From Barnesiella sp. An22 (GTDB lineage Bacteria; Bacteroidota; Bacteroidia; Bacteroidales; Barnesiellaceae), in the NCBI RefSeq assembly GCF_002159975.1, contig NZ_NFJR01000001.1, forward strand, positions 434,001 through 498,000: 64,000 nucleotides of DNA, written 5' to 3'. A program made the position numbers and the translations under genes. Shown piece after piece: positions 1 to 64,000 of the stretch; within the stretch, counting starts at the first letter, position 1, and the number at the start of each line of letters is the position of its first letter. Below the pieces are notes generated by a model. That model saw only the letters and a program-made list of their open reading frames with translations. It was not told the DNA's origin and searched no databases.

Positions 1-1
1 G

Positions 2-1243
2 ACGGGCCGCAAGTTACGCCCCCTGCTCACGCTGCTCGTGTTGTGGATTTATGCCTGCATCACGGGGTTGTCCCCCTCGGCCGTGCGGGCCAGCATCATG
101 GCGTCGTTCCTGTTGACAGCCGAGTTTCTGGAACGACGTAACAGTTCGCTCAATGCCCTGTTTGCCGCCGCCTTCTTCATGCTGCTCTACGACACCCGCC
201 TCGTGTTCGATGCCGGATTCCAGATGAGTTTCGCCGCCGTCGCCGCCATCCTGCTCTTCTACCGCCGACTAAACGTCGGGGGAAAGTCGCCCTACCGCCT
301 CGTGCGCTGGGCGAGTTCGTGTACGGCCGTGTCGATAGCCGCACAAGCGGGCGCCCTGCCCATCGCCATCTACTACTTCCACACCCTGCCCCTGCTCTTT
401 CTGGTTGGCAATCTGGTGGTACTGCCGCTCCTGCCCGTCATCTTCGGGCTGGCCCTGCTCATGCTGCTGCTCACCGCCCTGCATCTGCCCTACCTCTGGC
501 TGGCAACCGCCACCGACCTGCTGCTGCGATTTATCGAAGGGCTGAGTCTCGCCATCGACCACCTGCCGGGCAGCCACCTCGAGGGGGTGTGGCTGGAACC
601 CCGCTACCTGTGGGGCTACTTTATCGGGGGAATCCTCATCTACCTGACGGTGAAGCGGCGTTCGAAGCGACTGCTCGGGCTTACGCTGGGGGCCGCCATT
701 CTCTTTCTGGCTGCCGACCTGGCTACCCATCGGGCTCCATGCCCTGAAATAGTAGTCTATGAAGACCCCCAATCGACCGTGGTGCAACTGAGCGACCGGG
801 GACACTGCTACCTGTTACTACCCGATACCTTGCCGGTCGAGGGGCCACTGCCCGGCGAGCCCTATCGCCAACAAAACGGCTACGCAAGCTACACCCTGAT
901 ACAACCGGGGACCACTCCGGTCGAAGGGCCGCAGCTCCTTGTCGACTATCCCTTTGCCCTCTTTCACGGCAAACGGCTGCTCCTGCTCGACACCCCCGGC
1001 CGGAAGGGCTCCGACACCCAACTACCAGGCGAACGGCTGTCGATCGACTATGCCGTGGTCGACCGGCAATTCGACGGACGACTGGCCGACGTGGTCCGGC
1101 TCTTCGACATCGGACAGGTTATCATCGGGGCCAACGTGCATCCGTCGCGGGCCCGCCTGTGGCTGAACGACTGCTACAAGCAGGGCATCGCCTGCCACGA
1201 CGTGCGCACGGAGGGAGCCTGGACATACAGACCCGCACGCTGA
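2..1243 (+). CDS. ComEC/Rec2-family competence protein, 3' part (truncated by window edge)
   Basis: This is the C-terminal portion of a ComEC-type polytopic membrane protein, the family that forms the DNA-uptake channel. The reading frame is open to the left edge of the window, so the start lies outside. The first visible residues contain the family-typical stretch with TGLSPSAVRASIM, followed by several hydrophobic helices up to about residue 235. After the membrane part there is a soluble tail of about 170 residues. I see no HxHxDH metal-binding motif in it, so the metallo-beta-lactamase-like domain of Firmicutes ComEC is absent or degenerate, as in many Bacteroidetes homologues. Family membership is well supported. 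Whether the organism is naturally transformable cannot be told from this. Confidence 0.85.
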   Translation, partial: TGRKLRPLLTLLVLWIYACITGLSPSAVRASIMASFLLTAEFLERRNSSLNALFAAAFFMLLYDTRLVFDAGFQMSFAAVAAILLFYRRLNVGGKSPYRLVRWASSCTAVSIAAQAGALPIAIYYFHTLPLLFLVGNLVVLPLLPVIFGLALLMLLLTALHLPYLWLATATDLLLRFIEGLSLAIDHLPGSHLEGVWLEPRYLWGYFIGGILIYLTVKRRSKRLLGLTLGAAILFLAADLATHRAPCPEIVVYEDPQSTVVQLSDRGHCYLLLPDTLPVEGPLPGEPYRQQNGYASYTLIQPGTTPVEGPQLLVDYPFALFHGKRLLLLDTPGRKGSDTQLPGERLSIDYAVVDRQFDGRLADVVRLFDIGQVIIGANVHPSRARLWLNDCYKQGIACHDVRTEGAWTYRPAR

Positions 1244-1336
1244 CCGAAGTCCCCGGGTAGCACCTCTCTCAAAGAGAGATAAACGACCGGCCATCCAACC
1301 GCCCCAACCCTATTCAGCCTGGCCTCCCGACCCGGC

Positions 1337-1375
1337 AAAAAGAGAGGGGCCGCGACTCGAACGAGTCACAGCCCC
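1337..1375 (-). terminator. Intrinsic terminator after the DUF5606 gene
   Basis: Arms GGGGC (1346-1350) and GCCCC (1371-1375) enclose a second perfect stem GACTCG/CGAGTC. Read on the minus strand, the hairpin is followed by TCTCTTTTT. It lies about 50 nt beyond the stop codon of the gene at 1428-1880. Confidence 0.8.
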
Positions 1376-1427
1376 TTGGTTTATCTGTTCGCCGTGCGAT
1401 GGAATCGCACCTGATCGATACCTTGGT

Positions 1428-1880
1428 TTATTTGCTTTCGGCCTTGTCGGCAGCAGCCTCCTTTTCAGGTTCGGCATCGGCCTTCTTCTCCTCTACGAAA
1501 TCGGTGTTGCCCGTCTCGACCAGCAGGTTGTACCAGCTGATGAGTTTCTTGATGTCGGTTACATACACTCTCTCGCGATCGAAGTTGGGGAGCACGTCGG
1601 CCAGATAGGCACGCAGCGCCTCGGCATCGGCTTTCTTCGTATCGAGCGACACTTTGCCACCGTTTTCTTTCTTCTTGATCGATTCCAATACTTCGCCCAG
1701 AGGCACATCGTCTTCGTCGGTAAAGATGGCGATGTCGCCCAGCGAGATGATTTTTTCATGGGCATAGGCAGGCAGACGTTTACCGGTTTGCAAAGATTCG
1801 ACAATCAGCATATTCTTGGCTTGAGATACCAACTTATACAAACCCGGTTTCCCAGAGATAGATAAAATCGTTTTCAACAT
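1428..1880 (-). CDS. DUF5606 domain-containing protein
   Basis: A 150-residue soluble protein conserved in Bacteroidetes and known as DUF5606. Its function is not established. The N-terminal half (residues 1 to about 75) starts MLKTILSISGKPGLYKL and looks like a small beta-rich fold. Residues 80-130 are predicted helical. The last 25 residues are a charged Ala/Glu/Lys tail that is probably disordered. There is no signal peptide or membrane segment. It follows coaE by 96 nt and has its own -7 promoter element at 1925-1932, so it can be transcribed alone. A strong terminator follows it. Confidence 0.8.
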   Translation of the reverse strand: MLKTILSISGKPGLYKLVSQAKNMLIVESLQTGKRLPAYAHEKIISLGDIAIFTDEDDVPLGEVLESIKKKENGGKVSLDTKKADAEALRAYLADVLPNFDRERVYVTDIKKLISWYNLLVETGNTDFVEEKKADAEPEKEAAADKAESK

Positions 1881-1924
1881 AAAAATTGGTGTTTTATATT
1901 TAATGACTTAATCAATTTGTCGTG

Positions 1925-1932
1925 CAAAAATA
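1925..1932 (-). promoter_or_regulatory. Bacteroidetes -7 promoter element for DUF5606
   Basis: TATTTTTG on the minus strand matches TAnnTTTG and lies 44 nt upstream of the DUF5606 start codon. No convincing TTTG -33 element is visible at the expected 19-20 nt spacing. Confidence 0.45.
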
Positions 1933-1976
1933 ATATACTTGTCGGGTTTAACCGATTTATCGGGCGAAATTTTTTC

Positions 1977-2552
1977 TCACCGCGGCTCTTCCAAGAGCGA
2001 GAGCACGGCGGCAATGAGCGACTGCCGCCCATCGTTATAGAGAATGTGGGTGGCCCGACGGCGGCGCTCCTCCTCGTCCATCTGCGAGGCCATGCGGCGG
2101 CGCACCTCGTCGGCCGTGAGTCCGCTACGCTGCTGCACTCGCTCGATGCGCAACGCTTCGGGAGCGGTTACCAACCACACCTCGTCGACCAGACGGTCGA
2201 GCTGCGACTCGTAGAGGATGGCCGACTCGACGAAACAGAGCTCGTCGGGACGACTGTGGCTCCAGCGGTCGAAATCGGCCCGCACGGCAGGGTGCACGAT
2301 GGCGTTGAGCCGGGCTACCCGGTCGGGGTGACCGAAGGCCCGCGAGGCGAGCAACGGACGGTTCAGGGAACCGTCGGTGTAGACATCGTCGCCAAAAGCT
2401 TCGGCTATCTGCCGTTTCAATTCGGGCGAGGTGTTCATCAGGCGCCGGGCCTCCGAATCGGTATCGTACACTCGGTAACCCATCACCCGCAGCAAGTTCG
2501 AGACAACCGACTTGCCGCTGCCTATGCCACCTGTAATTCCTATTCGTTTCAT
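1977..2552 (-). CDS. coaE: Dephospho-CoA kinase
   Basis: Catalyses the last step of coenzyme A synthesis, ATP-dependent phosphorylation of the ribose 3'-OH of dephospho-CoA, in the cytoplasm. The protein of 191 residues begins MKRIGITGGIGSGKS, the P-loop of the family. The downstream Asp-containing motif VYDTDSEARRLM and the lid-like Arg-rich segment near residue 150 are also present, and the length is normal. The ATG at 2552 is chosen because the P-loop must sit at the extreme N-terminus; a longer frame exists but adds unrelated residues. The start lies 1 nt past the ybbR stop, which implies translational coupling with the YbbR-domain gene. Confidence 0.95.
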   Translation of the reverse strand: MKRIGITGGIGSGKSVVSNLLRVMGYRVYDTDSEARRLMNTSPELKRQIAEAFGDDVYTDGSLNRPLLASRAFGHPDRVARLNAIVHPAVRADFDRWSHSRPDELCFVESAILYESQLDRLVDEVWLVTAPEALRIERVQQRSGLTADEVRRRMASQMDEEERRRRATHILYNDGRQSLIAAVLSLLEEPR

Positions 2553-2553
2553 A

Positions 2554-3618
2554 TCATATCGTATCGGGGATGGAGACGATAACCGTATCGGACGATACGG
2601 TAAAGACCGGTCTCTTCTGTTCCAGAATATAGTCGACACTGTCTTGCGACAGCACGATATTGCGCACAAAATCGGGAGCCTTCAGCACCTTAATGCCCAA
2701 CTTGCCGGGAGCGGAACGACCAGACAGGTCGGCGTAATCGACCCCCAGCAGGAAGCTCTCTTCGCTGACCGAGGCAAACCGGCTAAAGGGCATCATGCAC
2801 GAGAGCTGTACCGACGAGGGGAAGGTGATGAGTGACCATCCGGCGGGTACACTCTGGGTCACGACAGGTATATCGAGCAGTTTCGAGGTCATCTCTTCGA
2901 CGGGAATCGTCACCTCGACCTGCTCGGGGACAATACGCAGGTTGGGTATGCGGGCCATGCGCACGGTCGTGCGCAAAGTATCGCTCAGCCGCTTGGCCTC
3001 GAACTCGGTGGTGTAGACCTCTTTGAGGTGCTTCAACAACGAGTTCTCGCCATAGACCATGACCGAGTCGATATTGGCAGTCATGGGCCCGCTCAACACA
3101 CATTGCGGGGTAGTCGAGGCGTGCCCTTTCACCACCAGCTTCACCCGTTTGCCGGCACTGTGGGTATACTGCACCTTCAGCGTGTCGGGGATAAGCGACA
3201 GAATCGTAGTGGTGGGACGCAGCGATTTGCGCATGACGGTCTCGAGTTGCGAGGGCGACAACAGGAACGAGCTGCCCCCCTTGTCGTACTCCTGGAAATT
3301 GATGCGTAACGGACTCAATCCTTCGATGGCATAGCCCAGCATCACGGGGCCCTTGTCGCGTATGCGCACCTCGATATGCGAGGGCAAGTCATTGATAAGG
3401 GTGGTCTTCTCGGGCAAGTTTTGCAACTCGACCGGAATCTGGAACGAGTTCTCGACCTCCTCATTCAACCCCTGCATGAACCAGAATACCAGCGACAGCA
3501 ACACGAAACCCAGAAAAGTGAACAACTCGCGCGTGCGCTCCTGACGAAAGGTTGCGCCTATCTTACGGGCAATCGCTCTGAATCGTGTGGCTATGCGGGC
3601 CGAAATCTTCTTTTTCAT
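2554..3618 (-). CDS. YbbR-like domain protein (CdaR-like)
   Basis: A membrane-anchored protein of 354 residues with one N-terminal transmembrane helix (about residues 35-55, ELFTFLGFVLLSLVFWF). The large extracytoplasmic part is made of YbbR-type beta repeats. In Firmicutes, YbbR/CdaR proteins regulate the c-di-AMP cyclase CdaA; in Bacteroidetes the partner is not settled, and no cyclase gene is in this window. The ATG at 3618 is preferred, since the only longer start in frame is a TTG four codons upstream. It is tightly linked to coaE. A -7 element (3644-3651) lies inside a long perfect inverted repeat just upstream, so local transcription is likely. Confidence 0.85.
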   Translation of the reverse strand: MKKKISARIATRFRAIARKIGATFRQERTRELFTFLGFVLLSLVFWFMQGLNEEVENSFQIPVELQNLPEKTTLINDLPSHIEVRIRDKGPVMLGYAIEGLSPLRINFQEYDKGGSSFLLSPSQLETVMRKSLRPTTTILSLIPDTLKVQYTHSAGKRVKLVVKGHASTTPQCVLSGPMTANIDSVMVYGENSLLKHLKEVYTTEFEAKRLSDTLRTTVRMARIPNLRIVPEQVEVTIPVEEMTSKLLDIPVVTQSVPAGWSLITFPSSVQLSCMMPFSRFASVSEESFLLGVDYADLSGRSAPGKLGIKVLKAPDFVRNIVLSQDSVDYILEQKRPVFTVSSDTVIVSIPDTI

Positions 3619-3643
3619 ACTATCACGCAATGGCTATATACAA

Positions 3644-3701
3644 CAAAGATAAAGTTTTTTATCGGGACCGTAGGTCTCTGCCGATAAAAAACTTTATCTT
3701 T
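3644..3701. repeat. 21-bp perfect inverted repeat between yajC and ybbR, overlapping a -7 promoter element
   Basis: Arms 3645-3665 and 3681-3701 are exact reverse complements. The 15-nt loop itself contains GACC/GGTC. The stem is AT-rich (GATAAAG...TTTATC). On the minus strand the 3' arm ends in TATCTTTG (complement of 3644-3651), a -7 element about 26 nt before the ybbR start. The structure may end yajC transcription and start ybbR transcription at once. Confidence 0.6.
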
Positions 3702-3740
3702 TTATTTCTCCGTTAGAGGAGCCTATTGCACGAGGCTCTA

Positions 3741-4067
3741 TTATTTGGCCTGTTGAGCACCGCTGTCTTTGGCATCGGCTACCGACGGATATACCGAATC
3801 CTTGGCAATGCGCACACGGGTATTCTCGGCAATCTCGATGATGAAGGAGTCGGATTTAACCTCTTTTATTTTTCCGAACAAGCCCCCGGCCGTTACGATT
3901 TTATCGCCGGCAGAGAGACCCTCGCGGAATTTGCGAATCTCTTTCTGACGTTTCGTCTGCGGACGAATCATGAAGAAATAGAAGATGGCAATCAAGGCGA
4001 CCATCATCAGGATGCTCGACATTCCGCTGCTGGCTGCACTTTGTAAAAGAATAGATAGTGTTGTCAT
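3741..4067 (-). CDS. yajC: Preprotein translocase subunit YajC
   Basis: A small inner-membrane protein (108 residues) that associates with SecDF and the Sec translocon. One N-terminal membrane helix (about residues 15-35, SILMMVALIAIFYFFMI) is followed by the diagnostic RPQTKRQKEIRKFREGLSAG segment and a beta-rich cytoplasmic domain with GDKIVTAGGLFGKIKEV. The C-terminal tail after residue 90 is low complexity. It is transcribed with nusB upstream or from the -7 element at 4120-4127. Identification rests on the classic YajC signature and size. Confidence 0.95.
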   Translation of the reverse strand: MTTLSILLQSAASSGMSSILMMVALIAIFYFFMIRPQTKRQKEIRKFREGLSAGDKIVTAGGLFGKIKEVKSDSFIIEIAENTRVRIAKDSVYPSVADAKDSGAQQAK

Positions 4068-4119
4068 AATTTAGCTTTTAATAGTTTTTACATGTGGTCC
4101 CCTCGAAAATGAGAGTCCA

Positions 4120-4127
4120 CAAATATA
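4120..4127 (-). promoter_or_regulatory. Putative -7 promoter element for yajC
   Basis: TATATTTG on the minus strand fits TAnnTTTG. It lies between the nusB stop codon (4139) and the yajC start, 52 nt upstream of the latter. A partly paired GTGG...CCAC hairpin (4094-4120) sits in the leader. Confidence 0.35.
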
Positions 4128-4138
4128 TAACAATTTTT

Positions 4139-5065
4139 TTACTCTTTTGTCAGAACGCCCTCTTTTTTGAGATTATCGGCGATAGCATTGAGCACCCCGT
4201 TGACAAACTGGCCGCTCTTGGCCGTGCTGTACGACTTGGCCAGTTCGATATACTCGTTGAGGGTAACCCGCGTAGGTATCGAGGGGAATTTGTAGAACTC
4301 GCTCATGGCCACCATCATGATGACTATATCCATGAAGGCAACCCGCTCGATTTCCCAATTGCGGATGAAGTTCTCGATGTAGTTGCGATACTCGTCGCCA
4401 TGCAGCAGGGTGTTGCGGAAGAGCTCCTTGGCAAACTCGGCATCGTCGTCGTCCTTGAACATGGGCAGCAGGGCCTGCGACTCGCCGTTTGCCTCGCTGA
4501 ACTGCTTGATGGTCTTCAGCACGAAGGTGGTGATGATTTCCAGGTCGTCGTTCCAGTAGAGCGATTTCTGTTCGAGCAGCTCGAGCAGCTCCTCGTCGGT
4601 GCAGAACATGGTCTTGACCACCTTTTTCCAGAACTCGCAATCGTTCTCATACGAATCCTCGGGAGCCTCCATATACTCTTTGTAGAGGTCGCTCTTGACA
4701 ATCCGCTCCGAGAAGTCTCTCAAAAATTCGGGGTCGTTGGTCCAGGTGATGGGTTTCTTCTCGTGATAATCCTTGTAATCGTTGCAATTCCGCAACTGCT
4801 CGATAAAGCGGTTGTGGACAAAGCGCATGTTGGGATTCTTCTCCTCGGGAGTTGCCAGGAACTTCATGCGGGCGGCTTCGACCCGGGCAGCCTGCGTATC
4901 GGTCAACTCAACCATCAAGGTCAGCAACAGATGATACAGCTCGTAGGATTTTTCGAAACTGAAGAAGAGTTCCTTCTCGGCATCCATCACCGTCTTGTCT
5001 TTCGTCAAGAAATAGGAGTAGGCAATCTGTATGACTTTGGAACGGATTAGTATTCTATTGATCAT
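4139..5065 (-). CDS. nusB: Transcription antitermination factor NusB (long Bacteroidetes form)
   Basis: An RNA-binding protein that works with NusE in antitermination of rRNA transcription. The NusB fold is recognised in the C-terminal half, with segments such as ELFRNTLLHGDEYRNYIENF and ERVAFMDIVIMMVAMSEFYKFPSIP, ending in the typical LNEYIELAKSYSTAKSGQFVNGVLNAI. At 308 residues it is about twice the length of E. coli NusB. The extra N-terminal helical region (about residues 1-150) is usual in Bacteroidetes homologues. It is the first gene of the minus-strand set nusB-yajC-ybbR-coaE. Confidence 0.92.
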   Translation of the reverse strand: MINRILIRSKVIQIAYSYFLTKDKTVMDAEKELFFSFEKSYELYHLLLTLMVELTDTQAARVEAARMKFLATPEEKNPNMRFVHNRFIEQLRNCNDYKDYHEKKPITWTNDPEFLRDFSERIVKSDLYKEYMEAPEDSYENDCEFWKKVVKTMFCTDEELLELLEQKSLYWNDDLEIITTFVLKTIKQFSEANGESQALLPMFKDDDDAEFAKELFRNTLLHGDEYRNYIENFIRNWEIERVAFMDIVIMMVAMSEFYKFPSIPTRVTLNEYIELAKSYSTAKSGQFVNGVLNAIADNLKKEGVLTKE

Positions 5066-5152
5066 ATTTTAATGAACTAGTTGTGCGTTTTATTTTTTTC
5101 GGTCACTCTCTACCTGTCGCCCACCCCACGCCTGCGACAAGGGGAGTGTGCG

Positions 5153-5201
5153 AGAAAAATCTGCAAGCCGCACTATTCCATTTCGATAGTGCGGCTTGCA
5201 A
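5153..5201 (-). terminator. Intrinsic terminator of the bamD-rpoZ operon
   Basis: A 15-bp perfect stem (5162-5176 with 5186-5200, core GCAAGCCGCACTAT) with a 9-nt loop. On the minus strand it is followed by GATTTTTCTC. It lies 18 nt past the rpoZ stop codon. Confidence 0.9.
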
Positions 5202-5218
5202 GTATGCCTGGCAGGCTA

Positions 5219-5554
5219 TTATTCGATAGCCGATTTTTCCTTTTCGGGGTTTTTGTAATAGATTTTACCCTCTATGTATTCTTGCGTAGCAATAAGAACG
5301 GGCTTGGGCAGCTTCTCGTAGTAACGCGAGATCTCAATCTGCTCACGGTTCTCGAATACCTCCTCGAGATTATCGTTGCACGAAGCGAACTCCTGGAGTT
5401 TCTTTTCCAGGTCGGCCTTCATTTCAACGGCAATCTGATTGGCTCTTTTGGCAATAATACATACAGTCTCGTAAATGTTTCCCGTGTCGGAAGACAAAGC
5501 CACCATATCGCGTGTTACGGTGTTTGTCGGTGCATTTGTTTTCTTGTAATCCAT
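5219..5554 (-). CDS. rpoZ: DNA-directed RNA polymerase omega subunit (RpoZ family)
   Basis: A small protein (111 residues) of the Bacteroidetes omega-like family, which helps assemble RNA polymerase. The recognisable core is NIYETVCIIAKRANQIAVEMK, matching the omega motif in which an Arg-Ala-Asn/Arg-Gln-Ile segment packs on beta'. A charged coiled segment and a Tyr-rich tail follow. It starts 11 nt after bamD, an arrangement common in Bacteroidetes, and is followed by a strong terminator. Family assignment is good; divergence from proteobacterial RpoZ is normal for this phylum. Confidence 0.85.
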   Translation of the reverse strand: MDYKKTNAPTNTVTRDMVALSSDTGNIYETVCIIAKRANQIAVEMKADLEKKLQEFASCNDNLEEVFENREQIEISRYYEKLPKPVLIATQEYIEGKIYYKNPEKEKSAIE

Positions 5555-5565
5555 TATTTTAAAGA

Positions 5566-6366
5566 TTAATCTTTTACGTATTTGTTAGCCACCTTAAAAA
5601 TATTCTCGGCCTCTTTGGTATATTCGCCCGAGGGGTAGTCGTTGATGAACGAGTAATACTCGTCGATGACATCGCGGAAACGCTCGGGTTTCTTCTCTTC
5701 GATACTCTGCACGGCCTCCTGATATTTCGACTTCAGGATAAGCATCGAGAGGGTCTCCTTATAGCGGGTATAGGGATACTCTTTCAGGGCATTCTGTGCC
5801 GTGATGATGGCCGACTGGTAGTTGTTGCCCATGTAGTTGCCCAAGTTGTAATAGAGCTGGGCATTAAGCAACTCTTTGTAAACCAGCTTGTCTTGCAGTT
5901 CAAAGATAATATCCTGTGCCTGCTTGGCCCGCTCGCTGTTGGGGAAATAGTCGAGGAAGCGCTGCATCTCGTCGATAGCCTTGTAGGTACCGGTCTGGTC
6001 GAGTTTGGCCTCGGGAGAGTCGAGGTAGTAGCCATAGCCGCAGTAAAAGCGGGCCAACTCGGTATACTCGCCCTTGGGATAATTTTTGTAATAGGCCTGG
6101 AAATACTCGCCCGAGGTGACATAGTCCTTATTCAGATAATAACTGCGAGCCAGCAGATAGAGCGACTCTTCTGCCCTGTCGGTGCCCTTGAAGATAGCCA
6201 CCAGTTCCTCGAGCAAGGTAGCGGCCTGCATGTACTTCTTGCGCTCGAATGCCTTCTTGGCATAGTCATATTTCAGCTCATAATCAGTACTTTTCAGTAT
6301 CTTGTTATACTCACCGCACGAGACAAGGAGCAAGGCACAAACGATAGAACAGATCAGTTTTCGCAT
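5566..6366 (-). CDS. bamD: Outer membrane assembly lipoprotein BamD
   Basis: Component of the BAM machine that folds beta-barrel proteins into the outer membrane. It has a lipoprotein signal peptide with lipobox LVSC and Cys17 as lipidated residue. Tetratricopeptide-like repeats follow throughout, with BamD-type segments such as YMQAATLLEELVAIFKGTD and YFQAYYKNYPKGEYTELARF. The length of 266 residues is normal. A promoter (6389-6420) lies directly upstream with a very short leader. It is co-transcribed with rpoZ. Confidence 0.93.
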   Translation of the reverse strand: MRKLICSIVCALLLVSCGEYNKILKSTDYELKYDYAKKAFERKKYMQAATLLEELVAIFKGTDRAEESLYLLARSYYLNKDYVTSGEYFQAYYKNYPKGEYTELARFYCGYGYYLDSPEAKLDQTGTYKAIDEMQRFLDYFPNSERAKQAQDIIFELQDKLVYKELLNAQLYYNLGNYMGNNYQSAIITAQNALKEYPYTRYKETLSMLILKSKYQEAVQSIEEKKPERFRDVIDEYYSFINDYPSGEYTKEAENIFKVANKYVKD

Positions 6367-6388
6367 TATTCGTTTCTTTATCAGGTTG

Positions 6389-6420
6389 CAAAGTTAGAGA
6401 TTTCGGCCGAATATGGAAAA
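6389..6420 (-). promoter_or_regulatory. Bacteroidetes-type promoter of bamD-rpoZ
   Basis: The minus strand reads TTTT, 20 nt, then TAACTTTG (complement of 6389-6396). This fits the -33 / -7 (TAnnTTTG) consensus and lies just upstream of the bamD start. Confidence 0.65.
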
Positions 6421-6610
6421 GAAATAATAGAAATTTAACGGTGACGGCGACAATTAGGGGCTATTTATCGGCTATCGCCCGGTTTGTATCGACCAGCATA
6501 CTCCCGACCGCACCCGACGCGGACCCTTCTCCTGCCGAAACAGGCAACACCTCTCGATTCGCCGGCAACAAAAGAGAGCCCCTCTTCTTATAAAACGAAG
6601 GGGGTGCAAT
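6421..6610. other. Divergent intergenic stretch with a terminator-like hairpin
   Basis: This is the upstream half of the 373-nt gap between bamD (minus) and pspC (plus). I see no coding region. An imperfect hairpin with arms CCCCTCTTC (about 6577-6585) and GAAGGGGG (about 6596-6603) is followed on the plus strand by a T-rich run that merges with the -33 element of the pspC promoter. It resembles an intrinsic terminator, although no plus-strand gene ends here. Confidence 0.5.
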
Positions 6611-6642
6611 TTTGTTTTTACCCTTGCTTTGTTCTATCTTTG
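6611..6642 (+). promoter_or_regulatory. Strong Bacteroidetes promoter of the pspC-uvrB operon
   Basis: TTTG (6611-6614), a 20-nt spacer, then TATCTTTG (6635-6642): an exact match to the Bacteroidetes TTTG / TAnnTTTG consensus. It is followed by a leader of about 90 nt before pspC that contains two short GC hairpins (TCGGC/GCCGA and CGGGC/GCCCG). Confidence 0.8.
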
Positions 6643-6739
6643 CAATAAATTGCGGAGGTAGGTGAAGTTTCGGCACAGCCGATGCGGAATCGGGCTTGCA
6701 TGCCCGGGAGAGCCTGTCCCCGACTAAATTGCGACGAAT

Positions 6740-6925
6740 ATGATCAAACGACTTACCCGGCCTCGTGAGGGGCGCATGATTGGCGGCGTGTGTGCAGGTA
6801 TCGGCCAATACCTGGGGCTGGACCCTACGGTGGTTCGCATCATCTATGTGCTGCTGTCGCTGGGAGCCATAGGCACCCCGGTGGTGATATACATCATTCT
6901 CTGTTTGATTATTCCCGAATCTTAA
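6740..6925 (+). CDS. PspC domain-containing small membrane protein
   Basis: A 61-residue protein consisting of little more than a PspC domain. It has a basic N-terminus (KRLTRPREGRMIGGVCAGIG), the glycine-rich Gly-Val-Cys-Ala-Gly-Ile-Gly turn, and a hydrophobic C-terminal helix (about residues 31-58). PspC proteins take part in membrane-stress responses in Proteobacteria, where they sense secretin mislocalisation; the role of stand-alone short forms in Bacteroidetes is unclear. It is first in the operon with uvrB, 13 nt apart, behind a good promoter. Confidence 0.9.
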   Translation: MIKRLTRPREGRMIGGVCAGIGQYLGLDPTVVRIIYVLLSLGAIGTPVVIYIILCLIIPES

Positions 6926-6938
6926 CGAAACGAATGTC

Positions 6939-9029
6939 ATGGATTTCAAACTTGTTTCTCCTTATAGGCCTACCGGTGACCAGCCGGAAGCCATCGACGA
7001 ACTGAGCCGGGGCGTGCTCGACGGCACTCCCTACCAGACGTTGCTGGGTGTGACGGGCTCGGGAAAGACGTTCACCATGGCCAACGTAATCGAGCGGGTG
7101 CAGAAACCTACCCTTATCCTGAGCCATAACAAAACGCTGGCGGCCCAGCTCTACAACGAGTTCAAGGGGTTCTTCCCCGAGAATGCCGTCGAGTATTTTG
7201 TCTCCTACTACGACTACTACCAGCCCGAGGCCTATATCCCCTCGACCGACACCTATATCGAGAAAGACCTTGCCATCAACGAAGAGATAGACCGCTTGCG
7301 ACTCTCCACCACCTCGGCCCTGCTGTCGGGGCGCAAGGATGTGATTGTGGTCTCGTCGGTGTCGTGCCTCTACGGTATCGGCAACCCCGAGGACTTCCAC
7401 AGCAACGTGGTCGAGGTGAAGGTGGGCGACAACATCGGGCGCAACCGGCTGTTGCGGCATCTGGTCGACTCGCTCTACTCGCGCAACGAGGTGGAGCTCA
7501 ACCGGGGCAACTTCAGGGTGAAGGGCGACACGGTCGACATCTACCTGGCCTACGACGACACCATCGTGCGCATCGAGTTCTGGGGCGAGGAGATTGAGTC
7601 GATACGCACCGTCGACCCCGCTACGGGCAGCAGCACAGGCACCTTCGATGCCTACAAGATATTCCCGGCCAACCTGTTCGTGACGACCAAAGAGCGCATC
7701 GACAAAGCCATCGGCGAGATAGAGATAGACCTGGGCAAACAGGTGGAGTTTTTCAAATCGATCGGGAAGGAGCTCGAGGCCAAGCGGCTTTACGAGCGGG
7801 TGACCTACGACGTGGAGATGATTCGCGAGATAGGCCACTGCTCGGGCATCGAGAACTACTCGCGCTACTTCGATGGCCGCGAAGCGGGTACCCGCCCCTT
7901 CTGCCTGCTCGACTATTTCCCCAACGATTTCCTTACCATCATCGACGAGAGCCACGTGACCGTACCGCAGATCAGGGCCATGTACGGGGGCGACCGTTCG
8001 CGCAAGATGAACCTAGTGGAGTACGGGTTCCGCCTGCCAGCTGCCGTGGATAACCGGCCGCTGAAGTTCGACGAGTTCGAGAGTCTGGCCCGGCAGATTA
8101 TCTACGTAAGCGCCACCCCGGCCGACTACGAGCTCGAGAAGAGCGAGGGCGTGGTGGTAGAGCAGGTCATCCGGCCCACCGGTCTGCTCGACCCGGTCAT
8201 CGAGGTGCGGCCCAGCCTCAACCAGATAGACGACCTGCTCGAGGAGATACAGCAGCGCATCGAGCGCGACGAGCGGGTGCTGGTCACCACCCTGACCAAA
8301 CGCATGGCCGAGGAGCTGAACAGCTACCTGACCAAACTCGACATCAACTGCAACTACATACACTCCGACGTCGACACCCTCGACCGCATCCGCATTCTCG
8401 ACGACCTGCGGGCCGGCGTCTACGATGTGCTCATCGGCGTGAACCTGCTGCGCGAGGGGCTCGACCTGCCCGAGGTATCGCTCGTGGCCATACTCGATGC
8501 CGATAAGGAGGGATTCCTGCGCTCGCACCGGTCGCTCACCCAGACGGTGGGCCGGGCCGCGCGAAACCTTAACGGACGGGTCATCATGTATGCCGACCGC
8601 ATTACCGAGAGCATGCAGAAGACCATCGACGAGACCAACCGCCGCCGCGAGAAGCAGTTGGCCTACAACGAGGCTCACCACATCACCCCCAAAGCTATCC
8701 AGAAGGCCAAGAACTCTTCGCTGCTGGGAGCCAACACCGAGGCCAAACCGCAACAGCCGCAACCGGCCAAGCCGGCAAAAGCTGCCAAGCCGAGCCAACC
8801 GGCCCGGGCTTACAGCGACGAGTATCTGGAGCATGTAGATGTGGCGGCCGACCCGATTGTGAAATACATGAATCGCGACCAACTGCAAAAGGCCATCGAG
8901 CGCACTCGCCGACAGATGGTCGAGGCGGCCAAGAAGATGGAGTTCATCGAGGCGGCTCAGTATCGCGACGAACTGATAAAACTGGAAGATTTGTTACAAC
9001 AGGCAGCGGCCGACAAGCCTACTGCCTGA
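6939..9029 (+). CDS. uvrB: Excinuclease ABC subunit B
   Basis: Damage-verification helicase of nucleotide excision repair, which is loaded by UvrA and recruits UvrC. The Walker A motif GVTGSGKT spans residues 37-44. The beta-hairpin region YFVSYYDYYQPEAYIPSTDTYIEKD is intact, and the DESH Walker B and the helicase motif VGRAARN are present. A C-terminal UVR domain (about residues 650-692) binds UvrC. Between helicase core and UVR domain lies a Pro/Ala/Lys/Gln-rich linker (about residues 598-632, PQQPQPAKPAKAAKPSQPAR), which is longer than usual. Total length is 696 residues. It sits between pspC (13 nt) and the YgiQ gene (24 nt). Confidence 0.97.
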   Translation: MDFKLVSPYRPTGDQPEAIDELSRGVLDGTPYQTLLGVTGSGKTFTMANVIERVQKPTLILSHNKTLAAQLYNEFKGFFPENAVEYFVSYYDYYQPEAYIPSTDTYIEKDLAINEEIDRLRLSTTSALLSGRKDVIVVSSVSCLYGIGNPEDFHSNVVEVKVGDNIGRNRLLRHLVDSLYSRNEVELNRGNFRVKGDTVDIYLAYDDTIVRIEFWGEEIESIRTVDPATGSSTGTFDAYKIFPANLFVTTKERIDKAIGEIEIDLGKQVEFFKSIGKELEAKRLYERVTYDVEMIREIGHCSGIENYSRYFDGREAGTRPFCLLDYFPNDFLTIIDESHVTVPQIRAMYGGDRSRKMNLVEYGFRLPAAVDNRPLKFDEFESLARQIIYVSATPADYELEKSEGVVVEQVIRPTGLLDPVIEVRPSLNQIDDLLEEIQQRIERDERVLVTTLTKRMAEELNSYLTKLDINCNYIHSDVDTLDRIRILDDLRAGVYDVLIGVNLLREGLDLPEVSLVAILDADKEGFLRSHRSLTQTVGRAARNLNGRVIMYADRITESMQKTIDETNRRREKQLAYNEAHHITPKAIQKAKNSSLLGANTEAKPQQPQPAKPAKAAKPSQPARAYSDEYLEHVDVAADPIVKYMNRDQLQKAIERTRRQMVEAAKKMEFIEAAQYRDELIKLEDLLQQAAADKPTA

Positions 9030-9053
9030 CCAACCTATACCGCTACGAAAGTG

Positions 9054-10967
9054 ATGAAAGAATACCGATTGCAAGACTGGTTGCCCACGACCCGCAAAGA
9101 GCTGGAGATGCGGGGCTGGGATTATGTCGACGTGATTCTCTTCTCGGGCGATGCCTATGTCGACCACCCCTCGTTCGGGGCTGCCGTCATCGGGCGCATA
9201 CTCGAGGCCGAGGGGCTGCGGGTGGCCATCGTACCCCAACCCAACTGGCAGGACGACCTGCGCGATTTCAAGAAGCTGGGCACGCCCCGGCTCTTCTTCG
9301 GCATCTCGGCCGGAGCCATGGACTCGATGGTGAACCACTACACGGCCAACAAGCGTCTGCGCAGCGACGATGCCTACACCCCCAACGGGCGGCACGGCAT
9401 GCGCCCCGACTACCCCACCGTGGTCTACAGCCGCATACTCAAGGAGCTATTCCCCGACACGCCGGTCATCATCGGCGGCATCGAGGCTTCGATGCGACGC
9501 CTCACCCACTACGACTACTGGCAAGACAAACTGCTGCCGGGTATTCTGGCCGAGTGTCCCGCCGACCTGCTCATCTACGGCATGGGCGAGCGGCCCATCG
9601 TCGAGATTGCCCGCCGGCTGCAACAGGGCGAGACCATCGACCGCCTCACCGACATACCGCAGACGGCCACCATACAACCGGGTGCCAATACCCCCTCGAC
9701 AGTCGAGGATGAGCACAACATCGTGCTGGCTTCGCACGAGGAGTGTCTGCAACACAAGCGCAAGCAGGCCGAGAACTTCCGCCACATCGAGGAGGAGTCG
9801 AACAAATACCACGCCAAGCGGCTGTGGCAGCGCGTGGGCGAGCGGGTAATCGTGGTCAATCCGCCCTACCCGCCCATGACCGAGGCCGAAATCGACGCCT
9901 CGTTCGACCTGCCCTACACCCGCATGCCTCACCCCCGCTACAAGGGGAAGACGATACCGGCCTACGAGATGATCAAGTTTTCGGTCAATCTGCACCGGGG
10001 CTGTTTCGGCGGGTGTGCCTTCTGCACCATCTCGGCCCATCAGGGCAAATTCATCGCCTCGCGTTCCAAGGAGTCGATTCTCAAGGAGGTGAAGCAGATT
10101 ATCGCGATGCCCGACTTCAAGGGCTACCTGAGCGACCTGGGCGGCCCCTCGGCCAACATGTACCACATGCACGGCCAGAACCTGGAGCTGTGCCACAAGT
10201 GCAAACGCCCCTCGTGCCTGGCCCCCCAGATATGCCCCAACCTCAACGCCGACCACAGCGACCTGCTCGACATCTACCACGCCGTCGATGCCCTGCCGGG
10301 TATCAAGAAGTCGTTCATCGGCAGCGGCGTGCGCTACGACCTGCTGTTGCACCGCCACAAAGACGACGCGCTGAACCGCAGCACCCGCCGCTACACCGAG
10401 GAGCTGATTGCCCGCCACGTCTCGGGACGGCTGAAGGTGGCCCCCGAGCACACCTCGGACCGCGTGCTGGCCATCATGCGCAAGCCCTCGTTCTCGCTCT
10501 TCGAGCAGTTCAAGCGCACCTTCGACCGCATAGACCGCGAGCAGGGGCTCAACCAGCAGATTATCCCCTACTTCATCTCGAGCCACCCCGGATGCACCGA
10601 GGAGGAGATGGCCGAACTGGCAGCCCTGACCAAGCACATGAACTTCAAGCTGGAACAGGTACAGGACTTCACCCCTACCCCCATGACCCTCTCGACCGAG
10701 ATTTACTACACCGGCATACACCCCTACACGGGCGAGAAGGTCTACACCGCCCGCAAGCCCGAGGAGAAACTGAACCAGCGGAAATACTTCTTCTGGTATC
10801 TGCCCGAGAAGCGCAACGACATACAGAACTCGCTCAGGCGCATGCACCGCAACGACCTGCTCGAGAAACTCTACGGCAACACGCCGTGGCGCAAACCGGC
10901 CCACCTCGTGGGCGAGAACAAGCCGCCCCGGCGACAGAAAGGGAAACCGAACAAAAACAATCTATAA
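9054..10967 (+). CDS. YgiQ family radical SAM protein
   Basis: A radical S-adenosylmethionine enzyme of the YgiQ family (UPF0313), whose substrate is not established. The N-terminal domain (to about residue 290) precedes the radical SAM core. The 4Fe-4S ligands form CX3CX2C at Cys317, Cys321 and Cys324 within RGCFGGCAFCTIS. A Cys-rich insert (LCHKCKRPSCLAPQICPN) is characteristic of the family. The C-terminus is basic and probably disordered. ATG at 9054 is chosen over an adjacent GTG at 9051; both are possible. It lies in the plus-strand operon after uvrB. Confidence 0.93.
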   Translation: MKEYRLQDWLPTTRKELEMRGWDYVDVILFSGDAYVDHPSFGAAVIGRILEAEGLRVAIVPQPNWQDDLRDFKKLGTPRLFFGISAGAMDSMVNHYTANKRLRSDDAYTPNGRHGMRPDYPTVVYSRILKELFPDTPVIIGGIEASMRRLTHYDYWQDKLLPGILAECPADLLIYGMGERPIVEIARRLQQGETIDRLTDIPQTATIQPGANTPSTVEDEHNIVLASHEECLQHKRKQAENFRHIEEESNKYHAKRLWQRVGERVIVVNPPYPPMTEAEIDASFDLPYTRMPHPRYKGKTIPAYEMIKFSVNLHRGCFGGCAFCTISAHQGKFIASRSKESILKEVKQIIAMPDFKGYLSDLGGPSANMYHMHGQNLELCHKCKRPSCLAPQICPNLNADHSDLLDIYHAVDALPGIKKSFIGSGVRYDLLLHRHKDDALNRSTRRYTEELIARHVSGRLKVAPEHTSDRVLAIMRKPSFSLFEQFKRTFDRIDREQGLNQQIIPYFISSHPGCTEEEMAELAALTKHMNFKLEQVQDFTPTPMTLSTEIYYTGIHPYTGEKVYTARKPEEKLNQRKYFFWYLPEKRNDIQNSLRRMHRNDLLEKLYGNTPWRKPAHLVGENKPPRRQKGKPNKNNL

Positions 10968-10977
10968 ACCTTTATTT

Positions 10978-13092
10978 ATGAACAAACTAAATTGTATGAT
11001 GATGGCAGGAGCATTATTAGTAACAGCCTGTCAGCCAGCTGGAAAGACCGGCGACATTATCGGCAAGCAGCCCGTGAAAGTCGAAAACGGCATCCTGACT
11101 ACCGAGGTGCTCATGGCCTTTGGCCGGGTGAGCGACCCTGTGGTTTCGCCCGACAAGAGCAAAATCCTCTTCGGGGTTACCTACGAAGATGTGAAGCAGA
11201 ACAAGAGCAACCGCGAGCTCTTCGTGATGGACATCGACGGACAGAACAAGAAACAGATTACCTGCACCCCCGAGTCGGAGGGCAACGCCGTGTGGATTAA
11301 CGGCGGCAAACAGATTGCCTACCTCTCGGGCAAAAGCGGCGACTCGCAACTGTGGATCATGGAGGCCGACGGCAGCAACGCCCGGCAGATAAGCCACCAC
11401 GAGAAGGGCATCAACGGCTTCCTCTTCTCGCCCGACGAGAAACAGATCCTCTTCATCGGCAACGTGAAGTACAGCCAGAAGGCCTCGGACATCTACCCCG
11501 ACCTCGACAAGGCTACCGGCCGCGTGATCGACGACCTCATGTACAAACACTGGGACGAGTGGGTCGAGGAGATTCCGCACCCCTACATCGCCTCGTTCGA
11601 CGGTAAGGAGCTTTCGGGCATCGTCGACATCATGGAGGGCGAGCCCTACGAGTCGCCCATGAAACCCTTCGGCGGCATCGAGTCGTTTGCCTGGACTCCC
11701 GACAGCAAGGCCGTGGCCTACACCAGCCGCAAGAAGACCGGTCTGGAATACTCCATCTCGACCAACTCCGACATCTACCTCTACGACCTGGCTACCAAGC
11801 AGACCCGCAACCTCACCGAGGGCATGATGGGCTACGACACCACGCCGACCTTCTCGCCCGACGGCAAATACCTGGCTTGGGGCAGCATGGAGCGTGACGG
11901 CTACGAGTCGGACAAGAACCGCCTCTTCATCATGAACATGGCTACCGGCGAGAAACAAGACCTCACAGCCGACTTCGACTACAGCACCGACGAACTGGCC
12001 TGGGCTCCCGACGGACAGTCGCTCTTTATCCGCTCGGCCTACCAGGGCGAGATTCACATCTTCCGCGTGGGCCTCGACAAGAAAATCGAGCAGATTACGA
12101 CCGGCTACTACGACTACGCCTCGCTGGCTCCCGTGAGCGAGAGCTGCCTCATCGCCATGCGTCACTCGCTGTCGCAACCCGACGAGATTTACAGCGTCAA
12201 CCCCCAGAGCAAAGAGGTGAAAGAGCTCTCGTTCGAAAACAAGGAGATACTCGACCAGCTCACCATGGGCAAGGTCGAGGAGCGTTGGATCACGACCACC
12301 GACAACAAGAAGATGCTCACCTGGATTGTCTATCCGCCCCACTTCGACCCCTCGAAGAAATACCCCGCCATTCTCTACTGCCAGGGTGGTCCGCAGCAAC
12401 CCGTCAGCCAGTTCTGGTCGTATCGCTGGAACCTGCAACTGATGGCGGCCAACGGCTACATCGTCATCGCCCCCAACCGCCGCGGTCTCTACGGCTTCGG
12501 ACAGGAGTGGCTCGAACAGATTAGCGGCGATTACGGCGGTCAGAACATGAAGGACTACTTCAGCGCTACCGACGAGATGAAGAAAGAGCCCTATGTCGAC
12601 GGCGACCACATGGGTGCCGTGGGTGCCAGCTACGGCGGCTTCTCGGTATACTGGCTGGCCGGCCAGCACCAGAAACGGTTCAAGGCCTTCATCGCCCACG
12701 CCGGTATCTACAACCTCGAGCAACAGTATGTCGAGACCGAAGAGATGTGGTTTGCCAACTGGGATATGGGCGGCGCACCCTGGGACAAGACAAACGCTAC
12801 GGCTCAACGCACGTTTGCCACTTCGCCCCACAAATTCGTAGACCAATGGGATACGCCTATCCTCATCACTCACGGCGAATATGACTTCCGCATCCTCGCC
12901 TCGCAAGGCATGTCGGCCTTCAATGCCGCCAAACTGCGCGGCGTACCGGCCGAGATGCTCATCTTCCCCGACGAGAACCACTGGATTCTGAAACCGCAGA
13001 ACGGCGTGCTGTGGCAACGGATCTTCTTCCGCTGGCTCGACCGCTGGCTGAAACCTCAAGCACAAACCGAGAATCCGGAACCGGCAAAATGA
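10978..13092 (+). CDS. S9 family serine peptidase (acylaminoacyl/dipeptidyl peptidase type), lipoprotein
   Basis: A secreted peptidase of the prolyl oligopeptidase family that probably trims peptides in the cell envelope. It has a lipobox-like signal peptide with Cys18 (LLVTAC). A seven-bladed beta-propeller region follows (about residues 40-410, with repeated SPD and WTPDS motifs). The C-terminal alpha/beta hydrolase domain carries Ser551 in GASYGG, Asp636 in GEYDFR and His668 in ENHW, the expected triad. At 704 residues the length is typical. It is 10 nt after the YgiQ gene and overlaps the next gene by 4 nt (ATGA). Substrate preference cannot be read from the sequence. Confidence 0.92.
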   Translation: MNKLNCMMMAGALLVTACQPAGKTGDIIGKQPVKVENGILTTEVLMAFGRVSDPVVSPDKSKILFGVTYEDVKQNKSNRELFVMDIDGQNKKQITCTPESEGNAVWINGGKQIAYLSGKSGDSQLWIMEADGSNARQISHHEKGINGFLFSPDEKQILFIGNVKYSQKASDIYPDLDKATGRVIDDLMYKHWDEWVEEIPHPYIASFDGKELSGIVDIMEGEPYESPMKPFGGIESFAWTPDSKAVAYTSRKKTGLEYSISTNSDIYLYDLATKQTRNLTEGMMGYDTTPTFSPDGKYLAWGSMERDGYESDKNRLFIMNMATGEKQDLTADFDYSTDELAWAPDGQSLFIRSAYQGEIHIFRVGLDKKIEQITTGYYDYASLAPVSESCLIAMRHSLSQPDEIYSVNPQSKEVKELSFENKEILDQLTMGKVEERWITTTDNKKMLTWIVYPPHFDPSKKYPAILYCQGGPQQPVSQFWSYRWNLQLMAANGYIVIAPNRRGLYGFGQEWLEQISGDYGGQNMKDYFSATDEMKKEPYVDGDHMGAVGASYGGFSVYWLAGQHQKRFKAFIAHAGIYNLEQQYVETEEMWFANWDMGGAPWDKTNATAQRTFATSPHKFVDQWDTPILITHGEYDFRILASQGMSAFNAAKLRGVPAEMLIFPDENHWILKPQNGVLWQRIFFRWLDRWLKPQAQTENPEPAK

Positions 13093-13709
13093 TCGAGTTT
13101 GACAATCTCACCTTTATTTATGACAACAAGCCCTTGATGCAACACTTCACGTGTTGCATCGCCCGGGGCGAGAAAGCGGTGCTTTACGGCCCTTCGGGGC
13201 ACGGTAAAAGCACCCTTCTTGCTTCGGTACCCGGCTTTGTCTTGCCCGACGAGGGGAGCATCCGCATCGACGGCCGCACACTCGACGCCACCACCGTGCA
13301 ACAGGTACGGCGGCGCACCGCCTGGCTGCCTCAGGAGTTTACCCTCCCCTACGACACGATACAGGAACTGATCGAGGCCCCCTTCAGGCTGCGGATAAAC
13401 CAGGCTCTGAAGCCTTCGCGCGAAACGGTTCTGGAACACTTCGACCGGCTGGGGCTGGAACACGAACTGTACGACAAACGGTCGATCGAGATTTCGGGCG
13501 GCCAGCGGCAACGCATCATGCTCATGATTGCCGCCCTGCTGCAAAAGGATATTGTGCTGCTCGACGAGCCTACCTCGGCCCTCGACCCCGACTCCATCGC
13601 CCGGGTCATCAACTACATCCACTCGCTGCACGAGGCCACCGTACTGATGGTTTCGCACGACGCCCGATTCATCGACTCGTTCGACCGTAAAATCTATATC
13701 GGAGATTGA
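13089..13709 (+). CDS. fetA: ABC transporter ATP-binding protein (FetA/YbbL-like)
   Basis: Cytoplasmic ATPase partner of the membrane protein encoded next. It has a Walker A motif GPSGHGKS ending near Lys40-Ser41, an ABC signature SGGQRQR and Walker B IVLLDEPTSALDPDS. The length of 206 residues suits the FetA family. The ATG at 13089 overlaps the stop codon of the peptidase gene (ATGA), so coupling is likely; a longer frame would run inside that gene. The pair with a FetB-type permease suggests a metal (iron) exporter as in E. coli FetAB; this function is inferred from homology and pairing. Confidence 0.88.
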   Translation: MIEFDNLTFIYDNKPLMQHFTCCIARGEKAVLYGPSGHGKSTLLASVPGFVLPDEGSIRIDGRTLDATTVQQVRRRTAWLPQEFTLPYDTIQELIEAPFRLRINQALKPSRETVLEHFDRLGLEHELYDKRSIEISGGQRQRIMLMIAALLQKDIVLLDEPTSALDPDSIARVINYIHSLHEATVLMVSHDARFIDSFDRKIYIGD

Positions 13710-13712
13710 TTC

Positions 13713-14486
13713 ATGGAAACGATAAACATTGGCTACGGCCACATGGTGCTGGGATTTCTGCTGCTGATTATCCCCACCTACTTTCTCTACCGCTACCGCA
13801 CCGGCCTGGTGAAAGATACCCTTTGGGCCGCCCTGCGCATGACGGTGCAACTCTTCTTCATCGGGTTTTACCTCGAGTACCTGTTCCTGTGGGACAACCT
13901 GTGGATAAACCTGCTGTGGGTGGTATTGATGATTGTCATCGCCTCGTCGACGGTACTGAAGCGCACCAAGCTGCCGCAAAAGATGCTCTTCATGGCCGTG
14001 GCGGTGGCCTTCCTCGTGTCGCTGCTCATCATCGACCTCTACTTTCTGGGGCTGGTGGTTCGGCCCGAAAAGATTTTCACGGCCCGCTACTTCATACCCA
14101 TCAGCGGCATGATACTGGGCAACATGCTATCGGCCAACGTCATAGCTCTCAACTCGTTCTACGGCTCGCTCAACCGCGAGCGGCAACTCTACCTCTACCT
14201 GCTGGGCAACGGTGCCACGCCCGGTGAGGCACTCGCCCCCTTCATGCGCGAGGCCCTCATCAAGTCGTTCAACCCCACCATCGCCTCGATGGCGGTCATG
14301 GGACTCATCGCCCTGCCCGGCACCATGACGGGTCAGATACTGGGCGGCAGCAGCCCCAGCGTGGCCATCAAATATCAGATTATGCTGATGATTACCATCT
14401 TCGCCTCGTCACTCATATCGGTACTGCTCACGCTGTGGATTTCGCGGCGCAAGACCTTCGACCGTTACGGCATGAAGCGATTCTAA
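13713..14486 (+). CDS. fetB: ABC transporter permease FetB/YbbM (UPF0014)
   Basis: An integral membrane protein of 257 residues with about six or seven predicted helices. UPF0014 hallmarks are visible: ALRMTVQLFFIGFYLEY in the first third, and a loop with GNMLSANVIALNSFYGSLNRER. A conserved stretch SMAVMGLIALPGTMTGQILGGSSP follows. It starts 3 nt after fetA. It is the last gene of the plus-strand operon, and its stop codon overlaps by 4 nt the stop of the convergent PHP gene, so the two mRNAs are antisense at their 3' ends. The iron-export role is by homology only. Confidence 0.9.
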   Translation: METINIGYGHMVLGFLLLIIPTYFLYRYRTGLVKDTLWAALRMTVQLFFIGFYLEYLFLWDNLWINLLWVVLMIVIASSTVLKRTKLPQKMLFMAVAVAFLVSLLIIDLYFLGLVVRPEKIFTARYFIPISGMILGNMLSANVIALNSFYGSLNRERQLYLYLLGNGATPGEALAPFMREALIKSFNPTIASMAVMGLIALPGTMTGQILGGSSPSVAIKYQIMLMITIFASSLISVLLTLWISRRKTFDRYGMKRF

Positions 14487-15214
14487 AGCGCCGTATCCTC
14501 GCGGTTCCGTTTCAGCCTGGCCTTGAAGGCGTCGGGCTTGTCGTTGAGGATGAGCTCCTCGGGGAACTCGGTGGCGGCCAGAAGCGGATAGAGCCAGTGA
14601 TAATCGGCTATCGAGAAGGAGATGTGGGCGTCGCTCCCCAGAATGACCGGCTGCCCGTAGCGCTTGCACAGGCGCAGAATCTCGAGGTTGTTGGCCATCG
14701 CCTTCTCTTTGTGGCGATAGGGATTGAGCGAACTGTTGTTAATCTCGAGCAACACGCCGTTCTCCTTGGCAGCCAGCACCAGCGGCTCGAAATACAACTC
14801 GGCCGTGCCGTCGCCCGGATGGCTGATGATGTCGATGTGCGGGTTACAGATAGCCCCCAGCACGGCAGCCGTATTCTGGTCGATGTCGCCCGGCCGGAAA
14901 CAGAGCGAATGCAACCCGGCTATGCGCAGGTCGAGAAACCGGAAATACTTCTCTTCCAAATCGAGCCGCCCTGCATAATCGACAATATTGATTTCGGCAC
15001 CCAACAGCAACTCCACACCATACATCCGGCGAGGCACTACCGGCAGGTTGCGGAAATAGATGTCGGAGCAGGTGCCGGGGATTCCCCCCGTATGTTCGGT
15101 AATACCCAATATCTGCAAACCCTTGTCGACCGCGGCCTGTACCATCTCCTGCAAGGTGCTGAAGGCATGCCCGCTGGCTATCGTGTGCGTATGTACATCG
15201 AGAAGAATATTCAT
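14483..15214 (-). CDS. PHP-domain phosphatase (YcdX-like)
   Basis: A metal-dependent phosphoesterase of the PHP family, similar to YcdX. The metal ligand motifs appear in order: DVHTHTIASGHAF at the N-terminus, TEHTGG, GAEINI, GLHS, SHPGDG and GSDAH near the C-terminus. Together these predict a trinuclear metal site. Length is 243 residues and there is no signal peptide, so it is cytoplasmic. The natural substrate is unknown. It has its own -7 promoter element at 15239-15246 and converges with fetB. Confidence 0.9.
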   Translation of the reverse strand: MNILLDVHTHTIASGHAFSTLQEMVQAAVDKGLQILGITEHTGGIPGTCSDIYFRNLPVVPRRMYGVELLLGAEINIVDYAGRLDLEEKYFRFLDLRIAGLHSLCFRPGDIDQNTAAVLGAICNPHIDIISHPGDGTAELYFEPLVLAAKENGVLLEINNSSLNPYRHKEKAMANNLEILRLCKRYGQPVILGSDAHISFSIADYHWLYPLLAATEFPEELILNDKPDAFKARLKRNREDTAL

Positions 15215-15238
15215 AACAAATCCTCTTTAATCGTTCTG

Positions 15239-15246
15239 CAAAGATA
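15239..15246 (-). promoter_or_regulatory. -7 promoter element of the PHP phosphatase gene
   Basis: TATCTTTG on the minus strand, 24 nt upstream of the start codon, matches TAnnTTTG. No clear -33 element is seen. Confidence 0.5.
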
Positions 15247-15296
15247 CGAGAAAGCCATCAACCCTCAGCCCCACTTGCCCGAAAATTTGTGACTCA

Positions 15297-15326
15297 GCCT
15301 CTCTTGCCGGTCAAAGGCAAGGAGGC
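15297..15326 (-). terminator. Putative terminator after the WG-repeat gene
   Basis: Arms GCCTCTCTTGCC (15297-15308) and GGCAAGGAGGC (15316-15326) pair with one small bulge. It lies 47 nt past the stop of the WG-repeat gene. The T tract downstream on the minus strand is weak (CACAAATTTT). Confidence 0.45.
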
Positions 15327-15372
15327 CGCCGAAATCCTTTCATCCCGACACAGAATAGAAAAGCCCTGGCCG

Positions 15373-16890
15373 TTACTGGTAGATGGCAATCATCTCGTTG
15401 CAGGTGTTGATGATGTTTTGCTGTGTCTGTATGTTGTGTTTGATATATGCCGAATTGGGGTCTTCGATAAGTTTCACCTGCAGGCGGGCCAGCTCCTCGA
15501 TAGCCCGGTTGCGGCGAATCTCCCACTCGACCCGGCGGACAGGGTCGCTCTGGCTGCTGCCGGTCGAGGCCGGTGCCGAGACAGAGGGCACCACCACTAC
15601 ACCCGAACCGCCCGCAGCACTGCTGCCGGCCGAGGCGTCGCTCCCGGCCGAAGCCGAAGCCGCATCCGGAGTCTCGAGTCCGTTGCTGTCGAGCCGGTTG
15701 CCCTCTTCGTCGAAGATGAAGAGTTCGCCGCCGCTCTCGAAACAGAATACCCCGAAGCCCGAGCGAGAGGCACTCGAGAAGCGGTTCGAGGGGAGCAGGA
15801 AGATTTCGCGCCCCGTCTTGTCGATATACCCTACCCGACCGTTGCGGGCTACCCGGGCAAAGCCCTGGTCGAACCAGTTCACCCGGCTGTATATGCAGGG
15901 GATTACCTCCTCGCCCTTCTCGTTTACGAAACCATATTTACCCTGCTGGGCCACAGCTACCATCCCCTCCCGACAAATATCTATTTTGTTGTATCGGGCC
16001 GGAGTCAGCACGTTCTGCCGGGCATCGACAAAACCATAAAGGCCGTCTTCGCCATAATAGAACAGATTGGAGGTACAAACGCCCATCGACTTGTATCGCG
16101 TGGCCGAGACAAACCTGCCCGTCTTGTCGATGAGTCCATAGCTCCCATCGAGACATACGGGAGCCACATCGCCGTAAAAGAAGTCGGCCGATTCGAACTG
16201 GCAGGGTATCACCTCGCGCCCCGTCGCATCGACATAGCCATAGAGACCCTCTTCGTTCTGCACACAGCCCAGGCCGTTGTAGAACTCCATCGCATTACAG
16301 TAAATCAGAGGGGTCACCTCGTTGCCGTCGACATCGATATAGCCTTTTCTCCAGTTCTGCTCGACCACGGCCAATCCTTCGCTGAAATCATCGGCAGAAT
16401 TGTAGCGGCAGGGCACCACCAGATTCCCCTCGGTATCGATATAGCCATAGTTGAAATCCTCGTCATGCACTCTCGCCCGGCCATTGTAAAAGCCCCCCTG
16501 CGGCTCGAGACCGTCGGGCATCGGGAACTCCTGCAGCGTACCGTCGCGATAGACAAAGAGCTTGTTGTCTCCCTCTTTCGGGGAAACCAACACACCACCG
16601 GGCTCCATATATACCGACTCGTAGATACAGGGTATCACCTCGTGCCCCTTCTCGTCGATACAGCCGAAGACTCCCGTCTCGCGCCCCGACTCGGTCTTGG
16701 TCTTCATCATCACCCGGGCCAGACCATCCTCAAAATTGTCGATGAACGAATACTTCAAATGCAGGTTGAGAATATAGGGGGTAATCTCTATCTTTTCCTG
16801 TTTCTTTTCACCTCCGCCACAGGCCGGCAGAAGCAGCAGGAGGGTCACCGAACCAAGCAGGAGGCGGGTCCAAACAGTCGCATGTTTCAT
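15373..16890 (-). CDS. WG repeat-containing lipoprotein
   Basis: An envelope lipoprotein of 505 residues with lipobox LLPAC (Cys24) followed by GGGEKK. The body contains about eight or nine WG-type beta repeats, each resembling GYIDxxGxEVIPCxYxxxxxF (for example YGYIDTEGNLVVPCRYNSADDF and GYVDATGREVIPCQFESADF). From about residue 390 there is a Ser/Ala/Gly-rich linker, then a C-terminal coiled-coil-like helix of about 65 residues. WG repeats are common in Bacteroidetes and are thought to mediate protein or surface binding; no enzymatic role is known. The ATG at 16890 is chosen because it places a standard signal peptide first. Confidence 0.85.
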   Translation of the reverse strand: MKHATVWTRLLLGSVTLLLLLPACGGGEKKQEKIEITPYILNLHLKYSFIDNFEDGLARVMMKTKTESGRETGVFGCIDEKGHEVIPCIYESVYMEPGGVLVSPKEGDNKLFVYRDGTLQEFPMPDGLEPQGGFYNGRARVHDEDFNYGYIDTEGNLVVPCRYNSADDFSEGLAVVEQNWRKGYIDVDGNEVTPLIYCNAMEFYNGLGCVQNEEGLYGYVDATGREVIPCQFESADFFYGDVAPVCLDGSYGLIDKTGRFVSATRYKSMGVCTSNLFYYGEDGLYGFVDARQNVLTPARYNKIDICREGMVAVAQQGKYGFVNEKGEEVIPCIYSRVNWFDQGFARVARNGRVGYIDKTGREIFLLPSNRFSSASRSGFGVFCFESGGELFIFDEEGNRLDSNGLETPDAASASAGSDASAGSSAAGGSGVVVVPSVSAPASTGSSQSDPVRRVEWEIRRNRAIEELARLQVKLIEDPNSAYIKHNIQTQQNIINTCNEMIAIYQ

Positions 16891-16913
16891 AGTCCTCAAT
16901 TTTTTATGTTCTA

Positions 16914-16921
16914 CAAAAATA
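16914..16921 (-). promoter_or_regulatory. -7 promoter element of the WG-repeat gene
   Basis: TATTTTTG on the minus strand (TAnnTTTG), 23 nt upstream of the start codon. Confidence 0.5.
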
Positions 16922-16997
16922 GACAAATTGCCCGAATGAGAGAAGGGTATCGCCCGACAAATTAACGGCCGGCCCGTTTTTCTGTGCGGCTCGATAC

Positions 16998-17038
16998 CAT
17001 CAGGGGCTGCATCGAACGAATCGACACAGCCCCTGATG
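16998..17038 (-). terminator. Strong hairpin after the PG0541 gene
   Basis: A perfect 12-bp stem CATCAGGGGCTG / CAGCCCCTGATG (16998-17009 and 17027-17038), with an inner TCGA...TCGA. It lies 28 nt past the PG0541-family stop codon. The T tract after it on the minus strand is poor, so termination may need Rho or the hairpin may protect the 3' end. Confidence 0.6.
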
Positions 17039-17065
17039 TTTATAACGGGACAAGGCAGAGAGCCG

Positions 17066-17359
17066 TCAGACAGACTGCTCGATGGTCCAGACGAAGGCCC
17101 GCAAACCCAACTGGGGGGCCGCCTCGTCCATCTGCCGCAGCCGCTTCAGCAGCGGCTCTACCTTGGCATCGTCGACCATGGTGATGATGGCCGAACACAT
17201 CGAGGGCCACGCGTGGCTGCCATAGTGAGGCTCGCCGGTCTTGGAGCCGCGGCCCCGCATCTGCTCGAAGTAGGAATATCCCCGGCACGACAGCTTGTCG
17301 AGGGTCTCGAGAATCTGGGCATAGTGTGCCTGGTCGAAAGTGATAAATACCGATTTCAT
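17066..17359 (-). CDS. PG0541 family transporter-associated protein (PII-like)
   Basis: A 97-residue cytoplasmic protein of the PG0541 family, small proteins with a PII-like ferredoxin fold found next to RND efflux genes in Bacteroidetes. It has the pattern MKSVFITFDQAHYAQILETLD at the N-terminus, a central GEPHYGSHAWPSM segment, and ends VWTIEQSV. It lies 80 nt downstream of the RND permease gene on the same strand, which supports a regulatory or accessory role with that pump. The intergenic hairpin at 17386-17428 may lower its expression relative to the pump. The ligand, if any, is unknown. Confidence 0.8.
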   Translation of the reverse strand: MKSVFITFDQAHYAQILETLDKLSCRGYSYFEQMRGRGSKTGEPHYGSHAWPSMCSAIITMVDDAKVEPLLKRLRQMDEAAPQLGLRAFVWTIEQSV

Positions 17360-17385
17360 ATCCGATGGTGTTGGTTTTAGAGTCC

Positions 17386-17428
17386 GGTCCCTATTTCCCC
17401 TTTTTTAATCGTTGAGAGATAGGGAACC
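17386..17428 (-). other. Hairpin between RND permease and PG0541 genes
   Basis: Arms GGTCCCTAT (17386-17394) and ATAGGGAACC (17419-17428) pair with one bulge around a 24-nt loop. It may be an attenuator or an mRNA processing site. There is no clear T run after it on the minus strand. Confidence 0.4.
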
Positions 17429-17439
17429 GAACGTAATAT

Positions 17440-20400
17440 TTATGAATTGGAGTTACTGGCCGCCAAGCGCTCGTGGTGTTTCCGGCGACGGCGTTTCACA
17501 CCCACCGAAGCAAATACACAGTAGAGCACGGGAATGAGGATAAGGGTGAGGATGGTCGAGACCGTGAGGCCGCCGATTACCGCCGTACCCATGGGTCGCC
17601 ACATCTCGGAACCCTGACCGGTACCGATGGCCATGGGCACCATACCCAAGATGGTGGTAAGGGTCGTCATGATTACCGGGCGCAGACGGGAGTGACCGCC
17701 CTTGACCACGGCCTCGCGGATGCCCATGCCCCGCTCGCGGTTCAGCGAGATGTAGTCGATGAGCACGATACCGTTCTTCACCACGATACCGATAAGCATG
17801 ATGGCACCGATGAGCGACATCACATTGAGGGTATTGCCCGAGAGCCACAGCGCCAGGAATACACCCGAGAAGGCGAAGGGCAACGAGAACATGATGATGA
17901 ACGGGTAGGTCAACGACTCGAACTGGGCCGCCATCACGATAAACACGAGTATGACGATGAGGTACATGAGCGTGAACAGGTCGCCGAACGAATCCTGCTG
18001 GTCTTCATACGAACCCGAAAGCTGAATCGAGATGCCCGAGGGTATCGACATCTGGTCGATCTTCTTCTGGGCCTCGGCCACCACGTCGCTCATGGCTGCC
18101 CCCGAGAGGATAGCCGATACGGTGTTGATACGCTCGCGGTCCTTACGCTCGATGGTAGGCGGCGAGAACCGCTCGACCACGGTGCCCAGCTCCTTGATGC
18201 GCACCCCTTTGCCCTGGGCGTTGTAGACCATGATGTTTTCAATATCCTCGATCGAGGTGCGGTATTCGGGAGCATACATCACCTTGATGTCGTACTCCTC
18301 GCCCTCCTCGCGGAACTGCGAGGCGGTGGCACCGTTGATGCGGTTGCGCAGGTAGGTAGCCGCCGTGGTGAGGTTGAGTCCGTTGAGGGCCAGCTTCTCG
18401 CGGTCGAAGTCGACCTGATATTCGGGCTGGTAGTCGCCACGACTGATACGCACCTCGCTCACGCCCTTGATTTCGCGCAGCAGGGCCGAGAGTTGGGCCG
18501 CTACGCTGTCGGTCTCGGCAAAGGAGTAGCCATAGATTTCGTAGTCGATGGTCGTCTCACCACCCATCACCGACATACCGCCACCCAGGTTCACCTGCGA
18601 CTTCTTGATTTCGGGGTATCCGGCCAGGTCCTTACGCATGAGGTCGCAAATCTCCGACAGGGTGCGTTTGCGCTTGTCGGGGTCGGTGAGACTGATGTTA
18701 TAGGTAATGATGTGCGAGCCGTTGTCGGACATCGAGGCGTAGACGTTGTCGGTGCTGGCCTGCCCTACCGTAAAGTTGCACATCACGATTTCGGGGTATT
18801 GCTCCATCCACTGTTTGTAGAGGCGCATGGCCACATCTTTCGAGATTTCGGTGCGGGTACCGATGGGCATCTCGACGGTGACCCCGATACGGGCATTGTC
18901 CTGGGTAGGCATGAACTCGTTACCTACGAAGCGTACCAGCACGAGGCTGAGTACGAAGAACGACATACAGCCCACGATGACAATGGTGCGGTGGCCTACG
19001 GCCCAGTGCAACAGACGGGCGTAACCGTTGTCGAAGGCATCGAGCCCCTTCTCGATAGGTCCGTAGAGCAGCTTGAATACGCGCGATTGCTTGGGTTGCA
19101 GCTTCAGCAGGCGCGAGCAAAGCATGGGGGTAAGCGAGAGGGCACACACGATAGAGATGACCATGATGATGGTAACCATCCAACCCAACTGCTTGAAGAG
19201 TACGCCCGACATGCCCGAAACCAGCGTGAGGGGGAAGAACACGGCGATAAGGGTGAGCGTAGAGGCTACCACCGAAAGGCCCACCTCGTTGGTACCGTGC
19301 ACGGCCGCCTGCCGGGGGTAGCTGCCCCGCTCGATGTGGTTGGTCACGTTCTCGAGCACCACGATGGCATCGTCGACCACCATACCGATGGCGATGGAGA
19401 GCGACGAGAGCGAGATGATGTTGAGCGAGTTGCCCGTGGCCGCCAGGTAGATGAACGAGGCAACCAGCGAGATAGGTATCGTAATCACGATGATGATGGT
19501 GGCCCGCCAGCGTCCCAGGAAGAAGAAGACGACTATCGAGACGAAAAGCAGAGCCAGCAACACGGTCTCGAACAGGGTATCGATGGTGTTGCGTATGTTG
19601 TCGGAGGTATCGATGATTACCCCCAGTTTCACGTCGCTGGGCAGATTCTTCTGCAAGCGGGGCAAGGCCTTCATCACCTCGTTGGAGATTTCGACCGAGT
19701 TGGCACCCGACTGTTTCTGAATCACAATCATGGCCCCTTGCACACCGTTGTTATAGGTCTCCTGGGCACGCTCCTCGACCGAGTCGTGCACCACGGCTAC
19801 ATCGCGCAGATAGATGGACTTGCCGCCGTAGTTGCCCACGACAATGTCGTTCATCTGCGAGGCGTCGTTGAACTCGCCCTGTACCCGCAGCGAATAGGTG
19901 TCGGAACCCACGTCAAACGTACCGCCAGGCACGTTGCGGTTCTCGGCCCCGATGACCGAGGCGATGGTCTCGATGCTGAGGTTGTAGGCCTCGAGCTTCA
20001 CGGGGTCGACATAGACCTGAATCTCGCGCTCGGGCGCACCGCTGATCGACACCGAACCTACCCCGCTGATACGGGCCAGCGGGCTGGCCACGTTGTCGTC
20101 GAGTATCTTGTAGAGGGCCGGCATGCTCTCGTTGGCCTGCACCGAGAGGATAACGATAGGAATCATGTCGGAGCTGAACTTGAAGATGATGGGGTTCTCC
20201 GAATCATCCGGGAGCTCCGACTTGACCATATCGAGCTTGTCGCGCACATCGTTGGTGAGCACGTCGATGTCTTCGCCATACTCAAACTCGAGGGTGATGA
20301 GCGACATGTTCTCTTTCGACTCCGAGGTGATGTGCTTCAGGTCGCTCACGGCGTTGAGGGCATTCTCGAGGGGTCGGGTCACGTTGTTCTCGACATCGGC

Positions 20401-20568
20401 TGCACTGGCACCGGGATAGGCCGTCATCACCATAATCATATTGGTCTCGATGTCGGGATAGAGGTCGATAGGCAGTTTGGTGTAGGAAAAGATACCCAGG
20501 ATAACCACCGCTACGAAACAGAGCGAGGTCATGATGGGTTTCTTTACCGAACCTTCGTATAGACTCAT
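17440..20568 (-). CDS. RND efflux transporter permease (HAE1/AcrB type), pump 1
   Basis: Inner-membrane proton-driven pump of a tripartite multidrug-type exporter. Its 1042 residues show the RND layout: a first helix (SLCFVAVVILGIFSYTKLPIDLYPDIE), a large periplasmic loop, helices with the proton-relay pair in GMVVDDAIVVLENV, a second periplasmic loop, and GIVVKNGIVLIDYI with the relay Lys. The hydrophilic C-terminal tail is Arg/His-rich. It sits third after tolC and MFP genes, 53 nt past the adaptor. The substrate range cannot be deduced. The upstream tetR gene suggests drug- or bile-inducible expression. Confidence 0.95.
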   Translation of the reverse strand: MSLYEGSVKKPIMTSLCFVAVVILGIFSYTKLPIDLYPDIETNMIMVMTAYPGASAADVENNVTRPLENALNAVSDLKHITSESKENMSLITLEFEYGEDIDVLTNDVRDKLDMVKSELPDDSENPIIFKFSSDMIPIVILSVQANESMPALYKILDDNVASPLARISGVGSVSISGAPEREIQVYVDPVKLEAYNLSIETIASVIGAENRNVPGGTFDVGSDTYSLRVQGEFNDASQMNDIVVGNYGGKSIYLRDVAVVHDSVEERAQETYNNGVQGAMIVIQKQSGANSVEISNEVMKALPRLQKNLPSDVKLGVIIDTSDNIRNTIDTLFETVLLALLFVSIVVFFFLGRWRATIIIVITIPISLVASFIYLAATGNSLNIISLSSLSIAIGMVVDDAIVVLENVTNHIERGSYPRQAAVHGTNEVGLSVVASTLTLIAVFFPLTLVSGMSGVLFKQLGWMVTIIMVISIVCALSLTPMLCSRLLKLQPKQSRVFKLLYGPIEKGLDAFDNGYARLLHWAVGHRTIVIVGCMSFFVLSLVLVRFVGNEFMPTQDNARIGVTVEMPIGTRTEISKDVAMRLYKQWMEQYPEIVMCNFTVGQASTDNVYASMSDNGSHIITYNISLTDPDKRKRTLSEICDLMRKDLAGYPEIKKSQVNLGGGMSVMGGETTIDYEIYGYSFAETDSVAAQLSALLREIKGVSEVRISRGDYQPEYQVDFDREKLALNGLNLTTAATYLRNRINGATASQFREEGEEYDIKVMYAPEYRTSIEDIENIMVYNAQGKGVRIKELGTVVERFSPPTIERKDRERINTVSAILSGAAMSDVVAEAQKKIDQMSIPSGISIQLSGSYEDQQDSFGDLFTLMYLIVILVFIVMAAQFESLTYPFIIMFSLPFAFSGVFLALWLSGNTLNVMSLIGAIMLIGIVVKNGIVLIDYISLNRERGMGIREAVVKGGHSRLRPVIMTTLTTILGMVPMAIGTGQGSEMWRPMGTAVIGGLTVSTILTLILIPVLYCVFASVGVKRRRRKHHERLAASNSNS

Positions 20569-20621
20569 AGAAATTTTTCTTTAAGGGTGAATGTTTTGGA
20601 ATTGGACAAAAGGCTGCACGG

Positions 20622-21638
20622 TTATTCGACCACTTTCACGGGGACGCCGTCCTTCAGGCGCGACTGGCCGGCAATCACCACCTCGGAACCGTTCTCGACG
20701 CCCGAGATGAGCTCGTAGCTCGTATCCATGTGGCGGCCCAGCTGCACCTGGTTGAAGGAAACCTTGCCGTCTTTATAGACATAGACAAAGCGGTCGCCCG
20801 AACCCGAACGCTTCACGACTGCCTGGTCGGGCACCACCACGCGGTTTACGTTGCCAAAGTCGATATTGACGCGGGCAAACATGCCCGGACGGATGCGGTT
20901 GTCGCCATTGGGGATATTGATTTCGGTCACAAAGGTGCGGGTGGCCGGGTCGATGGTGGGGTGAATGAGCGATACCTTGCCCTTGAACACCTCGTCGCCA
21001 TAGACCTCGACGTTGACATCGACCGGCATACCCAGCTTCACCTTGGTGAAGTCGCTCTCCGAGATGTTCACCTCGACCTTCACCGGCTGTATCTGCATGA
21101 CGGTGAGGATGGCACCGGTGGCCAGGTCGCCGTTGTCGTAGTTGCGGGCCGTCACTACGCCGTTGGTGGGACTCACCAGCACGGTGTTCTCGTCGAGGTT
21201 CTCATACGAGGTCTTGGCCGTTTCGTACTGGGTGCGCATCTGGTCGACCTGTTGTTGCGAGGCACCACCCACGGCAAAGAGCTCTTTCACCCGGTTGTAC
21301 TCGAGCTCGAGGTTGTCGAGCTGCAGCTTCTGCTGGGCCAGGTTGGCACGGTCGAGGTCGACCAGCTTCTGCCCGGCCTTGACGTGGTCGCCCACCTCGA
21401 CATAGATTTTCTTGATGCGGTTGGGCAGGGACGAACTGATGAGGTTGCGCTTATAGGGTTCGATTGTGGCCGTGTAGGAGACGACCTGAGGAACGGCCTG
21501 CTCGGTGACCCGGGCCACCTTGACGAGTTGAACCGTTTCCTCTTCGGCTTGTTCGGTATTCTCCTTCTCTCCCGAACAGGCCACAAACAGCAGGGCCGAA
21601 CAAGCGGCCAACATGCCAATCAAATGCTCTTTTTTCAT
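20622..21638 (-). CDS. RND periplasmic adaptor (MFP) subunit, pump 1
   Basis: Periplasmic membrane-fusion lipoprotein that links the RND pump to the outer-membrane TolC channel. It has a lipobox LLFVAC (Cys21). The biotinyl-lipoyl half-motifs are IYVEVGDHVKAGQKLVDLD and NTVLVSPTNGVVTARNYDNGDLA, flanking a short alpha-hairpin. They are followed by a beta-barrel region and a membrane-proximal domain with VVPDQAVVKRSGSGDRFVYV. Length 338. It lies 36 nt past tolC and 53 nt before the permease. Confidence 0.95.
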   Translation of the reverse strand: MKKEHLIGMLAACSALLFVACSGEKENTEQAEEETVQLVKVARVTEQAVPQVVSYTATIEPYKRNLISSSLPNRIKKIYVEVGDHVKAGQKLVDLDRANLAQQKLQLDNLELEYNRVKELFAVGGASQQQVDQMRTQYETAKTSYENLDENTVLVSPTNGVVTARNYDNGDLATGAILTVMQIQPVKVEVNISESDFTKVKLGMPVDVNVEVYGDEVFKGKVSLIHPTIDPATRTFVTEINIPNGDNRIRPGMFARVNIDFGNVNRVVVPDQAVVKRSGSGDRFVYVYKDGKVSFNQVQLGRHMDTSYELISGVENGSEVVIAGQSRLKDGVPVKVVE

Positions 21639-21674
21639 ATCGTGTCGTTTCTTATATTATTCGATGTCGTGTAT

Positions 21675-23153
21675 TTACTTGGTGCTCTTCTGGTCGGGTT
21701 GCCGGTATTGCTCCAGGTCGGCATTGCCCAGGAGCAGCTGCAGGTCGGACTTGGCAGCCAGAAAATCGTAGATGGCCTGGTTGTACGAGAGGCGTGAATT
21801 GGTGAGGGCCAGGTCGGCGTCGTTGAGTTCGATGAAGGTAGCCGACCCGATTTCGAAACTCTTCTGCATGATGGCGTATGCCTTCTCGGCCTGACGGACC
21901 CCCTCCTTGTTCGAGGCTATCTGCTTGACCGACTTCTGGATATTATCCATCGACATCTGCACCTGCATCGAGAGGGTGTTCAACAGGTTGTCGCGCTGCA
22001 AGCCCAGTTGCAGGACGTTCGACTTGGCCTGCTTGATGCGGAAGTGGCGTGCCCCACCCTGGAAGATGGGCAGCGAAAGCGAAAGCCCTATCGACGAATA
22101 GGGGCTCCAGCGGAAGTCGCTGAACATGCCGCCGTCGCTCATCGAAATCCAGTTGTAGTTGGCCGTGGCCGAGAGCGTGGGGAACCACGCCATGCGCTGC
22201 ACGTCGACCGCTTTCTTGAGGTAGGCGGTCTGGAGGTCCAACTGGCGCAGGTCGGTATTCTGCTCGAGCGAGGTGTCGATGTTCATCGTCTCCTCATACA
22301 TCGAGGCTTCATAATCTTCGAGCCGGTCGGTGGGGGTAATCTCCAGAGCCATGTCGACACCCATCAGCACCTTCAGCTGCAGCTTGCTCAGCTTCACGCT
22401 GTTCTCGGTTTGCAGCAGGGTGGGCTCGAGGTTGCGCACCTGCACATCGGCCCGCAACACGTCGTACTCCGAAGCCGTTCCCTGCTCGAACTTGTGCTTG
22501 TAGTCCTGAGCATTGAGCACGGCATTGTCGTAGCTCATCTTGATAACCTCGTAGGAGTTCTGGGCCAACAGCAGGTTGAAATAGGCCTTCTCTACCTGAT
22601 TGACCATGCTGAGCCGCGACGAACGGGCCGACTCGACGGCTTGCTCGATATCGGCACTCGAGAGTTGCACGCTCTTCCACAACTGCGGGGCAATGATAGG
22701 CAGCGAAGCGCTGAGGCCCACCGAATAGGTGTTGTCGGTGCCCACCTTCATACCGGTCTCGCCCGACGAAGAGGAGCCGCCGCCCAACTGGGGCACCTGG
22801 AACTCGGGGTGCAGTTGCCCGATGGTATTGTAAATAGGTGCAAACATGGCGCTCATGTCGAAGGCCTCGGTATCCATGTACATGGTCTGTTTCTCGATGG
22901 TGCGACTATATGAGGCCGACCCGTCTATGCGGGGGAAGAGTCCGGCGATGGTCTCTTTCTTGGAGTAGTCTTTCTTCTCAATCTCCATATCGGCCACTTT
23001 AATCGTAGGATTCTCGTTAAGGGCGATGCCGATGGCGGTCTTCAAATCGAGGACCAGCGTTTGGGTCGGCTGGGTTTGAGCCGGCAGGATAGCCGGCCAA
23101 AGCGACAGAGCCAACAGGGCTGCGACTCGGGACACGAGCTTGTTTCTGTCCAT
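21675..23153 (-). CDS. TolC family outer membrane protein, pump 1
   Basis: Outer-membrane exit duct of the tripartite pump. It has a signal peptide (to about residue 25) and the usual TolC/OEP duplication of long helices with beta-strands. The segment NPTIKVADMEIEKKDYSKKETIAGLFP lies near the N-terminus, and the second repeat contains NLLNTLSMQVQMSMDNIQ. Length is 492 residues. The C-terminus has a charged DQKSTK end. It is the second gene after tetR, 66 nt downstream. Confidence 0.93.
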   Translation of the reverse strand: MDRNKLVSRVAALLALSLWPAILPAQTQPTQTLVLDLKTAIGIALNENPTIKVADMEIEKKDYSKKETIAGLFPRIDGSASYSRTIEKQTMYMDTEAFDMSAMFAPIYNTIGQLHPEFQVPQLGGGSSSSGETGMKVGTDNTYSVGLSASLPIIAPQLWKSVQLSSADIEQAVESARSSRLSMVNQVEKAYFNLLLAQNSYEVIKMSYDNAVLNAQDYKHKFEQGTASEYDVLRADVQVRNLEPTLLQTENSVKLSKLQLKVLMGVDMALEITPTDRLEDYEASMYEETMNIDTSLEQNTDLRQLDLQTAYLKKAVDVQRMAWFPTLSATANYNWISMSDGGMFSDFRWSPYSSIGLSLSLPIFQGGARHFRIKQAKSNVLQLGLQRDNLLNTLSMQVQMSMDNIQKSVKQIASNKEGVRQAEKAYAIMQKSFEIGSATFIELNDADLALTNSRLSYNQAIYDFLAAKSDLQLLLGNADLEQYRQPDQKSTK

Positions 23154-23219
23154 AGTTTCTTCGGTTATTAAAGGTTTCTATTTGTATGCTACTATCTATA
23201 TCTATACTGCTCTACTGTA

Positions 23220-23837
23220 TCATTTGTTTTCGCGACCGGCAAAAAATTCGTCGGCATAGCGCACCCCTTCGGGCGTAGCGATACCCCGGATAAAACTTTT
23301 GAATATGGTCTCGAAAATTTCGGTAAAGGTGTATTTCGACTTGAATATCTGGTCTGAGTTTTTCAATAGTTCAAATTGCAGAGAGAGCAGCGTGCCCACA
23401 ATCTCGAGATTGATGTCGTCGCGTATCACCCCCTCGCCTATTCCCTCGCGCAGCAGGTCGAGAATGGCATGCTTGTGAGTCTCCTTCTCCCGGACATAGC
23501 GATCGTAAACCTTGGGATAATAGCGCTCCATGTCGATGAAGTAGGCCGGGCTGGCATTGCGCATGAAACAGAGTATATCTTCGTGCACCTTCAGCAACAG
23601 TTCGATGACATTCTGCCGTTGGGCATAGTAGGTTTTCAGCCGCACGTTGCGGTCGTCCTCGGCCTTCTCGAGACAGGCCAGCAACAGCTCGTTCTTCTCC
23701 TTGAAATTCTCGTACAGCGTGCGCTTCGACATGCCCAGCCTTGCGGCAATCATATCCATCGTGACGGCTTTGATTCCATAGTGCAAAAACATGGGAGTGG
23801 CTTGCTCGATTATGCGCAGTTGCAACTCGTTCATCAT
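23220..23837 (-). CDS. TetR/AcrR family transcriptional regulator
   Basis: A dimeric one-component repressor of 205 residues. The N-terminal helix-turn-helix (about residues 20-45) contains VTMDMIAARLGMSKRTLYENFKEK, a textbook TetR motif. The C-terminal ligand-binding region is variable, with YFIDMERYYPKVYDRYVREK near its middle. It is the first gene of the efflux operon tetR-tolC-MFP-RND, so it probably controls its own operon. An inverted repeat over the promoter at 23871-23898 is a good operator candidate. The paired ATG codons at 23837/23834 are the likely start; upstream in-frame residues do not resemble the family. Confidence 0.93.
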   Translation of the reverse strand: MMNELQLRIIEQATPMFLHYGIKAVTMDMIAARLGMSKRTLYENFKEKNELLLACLEKAEDDRNVRLKTYYAQRQNVIELLLKVHEDILCFMRNASPAYFIDMERYYPKVYDRYVREKETHKHAILDLLREGIGEGVIRDDINLEIVGTLLSLQFELLKNSDQIFKSKYTFTEIFETIFKSFIRGIATPEGVRYADEFFAGRENK

Positions 23838-23860
23838 AAGTTCTCTACTGAAAATCGGAG

Positions 23861-23898
23861 CAAATGTATAGAAAACTTTGAAAACTCCGAAAGTTTTC
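23861..23898 (-). promoter_or_regulatory. tetR promoter and candidate TetR operator
   Basis: The -7 element TACATTTG (complement of 23861-23868) lies 24 nt upstream of the start codon. Directly upstream is an inverted repeat GAAAACTTT-N10-AAAGTTTTC (23871-23898) that covers the spacer and the -33 region. Binding there would block the promoter. Confidence 0.6.
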
Positions 23899-24055
23899 TG
23901 CGGCATATTATCCCCGTTCTCTGTTAATAATCATAAACAGCATGCGACATTCCCCCGCCCTCGCTCAAACCCAACCTTGCCCCAGGGCACGCCTCGATTC
24001 GGGCGACGAGGAAGCTGCGACCGGTCACGAAATCGGGAAGAGCGGCCGGCTTTAA

Positions 24056-24098
24056 AACAAGCACGGCCCGATTCTTACGAACCGGACCGACACTTGTT
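24056..24098 (-). terminator. Terminator after the LpxA paralogue
   Basis: A long stem of about 19 bp including G-U pairs, one bulged T and a 4-nt GTAA-type loop. The arms begin AACAAG and end CTTGTT, followed on the minus strand by TTTAAAG. It lies 17 nt past the stop codon and closes the second RND operon. Confidence 0.75.
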
Positions 24099-24114
24099 CA
24101 TTACGGCTATTCCC

Positions 24115-24900
24115 TTACTTGCCCTCGCCGATGGTGGCAATGATGCCCATCTTGGACTCGGCAAAGAATTTGAGGATATAATCGATTTCGGGACTGGGAG
24201 CCACAACCTCCTTGATACGCAGAATCGCATTCTCGAGGCTGGTGCCCGACGAGTATACCTGACGGTAGGCCAGCGCGATATTCTCGATGGTCTCTTCGCT
24301 GAAGCCTTGACGCCGCAGGATAAAGGCATTGATACCCTTGTACATGATGGGGTTGTGTGCCGCCAGGATATAGGGAGGTATATCCTTGCTCGTGCGGCAA
24401 CCGCTCTTGACGAGGGTCCAGCTACCCACACGACACTTCTCCTTTACAATCACACGGCCGGCCAGAATGGCTTTGCTGTGGATGTGGCATTCGCCCGAGA
24501 GGTCGCAATCGATGCCCAGGATACAGTCGTCGTCGACCCGGCAATCGTGACCGATGCGGGTACCCTTCATCATACAGATGTGGTTGCCGATGACGGTCTC
24601 GCCCGCGGGATGAGTAGCGCGGTTGATGATGACATACTCGCGAATGGTATTGTCGTTGCCGACAGTCAGTCGAGTGGGTTCACCCTTGTAGTGGAAGTCT
24701 TGCGGCTCGGCACCGAGGATAGCCCCTTGAAAGACCCGGTTGTTTTTTCCCATGACCGTTCCCGCCAATATACTGGCGTATGGATATATCACACAGTTGT
24801 CACCGATGACAACATCTTTGTCGATATAGGCAAAGGGATGTATGGTTACGTTGTTTCCAATCACCGCTTTGGGATCGACGTATGCTAACGGACTAATCAT
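24115..24900 (-). CDS. LpxA-like acyl-ACP--UDP-N-acetylglucosamine O-acyltransferase paralogue
   Basis: A left-handed beta-helix acyltransferase of 261 residues, collinear with LpxA over its whole length. It has hexapeptide repeats from residue 1 to about 175, the GEPTRLTVGNDNTIRE segment, and the C-terminal helical part with RRQGFSEETIENIALAYRQVYSSG. His118 in RIGHDC matches the E. coli catalytic His125. However, the positions of E. coli His122, His144 and His160 appear to be Arg115, Glu137 and Lys153. Many Bacteroidetes have a second LpxA besides the one next to the LpxC-FabZ gene; this copy stands alone at the end of an RND operon, 20 nt after NodT. It could acylate UDP-GlcNAc or a related sugar nucleotide. 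Confidence 0.8.
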   Translation of the reverse strand: MISPLAYVDPKAVIGNNVTIHPFAYIDKDVVIGDNCVIYPYASILAGTVMGKNNRVFQGAILGAEPQDFHYKGEPTRLTVGNDNTIREYVIINRATHPAGETVIGNHICMMKGTRIGHDCRVDDDCILGIDCDLSGECHIHSKAILAGRVIVKEKCRVGSWTLVKSGCRTSKDIPPYILAAHNPIMYKGINAFILRRQGFSEETIENIALAYRQVYSSGTSLENAILRIKEVVAPSPEIDYILKFFAESKMGIIATIGEGK

Positions 24901-24920
24901 AGTATCTAAGTTTTACGTTT

Positions 24921-26330
24921 TTACTTTGTATTTTCCTCGATCTCACGGCCACCGCCCAGAGCATGATAGAGATTGATGACGGCTACCATGCACTGATACG
25001 AATCGGATACTTGCGACAACTGGGCGTTGAGCAACGACTGTTGGGCCGTCAATACCTCGAGGTAGGTCGAGGTGCCCAAGGTCATCAACGACATGGTAGA
25101 CTCGACTGCCTTCTCGAGCGAGGCTACCTGCAAGTCGCGGTTGACCAGCGTCTCTTTGGTCGTCTGTATCTGATAGAGGGCGTTGCTCACCTCTTCGCCG
25201 GCATTGAGGATGGCCTGCTGGAAGTTGATGGCGGCAATCTGCTGTTGAGCCTTGGCGGCTTTGAGGTTGGCTATGTTGCTGCCTCGGTTGAAAATGGGCT
25301 GAACCAGCGAAGCGGCAGCCGAGAGCAACAGTTTGCCCGGATTGACAATGGCGCTACCGGCCGAGTTGGTCCAACCGGCCGAACCCGAAATCACGATGTT
25401 GGGATAGAAGGCCGAGCGGGCAATGTTGGTCGAATAGTAGGCTGCAGCCAGCGAAAGTTCGGCCGAACGCACGTCGGGACGGTTGGCGAGCAACTGTACG
25501 GGTACGCCCACCTGATACATCTCGGGGAGCTTCTGGTCCTGGAATTTGCCGCGCTTAATCGATTGCGGAGCCTGATACAACAGGGTCGAAAGGCTGTTTT
25601 CGGTCTCGCGGATTTGCTGGCGCAACGTAGGGATGGAGGCAGCAATCATGTAGTTGTTGGCCTCGCTCTGGGCTACGGCAGCCTCGTTGGTCATACCGCC
25701 TACCTTCATGGCCCGGATGGTCTCGACGCTCTTCTGCCAGGTCTTGGCGGTCTCCTCGGTGATGGCAAGCTGCTCGTCGAGCATCAACAACGTATAGTAT
25801 CCGTTGGCAATGGTGGCGATGAGTTGCGTGCGCACGGCCTGCTTGTAAGCCTCGGTCTGCATCAGCATGGCCTTGGCATTGCGCTTGGAGTTGAGCAGGC
25901 GGCCGAAAATGTCAATCTCCCAACTGGCCGAAACGGGGGCATTGTAGGTCCAGGTACCCTTGCTGCTGTCGAAGCTGCTCACGCCGCCTTGCGGAGTGAG
26001 GCTAAGCGACGGCAGGAATGCCAGTTGAGCGGCGGTGAAGCTGGCCTGAGCAGCCTCGACCTGAAGCATGGCCGACTGCAAGTCGCTGTTCTTCTCCAAC
26101 CCCGTGCGAATGAGGTCTTGCAGGATGGGGTCGGTGAAGACCTCTTCCCACGGCAGGTCGCCGAAGCTGGCCGTATCGGCTGCAAGGGTGTCGGTATCGG
26201 AGACCGTATCCCGGAACAAACCCTCGACCATTACATCGTCGGGCCGATGGTATTTATTGTATATGTGGCAACTGTTTAAGGTGGTAGCCATAGTCAAACC
26301 ACATACCGTATATAAAAGGATTCGTTTCAT
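24921..26330 (-). CDS. NodT-family outer membrane efflux lipoprotein, pump 2
   Basis: Outer-membrane channel of the second tripartite pump. It has a lipobox TLNSC (Cys21) and two repeats of long helices, the first starting LPWEEVFTDPILQDLIRTGLEKN. Typical NodT features follow: QVGVPVQLLANRPDVRSAELSLAAAYYSTNIARSAFYP-like segments and QPIFNRGSNIANLKAAKAQQ. Length 469 residues. It follows the RND permease by 29 nt and precedes the LpxA paralogue by 20 nt. Confidence 0.95.
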   Translation of the reverse strand: MKRILLYTVCGLTMATTLNSCHIYNKYHRPDDVMVEGLFRDTVSDTDTLAADTASFGDLPWEEVFTDPILQDLIRTGLEKNSDLQSAMLQVEAAQASFTAAQLAFLPSLSLTPQGGVSSFDSSKGTWTYNAPVSASWEIDIFGRLLNSKRNAKAMLMQTEAYKQAVRTQLIATIANGYYTLLMLDEQLAITEETAKTWQKSVETIRAMKVGGMTNEAAVAQSEANNYMIAASIPTLRQQIRETENSLSTLLYQAPQSIKRGKFQDQKLPEMYQVGVPVQLLANRPDVRSAELSLAAAYYSTNIARSAFYPNIVISGSAGWTNSAGSAIVNPGKLLLSAAASLVQPIFNRGSNIANLKAAKAQQQIAAINFQQAILNAGEEVSNALYQIQTTKETLVNRDLQVASLEKAVESTMSLMTLGTSTYLEVLTAQQSLLNAQLSQVSDSYQCMVAVINLYHALGGGREIEENTK

Positions 26331-26359
26331 ATATTCTCTGTTTTATATCGCGTTCTATT

Positions 26360-29300
26360 TTATTTGGAATACTGCTCAATCTCCGAGCGTACCTCCGAGT
26401 TGTCCAAATCATCCCATTTGAGCGGTTTGATCTTCTCTTGAATAATCTCGAATACCACAAACAAAGCGGGCACGATGAATATCTGGCAAATCATACCGAT
26501 GAGCATACCGCCCACAGCACCGGCACCCAGGGTACCGTTACCGTTGGCACCTACACCCGTGGCAAACATCATAGGCAACAGACCGATGACCATGGCCAAC
26601 GACGTCATCAGGATAGGCCGCAAACGGGCGGCGGCTCCGTCGATGGCGGCATTGATGATAGGCATACCGGTACGACGGCGGTCGAGGGCGAACTCGACGA
26701 TAAGAATCGCATTCTTGGCCAACAGACCGATAAGCATGATCAAGGCAATCTGCAGGTAGATGTTGTTCTCGACTCCCATGATGAGGGCGAAGATGAAGCT
26801 ACCGGCCAGACCGAACGGTATCGAAAGGATTACCGACAGAGGCAGCACGTAGCTCTCGTACTGGGCACTCAACAACAGGTAAACGAATACCAGACAGAGC
26901 ACGAAGATGATGGCCGTGGTACCGCTGCTCGAGCTTTGTTCCTCACGGGTCATACCCGAGAACTCGTAGCCGTAACCTACGGGCAGGGTCTCGGCGGCTA
27001 CCTCCTCGAGGGCCTTGATGGCCTCACCCGAGCTGTAACCGTCGGCGGGGTTACCGTTGATCTTGATCGAGGTAAACATGTTGAAACGGTTGATGTTATC
27101 GGGACCATAGACCTTGCGCAGGGTAATGAAGTTGGTAATGGGCGCCATCTCGGAACCGTTGCGAATCTTGATGTTGTTGAGGCTCTCGGGGCTTACACGG
27201 GCACTGGGCTCGGCTTGAATCATCACCCGGTAGAGTTTACCGAACCGGTTGAAGTTCGACGAATACATACCTCCGATGTAACCCTGCATGGCCGTGAGCA
27301 CATCGCTCGGGCTGATGCCGGCCTGTTTACACTTGGCCACGTCGACATCGACCATGTATTGCGGGAACGAGGGGTTGAACGTAGTCGAGGCCATGGCAAT
27401 CTCGGGTCGTTTCATCAACTCGGCCAGGAAGTCCTGGGTCACCTCGTAGAAGCGGTCGAGCGAACCACCGGTCTTATCCTGCAAGTTCAACTCGAAACCG
27501 TTACTGATACTATAACCCGGAATCATAGGCGGTGCGAAGCAGAGCACACGGGCATCTTTTATCTCGGTAGCGAACTTCGAGTAGAGGGCACCGATTACCG
27601 AGTTGGCATCCATACCCTTGTCGGTACGCTCGCTCCAGTCTTTCAGTTTGACGATGAACGATCCGTAAGTATTACCCTGACCACCGATGAAGCTGAAGCC
27701 CACAATCTGCGTACGGCTCTTCACGGCGGGGTGCAACCCGATGATACTGTCGACCTGCATGAGCACTTGCTCGGTACGCTCTTGCGAGGTACCCGGCTGC
27801 AAGTCGGCCGTAATCATGATGGTACCCGTATCTTCGTTGGGCACCAGACCCGTAGGTGTCACGTTCATCAGCACTACCAGAATAATGATAGCCACGATAA
27901 CACCGGCAAAGGAGAATTTCTTATGATGTACAAAATGTTTTACACCGTTTTTATATTTACCCAGCAAGGTATCGTAAGCGGCATTGAAGGCCGTGTGGAA
28001 ACGGTCGATAAAGGTCGACTTCTTATGACCCTCACCGCTCTTGTCGTGCGGTTTCAGCAAGATGGCACACAGGGCCGGGCTCAACGTCAAGGCGTTGATA
28101 GCCGAGAAACCGATGGCGAAGGCCATGGTAAGACCGAACTGACGGTAGAAGGTACCCGATGTACCGGTCATGAAACTAACGGGGATAAACACCGACATCA
28201 TCACCAGCGTAATCGAGACGATGGCTCCCGAGAGCTCGCGCATGGCATCGATCGAAGCCTTACGCGGCGACTTGTATCCCTGGTCCAACTTGGCATGGAC
28301 ACCCTCGACGACCACGATCGCATCGTCGACCACAATCGCAATAGCCAATACCAAGGCGCAAAGGGTAAGCAGGTTGAGGCTGAAGCCCATCAGATACAGG
28401 GCGAAGAAGGTACCGATAAGCGATACCGGGATGGCGATGGCGGGAATCAACGTCGAACGGAAGTCTTGCAGGAAGATGTATACCACGAAGAACACCAGAA
28501 TGAAGGCCTCGATAAGGGTCTTGATTACCTCGTGAATCGAAGCGAACAGGAAGTCGTTGGCATTCAGCGTAGTCTCTATTTCCATACCGGCCGGGAGGTC
28601 TTTGCGAATATCGTCGAGCAGGTCGGTAATATCGCCGATAATCTCGGTAGCATTCGAACCTGCCGTCTGGTAAATCATGGAGCTCACGGCGTTGTGGCCG
28701 TTCTGGAAGTTCTTAAACCCGTAGGTCAAACGGCCCAGCTCGATGTCGGCCACATCTTTCAGATAGAGAATCTGACCGTCGGCATCGGCCCGAATGACCA
28801 TGTCGCCAAACTCCTCGGGGGTTTGCAGACGGCCCTTGTAGGTGAGCACATACTGGAACGACTGTTTACCCTGGTCGCCAAACTGACCGGGGGCGGCCTC
28901 GATATTCTGCTCGGCCAGCACGGCGGCAATATCGGTAGGCATCAATCCGTATTGTGCCATCACGTCGGGTTTGAGCCAGATACGCATCGAGTAGTCGGTA
29001 GCCATTACGTTGGCATCGCCCACACCCGGGATACGTTGTACCAGAGGGATTACGTTGATTTTGGCGTAGTTCTCGAGGAACTCGAGGCTATACCGGTCGT
29101 CGGGGCTGTAAAGCGAGAATACCATCAGCATACTGGTCTGTCGCTTCTGGGTAATCACACCCACCTGCGTTACCTCGGCCGGCAGCAGGTTCAAGGCTTT
29201 CGACACCCGGTTCTGCACATTCACGGCAGCCATATCGGGGTCGGTACCCTGTTTGAAATATACGGTGATGGTGGCCGAACCTGTGTTGGTGGCGGTCGAC

Positions 29301-29539
29301 GTCATGTACATCATGTCTTCCACACCGTTGATCGACTCCTCCAAGGGAGCGATTACACTATTCAAGATAGTCTGGGCATTGGCACCCGTATAGGTTGTAG
29401 AGACCTGTATCGTAGGCGGTGCAATATCGGGGTATTGCGTGATGGGCAAAAATACAAGTCCGATAAGGCCCAGTATAACCATGAAGATGGATATCACGGT
29501 CGACAATACCGGGCGATTGATAAATCTGTCTAACTTCAT
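26360..29539 (-). CDS. RND efflux transporter permease (AcrB type), pump 2
   Basis: Proton-driven inner-membrane pump, 1059 residues. It has the N-terminal helix RPVLSTVISIFMVILGLIG, periplasmic porter domains with QVGVITQKR, the proton-relay motif AIVVDDAIVVVEGVHAKL, and LLAKNAILIVEFALDRRR with the relay Lys. Its sequence is closer to classic AcrB/MexB than pump 1, as shown by motifs such as NVMATDYSMRIWLKPDVMAQYGL. It lies 30 nt after the MFP gene. No dedicated regulator is next to it. Confidence 0.96.
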   Translation of the reverse strand: MKLDRFINRPVLSTVISIFMVILGLIGLVFLPITQYPDIAPPTIQVSTTYTGANAQTILNSVIAPLEESINGVEDMMYMTSTATNTGSATITVYFKQGTDPDMAAVNVQNRVSKALNLLPAEVTQVGVITQKRQTSMLMVFSLYSPDDRYSLEFLENYAKINVIPLVQRIPGVGDANVMATDYSMRIWLKPDVMAQYGLMPTDIAAVLAEQNIEAAPGQFGDQGKQSFQYVLTYKGRLQTPEEFGDMVIRADADGQILYLKDVADIELGRLTYGFKNFQNGHNAVSSMIYQTAGSNATEIIGDITDLLDDIRKDLPAGMEIETTLNANDFLFASIHEVIKTLIEAFILVFFVVYIFLQDFRSTLIPAIAIPVSLIGTFFALYLMGFSLNLLTLCALVLAIAIVVDDAIVVVEGVHAKLDQGYKSPRKASIDAMRELSGAIVSITLVMMSVFIPVSFMTGTSGTFYRQFGLTMAFAIGFSAINALTLSPALCAILLKPHDKSGEGHKKSTFIDRFHTAFNAAYDTLLGKYKNGVKHFVHHKKFSFAGVIVAIIILVVLMNVTPTGLVPNEDTGTIMITADLQPGTSQERTEQVLMQVDSIIGLHPAVKSRTQIVGFSFIGGQGNTYGSFIVKLKDWSERTDKGMDANSVIGALYSKFATEIKDARVLCFAPPMIPGYSISNGFELNLQDKTGGSLDRFYEVTQDFLAELMKRPEIAMASTTFNPSFPQYMVDVDVAKCKQAGISPSDVLTAMQGYIGGMYSSNFNRFGKLYRVMIQAEPSARVSPESLNNIKIRNGSEMAPITNFITLRKVYGPDNINRFNMFTSIKINGNPADGYSSGEAIKALEEVAAETLPVGYGYEFSGMTREEQSSSSGTTAIIFVLCLVFVYLLLSAQYESYVLPLSVILSIPFGLAGSFIFALIMGVENNIYLQIALIMLIGLLAKNAILIVEFALDRRRTGMPIINAAIDGAAARLRPILMTSLAMVIGLLPMMFATGVGANGNGTLGAGAVGGMLIGMICQIFIVPALFVVFEIIQEKIKPLKWDDLDNSEVRSEIEQYSK

Positions 29540-29569
29540 AATTTCTTCCTATTTTGAAGTTGAGGGTTA

Positions 29570-30733
29570 TTATTTGTTTTGTGCTTGAGCCTGAGCCTGA
29601 CCTTGAGCCTGAGCTCCGGCTACCTGAATGGTCATACCGTCCTTGAGGGTATTGACACCTTCTACCACGATGCGGTCGCCAGCCTTGAGGCCCGAGAGCA
29701 CCATGTAGTCTTTACCGTTGTCAATCGACGAGATGGTGATTTCGGTCGATTTTACCGTAGAGTCGTCGTTGACTACGTAAACAAACTTCTTGTCCTGAAT
29801 CTCATAGGTAGCTTTCTGGGGCACCAGCAGGGCGCTGTCGCTCTTCATCGGAATCATAATCACACCCGCGCCGCCGCTACGCAGCAACTTGTGCGGGTTG
29901 GCAAAGGTGGCACGCATGTTCGACGAACCGGTCTGCGTGTCGATGATACCGCTGATGGTCTCGATTTCGCCCTTCAGGGGATAGATACTGCCGTCGGAGA
30001 GCTTGAGCGATACGGCCGGAAGTTTCGACAAGAAATTGTCGGCACCGTATTGGGCGGCCAGTTCCAGAATCTGACGCTCGGTCATCGAGAAGTAGACATA
30101 CATCTCGGCGTTGTCCGACACGGTGGTGAGCGGCGTAGCCGACGAAGGCGATACCAGGCTACCTACCCGGAAGGGAATCTCGCCTACCACACCGTCGAGC
30201 GGGCTGGTCACGCGGGTATACGAGTCGTTGTTGCGGGCATTCACCAACTGAGCCTCGGCCTGAGCCAGTTGAGCCTTGGCCGACGCGTAGGAGTTCTCGG
30301 CCATCTGCAAATCGTACTCGCTGATGATGTCGCGGCGTTGCAGTTCGCGCTTGTTCTCGGCCGTGAGGCGAGCCGTCTCGGCATTGGCGCGAGCCACCTC
30401 GACATTGGTCTCGGCTACCTTCAGAGCAGCCTTGTAAGGCACCGTATCGATTACGAAGAGCACCTGGCCTTTACGCACGACCGAACCCTCGTCTACCCGC
30501 AGTTCGGTAATAAAGCCGCTTACATTCGGCCGTATCTCAATATCCCGTTTACCTTTGATTGCGGCAGGATAGTTACTATACCACTCCATTGAGTCGGGCT
30601 CCAATGTCATCACGGCATACTCACGAGCCATTCCACCTGTCTGAGCATTTTTCCCTCCACAGGAAAACAAAAAAATACAAAGCATCGCACCTGCGATGGG
30701 TTGAATAAAATTTTTGGTCAGTTTCATATTCAT
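29570..30733 (-). CDS. RND periplasmic adaptor (MFP) subunit, pump 2
   Basis: A periplasmic adaptor lipoprotein of 387 residues; the lipidated Cys is about residue 25 (IFLFSC). It has lipoyl half-motifs with VRKGQVLFVIDTVPYKAALK and SYTRVTSPLDGVVGEIPFRVGSLV, an alpha-hairpin of about 80 residues between them rich in Ala, Glu and Lys, and membrane-proximal parts near the end. The C-terminus is a Gln-Ala repeat (QAQGQAQAQAQNK) encoded by short DNA repeats. ATG at 30733 or 30727 could be used; the longer frame would start at TTG. Confidence 0.93.
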   Translation of the reverse strand: MNMKLTKNFIQPIAGAMLCIFLFSCGGKNAQTGGMAREYAVMTLEPDSMEWYSNYPAAIKGKRDIEIRPNVSGFITELRVDEGSVVRKGQVLFVIDTVPYKAALKVAETNVEVARANAETARLTAENKRELQRRDIISEYDLQMAENSYASAKAQLAQAEAQLVNARNNDSYTRVTSPLDGVVGEIPFRVGSLVSPSSATPLTTVSDNAEMYVYFSMTERQILELAAQYGADNFLSKLPAVSLKLSDGSIYPLKGEIETISGIIDTQTGSSNMRATFANPHKLLRSGGAGVIMIPMKSDSALLVPQKATYEIQDKKFVYVVNDDSTVKSTEITISSIDNGKDYMVLSGLKAGDRIVVEGVNTLKDGMTIQVAGAQAQGQAQAQAQNK

Positions 30734-30780
30734 AAGTAACAAAATATTATTGTCGACGTTGGTACTCTGTTTAAACTTTA

Positions 30781-30798
30781 TATTAACAAATGTTAATA
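30781..30798. promoter_or_regulatory. Palindromic operator candidate upstream of RND operon 2
   Basis: TATTAACAAATGTTAATA has two 8-bp arms and a 2-nt centre. It lies 48 nt upstream of the MFP start codon and inside the leader if transcription begins at the element at 30993-31000. Confidence 0.4.
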
Positions 30799-30992
30799 AA
30801 TATCCTATTCATAGACTCTCTCTGCTCCTATAAAATGACTTACTACCCCAATAAACAGGGACTTTTGCCAGCTTTTTCAAATGCCACAAATTTAGGAATA
30901 AAGTCTGTATAATAGCTGGAAATAATGAAAAAATAAAATAAAATAAAATTTATATATTTCACCATACAATCTTTCTTATACCTATTCGACTG

Positions 30993-31000
30993 CAAAGATA
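30993..31000 (-). promoter_or_regulatory. Putative -7 element for RND operon 2
   Basis: TATCTTTG on the minus strand, about 260 nt upstream of the MFP start. The -33 region is not a good match. The long leader is unusual. Confidence 0.4.
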
Positions 31001-31263
31001 AATTCTTCTCCCTGTACGAACTGGTTCTTTATCACCGATATTTAGTTCTATTTTTCCGATTCGAATACTTTCCGGCCAAAAATCTGTCCATATCAACACG
31101 CTTTGTCAACCGGTCGAGGAATTTTCGACGAATATATCGGATTTTTGTACCATACTTTACTGGATACCAACCGATATGCAACGGCACAAAGGGAAATGAA
31201 TCGGGCGACAACGGCTCATGCACCAATACAAAATCGGAAGAGAGCCTATTGCCTGCCAGCCTC

Positions 31264-31294
31264 CAAAAACAGAGGCGACCGCTCTCCTCGCCTC
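31264..31294 (-). terminator. Terminator at the 3' end of the PUL operon
   Basis: Stem GAGGCGA (31272-31278) / TCGCCTC (31288-31294), followed on the minus strand by TGTTTTTGG. It lies about 110 nt past the GH97 stop codon. Confidence 0.7.
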
Positions 31295-31403
31295 GGTCCT
31301 GTCCTCCTGACCGGTCGTGCACACTTTCGCACACAACCCGTTCGCAAGAAGAGAGAACTTGGAAGAAGAGAACGGCCGCCCGCCAAAAGAGCGAGGTATC
31401 GCC

Positions 31404-33566
<2,163 letters not shown>

Positions 33567-33592
33567 TTATATTTATCTGTATATTTTATTCA

Positions 33593-36500
33593 TTAGTCTT
33601 TCAACAGTTTGCACACTGTCATTTGCCCTTCTTCCGAGATTCTCACCAGATAAGTACCCTTGTTCAGTTGGGCAATATCCAGAGTCGATACACTACCGTT
33701 CAATCTTTGTTGCATCACGCACTGGCCGTTTATCGAAAAAATCTCTATTTCCCCTTCGTTTGAGGCCAGATGCACATTGATCAAATCTTTGGTCGGATTG
33801 GGATAGACATAACTCTGATCTGCAACCGGAGTCTGCACACCCGTGCTCTCCTTGCTTATGCTGTAAACCAGAGTCTGGTCGTTGAACCGTATCGTATAAT
33901 CGCCGGTAGTCTCAATGGTAAATTTGAGGTTGGGCTTGCCGCCTGTGGTCTCGACGGCCGTTCCGGCCAAGCCTTCTACACCACCCCAGTCCTTGTCGCT
34001 CCAATTGTTAGTGTTGGCAAATTTCAACTCCCACTCTCCGGCCGGGATATTCACGTCGGTTACCTCCCATTGGTTGTCGGCCACCAGTTCCATGTAACCG
34101 GCACCCAGAGTCCAGTTGTTGTAGGTACCGCCTACATAAATCTCCTTTTGTACCGAGTCGTATGTGCGAACGACAGCATACTGCAGGGTGTGAGGATTAA
34201 AGGTAATGTAATAGTTTCCGCTCGTCTCGATGGTAAACTTGATGTTCTTGCAACTCTCGTCGGGGCCCTTCACGGCAGTACCCGTCAGGCTGTTGTTCCC
34301 GTCGGGAGCACCCCAATCGGTATCGCTCCAGTTGTCGGTATTGGCAAACTTCATTTCATAGGTGCCGGCTTCGAAATAGAGGCGGTCGCTCGTGAGTGTT
34401 CCGTCTTTCGAGGGGTCTTTGAGCATGAGGCGTTTGTCTTCGTCGCCATTGAACCAGTTGGTAAAGGAACCGGCAATAAAGTAGGTGCCGATCTTGCTCA
34501 AATCGAGCGACTCGGAAACATCGGCTACTTTCGGTACCCGAATCGTATTGCTGCTCGTCCAGTCGGAGTATTGAGTTTGCTCGCCACCGACAACAGCTAC
34601 CCTGAAATAGCGGGCCGGACGTTCAAAACTGCCTTCGGTTTGGGTGATGCTTACCAACAGCGAATCGGCATTATACTCCGTACAGGAGAATTGCAACAGG
34701 GCATAGTCGCCGTTCCGGTATTCAAAGCCTTCGCCCTCGTCGTCGTACAAGGCACCTTCGGCCTGACCGTTGTCAAGCGGATTTACATACAGCGTAATGG
34801 AGTCGCACGTGTACTCGGCCGTGCTCTGAATGTCGTGACCCAGATAAGGCAGAATGGCACCCGAGCGAAGTGCTACGATGGCTTGATAACCGTCGTCCTC
34901 GGCTTCCAGTGTTAGCTCGTCCCAGTCGCCACCGGGCAAGGTGGGGTTGACAGCCCAGCGCGGAATCACGAGCAGGTCACCGCCCAACAGGAAGGCTTGT
35001 TGCTCTTCGCGCAAACTTTCGTCGGTCAAATCGGCAAAGAATACCGGGCGCATGACGGGCATGCCCGTTTGAGACGATTCGCGGAACAGCGTATAGAAAT
35101 AGGGCAACAGATGGTAACGGCGGTTCACGGCGTTGCGGGCCACCTTCTCTATCTTGCTGCCAAAAGCCCAGGGCTCTTGAGCGTGTTCCGACGTGTGATT
35201 ACGCGAGAAGGGGTAATAGGGAGCCAACGCAAACCAGTGGCCCATCAGGTCGGCATTGCCGATGCGGCCGTATCCGCCAACGTCGGGGCCGCCGAAAGGT
35301 TGTCCCGAGAGGCCGAGGTTGAGCAGTACGGGAATCGTCAGCTTCAAGTGTTTCCACGTGTCGAGATTGTCGCCGGTCCACGTAGCGCAATAGCGTTGTG
35401 CACCCAGGTGATTGGCACGGGAGAGGAGGAAGGGACGCTTGTCGGGGCGGCTCTGCATGAGGCCTTCGAAAGAGGCTTTCGTCATCAACGACCCGTACAG
35501 ATTGTGATAGCGCATGTGAGGCCCGGCAGCCAAATCGCCGCCACCGCGATGCCAGTTGGTCGTGAGCATGGTCCACTCGGGGGTATTGAACACGCCCGGT
35601 TCGTTCATGTCGTTCCAGGCACCGTCCATATTGTTTTCCTTGTAGAACTCGCCATAGAGGCCGGCCCACCATTCGCGAGTCTCGGGCCGCGTGAAGTCGG
35701 GGAACTTGCACATGCCCGGCCACACTTCGCCCTCGTAGTCGGTCACCTTGTCTTCGGTTTTCACCCAGTGATCGCCCTCTTGTCCTTGCTGATAGACAAT
35801 GTAGCTATCATCGATTTTCACACCCGGGTCGGTAATGTAACCGGCCTTGAAGTTACGGCTGTGAAGCGAGTCGTTCATGGCCAGCGGATTGGGAACTCCG
35901 GCTGCCGAGAAGTAGTCGGAATCGTCGTAGGTGAAAAGACGTTTCCCATCCATATAGTCGATGTCGAACCAGATGACGTCGCACGGGTGATGGCGACGAC
36001 GCATCTCGCTGGTAATCCACAGGACATCGGCCGGTTTGTACGAAGGGTTATAGCGCGACTGGTGGTACCCGATAGCCCACAGCGGCGGCAGGTTGATGGT
36101 ACCCGTCAGTTCGCCCAAGGCCTGCATCATCTCGGCCGGAGAGTTACGCTCGATAACGACCACCCGGAAAGAGGGACCTTCGCTGGTGATTTTCATCGGG
36201 TTCGTCAGGTTAATCTCCGAGCGCCAACTGTTATCGGCAATGATACCGAAGGTTTTGCCATCGGGACGTACCCCCATAATCCAGGGGTGCGACTGATAGA
36301 GCCCCTCTTTGTAATAGCCATAGTTGTCGTTGTTCCACAGAGGAATATCATAACCGTTACGGCGCAAATTGCCGTTTACAAGCCCCGTTCCGTACAGGTC
36401 GACATTGTCGCTGTAAGCAATCTCTACCAGGGTTTTCCCGTTATCGTCGGTTTTGAAAACCGGACGTATCTCCCAGTCGGACGGCACATCGCCCTGCCGG

Positions 36501-36658
36501 GTCAACTCTTTCTGTATGGCAAACGAGGCCAAAGTTTGTGTCGAATCGAAATCGGCCGGATAGAATACCGCCATTCGATCGCCACACAAAAATTCTTCTT
36601 GAGCATGCACGCCGATAGAGGCACACAGCATCAAAACAGACAGCAATTTGTACTTCAT
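33593..36658 (-). CDS. GH31 alpha-glucosidase with two binding modules and a T9SS sorting domain
   Basis: A secreted enzyme of 1021 residues. Signal peptide to about residue 19. The GH31 catalytic part has nucleophile Asp350 in WNDMNEP and acid/base Asp430 in ATWTGDN, and ends in a beta-rich region near residue 700. Two related carbohydrate-binding-like modules follow (about 720-832 and 836-937), each with a FANTxNWSDxDWG motif. Residues 945-1021 form a type A T9SS C-terminal domain (YPNPTKD ... INGQCV ... LNKGTYLVRI). It should therefore leave the cell through type IX secretion and be anchored at the surface or released. It lies 117 nt after GH66 in the PUL. The likely task is removal of glucosyl units from alpha-glucans such as dextran. 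Confidence 0.93.
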   Translation of the reverse strand: MKYKLLSVLMLCASIGVHAQEEFLCGDRMAVFYPADFDSTQTLASFAIQKELTRQGDVPSDWEIRPVFKTDDNGKTLVEIAYSDNVDLYGTGLVNGNLRRNGYDIPLWNNDNYGYYKEGLYQSHPWIMGVRPDGKTFGIIADNSWRSEINLTNPMKITSEGPSFRVVVIERNSPAEMMQALGELTGTINLPPLWAIGYHQSRYNPSYKPADVLWITSEMRRRHHPCDVIWFDIDYMDGKRLFTYDDSDYFSAAGVPNPLAMNDSLHSRNFKAGYITDPGVKIDDSYIVYQQGQEGDHWVKTEDKVTDYEGEVWPGMCKFPDFTRPETREWWAGLYGEFYKENNMDGAWNDMNEPGVFNTPEWTMLTTNWHRGGGDLAAGPHMRYHNLYGSLMTKASFEGLMQSRPDKRPFLLSRANHLGAQRYCATWTGDNLDTWKHLKLTIPVLLNLGLSGQPFGGPDVGGYGRIGNADLMGHWFALAPYYPFSRNHTSEHAQEPWAFGSKIEKVARNAVNRRYHLLPYFYTLFRESSQTGMPVMRPVFFADLTDESLREEQQAFLLGGDLLVIPRWAVNPTLPGGDWDELTLEAEDDGYQAIVALRSGAILPYLGHDIQSTAEYTCDSITLYVNPLDNGQAEGALYDDEGEGFEYRNGDYALLQFSCTEYNADSLLVSITQTEGSFERPARYFRVAVVGGEQTQYSDWTSSNTIRVPKVADVSESLDLSKIGTYFIAGSFTNWFNGDEDKRLMLKDPSKDGTLTSDRLYFEAGTYEMKFANTDNWSDTDWGAPDGNNSLTGTAVKGPDESCKNIKFTIETSGNYYITFNPHTLQYAVVRTYDSVQKEIYVGGTYNNWTLGAGYMELVADNQWEVTDVNIPAGEWELKFANTNNWSDKDWGGVEGLAGTAVETTGGKPNLKFTIETTGDYTIRFNDQTLVYSISKESTGVQTPVADQSYVYPNPTKDLINVHLASNEGEIEIFSINGQCVMQQRLNGSVSTLDIAQLNKGTYLVRISEEGQMTVCKLLKD

Positions 36659-36775
36659 AAAAAACTATATTTCAAAATAAGCAATCTTGTAACTTCTTTT
36701 CTATTCGTCGCGGCAGAGCCGGCCGGGCCGAGGCAATCCCCTGCAGGACTCCTCCCCCAGCCCGCTTCCGAGATC

Positions 36776-38551
36776 TCAATATTCCACGACAATCATGTCC
36801 CAGTATTTCAAGGCCGGGAGGGTTGTGGTTATCTTGCCGCCGGCATATTCATACTCGAGCGGTATGGCCACACCGTCTTTCACATCGGGCGAAGCCACCC
36901 ATACGGCTTTGGGATTCTGTTTGACGGCAAAGCTCACATTCACGGCTTCCAGCAAATCGGGCTCACCCTGGTTGGCATTGGTATCACACCAATCGAGGTG
37001 TGTGGCATTGCGATAGCTCAACAGGTGTATCACATCGCGGTCGTCGAAGCGTTTGCCCACGGTGGCAATCTGGCCTCTCACGGGTCCCCACTGGTTGAAT
37101 ACAACATCGCCGGTCGTCGAGGTGACATCGATACCGTACCATTCGCCACCGTCGCGCAACAGGTTCTGGTAGGCGGTGAGGAAATCGTAGTAGTGAATGA
37201 GCGCAATCTTCAACTCACCCCGCATCGAGAGGTTGTTGTTGGGGAAATACTCGTTGCAAAGCAGATGCTCGCCCAGTTGCAGAATAGAACCGCCCCAGGC
37301 AAAAGCGGCCGCACTACCCATGAGGATACCGGGCGTATTGAAATAGCTGCGTCCCTTGCGTCCGTGCTCGTAATTCATATAAGCGGCCAGAACCGTCTTC
37401 TTGCCATTGGACCACTTGTCGTTGTTGGTAATGATGTCGGAGAAGATGGTATATCCGCGGTCGTCGCTGTGGTCCCACACCTCGGTGTAGAGGAAGTCGA
37501 CAGGAGCTTTCGAAATCTGGTTCTCCTGGCCATACTGGCCCACGGCATTCATCACGAGCGACTTGTCGGGATTGGCCTCTTTCATGCTCTCGATAAAGTG
37601 CTTGAAAGTCTGGTCGAGATAGACCCGGTTGCCATAATAGTCATAGGTTTCGCCCCGGTCGCCCAACTGGTCTATCTGGTAGCCGTCGAAATCGAACACG
37701 GCATATACGTCGCTGTTCTGCTTGGTGATGTAGTCGATCCAGGCTTCATTGCCCGAATTGACAATATAGATGCTGCTCTTGAAAGGCGATCCCAGCTCGT
37801 GGCAATCCTTACGCACATGGCTGGCATCCTTGAAGAGATACCACTCCTCCTGCACGCCATCTTCGGCGGCATCGGCAAGGGCACCGTAAGCCAGGTTGTA
37901 GAACAACGACTTCATGCCATACTGATGCGATTTTTCGATATATCCCTCTACCGTCTTCTTGTAGCAGTCGCGGTTGATGATGTCGGTCCACACCTCCATC
38001 GGTGCCGACGGCGTACCGGCCAGGGGTTTGTGGTGCTTGTAGTGCCAGTCCTGGAATTGCACGTAGTTGATGTGATGGCGATTGAGGTCGGACATGACGT
38101 CGGATATATCCTGGTCGGTCATGTTGCCATAGGCCGAGAGGAAACCGTTGCGCGGGAACCGGTCGGGGGTCGACGATACATCGACGGCAATGCTGCCATA
38201 GACGGTCTCTACCCCGTCGGCATCCTTGCTGTACAGGTCGACCATATAGCCCTGATAGTCGGTGGCAGGCGGCTGCCAGCTCCAGCTGCAGCTACTCAGC
38301 GGAGCCTCCTCGAGGGTGGTACCCAAATGACGGTAACGTACCATCACGTTGGAAGCCCCTTGAATGAGCTTGTTGAGCGTGAAATTCACAGCCTCGCCCG
38401 GAGCATAGCAGGCTTTATCGGTATTGAGTTGTACCTCCATGTAACCATCGCCATAGGTGATGGGATCGTTCTCTATGTCAAAGCGGTTGCAGGCCGAAAT
38501 CGACAGGAGAGCCGAAACGGAAAGGTAGGCTAAAAACAGCTTCTTAATCAT
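36776..38551 (-). CDS. GH66 dextranase-type glycoside hydrolase, lipoprotein
   Basis: A protein of 591 residues with lipobox SISAC (Cys21), so probably a surface lipoprotein. An N-terminal Ig-like domain (about 35-130) precedes the GH66 barrel. Key residues are Asp294 in YQIDQLGDRG (nucleophile) and Glu357 in FLYTEVWD (acid/base), matching the family. GH66 contains endo-dextranases and cycloisomaltooligosaccharide transglucosylases; the CITase-specific CBM35 insertion is not seen, so dextranase is more likely. It follows the SusE-like gene by 12 nt. This gene is the main reason for calling the locus a dextran (alpha-1,6-glucan) PUL. Confidence 0.9.
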   Translation of the reverse strand: MIKKLFLAYLSVSALLSISACNRFDIENDPITYGDGYMEVQLNTDKACYAPGEAVNFTLNKLIQGASNVMVRYRHLGTTLEEAPLSSCSWSWQPPATDYQGYMVDLYSKDADGVETVYGSIAVDVSSTPDRFPRNGFLSAYGNMTDQDISDVMSDLNRHHINYVQFQDWHYKHHKPLAGTPSAPMEVWTDIINRDCYKKTVEGYIEKSHQYGMKSLFYNLAYGALADAAEDGVQEEWYLFKDASHVRKDCHELGSPFKSSIYIVNSGNEAWIDYITKQNSDVYAVFDFDGYQIDQLGDRGETYDYYGNRVYLDQTFKHFIESMKEANPDKSLVMNAVGQYGQENQISKAPVDFLYTEVWDHSDDRGYTIFSDIITNNDKWSNGKKTVLAAYMNYEHGRKGRSYFNTPGILMGSAAAFAWGGSILQLGEHLLCNEYFPNNNLSMRGELKIALIHYYDFLTAYQNLLRDGGEWYGIDVTSTTGDVVFNQWGPVRGQIATVGKRFDDRDVIHLLSYRNATHLDWCDTNANQGEPDLLEAVNVSFAVKQNPKAVWVASPDVKDGVAIPLEYEYAGGKITTTLPALKYWDMIVVEY

Positions 38552-38563
38552 ATCTTTTGAACT

Positions 38564-40000
38564 TTATAATTTTACGAATGAGATGGTTTCATTTTCCACG
38601 TCGATAGTGATGCGGTAATTCCCGGCTTCGCTTATAATCCATTTGTTGTCGGGCTGGTTGCCGATGACGTAGGATCCGTTTTCCGAGATGGGACAGTTGG
38701 CCTGCGGAGCCAGTATGAAATCGCCGCCAAAGCTGTGGTCGATTTCGAGCGGGAACTTCAGTTCGCCTTCCGACAAATAGCCCTCGTAGGTGAACACGTT
38801 GGGGTTGGACGAATTGCGTTGCATCTCGGTGATGTTGTCCCACGACCAACCGCCGGGAGCAGCCGAGCCCATGATCCATACATGCTCGTATCCTACGTAG
38901 TTGCCAATCTCCAGAGTATTGCCCCGCAAGTCGAGTGTCACGCTGTACTTGTTGGCAGCCGGTATGTTCCACTGCTTGCTGGCCGTGCCTATATCGTCGA
39001 CGAGTTGGATGGTCGTGGTACCCAGCCCGTTGTTGTCGAGAGGCTGATAACCGGCGCAACCCGAGGTCGCGGTCGTGCTCGAGATGAGCATATTGCCGGC
39101 CGACAAGGCTCCGTTGTAGATAAAGATAAAGGAGTCGTCGCTCGACTGCTCGAGTTTGATGGCCGAGGGTGCAGCCTCGCCTACCAGATAAAGGGTCGAG
39201 AAGGGTACCTCGCCGTCGAGGTTGGTGAAGCTGACGGTAAGCAGGTCGAGATTCACATCGATCAGGTAGTTGCCGGCCTCTTCGATTACCCACTTGTTGT
39301 CGGGATAGTCTTCCTCTTTCTCCCGGTAGTGCATCCTGGTGGGGTCGTCGTTGTCGCGCACGTAGCACGGATACCAGTCGCCCAGCTGGGCATTGAACTT
39401 GATTTCGCCCTTCTTGAGCATACCCTGCCAGGTGAAGTGCGCAATGTTGTCGTAGTCGCTCGACATGATGGTGGCCAACTGATTGTCCCAACCATTGGGG
39501 GTAGCATCGCCGATGATATAGAGGTTGAGCACCCGCCATTTATAGGGAGCGATTCTTACCTCCTTCACAGGCGATACCTGCATGGGGACGGTGGGGTCTG
39601 CGACGGTAGCCGTTACCCGCATTTCAAAATCGGTGTATTGCTCGAGGGGAATGGTGGGGAAATAGTGGAGCAAGGTATCGGTAAGCTCCTTGTTGGTAAA
39701 GGAGATTACCCGCGAATCGGTCTTGCCGATGTTGTATTTGATACCGTTTTCGAAATTATCGCCCTTCACATCCATCTCGAAAAAATACGAGATAGCTGCA
39801 CCCGTACCTTGGTTGGTCCCGCTGGTCCAGGTAATTTGCAGAGCCTCCTGGGCATCGCTGCGCTGGTCGCAACGTACCGAATCGGCCGAGAGATTTATCA
39901 TCAGGGGCGACTCGCCCTTGTCGAGCACAATCTCCTCCTCACACCCGACCAGACCGACCGAGGCGAGTAATGTCATACCTATTATAGTCTTTGCTTTCAT
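38564..40000 (-). CDS. SusE-like glycan-binding lipoprotein
   Basis: A surface lipoprotein of 478 residues with lipobox GLVGC (Cys20) followed by acidic residues (EEE), consistent with surface export. An N-terminal SusE Ig-like domain covers about residues 25-170. Three binding repeats follow, starting near LYIIGDATPNGWDNQL, LYLVGEAAPSAIKLEQ and VWIMGSAAPGGWSWDN, as in SusE/SusF. It would hold alpha-glucan near the SusCD transporter. It is 19 nt after susD and 12 nt before GH66. Confidence 0.9.
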   Translation of the reverse strand: MKAKTIIGMTLLASVGLVGCEEEIVLDKGESPLMINLSADSVRCDQRSDAQEALQITWTSGTNQGTGAAISYFFEMDVKGDNFENGIKYNIGKTDSRVISFTNKELTDTLLHYFPTIPLEQYTDFEMRVTATVADPTVPMQVSPVKEVRIAPYKWRVLNLYIIGDATPNGWDNQLATIMSSDYDNIAHFTWQGMLKKGEIKFNAQLGDWYPCYVRDNDDPTRMHYREKEEDYPDNKWVIEEAGNYLIDVNLDLLTVSFTNLDGEVPFSTLYLVGEAAPSAIKLEQSSDDSFIFIYNGALSAGNMLISSTTATSGCAGYQPLDNNGLGTTTIQLVDDIGTASKQWNIPAANKYSVTLDLRGNTLEIGNYVGYEHVWIMGSAAPGGWSWDNITEMQRNSSNPNVFTYEGYLSEGELKFPLEIDHSFGGDFILAPQANCPISENGSYVIGNQPDNKWIISEAGNYRITIDVENETISFVKL

Positions 40001-40019
40001 TGTTTTTCAGTCTCTTTGA

Positions 40020-41516
40020 TTAGTAACCCGGATTTTGCGTTAACATCGGATTGGCCTCGATCTCCTGCTGGGGAATCGGGAGCAACAGATGCTTGGAGCT
40101 GGCCGATGTCTTCCCTATCGAGTGGAGGAAGTTGAGGGCATAGTTGTCCTTGTAGCGAATCATGTCGAACCAACGGTGACCTTCGAAGGCGAGTTCGATG
40201 CGACGCTCGTGGATAATCTTCTCACGCATCTGGGCTTGAGTAAGCCCCTCAATGGTGCTTCGGTCGGTGAGGCCGGCACGTTTGCGTACCTCGTAGAGCG
40301 GATCTTCGGCCTGTACGGTGCGACCCAGTTCGTTCAGCGCCTCGGCCTTGAGCAGCAAGATGTCGGCATAACGGGTAACGACCCAGTCGGCATTGCTCGT
40401 GTTGTAGTCGGGCGATTGAGCTTTGGTAAGCAGGAATTTGCGCACGTTGTACCCCGTAGTCGAGTAGGACGAGCTGTATTGTTTGCCGTCGAATGTGGGG
40501 CACCCCATGTAGAAGATGGTCTTGTCCTTACGCAAGTCGCCCTCTTCGTATTGGCTTACAAACTCGGCCGTAGGCTGGTTCCAGCCGTAGCAGCCGGCAG
40601 CCATGTCGGAGTTGCGGGGCCCCATGAAGGTGCTGGTCCACGAACATTGGTTCTCGTTGCTCCAGAAATCGTAGTTGGTCTTGCCATAATACTGCACCTC
40701 GAAGATAGACTCCACGCCGTTCTTTTTAGCGGGGTCAAAAATGTCGGAGTAGTCGCTGGCCAGCTCGTAACCCATCGAGCCTATCTCGTCGCACATGCGC
40801 ACTACCTCTTCGTACTTGTCGTTACTGGGCTCGTAGGTCATGTATACCCGGATGAGTTCGGCCATGGCGGCTTCGCGGGTAGCACGGCCCAGATCGGTAG
40901 TGGAGTACTCCGATTTCTTGGGAAGCAGTGAGATGGCATTCTTGAGGTCCGATGTGATGAGTTCGTAAATCTTGCTTACCGGGGCACGCTCTACCAACAG
41001 ATTGGTCTCGGAGGTTTGCGGGGTGATAATGTAGGGTACACCGCCGAAAAGCCGTACCAGAATAAAGTAGTAGTGAGCTCTCAGGAAATAGGCTTCGCCC
41101 AGGCAACGGTTCTTGAGCGTCTGGTCCATATCCATACCGGGTACATTCTGCAACACGAAGTTGCACCGCAAGATACCGGGCGAAGGACCGCGCCACAAGT
41201 CGAGGGCGGCAAAGTTGTCGGCCGTAGCGATAAAGTTGGCCAGGTCGACCGTCTCGATACCGTCGGTACCGCCACCGGCACCCACGACACTGTTGCCGGC
41301 CATGATGTCGAGCGTCCAGATGCGCATGTTGTAGAGTTTGGCCCATTGCAGAGGCTGGTAGGCCGCATTGACAGCCGCCACGGCATCCTCGGCGGTTTGG
41401 AAACCCTCCGACGTATCGACCGAGTCCCAGGGCTCACGATCCAAGAAATCACTGCAAGCGCTCAACAGCATGGCAAGAGCGCCGAAAATCGATATGATAT
41501 AAGTTGTTCGTTTCAT
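40020..41516 (-). CDS. SusD/RagB-family nutrient-binding lipoprotein
   Basis: Surface lid of the SusCD importer. Its 498 residues have lipobox LLSAC (Cys21) followed by SDFLDREPWDSVD, the classic SusD start. TPR-like helices are interspersed, and the conserved C-terminal end reads LEALNELGR ... LAFEGHRWFDMIRY ... LLPIPQQEIEANPMLTQNPGY. It starts 13 nt after susC. Confidence 0.97.
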   Translation of the reverse strand: MKRTTYIISIFGALAMLLSACSDFLDREPWDSVDTSEGFQTAEDAVAAVNAAYQPLQWAKLYNMRIWTLDIMAGNSVVGAGGGTDGIETVDLANFIATADNFAALDLWRGPSPGILRCNFVLQNVPGMDMDQTLKNRCLGEAYFLRAHYYFILVRLFGGVPYIITPQTSETNLLVERAPVSKIYELITSDLKNAISLLPKKSEYSTTDLGRATREAAMAELIRVYMTYEPSNDKYEEVVRMCDEIGSMGYELASDYSDIFDPAKKNGVESIFEVQYYGKTNYDFWSNENQCSWTSTFMGPRNSDMAAGCYGWNQPTAEFVSQYEEGDLRKDKTIFYMGCPTFDGKQYSSSYSTTGYNVRKFLLTKAQSPDYNTSNADWVVTRYADILLLKAEALNELGRTVQAEDPLYEVRKRAGLTDRSTIEGLTQAQMREKIIHERRIELAFEGHRWFDMIRYKDNYALNFLHSIGKTSASSKHLLLPIPQQEIEANPMLTQNPGY

Positions 41517-41529
41517 CGGTGGTTATGGA

Positions 41530-44523
41530 TTAAAAGGTTATGTTCAATCCGAACGTAAAATTACGGGTCACGGGATACACATTATTGTCGTTGCCCGAAC
41601 CGCTCACCTCGGGATCGAGACCCGTATAGCGGGTAAGGGTAAAGAGGTTCTGTGCCGATACCGAGAGGCGTACCTGCTGCATGGCGGCCTTCTTGGTCAG
41701 GCGACTGGGCAGGGTGTAACCCAGCGAAATGTTCTTCAAGCGCAGGTAGCTGCCATCCTCGAGGAATCGGTCGGATACCCGGTTGTTCTTATTGGGGTCG
41801 CCAAAGACGGCACGCGGCATCGTATTGCTCGTGCCGGGTCCACGCCAGCGGTCGAGCACGGTCGTCATCTGGTTCTGAGCTACGCTCATGGCCTCGAGCG
41901 ACGCGCGGTTGCCATTGTAAATCTTGTTGCCGGCTACGCCCTGGAAGAAGATTTCCAGGTCGAATCCCTTGTAGGAAAACTGGTTGTTCATGGCAAAAGT
42001 CCACGAAGGCGTAGGGCTGCCCAATACGGTACGGTCGTCGTCGTTGATGACACCGTCGTTGTTCAAGTCCTTGAAACGAATATCGCCCGGCTGTGTGCTC
42101 GACGTAGGATCGCTGCCCACCGTCTGTATGGCATGGTTGTCAACCTCTTCCTGCGTCTGGAAGATACCGTCGGTCACATAACCATAGAAAGAGCTGATGG
42201 GATAGCCTACCATGTGCACGTTGTTGTCGAAATACATGGGCACGTCGCTGTTCAGGCTAATCAGTTCGTTGTGGTTGTACGACACGTTGGCCGTAGTCGA
42301 CCAGGTGAAGTCGCCTCCACGGAAGTTGAACGAGGTCAGGGCCAACTCGACCCCGACGTTGCGCATCAGGCCGGCATTGATTTGCGACACGTTCTCGTCG
42401 GAGTAACCCGAAGAGATGGGTACCGACATGGGCACCAGCATATCGTTGGTATTCTTGATATATCCGTCGAGGGTTACCAGCAACCGGCTGTCGAGCATCG
42501 AAGCATCGATACCTACGTTGTATTGCTCGACCTCTTCCCAGCGCACATTGGGATTGGGCATCACCCACGGGGCCAGACCCGACACCTGGTTGCCGTTGAA
42601 ATTGTATTGCACGGTTTGCAGTACCGAGGCATAGGCGTAGTTGCCCACGCTGGCCTGGTTACCGGTAACACCGTATCCGGCACGTATTTTCAGGTCGCTC
42701 AACGCAAAACTCTTCTGGAACCACTCCTCTTCGCTCATTCGCCAGGCAAGCGACACCGAGGGGAATACACCCCAGCGGTTGGCCCGGCTGAAACGCGAGC
42801 TACCGTCGGCACGCATGGTGGCGGTAAACAGATAGCGATTGTCATAGGTGTAGTTGATACGGCCCATGAACGACAGGAGCGCCCAGTCGCTGCCGTTACC
42901 GGTGAGGGTCGGCTCCAGAATACCGTTGGCCAACTCTTGGGCCGAATCGCTGATGAAGCCTTGTATGCTACCGCTCATAAACTCGTAGGTGTTGGTCTGG
43001 GCCGACGAACCTATCATGGCGGTTACGGCATGCTTGTCGTTGAAGGTCTTGTTGAAGGTGAGCAGGTTGTCCCACAACCAGGTAAAGCTCTTGTTGTACT
43101 GGCGCGAAGCCTGCGACTCGGGTTGCTCGATAGGCTCCCAGTCGTACTTGGGAGTCCAGCTCTTGCTGTCCCAGAAGAGGGCCTGGATACCAAAGGTGCT
43201 CTTAAACGTGAGCCACTCCCACGGTTTTATCTCGGCATAGATATTACCCAGCAGGTTGTAGCCCTTGGTGGTCGAGGTATTCTCCATCATTTTACCGATG
43301 GGGTTGGCAATATCGCCCACATACATAGCCAATCCCACAGGGCCGGCCCAAGAGCCGTCTTCGTTTTTGATGGCCTGGGTAGGCAGCGCCTTCATGGTGT
43401 TCTGGATGTTGTACTCGCCCTGCGACTTAATGTCGTGGTTGAGCGAAAGGTTGTGCCCCAACTTCAACCATTTGTAGAGTTCGACATCGGAGTTGAACTG
43501 AAGTGTAAACCGCTTGTAGTCGGTTGTCTTGATGATACCCTGCTGATCGTAGTAGGTACCCGATACGTAATAACGGCTCTTTTGCGTACCCCCCGAATAG
43601 TTGGCCGAATAGGTCTGCGTAGGAGCATACTGGAAAAGCTCGCCCATCCAGTCGGTACCCTTGCCCAGTTTGGTGGGGTCGTTGAAGAGAGCATACTGGG
43701 GTTGTCCGCCGGCACTCATCATCTCGTTGTGTAACGAGGCAAACTGCGTGGCGTTGAGCAACGGCAGGGTGCGTTGCAACTGATCGAACCCGTAGGTCAC
43801 TTTCAAATTCAGGTTGTTGCGCTCCTGCGAGCCTCGCTTGGTGGTGATGATAATCACGCCATAGGCACCGCGCGAACCGTAGATGGCCGTAGCCGAGGCA
43901 TCCTTAAGGATGTCGACGCTCTCCACGTCGTCCATGTTGATCATATTCAAAGGTACATCGGTAGGTACACCGTCGATAACCAAGAGGGGGTCGCTGTTGT
44001 TAATGGAACCGATGCCTCTGATTTTCATACTCACGTTGCTGCCCGGGGCCCCGCTCGAAACTACCTGCAAACCGGGGGCCCTACCTTGCAAGGCGGCTCC
44101 GAGGCTCGGCGACGGCTGACGGGCCAAATCTTTGGAGGAGACCTGCGAGATAGCTCCCGTCAAGTCGCTTTTCTTCTGGATACCATATCCAATGACTACA
44201 ATCTCGTCGAGCATCTCGTTGTTTTCGTACATGACAATCTGCATCGTGCTCTGTCCGTTCACATCGGCGTCTTGAGCCACATAGCCTACATAACTGAGAT
44301 GCAATACGGGATTGGCCGAACTGAGATTGAGACTGAAATGTCCATCTATATCGGTCACGGTTCGGTTCGAAGTCCCTTTCTCCGATACATTGACACCGAT
44401 AAGCGGCTCCTGGTTGACGTCGAGAACAGTGCCCTCGACCTTGCTCTGAGCCCATACGGCGAATGGTAACAGGCATAAGAGGATTACACAGCATGTGATC
44501 CTGCCCAAATGGTTGTTTTTCAT
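41530..44523 (-). CDS. SusC/RagA-family TonB-linked outer membrane transporter
   Basis: A TonB-dependent barrel of 997 residues that imports oligosaccharides. It has a signal peptide to about residue 25 (AWAQ) and an N-terminal carboxypeptidase-regulatory-like domain (VEGTVLDVNQEPLIGVNVSEKG). The TonB box region MLDEIVVIGYG, the plug with SSKDLARQPSPSLGAALQGRAPGLQVV, and a C-terminal barrel ending TFGLNITF complete it. It is separated from the upstream SusF-like gene by 75 nt that contain a terminator hairpin, which may lower readthrough. Confidence 0.97.
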   Translation of the reverse strand: MKNNHLGRITCCVILLCLLPFAVWAQSKVEGTVLDVNQEPLIGVNVSEKGTSNRTVTDIDGHFSLNLSSANPVLHLSYVGYVAQDADVNGQSTMQIVMYENNEMLDEIVVIGYGIQKKSDLTGAISQVSSKDLARQPSPSLGAALQGRAPGLQVVSSGAPGSNVSMKIRGIGSINNSDPLLVIDGVPTDVPLNMINMDDVESVDILKDASATAIYGSRGAYGVIIITTKRGSQERNNLNLKVTYGFDQLQRTLPLLNATQFASLHNEMMSAGGQPQYALFNDPTKLGKGTDWMGELFQYAPTQTYSANYSGGTQKSRYYVSGTYYDQQGIIKTTDYKRFTLQFNSDVELYKWLKLGHNLSLNHDIKSQGEYNIQNTMKALPTQAIKNEDGSWAGPVGLAMYVGDIANPIGKMMENTSTTKGYNLLGNIYAEIKPWEWLTFKSTFGIQALFWDSKSWTPKYDWEPIEQPESQASRQYNKSFTWLWDNLLTFNKTFNDKHAVTAMIGSSAQTNTYEFMSGSIQGFISDSAQELANGILEPTLTGNGSDWALLSFMGRINYTYDNRYLFTATMRADGSSRFSRANRWGVFPSVSLAWRMSEEEWFQKSFALSDLKIRAGYGVTGNQASVGNYAYASVLQTVQYNFNGNQVSGLAPWVMPNPNVRWEEVEQYNVGIDASMLDSRLLVTLDGYIKNTNDMLVPMSVPISSGYSDENVSQINAGLMRNVGVELALTSFNFRGGDFTWSTTANVSYNHNELISLNSDVPMYFDNNVHMVGYPISSFYGYVTDGIFQTQEEVDNHAIQTVGSDPTSSTQPGDIRFKDLNNDGVINDDDRTVLGSPTPSWTFAMNNQFSYKGFDLEIFFQGVAGNKIYNGNRASLEAMSVAQNQMTTVLDRWRGPGTSNTMPRAVFGDPNKNNRVSDRFLEDGSYLRLKNISLGYTLPSRLTKKAAMQQVRLSVSAQNLFTLTRYTGLDPEVSGSGNDNNVYPVTRNFTFGLNITF

Positions 44524-44549
44524 CTATAATTTATCTTTAGGGGGAAAGT

Positions 44550-44587
44550 AAAAAAGAGAGGCTGCCACACTCGCAGAGCAGCCCCTC
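44550..44587 (-). terminator. Intrinsic terminator/attenuator between the SusF-like gene and susC
   Basis: Stem GGCTGC/GCAGCC (with outer GAGG/CCTC), loop about 12 nt. On the minus strand it is followed by TCTCTTTTTT. It sits inside the PUL operon directly before susC. I see no TAnnTTTG element between it and susC. Confidence 0.75.
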
Positions 44588-44598
44588 CATGAAATAAT

Positions 44599-45957
44599 TT
44601 ATCGAACTGCTATCTTATGAGTCATACGGCCTTTGGAGGTCTCGATAACCAGCACGTAAATACCTGAATTGAGGCCATCGAAGGACAACAGCGTGGCGTC
44701 GACCGAAACGACTTTCCGGCCGCTGATGTCATACAGTGCCATGGATTGAGCCCGGTCGCAAACGATTCCATAAGACTCTTGTACCCAATCGATCGATTCA
44801 ATCTCTTCGATTGCCGTCGAGGGACCTTCGTTTTTCTCGACATTGAGTTTCATCGATTTCAGATCGACAGTCAACGTATAGTTGCCGGCTTGAGCAGCCT
44901 CGACGTAGAACTTGAAGTCGTTGCCATCGCTCAACTTGGTGATTGTCGACTCACCCTCTTGGAACGGAGTGTTGGCAGCCTCGGCGCCATAGGCCGTATA
45001 GTCAAAGCTGTTGCCGTCGTAGAATTTCAATTCGCCCTCGGTCAAATCGCCCGTCCAGGAGTATACCCCTTCCTGGTCCTTGACTTCCAGAATATGGTTG
45101 TCTTCGAATGTCCAGCCGCCAACGGCATCACCGATGACCCACAACTTTTCGGGATAGGTTTCGGCGATGGTCAGTTTCATGGTGTTTACATCGACCGTCA
45201 CCTCGTACAAACCCTCGACCAGAACACCGAACTTCCAGTCCTCACTGCTGGTTGTGGTATATTTCAAATCATACTCACCGGGAGCGGCAATCGTCTGCTC
45301 AGGCTGAGCCGACACGTACATGCGGTCGTTCCACTTCCGGGTCATCATAAACTTCAAGCCTTCGAAAGCCTCGCACTTGCTCAGTTGCAACGTGCCTTTA
45401 TAGATGCCCGAATCGAAAGAGGTCTCGGGCAGCTCGATGGCACTCTCGATAGCCCAGTGCACATCCGTAGCATCGCCTATCGCATACACGGCCTCAAAGT
45501 GTGCGGCAGCCTGGTCGGGCAACTCGGTACCGTCGATTACCTCGACCAGCGGTTTTTCGCCGGTAAGGTCGACTCTGAATTTATAGCGCCCGGCAGCTGA
45601 TACCTTGAACGACTTGTCGGGAGCCGTGTAGTCGCTACGATATTCCAACTCGTGAGAACCGGTTGTCAAATCCAGATAGGTTTCATTGGGATTATCGCCC
45701 ACAACCGTAGAGGCCATGGCCGGGCCATAGCCGGGAGCAAAATCATACGTCGTTACAAAACGCATGCGGCCTTCGGTCAAATCGCCGGTGTATTCATACA
45801 CACCATCTTCGACCGTTACCATACGAATCACATTATTACTATCCCATTGTGCCGGGGTGGCATCACCTATTACATATAACGAGGCGGGATAATTGCCGGC
45901 TGCTATCGTAGCCGAACATAAGGCTAAAGCCGAGAAAAGTAAGAATCTGCTTTTCAT
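44599..45957 (-). CDS. SusF-like glycan-binding protein with T9SS sorting domain
   Basis: A 452-residue secreted protein. The signal peptide (MKSRFLLFSALALCSATIAAG) lacks a lipobox, so unlike SusE/F it is not a lipoprotein. Three SusE/F-type binding repeats begin at LYVIGDATPAQWDSNN, VYAIGDATDVHWAIES and LWVIGDAVGGWTFEDN. The last 70 residues match a type A T9SS C-terminal domain (ALYDISGRKVV ... LNSGIYVLVIETSKGRMTHKIAVR). It probably reaches the surface by type IX secretion. It is the first gene of the PUL operon behind the promoter at 46024-46054 and has a terminator after it, so it may be expressed more than susC. ATG at 45957 is chosen because it starts the signal peptide. Confidence 0.85.
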   Translation of the reverse strand: MKSRFLLFSALALCSATIAAGNYPASLYVIGDATPAQWDSNNVIRMVTVEDGVYEYTGDLTEGRMRFVTTYDFAPGYGPAMASTVVGDNPNETYLDLTTGSHELEYRSDYTAPDKSFKVSAAGRYKFRVDLTGEKPLVEVIDGTELPDQAAAHFEAVYAIGDATDVHWAIESAIELPETSFDSGIYKGTLQLSKCEAFEGLKFMMTRKWNDRMYVSAQPEQTIAAPGEYDLKYTTTSSEDWKFGVLVEGLYEVTVDVNTMKLTIAETYPEKLWVIGDAVGGWTFEDNHILEVKDQEGVYSWTGDLTEGELKFYDGNSFDYTAYGAEAANTPFQEGESTITKLSDGNDFKFYVEAAQAGNYTLTVDLKSMKLNVEKNEGPSTAIEEIESIDWVQESYGIVCDRAQSMALYDISGRKVVSVDATLLSFDGLNSGIYVLVIETSKGRMTHKIAVR

Positions 45958-46023
45958 GCTATTTAATATTGGGTTAATAAATTTGTTTACACAGAGTACA
46001 CGCCCTGTTTTCAATTTTCCACA

Positions 46024-46054
46024 CAAAAATAGAAGGGTTATTTGGCCTTGTCAA
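46024..46054 (-). promoter_or_regulatory. Promoter of the PUL operon
   Basis: The minus strand reads TTGA, 19 nt, then TATTTTTG (complement of 46024-46031), which fits the Bacteroidetes -33/-7 layout. It lies about 66 nt upstream of the SusF-like start codon. Confidence 0.6.
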
Positions 46055-46091
46055 TTCGGTGTAGTAAAAAAGTAGATATTTAATGAAAATA

Positions 46092-46115
46092 AATATTTTA
46101 TTATCAATATTTTAT
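46092..46115. promoter_or_regulatory. Direct repeat, candidate SusR-type activator site
   Basis: Two copies of AATATTTTAT with a 14-bp start-to-start distance, placed 38-61 bp upstream of the -33 element of the PUL promoter, where an activator would bind. Its role is inferred from position only. Confidence 0.4.
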
Positions 46116-46195
46116 ACAAAAATACAACATTCATAAAAGTAGCCATTATGATAGCATTTTTCACCCCTAAACAGCTCTGTTTACAATATTCTTTT

Positions 46196-46203
46196 TATCT
46201 TTG
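46196..46203 (+). promoter_or_regulatory. -7 element of the SusR-like gene
   Basis: TATCTTTG matches TAnnTTTG, 74 nt upstream of the start codon. The -33 element is unclear. Confidence 0.45.
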
Positions 46204-46277
46204 TTTCGTCGATTCCCATATCTGCCCATATCGAAGACAAGACAAGAAAAAAAACGATAAACTTTATTTTCTCATCC

Positions 46278-47915
46278 ATGAACATATCACATCGACCTGC
46301 CCTCCTGTCGATAGGCATCCTGCTCACCCTGCTCCCTGCCTGTTTTCATACGCAAGCTGCAACCCCAAGCTGCGAACCGCCCCAACTCACCGTCGAAGCA
46401 ACACTCGACTCGCTCGACCGACTCATCGGCTACCGCTACCGCTTCAGTCAAAAAAAAGAGCGAGAGATACAGACTCTCAAACAAAACCTGAGGAAACAAC
46501 TCTCACCGGCCGAACGATTCCGGGCTCTCGGCTACCTGGTCGACGCCTATCGGGCATTCAGCATCGACTCTCAAACGGTATATGTAAAACGTCAGATTCA
46601 TCTGGCCGACCAGGTGAAAAATCGAGACATGCAGGTACAAGCCCGACTCAATATGGTCGAGTGCCTTTACAACGCAGGCATGTACAAAGAAGCCGACGAA
46701 CTGCTGAACCAGATAAAACGCAGCTCCCTGCCCCATTACATCATTCCCTATTACTACCATTTGAAACGGACTCTCTACGGACTACTGGCCGACTATGCAC
46801 TGGAGCCGGAGATTCGCAACGACTACAACAAGCACCTGAACCTCTATCGCGACTCTATCTTGCAGTCCAACCCCTCCAACTCGTTTACCTACTATGTAGT
46901 CAAGGCCGACGAACTCACCGCACAACACAACTACGCCAGTGCATTGCAAATATTGCGCGAAGCTCTCTATCGAGGCCAACTCAACTCGCACGACCGGGGC
47001 ATCATCTATTACGGCATGGCCGAAGTCTTTGCCCAGACCCAACAGAACGACAGCACAAAAATCTACTACGCCCTCTCGGCTCAATGCGACCTGAAAGCAG
47101 CCGTGCGGGAATATGTTTCGCTGCACCGGCTGGCCGAACTCCTGTTCAACGAGGGCGACATCGAGCGCGCCTACAACTACATCAAATGCTCGGTCGAGGA
47201 TGCCCGGGCCTGCAACGCTCGGGTGCGCAGCCTCGAATTCATGCCCGTATTCACCATTATCGAAGAGGTATATCAGGCTCAGATACAGAAACAACGCGAA
47301 CTCTCGATTACGTTTACCTACATCACCTGCGCCTTCTGCGTGATTCTGCTAATCACCTTCGTGATTCTGTTTTTCCAAAACCACAAGCTCAACAGTGTCA
47401 AAGAGAAACTCAACCAGACCAACAAACACTTGCAGACCGTGAACAACTCGCTCACCGAGAGCAATCACGTCAAGGAGGAGTACCTGAGCCGATACATGGA
47501 CCAGTGTGCCGTATATATCGACAAGATGGACGAGTATCGACGTTCGCTCAACAAACTGGCCTCGATGGGCAAGATGGAAGAACTCTCTAAAAATTTGAAA
47601 TCACAGAACAGTATCAACAACGAACGCAAAATGTTCTATGCCGAGTTTGACCAGTCGTTTCTGAAACTATACCCCGACTTTGTCGAGAAATTCAACGAGT
47701 TGCTGGTGCCCGAGGCTCGCATCACCCCCAAGCCCAATTCGCTCACCCCCGAGCTACGCATTTATGCGCTGGTTCGCCTGGGCACGACCGACAGCAACCA
47801 AATAGCCCGCTTCCTGTGCTACTCGGTTTCGACCATATACAACTATCGGGTAAAGATTCGCAACTCGGCCATCGGCTCTCGCGACGACTTCGAAGAGCGA
47901 GTCATGCACCTGTAA
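46278..47915 (+). CDS. SusR-like membrane transcriptional regulator (DUF6377)
   Basis: A regulator of 545 residues resembling SusR, the starch-locus activator of B. thetaiotaomicron. It has an N-terminal signal-like segment, a periplasmic TPR-like sensor region (to about residue 335), a transmembrane helix about residues 341-365 (FTYITCAFCVILLITFVILFF) and a coiled coil with NQTNKHLQTVNNSLTES. The cytoplasmic domain ends in a LuxR-like helix-turn-helix (about 490-530, GTTDSNQIARFLCYSVSTIYNYRVKIR). It faces the PUL operon divergently. It probably senses oligosaccharides in the periplasm and activates the operon directly. Confidence 0.88.
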   Translation: MNISHRPALLSIGILLTLLPACFHTQAATPSCEPPQLTVEATLDSLDRLIGYRYRFSQKKEREIQTLKQNLRKQLSPAERFRALGYLVDAYRAFSIDSQTVYVKRQIHLADQVKNRDMQVQARLNMVECLYNAGMYKEADELLNQIKRSSLPHYIIPYYYHLKRTLYGLLADYALEPEIRNDYNKHLNLYRDSILQSNPSNSFTYYVVKADELTAQHNYASALQILREALYRGQLNSHDRGIIYYGMAEVFAQTQQNDSTKIYYALSAQCDLKAAVREYVSLHRLAELLFNEGDIERAYNYIKCSVEDARACNARVRSLEFMPVFTIIEEVYQAQIQKQRELSITFTYITCAFCVILLITFVILFFQNHKLNSVKEKLNQTNKHLQTVNNSLTESNHVKEEYLSRYMDQCAVYIDKMDEYRRSLNKLASMGKMEELSKNLKSQNSINNERKMFYAEFDQSFLKLYPDFVEKFNELLVPEARITPKPNSLTPELRIYALVRLGTTDSNQIARFLCYSVSTIYNYRVKIRNSAIGSRDDFEERVMHL

Positions 47916-48066
47916 CATCCACCACACCGAAGCGATAGCCGACCCGGGGGAGGGGTATCTGCCACCGCCTCAGGGGCGGCACTTCATACCCTCGACAACT
48001 GCCCCCCAATCGGCTCTGTTGCCGAATCGAGAGGAAAAGAAAGCGACTATTTATGTAATCTTTATT

Positions 48067-48119
48067 GTTAAAGAAACATTTTTCTTAACACATGAGATGA
48101 GATATATTTGCTACATTTG
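48067..48119 (+). promoter_or_regulatory. Promoter region of the malic enzyme gene, with inverted repeat
   Basis: Two overlapping-type -7 matches, TATATTTG (48103-48110) and TACATTTG (48112-48119), lie about 80-90 nt upstream of the start codon. Just upstream, GTTAAAGAA...TTCTTAAC (48067-48089) is an imperfect inverted repeat in the -33 region. Confidence 0.5.
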
Positions 48120-48200
48120 CATACGGCTTGCTTACAGTCTAAAAGCTATTTAACTTTTAAGCATACAAATTAAACGAAGAAACTACTTAATACTATATTT

Positions 48201-50492
48201 ATGTCAAACGAATTAAAAGAAGATGCCTTAAAATATCACAGCGAAGGCAAAGCCGGGAAAATCGAAGTCATTCCCACCAAGCCATACAGTACACAGCGCG
48301 ACCTCTCCCTGGCCTATACGCCGGGCGTAGCCGAACCCTGTCTCGAGATAGAGAAGAACCCCGATACGGCGTATGAATATACGGCCAAGGGAAATCTGGT
48401 AGCCGTCATCTCCAACGGTACGGCCGTGCTGGGTCTGGGCGACATCGGTGCCCTGGCCGGCAAGCCGGTGATGGAGGGCAAGGGACTGCTGTTCAAGATA
48501 TTTGCCGGCATCGACGTGTTCGATATTGAAGTCAACGAAAAAGACCCCGACAAGTTTATCGAGGCCGTCAAGGCCATATCGCCTACCTTCGGCGGTATCA
48601 ACCTCGAGGATATAAAGGCGCCCGAGTGTTTCGAAATCGAAACCCGCCTGAAAGAGGAGTTGAATATCCCCGTCATGCACGACGACCAGCACGGCACGGC
48701 CATCATCTCGGGTGCCGGTCTGCTGAACGCCCTCGAGATACAGGGCAAGAAAATCGAAGAGGCCAAGCTCGTGGTCAACGGTGCCGGTGCCGCCGCCATC
48801 TCGTGTACCAAGCTCTACATGGGTCTGGGCATCAGACGCGAAAACATTGTCATGGTCGACAGCAAAGGTGTTATCCGCTCCGACCGTCCCAACCTGCCCC
48901 CCTCGAAACAACAGTTCGCTACCGACCGCACCGACATCCACACGCTGGAAGAGGCCATGCGGGGTGCCGATATTTTCCTGGGCCTCTCGGTGGCCGACGT
49001 ACTTACCCCCGAGATGGTACAGTCGATGAACGAGCGTCCTATCGTCTTTGCCCTGGCCAATCCCAATCCCGAGATTGCCTACGACAAGGCCATGGCTTCG
49101 CGCGACGACCTGATTTTCGCCACCGGCCGGTCGGACTATCCCAACCAAATCAACAACGTGCTGGGATTCCCCTATATCTTCCGCGGGGCGCTCGACGTAC
49201 GCGCCACGACCATCAACGAAGAGATGAAACGGGCCGCCACCTACGCCATTGCCCAGCTCACCAAAGAGCCGGTGCCCGACGTGGTCAACTCGGCCTACGG
49301 CATCAAGCGCCTCACCTTCGGTCCGCAATACATCATTCCCAAAGCTCTCGACCCGCGGTTGCTCACCGCCGTAGCTCCGGCCGTGGCCCGGGCTGCCATG
49401 GAGTCGGGCGTGGCCCAGCACCCCATTACCGACTGGGATGCCTACAACGACCGGCTGAAGAAGCTCATGGGCTATGACAACAAGATGTTGCGCGAGTTTA
49501 CCGAGATGGCCCGCAAGGAGCCCAAACGGGTGGTATTCGCCGAGGCCAACCACGCCAACATGCTGAAGGCTGCCGAGACGGCCATGCGCGACGGCATCTG
49601 CCACCCCATCCTGCTGGGCAACGACGAGCTCATCGGCAAACTGGCCGCCTCGATAGGCGTTGACCTCACGGGCATGCAGATTATCAACCTGCGCCACCCC
49701 GACGAGGAGGATCGCCGCTGCCGCTATGCCCACATGCTCACCGAGAAGCGTCAACGCGAGGGCATGACCTACCCCGAGGCTCACGAAAAGATGTTCGACC
49801 GCAACTACTTCGGTATGATGATGGTCGAAGCCGGCGAGGCCGATGCCTTCATCACCGGTACCTACTCGAAGTATGCCGAGACCATACAGATAGCCAAGGA
49901 TGTGATCGGCATCCGTCCGGGTTACAAACACTTCGGCGCCATGCACATCCTGAACACCAAGCGGGGCACCTACTTCATTGCCGATACCCTCATCAACCGC
50001 AAGCCCACCACCGATACGCTGGTCGACATTGCCCGACTCGCCTACGACTCGGTGCGCTTCTTTGCGCAAGACCCCGTCATTGCCATGGTCTCCTACTCCA
50101 ACTTCGGGTCGGACAACCTGGGCAGCCCGCAACGGATACACGAGGCTATCGAGATTCTGCACGAGCAGTACCCCGAGATGCTTATCGACGGCGAAATGCA
50201 GATGAACTTCGCCCTCAACAATGCATTGCGCGACAAGACCTACCCCTTCAACAAACTCAAGGGGCGCGAGGTAAACACCATCGTATTCCCCAACCTGAGC
50301 TCGGCCAACTCGGCCTACAAACTGATGCTCGAGATGGGGGTAGCCGAGTCGATTGGCCCGATTCAGATGGGATTGAACAAGCCTATCCACTTTACCGACA
50401 TCGCCAGCTCTACGCGCGACATCGTCAACCTCACCACGGTAGCGGTACTCGATGCCATTGTACAGGAGCGTCAGAACAAAAACAAACAGTAA
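48201..50492 (+). CDS. maeB: NADP-dependent malic enzyme fused to phosphotransacetylase-like domain
   Basis: Oxidatively decarboxylates malate to pyruvate with NADP reduction. The N-terminal malic enzyme part (to about residue 430) has [10 protein letters not shown], the Lys-containing [29 protein letters not shown] region, the metal-site HDDQHGTAI and the nucleotide fold [12 protein letters not shown]. The C-terminal 330 residues resemble phosphate acetyl/butyryltransferase, a regulatory domain in MaeB. The length of 763 is typical. It is followed 15 nt later by the EFR1-type gene. Confidence 0.95.
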
Positions 50493-50507
50493 GCGAGAAG
50501 ACAGATT

Positions 50508-51272
50508 ATGTATATCGCACTATTCAGCCCTACGGGCGGTACCCGCAAGGCTGCCGAAATCATAGGGAGGGCCATAGACCCGCAGGCCGTCGAGATAGAC
50601 CTCTCGAAAACCCAAGCCGAAGGGCTGCCCCTCGAGTTAGGGCATGACGAGGTGCTGCTGGCTGCAGTGCCCGTATTCGGCGGACGGGTTCCCGCCATTG
50701 CCATCGAACGACTGAAAGGAATCACGGGGCACGACACCCCGGCGATTCCCGTGGTCGTGTATGGCAACCGCGACTACGACGATGCCCTGCTCGAACTGAA
50801 GTCGGCGCTGGAGTCGAACGGCTTCCGCCCGGTTGCCGGTATCGCCTGCATTGCCGAGCACTCCATCATGCACGTCTACGCCACCGGCCGCCCCGATGCC
50901 TCCGACGAAGAGGTGCTGAAACGGTTTGCTTCGCAGATAGCCGCCAAACTCAAACAGATAAAGGGTGGAATCCCCGCCCCCATCGAGGTAAAGGGCAACC
51001 CCGACTACAAGCCCTACAACGGCGTGCCCCTCAAGCCGCACGCCACCCGCGACTGCAATCGGTGCGGCACCTGTGCTGCCTTGTGCCCGGTGGGTGCCAT
51101 TCCTCTCGACAATCCGCAGAAGACCGACACCAAGAAGTGCATCTCGTGCATGAGGTGCATCGCGGTGTGTCCGCACCAGGCCCGCAAAGTGAGCAAACTG
51201 AAAGTGGCCCTCTCGACCCGAATGCTGAAAAAGGCATGCGAGGTGCGCAAAGAGCCCGAGCTGTTTATCTAA
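50508..51272 (+). CDS. EFR1 family flavodoxin/ferredoxin fusion
   Basis: A cytoplasmic electron carrier of 254 residues. The N-terminal flavodoxin-like domain has the FMN phosphate loop SPTGGTRKAA and a GNRDYDDAL loop. The C-terminal bacterial ferredoxin domain has two 4Fe-4S sets: Cys183, 186, 189, 193 and Cys211, 214, 217, 221. EFR1 proteins are thought to move electrons between flavin and iron-sulfur partners; the partners are unknown. It is probably co-transcribed with maeB (15 nt) and converges with yaaA. Confidence 0.9.
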   Translation: MYIALFSPTGGTRKAAEIIGRAIDPQAVEIDLSKTQAEGLPLELGHDEVLLAAVPVFGGRVPAIAIERLKGITGHDTPAIPVVVYGNRDYDDALLELKSALESNGFRPVAGIACIAEHSIMHVYATGRPDASDEEVLKRFASQIAAKLKQIKGGIPAPIEVKGNPDYKPYNGVPLKPHATRDCNRCGTCAALCPVGAIPLDNPQKTDTKKCISCMRCIAVCPHQARKVSKLKVALSTRMLKKACEVRKEPELFI

Positions 51273-51305
51273 AAAGAATATAGCCTCGCCTCCGGGAAGC
51301 GACGC
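51271..51305 (-). terminator. Terminator of yaaA (convergent with the EFR1 gene)
   Basis: Stem GCCTCGC (51283-51289) / GCGACGC (51299-51305) with one mismatch. On the minus strand it is followed by TATATTCTTTTT, and the end overlaps the EFR1 stop region. Confidence 0.55.
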
Positions 51306-51317
51306 GCAAGGGCCCCC

Positions 51318-52076
51318 TCACACGATAAATAGGGGATTGTCGGGCGTCGAATGACGGGGCGAAAAATGAAAACCTTCGGCCGAAAAGGCCTCCAACTCCT
51401 GGGGAGTCGTGAGTCTGTTTTTCAAGATAAAACGGGTCATGGCTCCCCTCATCATTTTGGCATAGACCACAATGGTCTTGAGGATGTCGCCTTTGCTCAC
51501 CTTGAACTCGGGAGTAACCACCCGCACCTCGCGGTTGAGGCGCGCCCAGTCGAGCGACTGTTGTATTTCGCGACTGGCCAGATTGACCAGAATGCCGCCG
51601 GCAGCCTGCACATCGGCAATGAGCCGGTCGGTTATGCGGGGGCGCCAGTAGGCATCCAGCGGGCAACCCGTCGAGGGGAGCTCCACGGTATACTCCATGC
51701 GGTAGGGCTTGATGCCGTCGAGAGCACGGGTGAGCCCGTAGCAGGCCGAGGCGATGCGCAAGTGGTCCTGGGCATAGGTGAAGTCGGCCGCCGTGAAATC
51801 GGCCGGCGAGAGGTAACGGAAGACAATGCCCGTATAGGCCAGCAGCGAAGGCACCGCAGACGTCTCGGGCGAGAGGAAGGCGTTGTACCGTTCCCAGGTC
51901 TGCAGGGCCAGCGAGCGGCTCACACCCAGCATCGCAGCCAGTTCGTCGACCGAGTAACCCACCATCTCCCGGGCTATCCGGGTAGCTTCGTCCACAAAGA
52001 GGGGCTCCGTCACGGCGGGCACCTCGATCTTACACTTTCCGGTCATGGTCTTGGCCGGTGACAACAATACCAGCAT
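51318..52076 (-). CDS. yaaA: Peroxide stress protein YaaA
   Basis: A UPF0246/YaaA-family protein of 252 residues which in E. coli lowers intracellular free iron during peroxide stress. Family motifs are MLVLLSPAKTM at the N-terminus, the RYLSPADFTAADFTYAQDHLRI region, LVNLASREIQQSLDW, and the C-terminal KMMRGAMTRFILKNRL. It follows mutL by 16 nt and is the last gene of the envelope operon. Confidence 0.93.
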   Translation of the reverse strand: MLVLLSPAKTMTGKCKIEVPAVTEPLFVDEATRIAREMVGYSVDELAAMLGVSRSLALQTWERYNAFLSPETSAVPSLLAYTGIVFRYLSPADFTAADFTYAQDHLRIASACYGLTRALDGIKPYRMEYTVELPSTGCPLDAYWRPRITDRLIADVQAAGGILVNLASREIQQSLDWARLNREVRVVTPEFKVSKGDILKTIVVYAKMMRGAMTRFILKNRLTTPQELEAFSAEGFHFSPRHSTPDNPLFIV

Positions 52077-52092
52077 AGGTTCGGCTATTTAG

Positions 52093-53991
52093 TCAGTTGA
52101 ATCGTTTTTGCAACTCGTCATGCGAAATGACGACAAAGACCGTCTTCCCCGCAGGGGTATAGGCCGGCGTCTTGAGCGAAAGCAGGTCGTCGACCATCGT
52201 CGACATCTCCTCTTTCGAGAGCGTCTGCCCCACCGGCACGGCGGCAGCCTCGGCCAGCGTCCAGGCGATGCGCTGCTGCAGGGAGGTTTTGGCGTCATGC
52301 TCCTTCTCCGAGGCGGTCGCAATCATCTGCCCTATCAGGTCGCAGGCATCGCCCCCCTCTATCCCGGCGGGTACGGCATTGACCGAATAGCTGTTCTGCC
52401 CCATATCGGCCAGGTCGAATCCCAAGGCCGTCAAGTCGTCCCAAATCTCCCGCAGGACGGCGGCCTGCGAAACGGTGAGCTGCATCATCTCGGGGAAGAG
52501 GATACGTTGCGAGGCCATCTCGCGCGACGAAATGCCCGCCATGAAACGCTCGAAGAGAATCACGCCGTGAGCCCGATGCTGGTCGACAATCATCAGACCG
52601 TCGACCGTAGGCACGGCAATGTAGCGACCCTTCAACTGCAACACGGGCCGCCCGCTTTGGTTCAGTTTCGACTCAAATTCGGGGAAGATACCGCTCTCCT
52701 GAGGGGCTTTAGGCTCTTCGTCGGAGAGACGCGACACGTAACCGCCCGAGAAGTCGACCTTCGAAGGCACCACCTCATCAGTATCGGGAGTCAGACTCTC
52801 CCCTCCGCCGGCGCTGTTGAAACTGCTGTACAGCTGCTGCCAGTCGTATTGGGGCCGCTTGGCCGACGTGCCTCCCCCACCCGATCGGAAGGGGTTGTAC
52901 GACTTGTCGACCTGCACCGTGGGAGGTACCACATGGGCACCCGGTTTCGAGGTGGGAATCTCGGGGGCATCCTCCATGTCGAAGTCGATGGTGGGTGTCG
53001 CACTGTATTTGCCCAACGCCTCCTTGACCGAAGCCGAAAGAATCTGCCAGATAGGCTGCTCGTTCTCGAACTTGATTTCCGACTTCGTGGGATGAATGTT
53101 CACGTCGATGGTTTCGGGCTCGACCGTGAGGTTGATGAAGTAGTTGGGCATCTCGCCTACCGGTACCAGATTTTCGTAGCAGATGGTCACCGCCTTATGG
53201 AAATAGGGGTGACGCATGTAACGCCCGTTGACGAAAAAGTATTGCAGGGCTCCCCGCTTGCGGGCCGACTCGGGCCGGCCTACATAGCCCGAGATCTTGA
53301 CCAGCGAAGTCGAGGTATCGAGCGAGAGCAACTGTTGGTTGAGGCTCTTCCCGAAGAGGGCCACGATGCGCTGGCGCAGGTTGGAGGCCGGCAGGTCGAA
53401 GAGTTCGGTATCGTTGTGCGTGAGGGTAAAGGCCACCTGGGTATTGATGAGGGCCATACGCTCAAACTCGCTCAGGATGTTGCTCAGCTCCACCTGATTC
53501 GACTTGAGGAACTTGCGACGGGCCGGCACGTTGAAAAAGATATTCTTCACGGAAAAGTTGCTGCCTACGGGCGTGGAGACGGACTCCTGCCCCTCGCATT
53601 GCGAGGCAGCCATGCGGACGCAGGTGCCCACCTCGTCCTCGCTGCGGCGGGTACGCAACTCAACCTGAGCAATGGCGGCAATCGAGGCCAACGCCTCGCC
53701 GCGGAAACCCATGGTGTGCAAGGTGAAAAGGTCTTCGGCCTTGCGTATCTTGGAGGTCGAGTGGCGCTCGAAAGCGAGCCGGGCGTCGGTGGGCGACATG
53801 CCCTTGCCGTTGTCGATTACCTGAATAAGGGTGCGGCCGGCATCCTTCAGTACAATCTGAATCGCAGTGGCACCGGCATCGACCGCATTCTCGACCAGCT
53901 CCTTGATGACCGAGGCCGGCCGTTGTATCACCTCGCCCGCGGCTATCTGATTGGCCACGGAATCGGGCAACAAATGTATAATATCACTCAT
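52093..53991 (-). CDS. mutL: DNA mismatch repair protein MutL
   Basis: Mismatch-repair mediator of 632 residues. The GHKL ATPase domain is intact: Glu31 and Asn35 in KELVENAVDAG, DNGKGMS and TMGFRGEALASI. The C-terminal dimerisation domain carries DQHRAHGVILFE, which does not fit the endonuclease motif DQHAxxExxxxE, so strand-nicking activity is doubtful. A Pro/Ser/Gly-rich linker lies between about residues 355 and 455. The ATG at 53991 is used because it gives the conserved MSDIIHLLPDSVANQIAAGEV start. It lies 14 nt after the OstA-like gene. Confidence 0.95.
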   Translation of the reverse strand: MSDIIHLLPDSVANQIAAGEVIQRPASVIKELVENAVDAGATAIQIVLKDAGRTLIQVIDNGKGMSPTDARLAFERHSTSKIRKAEDLFTLHTMGFRGEALASIAAIAQVELRTRRSEDEVGTCVRMAASQCEGQESVSTPVGSNFSVKNIFFNVPARRKFLKSNQVELSNILSEFERMALINTQVAFTLTHNDTELFDLPASNLRQRIVALFGKSLNQQLLSLDTSTSLVKISGYVGRPESARKRGALQYFFVNGRYMRHPYFHKAVTICYENLVPVGEMPNYFINLTVEPETIDVNIHPTKSEIKFENEQPIWQILSASVKEALGKYSATPTIDFDMEDAPEIPTSKPGAHVVPPTVQVDKSYNPFRSGGGGTSAKRPQYDWQQLYSSFNSAGGGESLTPDTDEVVPSKVDFSGGYVSRLSDEEPKAPQESGIFPEFESKLNQSGRPVLQLKGRYIAVPTVDGLMIVDQHRAHGVILFERFMAGISSREMASQRILFPEMMQLTVSQAAVLREIWDDLTALGFDLADMGQNSYSVNAVPAGIEGGDACDLIGQMIATASEKEHDAKTSLQQRIAWTLAEAAAVPVGQTLSKEEMSTMVDDLLSLKTPAYTPAGKTVFVVISHDELQKRFN

Positions 53992-54005
53992 AAAACCTCC
54001 TCTCG

Positions 54006-55610
54006 CTAATGACTGAACCGATGCTTCTTCTCCTCCTCGACCACCTCGGGCTTCACCTCGGGCTTGCGGAAGATGTCGTCGGGGCTCGTCGGCCTCAGCT
54101 CGTCGTACCACTTGTAGGCGGGCAGATAGAGCTGGTCGGGCTTCACCTGTTCCATGGGCGTCATGCTGCCCTGCGGCTGTGGCCAGATGATAATCTTCTC
54201 CATCTGCTGATTCTTCAGATACATGGTGAGGAATCCGCTCTCGGCCTTGTTGAGCCCCGTGAGGGTAGAGTCGCGCTCCTGCGGGTAGAAAATGGTCTGG
54301 GCGTTACCGCTCACATCGACCTGACGCAACTGCCCCTGGTCGAACCAGGCCTTCAGCGTCTTACCCGACACCTGGTCGAAGAAGACCGAATCCTTGTGCT
54401 GGGTAGCGAAGGCGGCAGCCGGGATATAGGCCCAGTCGACCGAACTGTCGTTCATGTGTATGCGTATGGTGTCGCCCGTTATCTGGTAGTTCTCGTTCCA
54501 GATGATGGGCAGTTTGTACATGTGCAGCAACGAGTCGGCCGAGGTGAACTCCATCGAGTCACACACCCCCTGGGCATCGACCCGGAAGAAACGCACGCCG
54601 TGATAGGCCTGCAGCAGACGGGTAGAATCGGGCAAAATGAGGTGCGACTTGAGGGTATCGGCGTGCAGGTAGAGGGTGTCGCCTCGCGAAAACTCGAGCA
54701 CCCGGGCCGAGTCGGTGGCAAACGAATATTCGGTGCGCTCGTTGTAGAAGCCATACTGCCCCTCCATGATGATGGAGCGTACCGAGTCGTTGAGCACCAT
54801 ATTGCCGAAGACCTCGCCGAAGCCCGACCGGCGGTCGTAGTAGATGGTATCACCCGTGAGGCTCTGCCCCTTCGAGGTGACCAGCGAGCGCTTCAGCAAC
54901 ATGGACTTGTCGGTCTCGGTGTTGTACCAGCCGGCGGTCGAATAGATGATGTTGCTGTCCGAGACGATGGTCGAAGGGCCCACGATGTCGGCTATCTTGG
55001 TTTGGGTATTGTACTCGAGGGTATCGGAGTAGAGAGTGTACTTCTCGTTAATCAGCTGCACGTCGAAGTTGAAGACCGACTGCTTCGTGTCGGGCGAGTA
55101 TTGGCCGTAGACCGACGAGAGTTCGTTTTGCGAGTCGACCAGCTTGCCCCCGTCGAAATAGTAGCCGATGTTGGGTATCATCTCGTAGTTGAGACTATCG
55201 GTAAAGAGGGTCACGTCGCGGTTCTCCATGCGCACATTCTCGCGCAGGCGGGCTATCTGCTCGTTGCCGTTGTAGTAGAGCACATCGCCGTAGATAAAGA
55301 GGGTGTCGCCCTGCTCCATGTGCACGTTGCCGAAGGCATCGAGCGAGTTGTCCTTTTCATAAAAATAGGCACTGTCGCAATACATGTACATGCTGTCCTT
55401 GCGGAATACCACATTGCCCCGCAACACCCGGTAGTCGGCACTCTGCTCCTTGTCGAAGGTGAGTTCGTCGCTGTTGAGCAGATAGACCTTGTTAGGGTCG
55501 TCGCGCGGCGGCAAAGGCCGTTGCGGCGTAGTCGTAGCAGCCCACATACCAACAGCAAGCAGGCATAAAACACCTGCCAGCGTTTTATGCCTCTTACCTT
55601 GGTTATCCAT
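54006..55610 (-). CDS. OstA/LptA-like protein (LPS transport)
   Basis: A periplasmic protein with an uncleaved or cleaved N-terminal signal (about residues 10-27) and several OstA-type beta repeats: VRGNVVFRKDSMYMYCDSAYFYEKDNSLDAFGNVHMEQGDTL-like segments recur in the first half, as in LptA/LptC and LptD N-terminal domains. About 534 residues, longer than E. coli LptA. It likely bridges LPS between inner and outer membrane. An earlier ATG at 55634 is possible. It is in an operon with SurA-like chaperones and mutL. Confidence 0.85.
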   Translation of the reverse strand: MDNQGKRHKTLAGVLCLLAVGMWAATTTPQRPLPPRDDPNKVYLLNSDELTFDKEQSADYRVLRGNVVFRKDSMYMYCDSAYFYEKDNSLDAFGNVHMEQGDTLFIYGDVLYYNGNEQIARLRENVRMENRDVTLFTDSLNYEMIPNIGYYFDGGKLVDSQNELSSVYGQYSPDTKQSVFNFDVQLINEKYTLYSDTLEYNTQTKIADIVGPSTIVSDSNIIYSTAGWYNTETDKSMLLKRSLVTSKGQSLTGDTIYYDRRSGFGEVFGNMVLNDSVRSIIMEGQYGFYNERTEYSFATDSARVLEFSRGDTLYLHADTLKSHLILPDSTRLLQAYHGVRFFRVDAQGVCDSMEFTSADSLLHMYKLPIIWNENYQITGDTIRIHMNDSSVDWAYIPAAAFATQHKDSVFFDQVSGKTLKAWFDQGQLRQVDVSGNAQTIFYPQERDSTLTGLNKAESGFLTMYLKNQQMEKIIIWPQPQGSMTPMEQVKPDQLYLPAYKWYDELRPTSPDDIFRKPEVKPEVVEEEKKHRFSH

Positions 55611-55640
55611 ATTTCTGTTCTTATCGTGCCCCATAGGCGC

Positions 55641-57011
55641 TTAATTCTTAATCCAACCGTCGTATTTAAATTCGCAGTTTCGCCACCCGTCCTTTATGCG
55701 GATGTAGGTTTCGTTCTGCTTCTTGGCCAGCCACTCGTTCAGGATTTCGGTTTTCTTCTTCTCCTCCACGATGGCCTTGAGGGTCTGATAGTCGTCCGAC
55801 ATGTTGGCCTTGTGTCCCTCGATGCGGCTCTTCAGTTTCACGATAGCCACCACCTCTTTGTTCTTACGCTCGTCGGTCATCACAAAGGGCTTCGAGATGT
55901 CGCCCACCTGCATGTCGGCCACCACCTTGGCGACATCCTGGGGGAGCTGCCCCATCTCGAACTTGGGGTTACCGGTCTGGGGATTCACCATCAACCCCTT
56001 GTTGTTGCGGGTATCCTTGTCTTGTGAAACAAATTGGGTAATCTCGTCGAACGAAAACTTCTTGTTGTCGACCAAGTCGGTACGGAGGGAGTCGAGACGT
56101 TCCAACGCATCGGTTATATCCTTTTCGGATACATGCGGACGCAGCAGAATGTGACGCACATTGATGCGGTCGCCCCGCTTCTCGATGAGCTGGATGATGT
56201 GGTAGCCGTACTCGGTCTCGACAATCTTCGACACCTTTTTCGGGTCGTTCAGGTTGAAGGCCACATCGGCAAACTCGGGCACCAGGTTACTCTTGCTCAC
56301 AAAGCCCATCTCGCCGCCCATCATGGCTGTACCCCGGTCTTCGGAGTAGAGCACGGCCAGGGTCGAGAAGTCGCGTTCGCCGCGGTTCACCTGGTCGCTG
56401 AAGTCGCGCAACCGGGCCTTCACGTTGTCAATCTCCTGCTGGGGAACCTTGGGGTTGAGGGTAATAATCTGCACCTCGACCTGCAAGGGGATATAGGGGA
56501 TACTGTCGGAGGGCAACTGGTTGTAGAAGCGACGCACCTCGGCGGGGGTAATCTTCACATCCTTGACCAGCGTGCGCTGTACCTCCTGCACCGTGCCCTG
56601 GTCGCGAATGATATTGGCCAGCTCTTCGCGAATCTCGGTAACGGGTTTCTTGAAATACTCCTCCATCTTCTCCTTGGAACCGATGTTGGCAATGAGGTAG
56701 TTGATACGGGCCTCGACCTGCTGGAAAACAGTGGCGTCGGGCACCGTAATGGTGTCGAGCTTGGCCTGGTGCAGGAAGAGTTTCTGCACGGCGAGCTGCT
56801 CGGGTATCACACAATAGGGATCGCCGTCGATACGCTGCCCGTCATATTGCATCTGGCGGTACTGCTCCTCGACCTCCGACTTGTAGATGGCCTCGTCGCC
56901 TACGACCCATACGACCTCGTCGATGACGTTGTCGTCGTCATCGGCAAAAACCGGCAGAGACACCGCTACTGCCAATACGAAAAACAAAAGCCAATCAGTA
57001 AGTTTACGCAT
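55641..57011 (-). CDS. SurA-like peptidylprolyl isomerase/chaperone
   Basis: A periplasmic chaperone of 456 residues with a signal peptide to about residue 23. The SurA N-terminal domain (about 30-165) and two parvulin (PpiC) domains (roughly 170-275 and 285-385) follow. The first holds EDRGTAMMGGEMGFVSKSNLVPEFADVAF and YGYHIIQLIEKRGDRI, which is typical. It helps deliver beta-barrel proteins to BAM. It is the third SurA-like gene of the operon, 12 nt past its neighbour. Confidence 0.92.
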   Translation of the reverse strand: MRKLTDWLLFFVLAVAVSLPVFADDDDNVIDEVVWVVGDEAIYKSEVEEQYRQMQYDGQRIDGDPYCVIPEQLAVQKLFLHQAKLDTITVPDATVFQQVEARINYLIANIGSKEKMEEYFKKPVTEIREELANIIRDQGTVQEVQRTLVKDVKITPAEVRRFYNQLPSDSIPYIPLQVEVQIITLNPKVPQQEIDNVKARLRDFSDQVNRGERDFSTLAVLYSEDRGTAMMGGEMGFVSKSNLVPEFADVAFNLNDPKKVSKIVETEYGYHIIQLIEKRGDRINVRHILLRPHVSEKDITDALERLDSLRTDLVDNKKFSFDEITQFVSQDKDTRNNKGLMVNPQTGNPKFEMGQLPQDVAKVVADMQVGDISKPFVMTDERKNKEVVAIVKLKSRIEGHKANMSDDYQTLKAIVEEKKKTEILNEWLAKKQNETYIRIKDGWRNCEFKYDGWIKN

Positions 57012-57023
57012 AATTCAAAAATC

Positions 57024-57914
57024 TTATTTTATACTATCGTCTCGCAGAGATTGCTCTCGCGGATATAACCATTTTATTTCGCCCGATTTCTCGGCGTCGT
57101 TGTAGAGATTCTCCTCCAGTTCCCGGTTGAAGTCGAGCCGGTTGCTGTTGGCCAGAATCTCCTGTATCTGAGTCTTGGCAAAATCGTAGGGCATCACCTC
57201 GCCCGGAGCCTTGTACTCGGTAATGTTGAGCAGATACCAGTAGCCGTTCTTGTTGAACTCGAGCTTGCGGTGACTCTTCAAGAAGGTTTCGGGGTCGCCG
57301 AACTCGTAGGGGATATTGCTCACAATCTCTTCAAAGGGTACCCAACGATCGTAGAAGTAGTCGTAGATAACGACATTTTTCAAGGCATACTTCTCAATCT
57401 TCTCCACCCCGTCGGACTTGGGCGAACAATACCACTTTTTCAACTGCCCGATGTTGGGAGCATTCTCGGGGACCTTCAGAAAGAGACCTTTGAGAATAGC
57501 CTCGCGCAAGCGGAACATATCGGAGTTTTTCTCGTAATAGTCGAGCATCTCCTGCTCGTCGATCTCCTTGTCGGCCCGCTCGCTCAACAACCGCTTGCGG
57601 TACTCGAAGATGACCAGATCGCGACGGTATCGCTCGACCAGTGCGTCGATGCGCTCCAGGTCGGGCACATTCTTGCGAGCTACCTCGTAGAGCAGCTCGT
57701 CGTCGATCCAGCGGTGTATGTAACGCTCGGCAAACTCGGCACTATCGGCAGGCGAAAGTCCCTCGGGCATGGCCTCGACAACCTCGTGGCGCGACAGGAT
57801 GGCATCGCCCACCTGCACCAGCGAATCTTCATCGGTCCGTAACCCACTTCGGCACGCCGTGAAAAGGCATGCCGAAAGGATTGCAGCGAATAGTGTTGTC
57901 GATACTTTATACAT
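57024..57914 (-). CDS. SurA N-terminal-like lipoprotein without a clear PPIase domain
   Basis: A lipoprotein of 296 residues with lipobox LFTAC (Cys21). It contains a SurA-like helical region (VQVGDAILSRHEVVEAMPEGLSPAD, then ERYIHRWIDDELLYEVARKN), but the parvulin active-site block seen in the two neighbours (GGELPW or GGEMGF type) is missing. It may act as a chaperone only. It is placed between two PPIase genes, 54 nt and 12 nt away, in the same operon. Confidence 0.8.
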   Translation of the reverse strand: MYKVSTTLFAAILSACLFTACRSGLRTDEDSLVQVGDAILSRHEVVEAMPEGLSPADSAEFAERYIHRWIDDELLYEVARKNVPDLERIDALVERYRRDLVIFEYRKRLLSERADKEIDEQEMLDYYEKNSDMFRLREAILKGLFLKVPENAPNIGQLKKWYCSPKSDGVEKIEKYALKNVVIYDYFYDRWVPFEEIVSNIPYEFGDPETFLKSHRKLEFNKNGYWYLLNITEYKAPGEVMPYDFAKTQIQEILANSNRLDFNRELEENLYNDAEKSGEIKWLYPREQSLRDDSIK

Positions 57915-57968
57915 GTTGCCGAGCGCCGTGGTTAATCGTCTGCTAAAATACGACTAAATAACCACTTG

Positions 57969-59909
57969 CTATTGCTTGTTAACGGTTTTTAGAACATCTT
58001 CATTTATTTCTACCGGGTACTTCTTGTTGAGGTTTTCGACCCATACCTTCTCGAGATAGTTCTGATAATCGGCCGTCACCTGACCGCGTACGTCGGTATA
58101 AGCCTCGGGATATTTCTTCAACAGCTTGCCCGACACGAAGGCTACCGGCAGTTTCTCGTCGGCCTTGGCCGGAGCGCCCTTGAATACCAGTTGGTCTACC
58201 CAACCATTCTCGCCCTCGACAAAGAGGCCGCGCTCTACCTTCACCCGGGTGAGCGAGTCGGTGTTGAACTCGCGGGTGAGTACCACGATTACCGAGTCGG
58301 CATCGAGTTTCTTCAACTGTTTCTTGATGGCCGTGGCGGTGGTATCGTCGCTACATTGGATAAGGAACCCTTTGTAGTGCGGTTTGTCCCATTTGTATTT
58401 TTTCTTGTTTTTCTTGAAGAACTTCTGCAGGCCTTCGGTATCTTGCGAAGCCTTCTCCCATACCTCACGGTTGCTCACTTCGAAGAGCAGCATGCCGTCG
58501 CGGTATTCGTTCATCAGGTTGCGGAAGTCGGGATATTTCTCCTCGAGACGGCTCTTCTCGTAATCGAGAATCTCGCGGTCGACCATGAAACCGACCATGG
58601 CCGAGATGTAGTCCGACACGTTGCGAGTCACGTCGCGACCCTTGGGCAAGAACTTGGCAAAGTCGGCTACGGTATAGGTGTGACCCTGGAACGAGAAGAG
58701 TTGGCTCTGGTCGTTGTGAATGGCTGCGATGTAAGACGAATCGACCTTACCCATCTCCTGGGCCAGCTTCATCAGTTTCTCCTGCTGAGCCTCGACCAGT
58801 GCGAAATTGTATTCGGTCTTCAACTTGGCCACCATGGCATTGCGAGCCATGCCGCCCCGCTCGTCGCGAGTCATCATGCGGGCAATCTCCGAACGCATCT
58901 GCTCAAAGGGCTTGATACCCCGCTTGTCGAGCAACTTGATGATGTGCCAGCCATAGGGCGAGAGCACGGGCTCGGAGATGTCGCCTTTGTTCTTGAGGGC
59001 AAAACCGGCATCTTCAAACTCTTTGACAAACTGACCGCTGCTTACCCAGGGCAACTCACCGCCGCGTACGGCCGTGCCTTTGTCCTCCGAGCGCTCCTTG
59101 GCCAGCGTGGCAAAGTCGGCCCCGGCCTTCAACTCGGCATAGATGGCACGAATCTCGGCCTCTTTCTGTTTCTTCACCTCGTCGGAAGCGTTGCGGGGAA
59201 CCAGCACCATGATGTGTGCAAAGAGAAACTCACCGGGGTTGGGCCGGCGGCTGTGTACCTTGATGATGTGGTAGCCAAACTGGGTCTCCACCACGTCCGA
59301 CACCTCGCCCGGCTGCAGGGCAAATGCGGCTTTCTCGAACGGATAGACGGTGCGGCCGCCACTGATGAATCCCAAATAGCCTTTGTTCTGGCGCGAACCG
59401 TCTTCGCTGTATTTCTCGGCCAGAGCACCGAAGTCCTGACCGTCTCTGATGCAGTTCAATATCGAGTCGGCTTTCTGCCGTGCGGCTGCACGCTCCTCGG
59501 GAGTGCGGGCATTGAGGCCGATAAGGATGTGGCTAACCTCTACATCCTCTTTCATGCGGTCGTAAGCCTCGCGGGCCAACTTCTCGTCGACCGACGAATC
59601 GATGAGATAGGGCTTGGCCAACTCGTCGCGATACCCGGCCAACTCTTTTTTGAAAGCGGCGGTCGTGTCGATGCCCAGAGCCTCGGCCTCGGCCACCTTG
59701 AGTTTATAGTTCTTAAATAGCGTAACGTATTCGTCGAGCGACTTCTGGTCGATTTGCTGCTGGCTGTTCTTGTTGTAGATATACTCGAACTCCGATTTGT
59801 GAATATCCTTGTTGTTTACTCTCATAATGACCGGGTCTACATCGGCAGCCAAGACCCAGGCCCAGGAATTACCGGCAAGCAAAGCCGCTACAAGCCATTT
59901 GTTTTTCAT
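57969..59909 (-). CDS. Peptidylprolyl isomerase with two PpiC domains (SurA/PpiD-like)
   Basis: A periplasmic protein of 646 residues with a signal peptide (to about residue 22). An N-terminal SurA-like part (VDPVIMRVNNKDIHKSEFEYIYNKNS) is followed by two parvulin domains (about residues 120-225 and 235-335), with YLGFISGGRTVYPFEKAAFALQPGEVSDVVETQFGYHIIKV and RGGELPWVSSGQFVKEFEDAGFAL-type signatures. A long C-terminal region of about 300 residues may be an additional chaperone module. First gene of the envelope operon, 149 nt after guaB. Confidence 0.9.
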   Translation of the reverse strand: MKNKWLVAALLAGNSWAWVLAADVDPVIMRVNNKDIHKSEFEYIYNKNSQQQIDQKSLDEYVTLFKNYKLKVAEAEALGIDTTAAFKKELAGYRDELAKPYLIDSSVDEKLAREAYDRMKEDVEVSHILIGLNARTPEERAAARQKADSILNCIRDGQDFGALAEKYSEDGSRQNKGYLGFISGGRTVYPFEKAAFALQPGEVSDVVETQFGYHIIKVHSRRPNPGEFLFAHIMVLVPRNASDEVKKQKEAEIRAIYAELKAGADFATLAKERSEDKGTAVRGGELPWVSSGQFVKEFEDAGFALKNKGDISEPVLSPYGWHIIKLLDKRGIKPFEQMRSEIARMMTRDERGGMARNAMVAKLKTEYNFALVEAQQEKLMKLAQEMGKVDSSYIAAIHNDQSQLFSFQGHTYTVADFAKFLPKGRDVTRNVSDYISAMVGFMVDREILDYEKSRLEEKYPDFRNLMNEYRDGMLLFEVSNREVWEKASQDTEGLQKFFKKNKKKYKWDKPHYKGFLIQCSDDTTATAIKKQLKKLDADSVIVVLTREFNTDSLTRVKVERGLFVEGENGWVDQLVFKGAPAKADEKLPVAFVSGKLLKKYPEAYTDVRGQVTADYQNYLEKVWVENLNKKYPVEINEDVLKTVNKQ

Positions 59910-59960
59910 TGTGTTATGCGTTATGTTTTTATCGAGACCCTTGCGGGCTCAAGTTATCAA

Positions 59961-60028
59961 AAAAATAATACACTATTTTAACGCTGCAACGATAGAAAAA
60001 TTATATGGCAACCGCTAAAATAGTGTAT
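59961..60028 (-). terminator. AT-rich terminator of guaB
   Basis: A 13-bp perfect stem ATACACTATTTTA / TAAAATAGTGTAT (59968-59980 and 60016-60028) with a 35-nt loop holding a second GTTGC/GCAAC pairing. On the minus strand it is followed by TTATTTTTTTG. It lies 30 nt past the guaB stop codon. Confidence 0.75.
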
Positions 60029-60058
60029 CATTTTTTCGCAAAAATCTATTTCACTCCG

Positions 60059-61609
<1,551 letters not shown>

Positions 61610-61692
61610 TTATTATTTATTGTTCGCTCCAAAGAGAGTCGGACAGGGTGCCCCGACCGCTCCCACCGACCGGCGCGAGCAGAGCCGGTACC

Positions 61693-61737
61693 GATACAGA
61701 AAGGGGCGGCCCGTGTGTCGAGTCGCCCCTTTGTATC
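61693..61737 (-). terminator. Terminator of recQ
   Basis: A near-perfect stem GATACAGAAAGGGGCG / CGCCCCTTTGTATC (61693-61708 and 61724-61737) lies 16 nt past the recQ stop codon. There is no long T tract beyond the stem. Confidence 0.65.
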
Positions 61738-61752
61738 GTAACGCTGGTTATA

Positions 61753-63933
61753 TCAATTTCCCATCTCGGAGAGGAACTTGATACGAATCAACCGTATCTC
61801 CTCCTCGCTGTATTCCATGCCAAACTCTTCGATGGCATCCTCGAGGCTGTCGCTCTCGCTCTCCTTGAAGTAGTTGAAAATGTCGTCGATGTGCTCGTCG
61901 TCCATAATCTCGCGCAGGAAGTAATCGATGTTAATCTTCGTGCCCGAGTAGACGATGGCCTCGATTTCGTCGAGCAGCTCGCTGAAGTCGAGCCCCTTCG
62001 ACTCGGCCAGTTCGTCGAGGGCAATCTTGCGGTCGATGGCTTGGATAATCGAGACCTTCAGTTTCGACTTGTTGGCAACGGTGCGCACGCGCAGGTCTTC
62101 GGGACGCTCGATTTCGTTCTCCTCGACGTGAGCCTTGATGACCTTGATGAACTCCTCGCCGTATCGTTTGGCTTTGCCGGCACCCACACCCGGAATGTTC
62201 TGCAACTCCTCGAGGGTGATGGGATAGGTCGTGGCCATGGCTTCGAGCGACGGGTCCTGGAAGATGACGTAGGGCGGCAACTCGAGCCGCTTGGCAATCT
62301 TCTTGCGCAGGTCTTTGAGGATGGCGTACAGCTCGGGGTCTACCGCACAGGCGGCTCCGCCCTTCATGGGTACCTCTTCCTCCATCTCTTCGAAATCGAC
62401 ATCCTTCACAATCTTGAACGATACCGGATTCTTCAGGAATGCGTGTCCGGCTTTGGTCACCTTCAACAATCCATAGTTTTCAATATCCTTACTGATATAA
62501 CCGGCTATCAATGCCTGACGGATTACGGCATTCCACGTACGCTCGTCTTCGCCCTGTCCGCTACCGAAGACCTCCAGGTCTTCGTGCTGATACGAGAGCA
62601 CCTGGCTGGTCTCTTTGCCCAGCAGGACATCGATAACATATTCGGTTTTAAATTTCTCTTTCAGTGCAATGATAGTTTCAAGAACCGCACAAAGTTGATC
62701 TTTTGCTTCCACTTGTTTTTTAGGATTTAGGCAATTATCACAATTTCCGCAATTGTCTTCTTCATACTCCTCACCGAAGTAGTGCAGCAGAATCTTGCGG
62801 CGGCAGAGCGACGACTCGGCATAGGCTGCAGTTTCCAGCAGCAACTGTTTGCCTATCTCTTGCTCGGCCAGGGGTTTACCCTGCATGAACTTCTCGAGTT
62901 TCTGCAAGTCTTTGTTGATATAAAATGTTATACATTGGCCTTCACCTCCGTCACGACCGGCACGTCCCGTCTCCTGATAGTAGCCCTCGAGGCTCTTGGG
63001 TATATCGTAGTGTATGACATAGCGCACATCGGGTTTGTCGATGCCCATGCCAAAGGCTATCGTGGCGACGATAACGTCGATCTTTTCCAACAGGAATGCG
63101 TCCTGGTTTTGCGTACGGGTAGCCGAGTCCATACCGGCGTGGTAGGGCAACGCCCGTATCCCGTTCACCTGCAGTAGTTCGGCCAGCTCTTCCACCTTCT
63201 TGCGGCTCAGGCAATAGATGATGCCCGACTTCCCCTCCTGCGACTTGATATATTTGATTATATCCTTGTCGATATTCGCCGTCTTGGGGCGCACCTCGTA
63301 GTAGAGGTTGGGCCGGTTGAACGACGACTTGAAGACCGTGGCATCGAGCATGCCCAGGTTCTTCTGGATATCGTGCTGCACCTTGGGGGTGGCAGTGGCC
63401 GTGAGGGCGATAACTGGTTTTACCCCTATCTCGTTGATGATGGGTCGTATGCGGCGATACTCGGGACGGAAGTCGTGCCCCCACTCCGAGATACAGTGCG
63501 CCTCGTCGACAGCATAGAACGAGATGTTTACCTGACGCAAAAAGTCGATATTCTCTTCCTTGGTAAGCGACTCGGGTGCGACATACAGCAATTTGGTTTT
63601 TCCCGACAATATATCACTCTTGACCTGATCGATTGCCGCTTTGTTGAGCGAGGAGTTTATAAAGTGAGCCACACCGTCTTCGGCGCTGAAGTTGCGCATG
63701 GCATCGACCTGGTTTTTCATCAATGCAATCAAAGGCGAAATGACGACGGCCGTCCCGTCGAGAATCAGGGACGGTAGTTGATAACAAAGCGACTTACCTC
63801 CTCCGGTAGGCATCAATACAAAGGTGTCTTTCCCGGCGAGTAAATTTTTGATAATCGCTTCCTGATTTCCTTTGAAGGTATCGAATCCGAAATGCTTTTT
63901 CAGTTCCTCGGTCAAATTTACTTCTTTTGCCAT
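61753..63933 (-). CDS. recQ: ATP-dependent DNA helicase RecQ
   Basis: A 3'-5' DNA helicase of recombination and repair, 726 residues. Walker A MPTGGGKS (Lys47), DEAH box at 143-146 (VDEAHCISEWGHDFRPEY), and helicase motif VI QETGRAGRDG. The zinc site appears as CRRKILLHYFGEEY...CGNCDNC. A winged-helix RQC domain and a C-terminal HRDC domain (about residues 540-610, LRKKIAKRLELPPYVIFQDPSLEAMA) follow, then about 110 further residues that are mostly acidic. The length and extra C-terminus are normal for Bacteroidetes RecQ. Confidence 0.96.
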   Translation of the reverse strand: MAKEVNLTEELKKHFGFDTFKGNQEAIIKNLLAGKDTFVLMPTGGGKSLCYQLPSLILDGTAVVISPLIALMKNQVDAMRNFSAEDGVAHFINSSLNKAAIDQVKSDILSGKTKLLYVAPESLTKEENIDFLRQVNISFYAVDEAHCISEWGHDFRPEYRRIRPIINEIGVKPVIALTATATPKVQHDIQKNLGMLDATVFKSSFNRPNLYYEVRPKTANIDKDIIKYIKSQEGKSGIIYCLSRKKVEELAELLQVNGIRALPYHAGMDSATRTQNQDAFLLEKIDVIVATIAFGMGIDKPDVRYVIHYDIPKSLEGYYQETGRAGRDGGEGQCITFYINKDLQKLEKFMQGKPLAEQEIGKQLLLETAAYAESSLCRRKILLHYFGEEYEEDNCGNCDNCLNPKKQVEAKDQLCAVLETIIALKEKFKTEYVIDVLLGKETSQVLSYQHEDLEVFGSGQGEDERTWNAVIRQALIAGYISKDIENYGLLKVTKAGHAFLKNPVSFKIVKDVDFEEMEEEVPMKGGAACAVDPELYAILKDLRKKIAKRLELPPYVIFQDPSLEAMATTYPITLEELQNIPGVGAGKAKRYGEEFIKVIKAHVEENEIERPEDLRVRTVANKSKLKVSIIQAIDRKIALDELAESKGLDFSELLDEIEAIVYSGTKINIDYFLREIMDDEHIDDIFNYFKESESDSLEDAIEEFGMEYSEEEIRLIRIKFLSEMGN

Positions 63934-63963
63934 ACGGTTATTCTCTTTCTCGTTATTGGTTAG

Positions 63964-63991
63964 CCGATCTCTTATCGGTCTAACAAATTTA
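63964..63991 (-). promoter_or_regulatory. recQ promoter element and leader hairpin
   Basis: TAAATTTG on the minus strand (complement of 63984-63991) matches TAnnTTTG, 50 nt upstream of recQ. A small CCGAT/ATCGG hairpin (63964-63978) lies in the leader. The -33 element would fall outside the window. Confidence 0.45.
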
Positions 63992-64000
63992 TAAACAACT

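Follow-up and report, generated by a model that had tools for sequence, protein, structure and literature searches.

A Barnesiella dextran utilisation locus combining a lipoprotein core with two products that carry predicted type IX sorting domains

The window analyzed here, a 64,000-nt stretch of contig C1 from a 3.35 Mb, 99.7% complete Barnesiella genome (closest named relative, Barnesiella sp. An55; GH66 identity 94%), contains a set of genes that read, along the minus strand, SusF-like, susC, susD, SusE-type, GH66, GH31 and GH97, with a DUF6377 TPR-HTH gene lying divergently in front of them. Coordinates are positions in this window unless a contig or locus label is given, and signal peptides and lipoboxes were called by eye and by pattern. 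The features are as follows:

46278..47915, plus strand: divergent TPR-TM-HTH regulator with DUF6377 (PF19904, 281 bits)
44599..45957, minus strand: SusF-like, predicted glucan-binding protein, 452 aa, with a type I signal peptide, three SusE/SusF/X25-like modules and a C-terminal T9SS type A domain (PF16411, 72.6 bits, cut-off 27.5; TIGR04183, 27.8 bits); start ATG at 45957, stop at 44599
44602..44805, minus strand: SusF-like T9SS sorting domain, approximately residues 385-452 (TIGR04183, family profile, model, fold match)
44530..44600, minus strand: GC hairpin and T run, terminator-like, between the SusF-like gene and susC (individual folds, -21.2 kcal/mol)
41530..44523, minus strand: SusC-type TonB-dependent transporter (TIGR04056, 971.7 bits)
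40020..41516, minus strand: SusD-type lipoprotein, lipobox LSAC read from the sequence (PF07980, 148 bits)
38564..40000, minus strand: SusE-type lipoprotein, relative of the BT3088 SGBPdex, lipobox LVGC (9sje, BT3088, E 1.7e-50; PF16411/PF14292)
36776..38551, minus strand: GH66 endo-dextranase lipoprotein of the BT3087 family, lipobox ISAC (NF052487, 835.8 bits, cut-off 730)
33593..36658, minus strand: GH31 alpha-glucosidase of the BT_3299 type, 1021 aa, with a type I signal peptide, two added modules and a T9SS type A domain (PF01055, 331 bits, cut-off 23.5; 5djw, E 1.5e-208)
33827..34576, minus strand: two AMPK-CBM/X25-like modules, residues 695-944, between the GH31 core and the sorting domain (PF16561, 26.4 bits, and PF22058, 24.7 bits, both slightly below cut-off)
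33596..33826, minus strand: GH31 T9SS sorting domain, residues 945-1021 (TIGR04183, PF18962, tail profile, model)
31404..33563, minus strand: GH97 alpha-glucoside hydrolase with a type I signal peptide, no sorting domain and no lipobox (PF10566, 348.7 bits)

Consistent with the original prediction of a dextran-type locus, a BT3087-family GH66 gene adjoins the SusCD genes and a gene for a BT3088-like binding protein. Judged by these matches, the locus is one for the use of dextran (alpha-1,6-glucan), and its outer-membrane core is that of the known Bacteroides utilisome, which cryo-EM of the B. thetaiotaomicron complex defined as Bt3087-Bt3090 (PMC7618045). PUL48 of that species (BT3086-BT3091; PMC7618045, PMC10936149) contains SusC, SusD, a BT3088-type SGBPdex and GH66 in the same order, and its binding protein and GH66 are likewise lipid-anchored. 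PUL48 differs in that it operates without a T9SS and without sorting domains, and in that its GH31, BT3086, is placed in the periplasm (PMC10936149) and belongs to another GH31 subgroup. In the Barnesiella locus, all utilisome core products except SusC have lipoprotein signals, as had been expected for SusD, the SusE-like protein and GH66. The GH97 product is, by analogy, presumably periplasmic, and the DUF6377 gene probably encodes the regulator of the locus.

The same prediction held that the GH31 and SusF-like proteins lack lipoboxes and end in type A T9SS domains, and on both points the family profiles and signal peptides agree with it. Residues 951-1020 of the GH31 match TIGR04183 at 53.5 bits (cut-off 23), the top score among 83 matches genome-wide, and this tail also passes PF18962 (55.2 bits, cut-off 27). 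The SusF-like tail is the weaker case of the two: it passes TIGR04183 at 27.8 bits, covering only profile positions 22-71 of 72, fails PF18962 (21.1 bits, cut-off 27), and lacks the YPNP motif that is present at the start of the GH31 sorting domain. Both signal peptides are type I, MKYKLLSVLMLCASIGVHA-QEE in the GH31 and MKSRFLLFSALALCSATIAA-GNY in the SusF-like protein, which has the PF16411 match of SusE/SusF lipoproteins but, unlike its SusE-like neighbour, lacks a lipid-anchor signal. A profile built from eight GH31 tails recovers solved T9SS sorting domains (8glk, 1.2e-7; 8glj, 5.9e-7; 8qb1, 0.045). The GH31 tail was modelled with confidence in its sorting domain but not in its two modules (mean pLDDT 49.7), so that we draw no argument from the fold of these modules, which by their profile matches are putatively glucan-binding-like. 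No TIGR04131 match was listed for either protein at E values up to 10, and type B domains were rejected; chance matches are ruled out by the curated cut-offs, the profile matches to solved sorting domains and the conservation of the tails.

The absence of T9SS component genes had been set beforehand as decisive against the prediction. We found SprA (2891.6 bits), PorV (523.5 bits), PorM (551.4 bits), PorN (225.1 bits) and two full-length PorU-family sortases (1078 and 867.9 bits), all above cut-off, the two sortase genes lying close together right before PorV (L153:3905-7333 and 9487-12906). SprA was found in none of 14 control genomes. Missing secretion machinery is thereby ruled out.

We determined that GH66 is encoded by seven of nine Barnesiella genomes, and that in all seven dextran loci a SusF-like gene and a long GH31 gene are present, both tailed and both with an intact reading frame. 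A SusF-like gene with a sorting domain also precedes susC in Gallipaludibacter and Paludibacteraceae loci, whose hosts are SprA-positive, whereas no SusF-like gene lies before susC in the SprA-negative dextran loci examined. Of 52 loci that have SusC, SusD and GH66, 42 come from SprA-positive genomes, and 16 of these hold a sorting-domain gene; none of the 10 from SprA-negative genomes does (Fisher p 0.02, shared descent ignored). Since the other 26 of these 42 loci lack any sorting domain, dextran use does not depend on the T9SS route. A lipobox is present on GH66 and on the SusE type in the majority of loci with a readable start. Near their GH66 gene, some other T9SS-bearing Bacteroidales likewise encode a further SusE/F-like protein that has a sorting domain (L118:5539-6864, L120:13821-15155, L121:3816-7478). 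The dN/dS of GH31 tails is approximately 0.07-0.15, with dS partly saturated, and that of the SusF-like tail is well under 1 wherever dS can be estimated; by this measure the GH31 tail is under purifying selection.

The predicted use of two export routes within one locus is thus borne out, at the level of sequence, by the family scores, the lipoboxes, the T9SS genes, the conservation of the tails in seven of seven loci and the purifying selection on the GH31 tail. We consider it probable that one explanation accounts for the locus, namely that the utilisome core is held by lipid anchors, that the SusF-like and GH31 proteins are exported by the T9SS, and that digestion is divided between them. 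The secretion, final location, substrate linkage and division of labour that we infer would take the following form. Both proteins would pass via Sec into the periplasm and then undergo type IX secretion by means of their C-terminal type A domains; PorU would presumably remove the sorting domain, leaving the products either attached to the surface or free. Long glucan would be kept close to the cell by the SusF-like protein, and the exo-acting GH31 would remove side branches or chain termini outside the cell, which would let GH66 cut, and SusCD import, the pieces. GH97, and perhaps a tail-less GH31 paralogue, would finish digestion in the periplasm.

The GH31 that adjoins GH66 in most loci is tail-less and only about 30% identical to the present enzyme, which groups not with this usual GH31 of dextran loci but with BT_3299, which we take to be the protein of structure 5djw. 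The core of the latter is alike, but 5djw ends after the core, without added modules or a sorting domain. BT_3299 reportedly favours branched glucans; if so, branch trimming outside the cell would help GH66. Short relatives (approximately 720-750 aa) end 20-50 residues past the core and have plain signal peptides, while long relatives (approximately 1020-1090 aa) have tails of 330-360 residues. The genome itself encodes a tail-less paralogue (C54:134318-136285, 724 aa, 51% identity) beside another SusC locus. The tree of GH31 cores requires two changes between short and long forms, on the starred branches. The remote long forms G210 and G048 match the Barnesiella tails in the sorting domain only, the intervening modules being unrelated by BLAST; the sorting domain was therefore probably added twice in the family, once in Barnesiella together with binding-like modules and once, in a second lineage, behind unrelated modules. 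In the studied dextran loci the GH31s are placed in the periplasm, both BT3086 and FjDex31A of F. johnsoniae (PMC10316084). Because of this, and because the tail-less relatives have plain signal peptides, the change in the GH31 is more likely to have been from the periplasm to the outside than from lipoprotein to T9SS. The two routes of the original prediction thus stand, with the correction that the GH31 probably has not taken the place of a lipoprotein.

The ancestry of the GH31 also bears on an alternative that we regard as unlikely, with perhaps one part in four of our credence, in which both proteins are exported but serve another substrate, such as a starch-like or other branched alpha-glucan, and reside in a dextran locus through co-induction. 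The BT_3299-type core, so distant from the GH31 type of dextran loci, is in keeping with this, as is the resemblance of the added modules to starch- and glycogen-binding modules. However, the best sequence match of the SusF-like body, whose fold matches SusF (4fe9), SusE (4fch) and X25, is the dextran binding protein BT3088, and both genes are kept in the dextran locus in Barnesiella as in Gallipaludibacter.

A less probable alternative, to which we give only a small chance, is that the GH31 is the sole T9SS cargo, the SusF-like tail being a degenerate Ig-like domain of a protein that stays in the periplasm. The sub-threshold PF18962 score and the partial TIGR04183 match of this tail are compatible with such a reading, and so is its modelled fold (pLDDT of the SusF-like model, 86.6): the last 66 residues resemble the RgpB CTD (7pq4; Z 8.1, rmsd 2.1 over 64 residues) and the FspA, NucA and RemA domains of translocon structures (Z 7.5-7.7), but also DUF3244 Ig-like domains of Bacteroides (Z 8.7), a genus not known to have a T9SS. 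Because the DUF3244 domains score alike, the fold of the tail alone is no proof. Against this reading, the tail does exceed the TIGR04183 cut-off, and the sorting-domain genes of this genome that pass it commonly show short matches, starting at profile positions 12-22. Furthermore, a profile from thirteen SusF-like proteins matches at its C-terminal end 8glk (1.4e-4), RgpB (7pq4 and 5ag9, 0.0026) and 5hfs (0.0044), and thus recovers gingipain sorting domains, profile and fold agreeing in their matches to RgpB and flavobacterial sorting domains, and the tail is kept in seven Barnesiella as well as in Gallipaludibacter and Paludibacteraceae, all with SprA. That both tails are functionless relics has a negligible probability, as nothing was found in favour of it and the intact machinery, the purifying selection on the tails and the intact frames in seven of seven Barnesiella loci all speak against it.

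Export of the GH31 and SusF-like proteins alongside a lipid-anchored core may extend beyond the dextran locus. Stretches within 10 kb of a sorting-domain gene make up 26% of the genome but contain 11 of the 17 SusC genes (binomial p 0.0009, a rough figure), and there are two further pairs, so that mixed export looks general in this genome. The second pair (L149, G000:C28:1-4474) comprises a GH31 (22.6 bits, slightly below cut-off) and a SusF-like protein (29.8 bits) with sorting-domain tails; its relatives, with identities of 64% and 48%, lie inside a Gallipaludibacter dextran locus (L069:11763-15697). Contig C28, 4.5 kb in length, holds this pair only. The third (L151/L176, G000:C54:118.8-124.3 kb) comprises a GH97 (26.3 bits) and a SusF-like protein (31.2 bits) with sorting domains; it is accompanied by a DUF6383 protein and lies near a sigma/anti-sigma/SusC locus. 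Tentatively, and with somewhat less than even confidence, these three pairs suggest that Barnesiella and its relatives possess a second, T9SS-built alpha-glucan surface layer of repeated exo-alpha-glucosidase/SusF-like pairs, in which periplasmic enzymes were re-aimed by added modules and a sorting domain. An esterase and a GH92 enzyme that bear sorting domains contain PF16411 (SusE/F) modules as well (L150:11508-12911; L152:10042-13833). In an 810-aa frame on contig C8 (L175:4327-6759, minus strand, G000:C8), the N-terminal half of a SusC is followed by a C-terminal part bearing a strong sorting domain (47 bits), owing to either a gene fusion or an assembly error.

Several known systems share part of this arrangement. 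FjDexUL of Flavobacterium johnsoniae (PMC10316084) likewise resides in a T9SS-bearing host and has lipoproteins of the GH66, SusD and SusE types; however, its GH31, GH97 and GH65 bear type I signal peptides and are assigned to the periplasm, and no T9SS product was reported. The ChiA chitin locus of the same species (PMC5127042) is a SusCD locus that combines lipoproteins with a T9SS-secreted enzyme, but ChiA is the key multimodular chitinase, while in Barnesiella the role of cargo would fall to an exo-type alpha-glucosidase and a SusF-like binding protein. Candidatus Paraporphyromonas polyenzymogenes (PMC5831590), also of the gut Bacteroidales, has modular CAZymes with TIGR04183 tails but no typical SusCD loci, whereas the predicted T9SS products of Barnesiella lie inside one. 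Precedents thus exist for T9SS secretion of an enzyme from a SusCD locus (PMC5127042) and for gut Bacteroidales CAZymes that bear T9SS domains (PMC5831590). We found no earlier description of a dextran locus in which a T9SS-tailed SusF-type binding protein accompanies an exo-type GH31 that an added tail has re-aimed, nor any publication on T9SS-exported SusE/SusF or a T9SS dextran locus, although the search covered few subscription journals and this absence is weak evidence.

In the studied dextran model the last sugar-releasing steps occur in the periplasm, which keeps the products private. If the GH31 and SusF-like proteins are secreted by the T9SS, part of digestion would move out of the cell, and glucose would be released outside, where it may be shared. 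Since the same GH31 core exists with and without the tail, even in one genome, the effect of location is directly testable. Furthermore, lipobox-based surface prediction misses part of such a locus in T9SS-bearing gut bacteria, which should serve as a warning.

The terminator-like hairpin that separates susC from the SusF-like gene may reduce the expression of the core compared with that of the SusF-like gene. Covariation received no support from a MAFFT alignment, in which the right arm was misplaced, and individual folds alone were used. By such folds, hairpins recur in the same gap in relatives, other Barnesiella among them (L064-L068, L069, L070, L082).
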